Positions 1-5,970 of a DNA stretch of 5,970 nucleotides are shown here, in pieces. Both the position numbers and the translations under genes were made by a program. Position 1 is the stretch's first letter. Each line of letters starts with the position of its first letter. A model generated the notes under the pieces. The model was not told the origin of the DNA. It did not search any database and worked only from the letters and a program-made list of their open reading frames with translations. The stretch is from assembly GCA_025774805.1 (NCBI GenBank), contig JALGZR010000161.1, positions 1 to 5,970 on the forward strand. Direction: 5' to 3'. The stretch is from a bacterium (lineage in GTDB: Bacteria; ARS69).

Positions 1-2
1 GA

Positions 3-233
3 GTGACCCACCGCGACGACCTAACGGCGGCCCACGCGCGGATCGCGGCGCTCGAGCTGGAAGTCGCGGACCTGCGGGAGAACTCTCTCGACCGTACGGT
101 GAAAGAGGCATTGGCGGCGAAGGGATCGATTATCACCCGAAACTCCGACTCGCGAGTGATCGCGGTCGTCGTTCCGATCGAGTTAGCAGAAAGGCTCGGA
201 CTGAGAATCGTACAGAGTGAGGAAGGCGAATGA
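3..233 (+). CDS. Small coiled-coil hypothetical protein, 76 aa
   Basis: I do not recognise this protein. It begins with GTG at the very edge of the window, so the true start may lie upstream. The first three bases read GAG and are followed by TGA, which allows an upstream gene to end in a GTGA overlap here, but one codon cannot prove that. Residues 8-40 are rich in Ala, Leu, Glu and Arg with heptad-like spacing (AARIAALELEVADLR-like helix) and probably form a coiled coil. Residues 42-70 look like a compact beta/helix unit ending in PIELAERLGLRI, which resembles small DNA-binding or regulator tails without a diagnostic motif. It ends 31 bases before the next gene on the same strand, so the two probably share a transcript. 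Function unknown; coding status is supported by strong third-position GC and co-orientation. Confidence 0.6.
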   Translation: MTHRDDLTAAHARIAALELEVADLRENSLDRTVKEALAAKGSIITRNSDSRVIAVVVPIELAERLGLRIVQSEEGE

Positions 234-264
234 GATATAAGATCCCGATTATTGGGAGGACGAG

Positions 265-879
265 ATGAGCGAAGAGAGGGATCCCATGGATCCTACGACG
301 GAGAAGAAGCAACCCACGTTCGAGGAGCGGATCGACGATCTGACCCTGAAGGTCGACCGGCAGCGCCAGCTCCTCGACCGCACCGAGAACCAGATCCGGA
401 TGCTGGACGCGGCCCTTGGCAAGACGATGGGCATGCTCCAGGGCACGGCGAAGATGGCGTCGATCGTGCTGGATTTCCTCGACTGGAAGTTCGGCGAGCG
501 GTGGGATCGTGGGGCCCGGAAGGAGTACACCCGTCGGGTGGAGCTAGGGAACAAACGTCTGGAGCTACTGGACAAGGCCCGCAAGGCCTACGACCTGGAC
601 GAGCAGGAGAAAACCGACGTGGTCAGGGAGCTACACGAGTTGGCCCGGGAGCTGGGCACCATGATTATGGACGTCCGCGAGGTTGTGCTGCTGTACACCA
701 ACACCGGTGACGTCATGGCCGCCGTCGACTACCTCGAGGAGGTGCGGTCACAGGGGGTACCCCCGGAGATCGAGTCGCTGGTCGAGCAGCTCCTCTACCG
801 TTGCCAGGACCTCGCGGAGAAGGCGGGGGACGAGTCACTCAAGGCGCGGGCGGCGGCGCTGATGAAACCGGGGAACTGA
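265..879 (+). CDS. All-helical hypothetical protein, 204 aa
   Basis: Unrecognised protein. The start is set by GGGAGG five bases before ATG 265; a later in-frame ATG at 286 has no comparable site. It is predicted soluble: no signal peptide or membrane segment is visible. Residues about 18-60 (FEERIDDLTLKVDRQRQLLD and onward) read as an amphipathic, coiled-coil-like helix. A less charged middle part contains a Trp/Phe-rich patch (IVLDFLDWKFGERWD, residues about 67-81). Residues 85-200 are charged helices, with DVMAAVDYLEEV near 150. The overall impression is an alpha-helical oligomerising or structural/accessory protein. It follows the 76-residue coiled-coil gene at short distance, and both may contribute to one complex. 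Directly downstream is a decayed nuclease remnant rather than another intact gene. No function can be assigned from sequence alone. Confidence 0.75.
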   Translation: MSEERDPMDPTTEKKQPTFEERIDDLTLKVDRQRQLLDRTENQIRMLDAALGKTMGMLQGTAKMASIVLDFLDWKFGERWDRGARKEYTRRVELGNKRLELLDKARKAYDLDEQEKTDVVRELHELARELGTMIMDVREVVLLYTNTGDVMAAVDYLEEVRSQGVPPEIESLVEQLLYRCQDLAEKAGDESLKARAAALMKPGN

Positions 880-924
880 CCGGTGGTTCGCCCGGCGACC
901 TAGCGAATGGCCGAGGTTTTCTGA

Positions 925-1116
925 TGGAATCGAGACGCCGGGCGAGGAGCCAAGTACACCCGGAGCAGGCGACCCGTCTATCTCGAGTGGTTCCGGGCGG
1001 TCGGCTCCCGGAGCGGGGCCCAGCGACTCGAGGCGAGGGTCAAGCGGACGAGCGGACGAGGCAAGGAGGCGCTGATCCTCGGGGGGCGCGAACCGGACGG
1101 GACGAGCAGATCCTGA
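925..1116 (+). pseudogene. GIY-YIG nuclease, C-terminal remnant
   Basis: This frame has no start codon near its beginning and is preceded in frame by TGA at 922-924, yet it translates into a recognisable C-terminal half of a small YhbQ/UvrC-type GIY-YIG endonuclease. Residues 5-18 read AGRGAKYTRSRRPV, the family's conserved segment after the nuclease helix. L35-E36 in QRLEARVKR matches the region with the metal-binding glutamate, followed by K..LI. Typical members are 80-100 residues; here about 40 N-terminal residues, including the GIY strand, are missing. In the adjacent frame, bases 876-905 encode LTGGSPGDLA, which resembles the YIG-strand region, and a single +1 shift near 924 would join it to this frame. 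The N-terminus is still absent, because that space is occupied by the end of the 204-residue gene. Most likely a truncated, frameshifted relic. The motif match is seen directly; loss of function is inferred. Confidence 0.62.
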
Positions 1117-1134
1117 GCCGATCGGGGGAATTGA

Positions 1135-1935
1135 ATGAATGAATTCGAGACTGAGACCGACCTCTGTCGGGCGTTCCTCGACGGGCTCCCACCGGACTGG
1201 ACGGCCTACCCGGAGACCGCAGGTTGGGACGTCCTGCTCGTTCGAAACGGCGTCCAGGTGGGGATCCAGGCGAAACTTCGGGCGAACCAGGAGGTCCTGC
1301 TCCAGGCGCTCCCCACGCTGAGAATCTGGAGGGAGCGCCAGAGAATCAGTGGACCGCGCTACCGGGGGATCCTCGTGGAGCGGACCACCGGTAGGACAGA
1401 GGAATCTAGAAGGACCAACCTCCACCGATTCGCGGCGATCGCCCGGCACCTCCGACTGCTCGTTCTCAGACCACCGACCGAGAGTCACCTCCCCTTCCCC
1501 GACGATTGGTTGGGGAGAGCCGAACCGAACGGGCTCAACCGTCGCATGAGCTACCAGCTCGTCCGGCGCGCGCGACCGACATCGATCGACTGGCGGTGGT
1601 ATCGATGGAATCCAAGTAGACCAGAGGATCTCCCACCGGTCGTCCCGAGGGTCCCCGCGGGCGTCCCAAGTCCGGAGGTCGTCAGCCTATGGAGCGTCGC
1701 GGCCGTCCGCCTGGAGCTGCTCTGCCGGGAGCGAGGGTTCGTTACGGCCCGGGACGCCAGGGAAATCCGAGACGACCTCGGGGCGAAGTGGAACCCCTCG
1801 ACCCTCTTGAAGCGGTTCTTCGAGCACCGGCCACCCCCGAGGGGAAGGTGGGTGCTTCACTCCCGGTGGCTACCCCCGAGTAGGCGCCACCCGGGGACGG
1901 CCGTCTCCCTCGGGATTACTGAGAAACTCGAGTAG
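1135..1935 (+). CDS. PD-(D/E)XK-like nuclease family protein, 266 aa
   Basis: Probable nuclease-fold protein. Residues 25-58 carry the pattern YPETAGWDVLLV then GVQVGIQAKLRANQEV: D32 in the GWD strand, a hydrophobic strand, and Q45-x-K47 in the next strand followed by a helix with Q57. This is the arrangement of the PD-(D/E)XK superfamily, with Gln in place of the usual Glu of the E-x-K pair, a change seen in some members. A compatible acidic residue, E27, precedes it. Residues about 183-245 (VVSLWSVAAVRLELLCRERG, then TARDAREIRDD and LLKRFF) look like a winged-helix-type DNA-binding region. The ATG follows GGGGGA at a six-base gap. The gene lies 18 bases after a GIY-YIG remnant, so two nuclease types sit side by side. 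Its target (foreign DNA, own replication intermediates or RNA) cannot be read from sequence. The fold call is inferred from motif spacing. Confidence 0.65.
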   Translation: MNEFETETDLCRAFLDGLPPDWTAYPETAGWDVLLVRNGVQVGIQAKLRANQEVLLQALPTLRIWRERQRISGPRYRGILVERTTGRTEESRRTNLHRFAAIARHLRLLVLRPPTESHLPFPDDWLGRAEPNGLNRRMSYQLVRRARPTSIDWRWYRWNPSRPEDLPPVVPRVPAGVPSPEVVSLWSVAAVRLELLCRERGFVTARDAREIRDDLGAKWNPSTLLKRFFEHRPPPRGRWVLHSRWLPPSRRHPGTAVSLGITEKLE

Positions 1936-1987
1936 GCCCCGTACGGGGAGAGCTCATCCCGGATCAACCTGCCTCCGGAGCGGGGAA

Positions 1988-2036
1988 CCGAAGTGGCTCC
2001 CCTGGAGGTCGAGTGCCACCCGTGGAGCCACTTCGG
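1988..2036. repeat. 13-bp perfect inverted repeat
   Basis: CCGAAGTGGCTCC at 1988-2000 is exactly complementary to GGAGCCACTTCGG at 2024-2036, leaving a 23-base loop. It lies about 50 bases after the stop of the nuclease-like gene. No T-run follows, so it is not a standard intrinsic terminator. It could be an RNA-stabilising 3' structure, part of an origin, or a protein-binding site. Confidence 0.75.
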
Positions 2037-2055
2037 GGGAGAATCGTCGCCGGGG

Positions 2056-2095
2056 GAGGGGAAGTGGAAGACGGGACGGTCTTCCTTTTCCTCCC
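2056..2095 (+). terminator. Long hairpin with internal T-tract, possible terminator
   Basis: GGAAGA at 2066-2071 pairs with TCTTCC at 2080-2085 around an 8-base loop. After one T-T mismatch the stem continues as 2058-2064 with 2087-2093, including two G-T wobbles, giving a stem of about 13 pairs. TTTT at 2086-2089 follows the inner stem, so the inner part alone resembles a weak intrinsic terminator for the + strand genes ending at 1935. The purine-rich left arm and pyrimidine-rich right arm make chance less likely, but termination is inferred. Confidence 0.4.
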
Positions 2096-2101
2096 ACGAA
2101 C

Positions 2102-2180
2102 TGCACCAAAATGGTGCAGTCTCCGAGCGGTTGCACCAAAATGGTGCAGTCTCCCATGGCAACTGATCCATTTTGGTGCA
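2102..2180. promoter_or_regulatory. Three phased 17-bp palindromes, NtrC-like
   Basis: TGCACCAAAATGGTGCA occurs identically at 2102-2118 and 2132-2148. TGATCCATTTTGGTGCA at 2164-2180 matches the inverse of the same site at 15 of 17 positions. Centres at 2110, 2140 and 2172 are 30 and 32 bases apart, about three helical turns, so all three face the same side of the helix. The first two copies share a 23-base identity that continues into CTCC. The form TGCACC-N5-GGTGCA is the known enterobacterial NtrC site, and glnA has paired sites at similar spacing. No sigma54 promoter or nitrogen gene is visible here. Binding by a dimeric repressor or a replication initiator (iterons) is equally possible. 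Confidence 0.7.
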
Positions 2181-2199
2181 GTCGGAGATCAGGGATGCT

Positions 2200-2211
2200 G
2201 GGCGGCCGCCC
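2200..2211. repeat. 12-bp perfect palindrome
   Basis: GGGCGGCCGCCC is fully self-complementary with no loop. It lies 20 bases after the last of the three 17-bp palindromes. In a GC-rich background it may be chance; it is listed because it adds to the density of dyad symmetry here. Confidence 0.5.
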
Positions 2212-2283
2212 TCCCCTGCCGAGGCGACTCGTTTGGGATTCGGCCTCTCGATCCTCCACTGTCGGTGGACGCCGAGGGCCTCG

Positions 2284-2317
2284 CCGGGGTCACTTCTCGA
2301 CCCGTGTGGGACCCCGG
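2284..2317. repeat. 8-bp inverted repeat CCGGGGTC / GACCCCGG
   Basis: CCGGGGTC at 2284-2291 is complementary to GACCCCGG at 2310-2317 with an 18-base loop. The right arm is reused as a direct repeat at 2378 (GACCCCGGG), so the arms recur beyond this one hairpin. Function unknown. Confidence 0.45.
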
Positions 2318-2350
2318 GTGCAGACTGTGGGAACCGTTGCACTATTTCTA

Positions 2351-2371
2351 CCTATGCAAGAGCTGCATAGG
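2351..2371. repeat. 8-bp hairpin CCTATGCA / TGCATAGG
   Basis: CCTATGCA at 2351-2358 and TGCATAGG at 2364-2371 form a perfect 8-bp stem with a 5-base loop AGAGC. It is more AT-rich than its surroundings, follows a small AT-rich patch (ACTATTTCTA, 2341-2350), and is continued by the short dyad GTCA-AC-TGAC at 2371-2380. It could be an operator or an origin hairpin. Confidence 0.55.
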
Positions 2372-2474
2372 TCAACTGACCCCGGGGGTGCGGCCGGATC
2401 TGTGGGGGGACGCCGGGGTATAGGCACGGGGACCCACCTCTCAGGTGCGGCCGCGGTTTTCCCGGAGTTCGTTT

Positions 2475-2490
2475 CTTACTTTGGAGTAAG
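2475..2490. repeat. 6-bp hairpin and TCTTA-N8-TAAG motif
   Basis: CTTACT-TTGG-AGTAAG is a perfect 6-bp stem with a 4-base loop. It also contains TCTTA-N8-TAAG (2474-2490), the same spaced inverted repeat found in both + strand promoters at 4596 and 5473. It begins 16 bases beyond the minus-strand stop at 2506, so it could be a 3' hairpin for that block. No T-run follows on the minus strand. Confidence 0.35.
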
Positions 2491-2505
2491 GAGAGGTGGA
2501 AAAGA

Positions 2506-2697
2506 TCAGTCCGTCTCCGGCTCCGGACGGAGGAGTAGCCCCGTGAGCGGGGCGGAGACGACGTCGCCGCCGGGGTGGCACTCCTCGTGGGCAGTCCCGA
2601 GGAGTACCCCGGGGACGTCGGTCGTCCCCCGGAGGGGTCGGAACTTACTCGCCCTCCGCTGCCCCGGGAGGAACGCCCGGTCGCAGACGAAGCAGCG
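2506..2697 (-). CDS. Zinc-binding-like frame without a start codon, 63 codons
   Basis: Directly after the TAA stop of the 81-residue gene, and in the same frame, the minus strand stays open for 63 codons to TGA at 2508-2506. Its third positions are almost all G or C. The translation begins RCFVCDRAFLPGQ and later contains TAHEECHPGGDV. One CxxC pair followed by an H-x-x-C unit is the layout of small zinc-binding proteins. There is no ATG, GTG or TTG near its beginning. GGGAGG sits five bases before its first codon (CGC), where a start codon would be expected. Options: the C-terminal half of a fused protein cut by a nonsense mutation (TAC/TAT to TAA), stop readthrough, a rare start codon, or a sequence error. 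Coding constraint is inferred from codon use and the Cys/His pattern; no family is assigned. Confidence 0.5.
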   Translation of the reverse strand, partial: RCFVCDRAFLPGQRRASKFRPLRGTTDVPGVLLGTAHEECHPGGDVVSAPLTGLLLRPEPETD

Positions 2698-2943
2698 TTA
2701 TTCCTCCCGGTGCTCTAGATCCGGGACCGAGTGCGGCCTGTTGTGGATCACGATCTCGTCGCTCTCCGATGTCTCGACCTTCAGGTCTATCCTGCCGTCC
2801 TCGAGGAACGTGTAGTCCGCGCCCGGTCTGAGTGCCTTTCCGTTCAGGTGCACGTAGACGTAGGAATTCTCCCTGGTGACCCCGCGCAGGGTTGGAACTA
2901 TCGCGTCGGCTCTCCAGTAGCTCTCCGGGTCGATCTTCCTCAT
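2698..2943 (-). CDS. Small protein with phage-tail-like NG...PGxDYT motif, 81 aa
   Basis: The start is well supported: GGAGG lies seven bases before ATG 2943. Residues 29-66 read VYVHLNGKALRPGADYTF, then a short acidic turn, IDLKVE and SDEIVI. This V-x-LNG-x-x-L-x-PG-x-DYT-x(n)-DEI pattern of short beta strands is common in tail-fibre and other virion proteins of phages, where it forms small beta repeats. Here only one unit is present, with an N-terminal helix-like lead (residues 1-28). The protein is too short to be a tail fibre by itself. It ends in TAA with an open frame behind it (see 2506-2697), so the full product may originally have been about 145 residues. It is in line with the minus-strand coiled-coil genes upstream but has its own leader. 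The motif is seen; a structural phage role is inferred. Confidence 0.7.
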   Translation of the reverse strand: MRKIDPESYWRADAIVPTLRGVTRENSYVYVHLNGKALRPGADYTFLEDGRIDLKVETSESDEIVIHNRPHSVPDLEHREE

Positions 2944-2990
2944 TTTTTCGCCTCCGTCTTCGCTTCGAAGTCCCTCGAATCGTGGTAAAC

Positions 2991-3230
2991 TCAGGTAAAA
3001 CTAGTGAAATGGGTGTGAACCATCGACCTCCTCGGGATCGTTGGCTTTCCTCGCTTCGGCGGTTCCTCCGGCGCCCGGGTGCACTCCGCGCTACCCCGTT
3101 TCGTTCGCGGTTTTTGCCGGTTTTTTGGATGAGTGTCGGGAATTTCAGGGGAGCGGGGGTCCGGGAGGATCGCCACCATCGCCACCCGTTCGCCGTCGCT
3201 CAGCAGTTTGTCGCGGTACTTCTCCTCCAT
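2991..3230 (-). CDS. Small basic hypothetical protein, 79 aa
   Basis: Starts with ATG 3230 behind an excellent Shine-Dalgarno sequence (GGAGGAG, five-base gap), nine bases after the stop of the 412-residue coiled-coil gene, so the two are almost certainly co-transcribed. Residues 1-32 (EEKYRDKLLSDGERVAMVAI) look genuine and resemble the last part of the upstream protein (SEGGKRVQLVAIV), as if a short helix-strand unit were reused. Residues 36-79 are rich in Lys, Arg, Pro and Thr, with poorer third-position GC, and the end runs into the AGGTAAAA motif upstream of the 81-residue gene. The C-terminal part may therefore be a disordered basic tail or the result of a frameshift. Function unknown. 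Confidence 0.55.
   Translation of the reverse strand: MEEKYRDKLLSDGERVAMVAILPDPRSPEIPDTHPKNRQKPRTKRGSAECTRAPEEPPKRGKPTIPRRSMVHTHFTSFT
2993..3010 (-). promoter_or_regulatory. Possible promoter element for the 81-aa gene
   Basis: On the minus strand the sequence reads ATTTCACTAGTTTTACCT. A close relative, ATTTCACTCGGGATTTAACCT (21 bases with a 3-base insertion, 4545-4525), precedes the coiled-coil gene. Both lie about 50-70 bases before their starts. The shared string suggests a common promoter or operator; no clean -35/-10 pair is evident here, so the call is tentative. Confidence 0.35.
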
Positions 3231-3239
3231 CGTCTCCTC

Positions 3240-4478
3240 CTACTCCGGGATACCCCGACTGCCCTGCTTCACGATCGCGACCAACTGGACCCGCTTCCCT
3301 CCCTCCGATGCCGACTCGAACGCCGCGTCGGCGTCCCCGCGCGCGTCGAAGTAGGTTACGTCCGGGCGTTCCACTGCCCCCTCCCTCAGGTGGTACCGGA
3401 TCACCGCCCACTTCCGGACTCCGCCGAGGTCGTTCGCCCGCTCCAGCGCCCTCCGGAGCTCGCCGTCGTCCCGCTCGCCCGCCGGTTTCAGGTCGCACTG
3501 GATCAGGAAGTCGATCGTACACCTCGCCAGGTCCGCGTGCATGTCCCGCTCGGCCTCCAGCTCCACGATCCTTCGGGCGTCCCCGTCGCGGATCCCGCGG
3601 GCGGCGTGCACCTCGTCCCCCGCGTCCTTCGCCGCCTCCCTGGCGGTCTCGAGCTCCTTCTCCGCCTTTGCCAGCCTCCGCCGGAGGTCGTCCGCCAGCT
3701 TGTCCAGAGTCTCGCACCTCCCCTCCAGTCGCCGGTTCTCGGCCGCCGCCATCCCCAGCGACCGCTCGAGGTCCGCGATCCGCTCGCTCGGTCCTGTCGG
3801 CTTAGTCTCGAGATCGTCGAGGCGTCTCCGGAGATCGAGGATCTGGATGCTCTCCTCGTCCGCATGCGCCGTTCTGGCGACGTTTAGCTCCTCGGTATCC
3901 TCGACGAGCTGCGCGGTCTTCCAGATGAGCCGCGTGATTGCGCGGTCGTGCTCCTCGAGAGTCCGCCGCGTCTCCTCGAGCGTAATCGGGACCTCCGGCT
4001 CCGGGAACTCCCCGTCTGGGAACGACCGCGCATCCCCCGGGGTCCAGTCCCGCGTGTCCACCTCGCCGCCGCTCGGAAGGGTTACCCTCGTTTCGGCCGC
4101 GACGCGGCGCCCCCGACCCGCGTCGTCCAGGTGGTCCTCGAGCCCGGCGACCCGGATCTCGAGTCGCTCGAGTCGCTCGACCCGCTCGAGGAGGTCTCGT
4201 GTCGTCCTCCCGAGCGTCTCGACATGCGTCGTCAGCTCGAGGTTCGACATCAGGTTACCGCGCGTCTCGTCGCTCAACGAGGGGAGCTCGTCGCCCTCCC
4301 CGGTTCCGATCGCGTTCCGTGCCTCGTCGTCAATTGTGACCTCCTGACGATCTTTATCCGCGATGAGTTTTAACCGATCGACCGTTGAAACCACCGAGCT
4401 TTTCGTCGCCCGGCTTATCTCAGCGGCGTCAACCGCTTCCCGCGGAACCCCAGAGGCCTCCGGCGCATGGAAACCCAC
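3240..4478 (-). CDS. Coiled-coil protein with possible N-terminal winged helix, 412 aa
   Basis: The first codon is GTG at 4478, preceded by GAGGAG with an eight-base gap. Residues 14-57 (EAVDAAEISRATKSSVVSTV, DRLKLIADKDRQEVTI, DDEARNAI) look like a helix-turn-helix followed by a short wing. Residues 82-118 form a Leu/Arg/Glu coiled coil (LERVERLERLE), 125-165 a Pro/Gly-rich linker, and 166-315 a long coiled coil with repeated LxDLxxRL and LEAE segments. Residues 353-405 (VRKWAVIRYHLREG to RVQLVAIV) suggest a small alpha/beta end domain. The plan of DNA-binding head plus long helical tail resembles KfrA-type plasmid proteins, but the end domain does not, and phage scaffold or tail proteins are also long coiled coils. 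It leads an operon with the 79-residue gene and is divergent from the 4621 gene. Coding status is firm; the role is inferred. Confidence 0.75.
   Translation of the reverse strand: MGFHAPEASGVPREAVDAAEISRATKSSVVSTVDRLKLIADKDRQEVTIDDEARNAIGTGEGDELPSLSDETRGNLMSNLELTTHVETLGRTTRDLLERVERLERLEIRVAGLEDHLDDAGRGRRVAAETRVTLPSGGEVDTRDWTPGDARSFPDGEFPEPEVPITLEETRRTLEEHDRAITRLIWKTAQLVEDTEELNVARTAHADEESIQILDLRRRLDDLETKPTGPSERIADLERSLGMAAAENRRLEGRCETLDKLADDLRRRLAKAEKELETAREAAKDAGDEVHAARGIRDGDARRIVELEAERDMHADLARCTIDFLIQCDLKPAGERDDGELRRALERANDLGGVRKWAVIRYHLREGAVERPDVTYFDARGDADAAFESASEGGKRVQLVAIVKQGSRGIPE
4163..4189. repeat. 9-bp tandem repeat inside coiled-coil gene
   Basis: GTCGCTCGA occurs twice in tandem (4163-4171, 4172-4180), followed by the variant CCCGCTCGA (4181-4189). 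On the coding minus strand it encodes the repeated ERVERLERLE stretch at residues about 98-107. It is most simply a slippage-derived expansion within a coiled coil. Confidence 0.6.
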
Positions 4479-4502
4479 CCGATCGGCTCCTCGCTTCCTT
4501 GT

Positions 4503-4548
4503 CGGTTAACCGAGATGAGTTTTTAGGTTAAATCCCGAGTGAAATCAA
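4503..4548 (-). promoter_or_regulatory. Minus-strand promoter with CGGTTAACCG palindrome
   Basis: Read on the minus strand, TTGATT (4548-4543) and TAAAAA (4525-4520) are separated by 17 bases and form a plausible though imperfect sigma70 promoter for the coiled-coil gene starting at 4478. The segment between contains ATTTCACT, shared with the region before the 81-residue gene. Downstream, the perfect 10-bp palindrome CGGTTAACCG at 4503-4512 lies near the expected transcript start and could be an operator. All roles are inferred from position. Confidence 0.42.
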
Positions 4549-4586
4549 CGGTCGAATTTTTTTACGAGAAAGTGACCGCGGAGGGG

Positions 4587-4614
4587 TGGACATATTCTTA
4601 TCCTGTGTTAAGAT
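4587..4614 (+). promoter_or_regulatory. Twin promoter copy 1: TGGACA-N16-TAAGAT
   Basis: A -35-like TGGACA (4587-4592), a 16-base spacer ending in TGT, and TAAGAT (4609-4614) form an extended -10 promoter (TGTTAAGAT). Transcription should start near 4621, exactly at an ATG. The same sequence recurs before 5498 at identical distance. TCTTA-N8-TAAGA within it is an inverted repeat that may be an operator. An archaeal reading (TATA-like CATATTCTTA 21-30 bases before a leaderless ATG) is possible but the box is poor. A T-tract lies at 4557-4563. Confidence 0.68.
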
Positions 4615-4620
4615 ATTATT

Positions 4621-4932
4621 ATGACGACGACGGGAACCAAGGAGAAGCCGATGACGAAGCAGACCGAGATCGAGTCCTTCCGCATGTTCGAGGTCGGGGT
4701 CGCGGACACGGTTCGGGCGCTGGGACACGAGGCGGTCGTGGTCCGGATCTTCGACGCGCACGTTTCCGGGCGCGTCCCGGTCCTCGCGGTCCGGGTCGAC
4801 ACCGGCGCCGAGATGATCCCGTTCGCCGACGAGTGCGAGGTCGTCCGGAAGCACGTCGGCGTCTATCGCCCCCGCCGGATCTCCGATGACACCGCCGAGC
4901 GGTTCGCGCGGTTCGCGGGGGTGTCCCGATGA
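4621..4932 (+). CDS. Hypothetical protein, 103 aa (or 93 aa from ATG 4651)
   Basis: Unrecognised small protein; no signal peptide or membrane segment. Two starts compete: ATG 4621 at the predicted transcript start (leaderless) and ATG 4651, in frame, behind AAGGAG with a six-base gap. The second has classic bacterial support; the first is matched by the same geometry in the gene at 5498. Residues 17-100 alternate strands and helices: a beta stretch FRMFEVGVADTV, then VVVRIFDAHVSGRVPVLAVR, then a helix-rich end with DDTAERFARFAG. The middle looks like a small beta-barrel-like or beta-hairpin domain. It overlaps the next gene by four bases (ATGA), so the two are translationally coupled and probably work together. 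Function unknown. Confidence 0.75.
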   Translation: MTTTGTKEKPMTKQTEIESFRMFEVGVADTVRALGHEAVVVRIFDAHVSGRVPVLAVRVDTGAEMIPFADECEVVRKHVGVYRPRRISDDTAERFARFAGVSR

Positions 4933-5411
4933 CGACCAAGGAAGCCGCCGCCGAGCTACGCGGGCGACTGAAGGACGTCGGGTTCAACGCGCGGGCGGTC
5001 TCGGTCCGCGTGCGTCACCTCGGGATGGACTCGGCGATCACCGTCACCGTCCGCCGGCCGGACGTTCGGCTGGTCGCGGTCCGGGAGATCGCCGACGGGT
5101 TCGAGCGGATCCACTGTGACGACGCCACCGGGGAGGTCCTGCTCGGCGGGAACCTCTACGTCAACGTCGCCTACGCGGAGGAGGCCATCCGTCCGTTCCG
5201 GACGGGCGTCGAGCTCCAGCTCGAGGCCGACTGCGCCGTCCCGGGGGTGGTCGCGGATATCGATGGTTTCAAAGTCTGGCGCTGCACCGCCGAGAGCGAC
5301 TACCTCTGGGCCGACCGCCCCGAGTGGGACCACCCGATCAAGTGTTGGGGCGTCGCGTATTTGGCGAAGCAGCTGACTTATTACGCTCTCGGCGGGTGCC
5401 TCCCCCGCTGA
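4929..5411 (+). CDS. LPD29-like protein, 160 aa
   Basis: The start overlaps the preceding stop (ATGA), indicating translational coupling. Residues 2-88 resemble the LPD29 domain (large polyvalent protein-associated domain 29): a helix AAAELRGRLKDVGF, then AVSVRVRHLG..SAITVTVRRP as two strands, then VREIADGFERI as a helix, then DDATGEVLLGG and YVNVAY. That domain was described within very large polyvalent proteins of phages and conjugative elements and also occurs alone in plasmid and phage genes; its biochemical role is not settled. The C-terminal part (89-160) adds an acidic strand region and a Trp/Tyr-rich end (FKVWRC, YLWADRPEWDHP, LTYYALGG) that I do not recognise. The assignment comes from memory of the motif pattern, so moderate confidence. 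It supports a mobile-element origin for the block. Confidence 0.72.
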   Translation: MTTKEAAAELRGRLKDVGFNARAVSVRVRHLGMDSAITVTVRRPDVRLVAVREIADGFERIHCDDATGEVLLGGNLYVNVAYAEEAIRPFRTGVELQLEADCAVPGVVADIDGFKVWRCTAESDYLWADRPEWDHPIKCWGVAYLAKQLTYYALGGCLPR

Positions 5412-5421
5412 CCGCCCCGAG

Positions 5422-5450
5422 AAAAAAAACGACCGACGGAGAAAAAAAAA
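5422..5450. promoter_or_regulatory. Two phased A-tracts upstream of promoter 2
   Basis: Runs of 8 A (5422-5429) and 9 A (5442-5450) are spaced 20 bases apart, two helical turns, within near-repeats GAGAAAAAAAACG and GGAGAAAAAAAAACG. They lie 14-42 bases before the -35 element at 5464. Phased A-tracts bend DNA, and the nearer one sits where UP elements contact the RNA polymerase alpha subunit. Enhancement is inferred. Confidence 0.45.
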
Positions 5451-5463
5451 CGGTCCCGAGGTC

Positions 5464-5491
5464 TGGACATATTCTTACTCTGTGTTAAGAT
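5464..5491 (+). promoter_or_regulatory. Twin promoter copy 2: TGGACA-N16-TAAGAT
   Basis: TGGACA (5464-5469), a 16-base spacer and TAAGAT (5486-5491) repeat copy 1 with only two differences between -35 and -10 (TC against AC in the spacer). The ATG at 5498 is again 34 bases from the first base of the -35. The TCTTA-N8-TAAGA inverted repeat is kept. The conserved spacer suggests that more than polymerase recognises it. Confidence 0.68.
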
Positions 5492-5497
5492 ATAAAC

Positions 5498-5884
5498 ATG
5501 ACGACGCGGAACGAAACCCAAGCCCAGACCGAGGAGGCCCAGATGGTCATCTCCGACGCCACCTTCAAGTCCGTCGCCGCCGCGCTCTGCCCCTGGGGCG
5601 CCGGCTACGAGTTGACCCGGGCCGCCCTCGGCGACCGCGGGATCGACCATTGCTGGGAGATGGCCGACGGCTACGGTCGGCTCTCTCTCGGGACCCTCCG
5701 CTCCCGTGGGCTCTCCCGGGACTGGTCTCACATCCGGGACTCCTCGGACGTGGCGCTCGCCCGGGTCGCCGGGTACCTCGAGCGCCACGGGATCCTCGCC
5801 TGCGCGACCTGCGCCGGCTCCGGCTCGGTCCGCCCCCACCCGACGGCGCTCGTCTGGGTCGACTGCCCGGACTGCGGGCGATGA
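5498..5884 (+). CDS. Zinc-ribbon protein, 128 aa (or 113 aa from ATG 5543)
   Basis: Small protein ending in a four-cysteine zinc-binding unit: C102-A-T-C105-A-G-S-G, then 17 residues, then C123-P-D-C126-G-R. The first half, CxxCxGxG, is the signature of DnaJ-type zinc fingers, but only one site is present and no J domain exists, so this is not DnaJ. Residues 16-100 are mostly helical with a CPWGAG turn at 31-36 and a helix VALARVAGYLERHGIL just before the ribbon. Two starts are possible: ATG 5498 at the predicted transcript start, and ATG 5543 in frame behind GAGGAGG with a five-base gap; the latter removes a Thr/Gln/Glu-rich lead. It overlaps the next gene by four bases (ATGA). A nucleic-acid- or protein-binding adaptor is plausible; no specific function. 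Confidence 0.75.
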   Translation: MTTRNETQAQTEEAQMVISDATFKSVAAALCPWGAGYELTRAALGDRGIDHCWEMADGYGRLSLGTLRSRGLSRDWSHIRDSSDVALARVAGYLERHGILACATCAGSGSVRPHPTALVWVDCPDCGR

Positions 5885-5970
5885 GGTCGCCCCGCTTCCC
5901 GACGGTCCCCACGGGGGCCCTCCGGCTGGACCTCGAGGACGTCGCGGCGGCCGTTCGTCGGGTCGAGGGC
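5881..5970 (+). CDS. Partial hypothetical protein, runs off the right edge
   Basis: ATG 5881 overlaps the stop of the zinc-ribbon gene in ATGA, and the frame stays open for 30 codons to the window end. The visible N-terminus (MRSPRFPTVPTGALRL, then DLEDVAAAVRRVEG) has a Pro-rich lead followed by an acidic helix, with strong third-position GC like its neighbours. Overlap, orientation and codon use support a translationally coupled gene. Nothing can be said about its function from 30 residues. Confidence 0.55.
   Translation, partial: MRSPRFPTVPTGALRLDLEDVAAAVRRVEG

Follow-up and report, generated by a model that had tools for sequence, protein, structure and literature searches.

Three NtrC-type sites between convergent genes of a probable phage or plasmid

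Introduction

What would three palindromes resembling the binding sites of NtrC do in a place where no gene lies downstream of them? The question is raised by a GC-rich DNA of 5,970 bp, hereafter the window, a term which always designates the whole stretch analysed. The source of this DNA is probably a phage or a plasmid. As far as its sequence can tell, the array formed by the three palindromes is real, non-random and of NtrC type, and it is found in an unusual place. The sites and their setting are described below, they are compared with the enhancer of the glnA gene of E. coli and with similar arrays detected in viral contigs and in cellular genomes, and the proteins that may bind them are then considered.

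Results

Organization of the array and of its non-coding stretch

An earlier note, written from the DNA letters, had reported two exact copies of the 17-mer TGCACCAAAATGGTGCA and a third, imperfect copy. The two exact copies are indeed present on the plus strand, at positions 2102-2118 and 2132-2148. The third site (TGCACCAAAATGGATCA, 2164-2180) is inverted and matches on the minus strand at 15 of the 17 positions, with two mismatches. The centres of the sites are localized at positions 2110, 2140 and 2172, which gives the spacings of 30 and 32 bp already mentioned in the note. No match to the sites was obtained in 200 dinucleotide shuffles. The sites had also been called helically phased: the spacings of 30 and 32 bp, close to three turns of DNA, agree with such a phasing, but the argument is weak with only two spacings (P ~0.09 for the phasing of two random spacings).

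The dyad of site 1 is symmetric except for its 3-base centre, and site 3 keeps the outer ACTG/CAGT. Beyond the NtrC box, the outer AC/GT is retained in five of the six half-sites. Sites 1 and 2 have 23 identical bases in common (TGCACCAAAATGGTGCAGTCTCC), so that a recent duplication is possible and these two sites may be recent duplicates.

The array is included in a non-coding stretch toward which the neighbouring genes read from both sides (Table 1). The absence of genes in this region was corroborated by six-frame codon usage, which displays no coding signal over approximately 1936-2640 when the model is built from the ORFs of the window itself. Short inverted repeats are enriched in the interval 1936-2697, where six were found versus 0.8 expected. 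With convergent genes, a terminator-like hairpin on one side and two hairpins on the other side, the latter possibly representing the terminator of the minus-strand operon, the stretch appears insulated; the array is located between convergent genes and not upstream of a gene, as an NtrC/sigma54 enhancer would be. None of the three sites corresponds to a hairpin followed by a T run, a combination observed only at positions 2066-2085, and an intrinsic terminator was therefore rejected as the identity of the sites.

Table 1. Features of the array and of its surroundings in the window
Feature	Position	Strand	Description
ORF	3-233	+	Reads toward the array
ORF	265-879	+	Reads toward the array
ORF	1135-1935	+	Reads toward the array
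Non-coding stretch holding the array	1936-2697		Flanked by the convergent genes 1135-1935 (+) and 2698-2943 (-)
Intrinsic-terminator-like hairpin	2066-2085	+	TTTTCC tail; ends the plus-strand genes just before the array
Site 1	2100-2120		21-bp dyad ACTGCACCA-AAA-TGGTGCAGT; the exact NtrC box occupies 2102-2118
Site 2	2132-2148		TGCACCAAAATGGTGCA, an exact NtrC box; shares its right flank CAGTCTCC with site 1
Site 3	2162-2182		ACTGATCCATTTTGGTGCAGT; inverted, with TTT as its centre; agrees with the box at 12 of 14 positions
Two GC-rich hairpins	2580-2605, 2611-2629		Lie downstream of the minus-strand genes
ORF	2698-2943	-	Reads toward the array
ORF	3240-4478	-	Reads toward the array

Comparison with the NtrC box and the glnA enhancer of E. 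coli

In E. coli, the NtrC box is represented by the sequence TGCACCAnnnTGGTGCA (PMC8743547). Against this E. coli-based box the three sites of the window score 0, 0 and 2 mismatches; the match at two sites thus extends to all positions (14/14), and the consensus match claimed earlier is upheld. The glnA gene of E. coli was used as positive control for the scans of boxes and promoters. Its enhancer boxes display one and two mismatches, so that the two exact boxes of the window match better. The identical 17-mer was also found in an Aliidiomarina genome, where it separates glnA from an ntrB-like kinase gene that is followed by ntrC.

In the glnAp2 enhancer, two boxes are separated by 32 bp, a value shared by one of the two spacings of the window. 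A gene lies downstream, and a sigma54 promoter (10/12 under the scan applied to the window) is located about 80-115 bp from the boxes. Unlike glnAp2, the window contains three boxes, convergent genes and no sigma54 promoter. The absence of this promoter, first noticed by eye, was borne out by a scripted scan of the whole 5,970-bp window, where no sequence scores at least 10/12. The best score, 9/12, was obtained for TGGGACCCCGGGTGCA at position 2307 (plus strand), a value that some 20% of random 500-bp stretches also attain. NtrC enhancers function at a distance of 1 kb and, with lower efficiency, at 6 kb (PMC7408454), so the array could serve a promoter located outside the window.

NtrC-type arrays in viral contigs

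That mobile elements carry NtrC-like arrays, as the earlier note had proposed, holds for other viruses, in which the arrays are accompanied by sigma54 promoters; the window itself follows only in part, having the boxes without the promoter. Close box pairs were detected in 42 contigs of IMG/VR. In these contigs, 32 strict sigma54 promoters are present in the 96 kb located at most 300 bp from the boxes versus 7 in the 1.28 Mb elsewhere, which represents a 61-fold enrichment (related contigs being counted separately, the independent events are fewer). The canonical form of these phage promoters is TGGCAC[GA]-N4-TTGC, found mostly upstream of terminase genes. Boxes, often in arrays, and canonical promoters are both present in the contigs L007, L016, L018, L036, L038, L041, L060, L081, L113, L116, L120, L178, L183 and L187. 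The genes adjoining the phage boxes encode terminase subunits, with the boxes upstream, in at least three lineages or terminase types.

The boxes and the enriched promoters indicate that phages carry control regions of the NtrC/sigma54 type, and this arrangement suggests that late phage genes may be under host nitrogen/sigma54 control. If true, the terminase genes of several phage lineages would be tied to the nitrogen stress of the host. No report of NtrC/sigma54 control in phages was found in the literature searched, the coverage of which was incomplete.

Phage arrays such as those of L018, L120 and L187 resemble that of the window by their multiple boxes and by spacings of 30, 32 and 40-43 bp; they differ from it in preceding terminase genes and in being frequently accompanied by canonical sigma54 promoters. 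Considering the viral arrays as a whole, helical phasing is weak (R ~0.25). The extended form of the dyad is present in 17 viral contigs, many of them with a single-copy match in a very GC-rich contig, and no array like that of the window was observed among these 17. Among the viral loci retrieved for this comparison, no relative of a window protein was detected.

A particular organization is displayed by the phage contig L069, where nine NtrC-like palindromes follow one another nearly head to tail at distances of 15-25 bp (positions 3676-3833) and separate two oppositely oriented gene blocks.

NtrC-type arrays in cellular genomes

Among the sampled genomes, close box pairs were detected in one of 398 Pseudomonadota and in none of 297 Acidobacteriota. 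The single positive genome (G005) is the Enterobacterales MAG Faavne_M6_B3, in which about 15 intergenic arrays of two to four boxes were found (loci L148-L162). The boxes are nearly always the exact TGCACCAAAATGGTGCA, the spacings are of 30/31, 41 or 51 bp and the arrays display a strong helical phasing (mean cosine 0.91). This genome encodes a bona fide NtrC. One array is located upstream of glnA and one near ntrC, and arrays are also found next to unrelated genes. Most of these arrays have no good sigma54 promoter; box arrays devoid of a local sigma54 promoter thus exist outside the window. Concerning 39 relatives of the family of G005, no arrays were found.

G005 and the window have in common multiple boxes, the same exact 17-mer, a spacing of about 30 bp and arrays that, in G005 for the most part, lack a good sigma54 promoter. 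However, the arrays of G005 are chromosomal, have AT-rich flanks and occur at glnA and ntrC, and their sequence is unrelated to the window beyond the boxes.

Candidate proteins and alternative explanations

The best explanation, to which we attribute a probability of about 0.4, is that the array serves the NtrC of the host or a protein of NtrC-like specificity, either as a decoy or as a distant enhancer. The boxes, their copy number and spacing, their location in non-coding DNA and the lack of a sigma54 promoter are observed; binding by NtrC, or by an enhancer-binding protein of the same specificity, is what we infer. The three dyads would bind a dimeric DNA-binding protein with the specificity of NtrC. 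The simplest candidate would be the NtrC of the host, cooperatively occupying a single face of the helix; its place could be taken by another enhancer-binding protein whose Fis-type helix-turn-helix has the same specificity. Since neither a sigma54 promoter nor a suitably oriented gene is within range, the array would have one of two roles: that of a sink for phosphorylated NtrC or a sensor of it, or that of an enhancer acting over a long distance on a promoter beyond the window.

This explanation is favoured by the exact boxes, better than those of E. coli glnA, and by the shared 32-bp spacing; by the presence of the same 17-mer at glnA/ntrBC of Aliidiomarina and in the phased arrays of G005; by the recurrence of the arrays in viruses, with their enriched sigma54 promoters; and by a folding signal that comes from the dyads alone, equally on both strands, as sites in DNA would give. 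It is weakened by the lack of a sigma54 promoter of at least 10/12, by the location between converging genes, by the conserved outer AC/GT, dispensable for NtrC (sites 1 and 2, however, resemble recent duplicates), and by the genes of the window, among which no NtrC, RpoN or nitrogen gene was recognised. If the host NtrC does bind, the mobile element would read or buffer the nitrogen state of the host without a local sigma54 promoter. A broader proposal, in which the array would be part of a habit of mobile elements to carry clusters of host NtrC sites, here as a promoter-less sink, sensor or long-range enhancer for nitrogen status, seems to us rather doubtful.

Nearly as likely as NtrC-type binding is the recognition of the 9-bp half-site ACTGCACCA by a dimeric repressor, a replication initiator or a partition protein encoded by the element, the likeness to the NtrC box then being a convergence. 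The half-site reaches beyond the NtrC box, a location between convergent genes is better suited to an origin, a centromere or a silencer than to an enhancer, the sigma54 promoter is absent, and other dyads cluster nearby, such as the 23-bp ACCTATGCA-N5-TGCATAGGT at positions 2350-2372. However, a check of the window for an initiator, ParB-like or helix-turn-helix gene recognised none, and the stretch has no DnaA box and only three repeats; an iteron-type replication origin, with its initiator gene and DnaA box, is thus not what was found. In addition, a random half-site of 6-7 bp would match that of a given regulator by chance in about 1 in 4,000-16,000 cases, a figure that applies to one named regulator though many could have been named.

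It is improbable that the palindromes act as nucleic-acid hairpins, in a structured RNA, a cruciform or a single-stranded DNA. The stretch folds far better than its shuffles (z -5.9 and -8.2) and the pairing of sites 2 and 3 could form a long hairpin, but site 3 breaks two positions of this stem, the signal does not differ between the strands and is independent of G-U pairs, the energy does not change when the linkers surrounding the sites are shuffled (z 0.13 and 0.36), and no Rfam family matches. With no strand asymmetry, no contribution of the linkers and no Rfam match, a structured RNA was rejected; a signal equal between strands, not requiring G-U pairs and accounted for by the dyads favours sites acting at the DNA level. 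No more probable is a set of leftover duplicated palindromic repeats without current function. The 23 bases shared by sites 1 and 2 and the decay of site 3 would fit such relics, whereas the preservation of a near-perfect symmetry in two copies despite the divergence of the linkers, and a spacing near integral turns (P ~0.09), would not.

Relatives and other repeated elements of the window

According to the searches of DNA and protein sequences, hardly any relatives of the contig are known. No DNA relative of the window was found among phages. The single DNA match, of 89 bp, is to an Azospirillum plasmid and falls within ORF 1135-1935, which is also the sole ORF with a family match (phrog_15779, without assigned function and present in Pseudomonas phages and plasmids). 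Four window proteins have no relatives in IMG/VR, and three further ones gave no result by tblastn versus phages.

Two 49-bp blocks (4581-4629 and 5458-5506) are 86% identical and are each located upstream of plus-strand genes. Both contain the promoter-like hexamers TGGACA-N16-TAAGAT and the internal dyad TCTTA-N8-TAAGA, and they probably represent a shared promoter/operator of the element. This block was not found in IMG/VR. Another promoter-like element, TTGACC-N19-TAGAAAT, is present on the minus strand at positions 2343-2376, where the dyad ACCTATGCA-N5-TGCATAGGT fills the over-long spacer, a geometry which we take to be that of the promoters of MerR/SoxR type. This element would transcribe leftward through the array.
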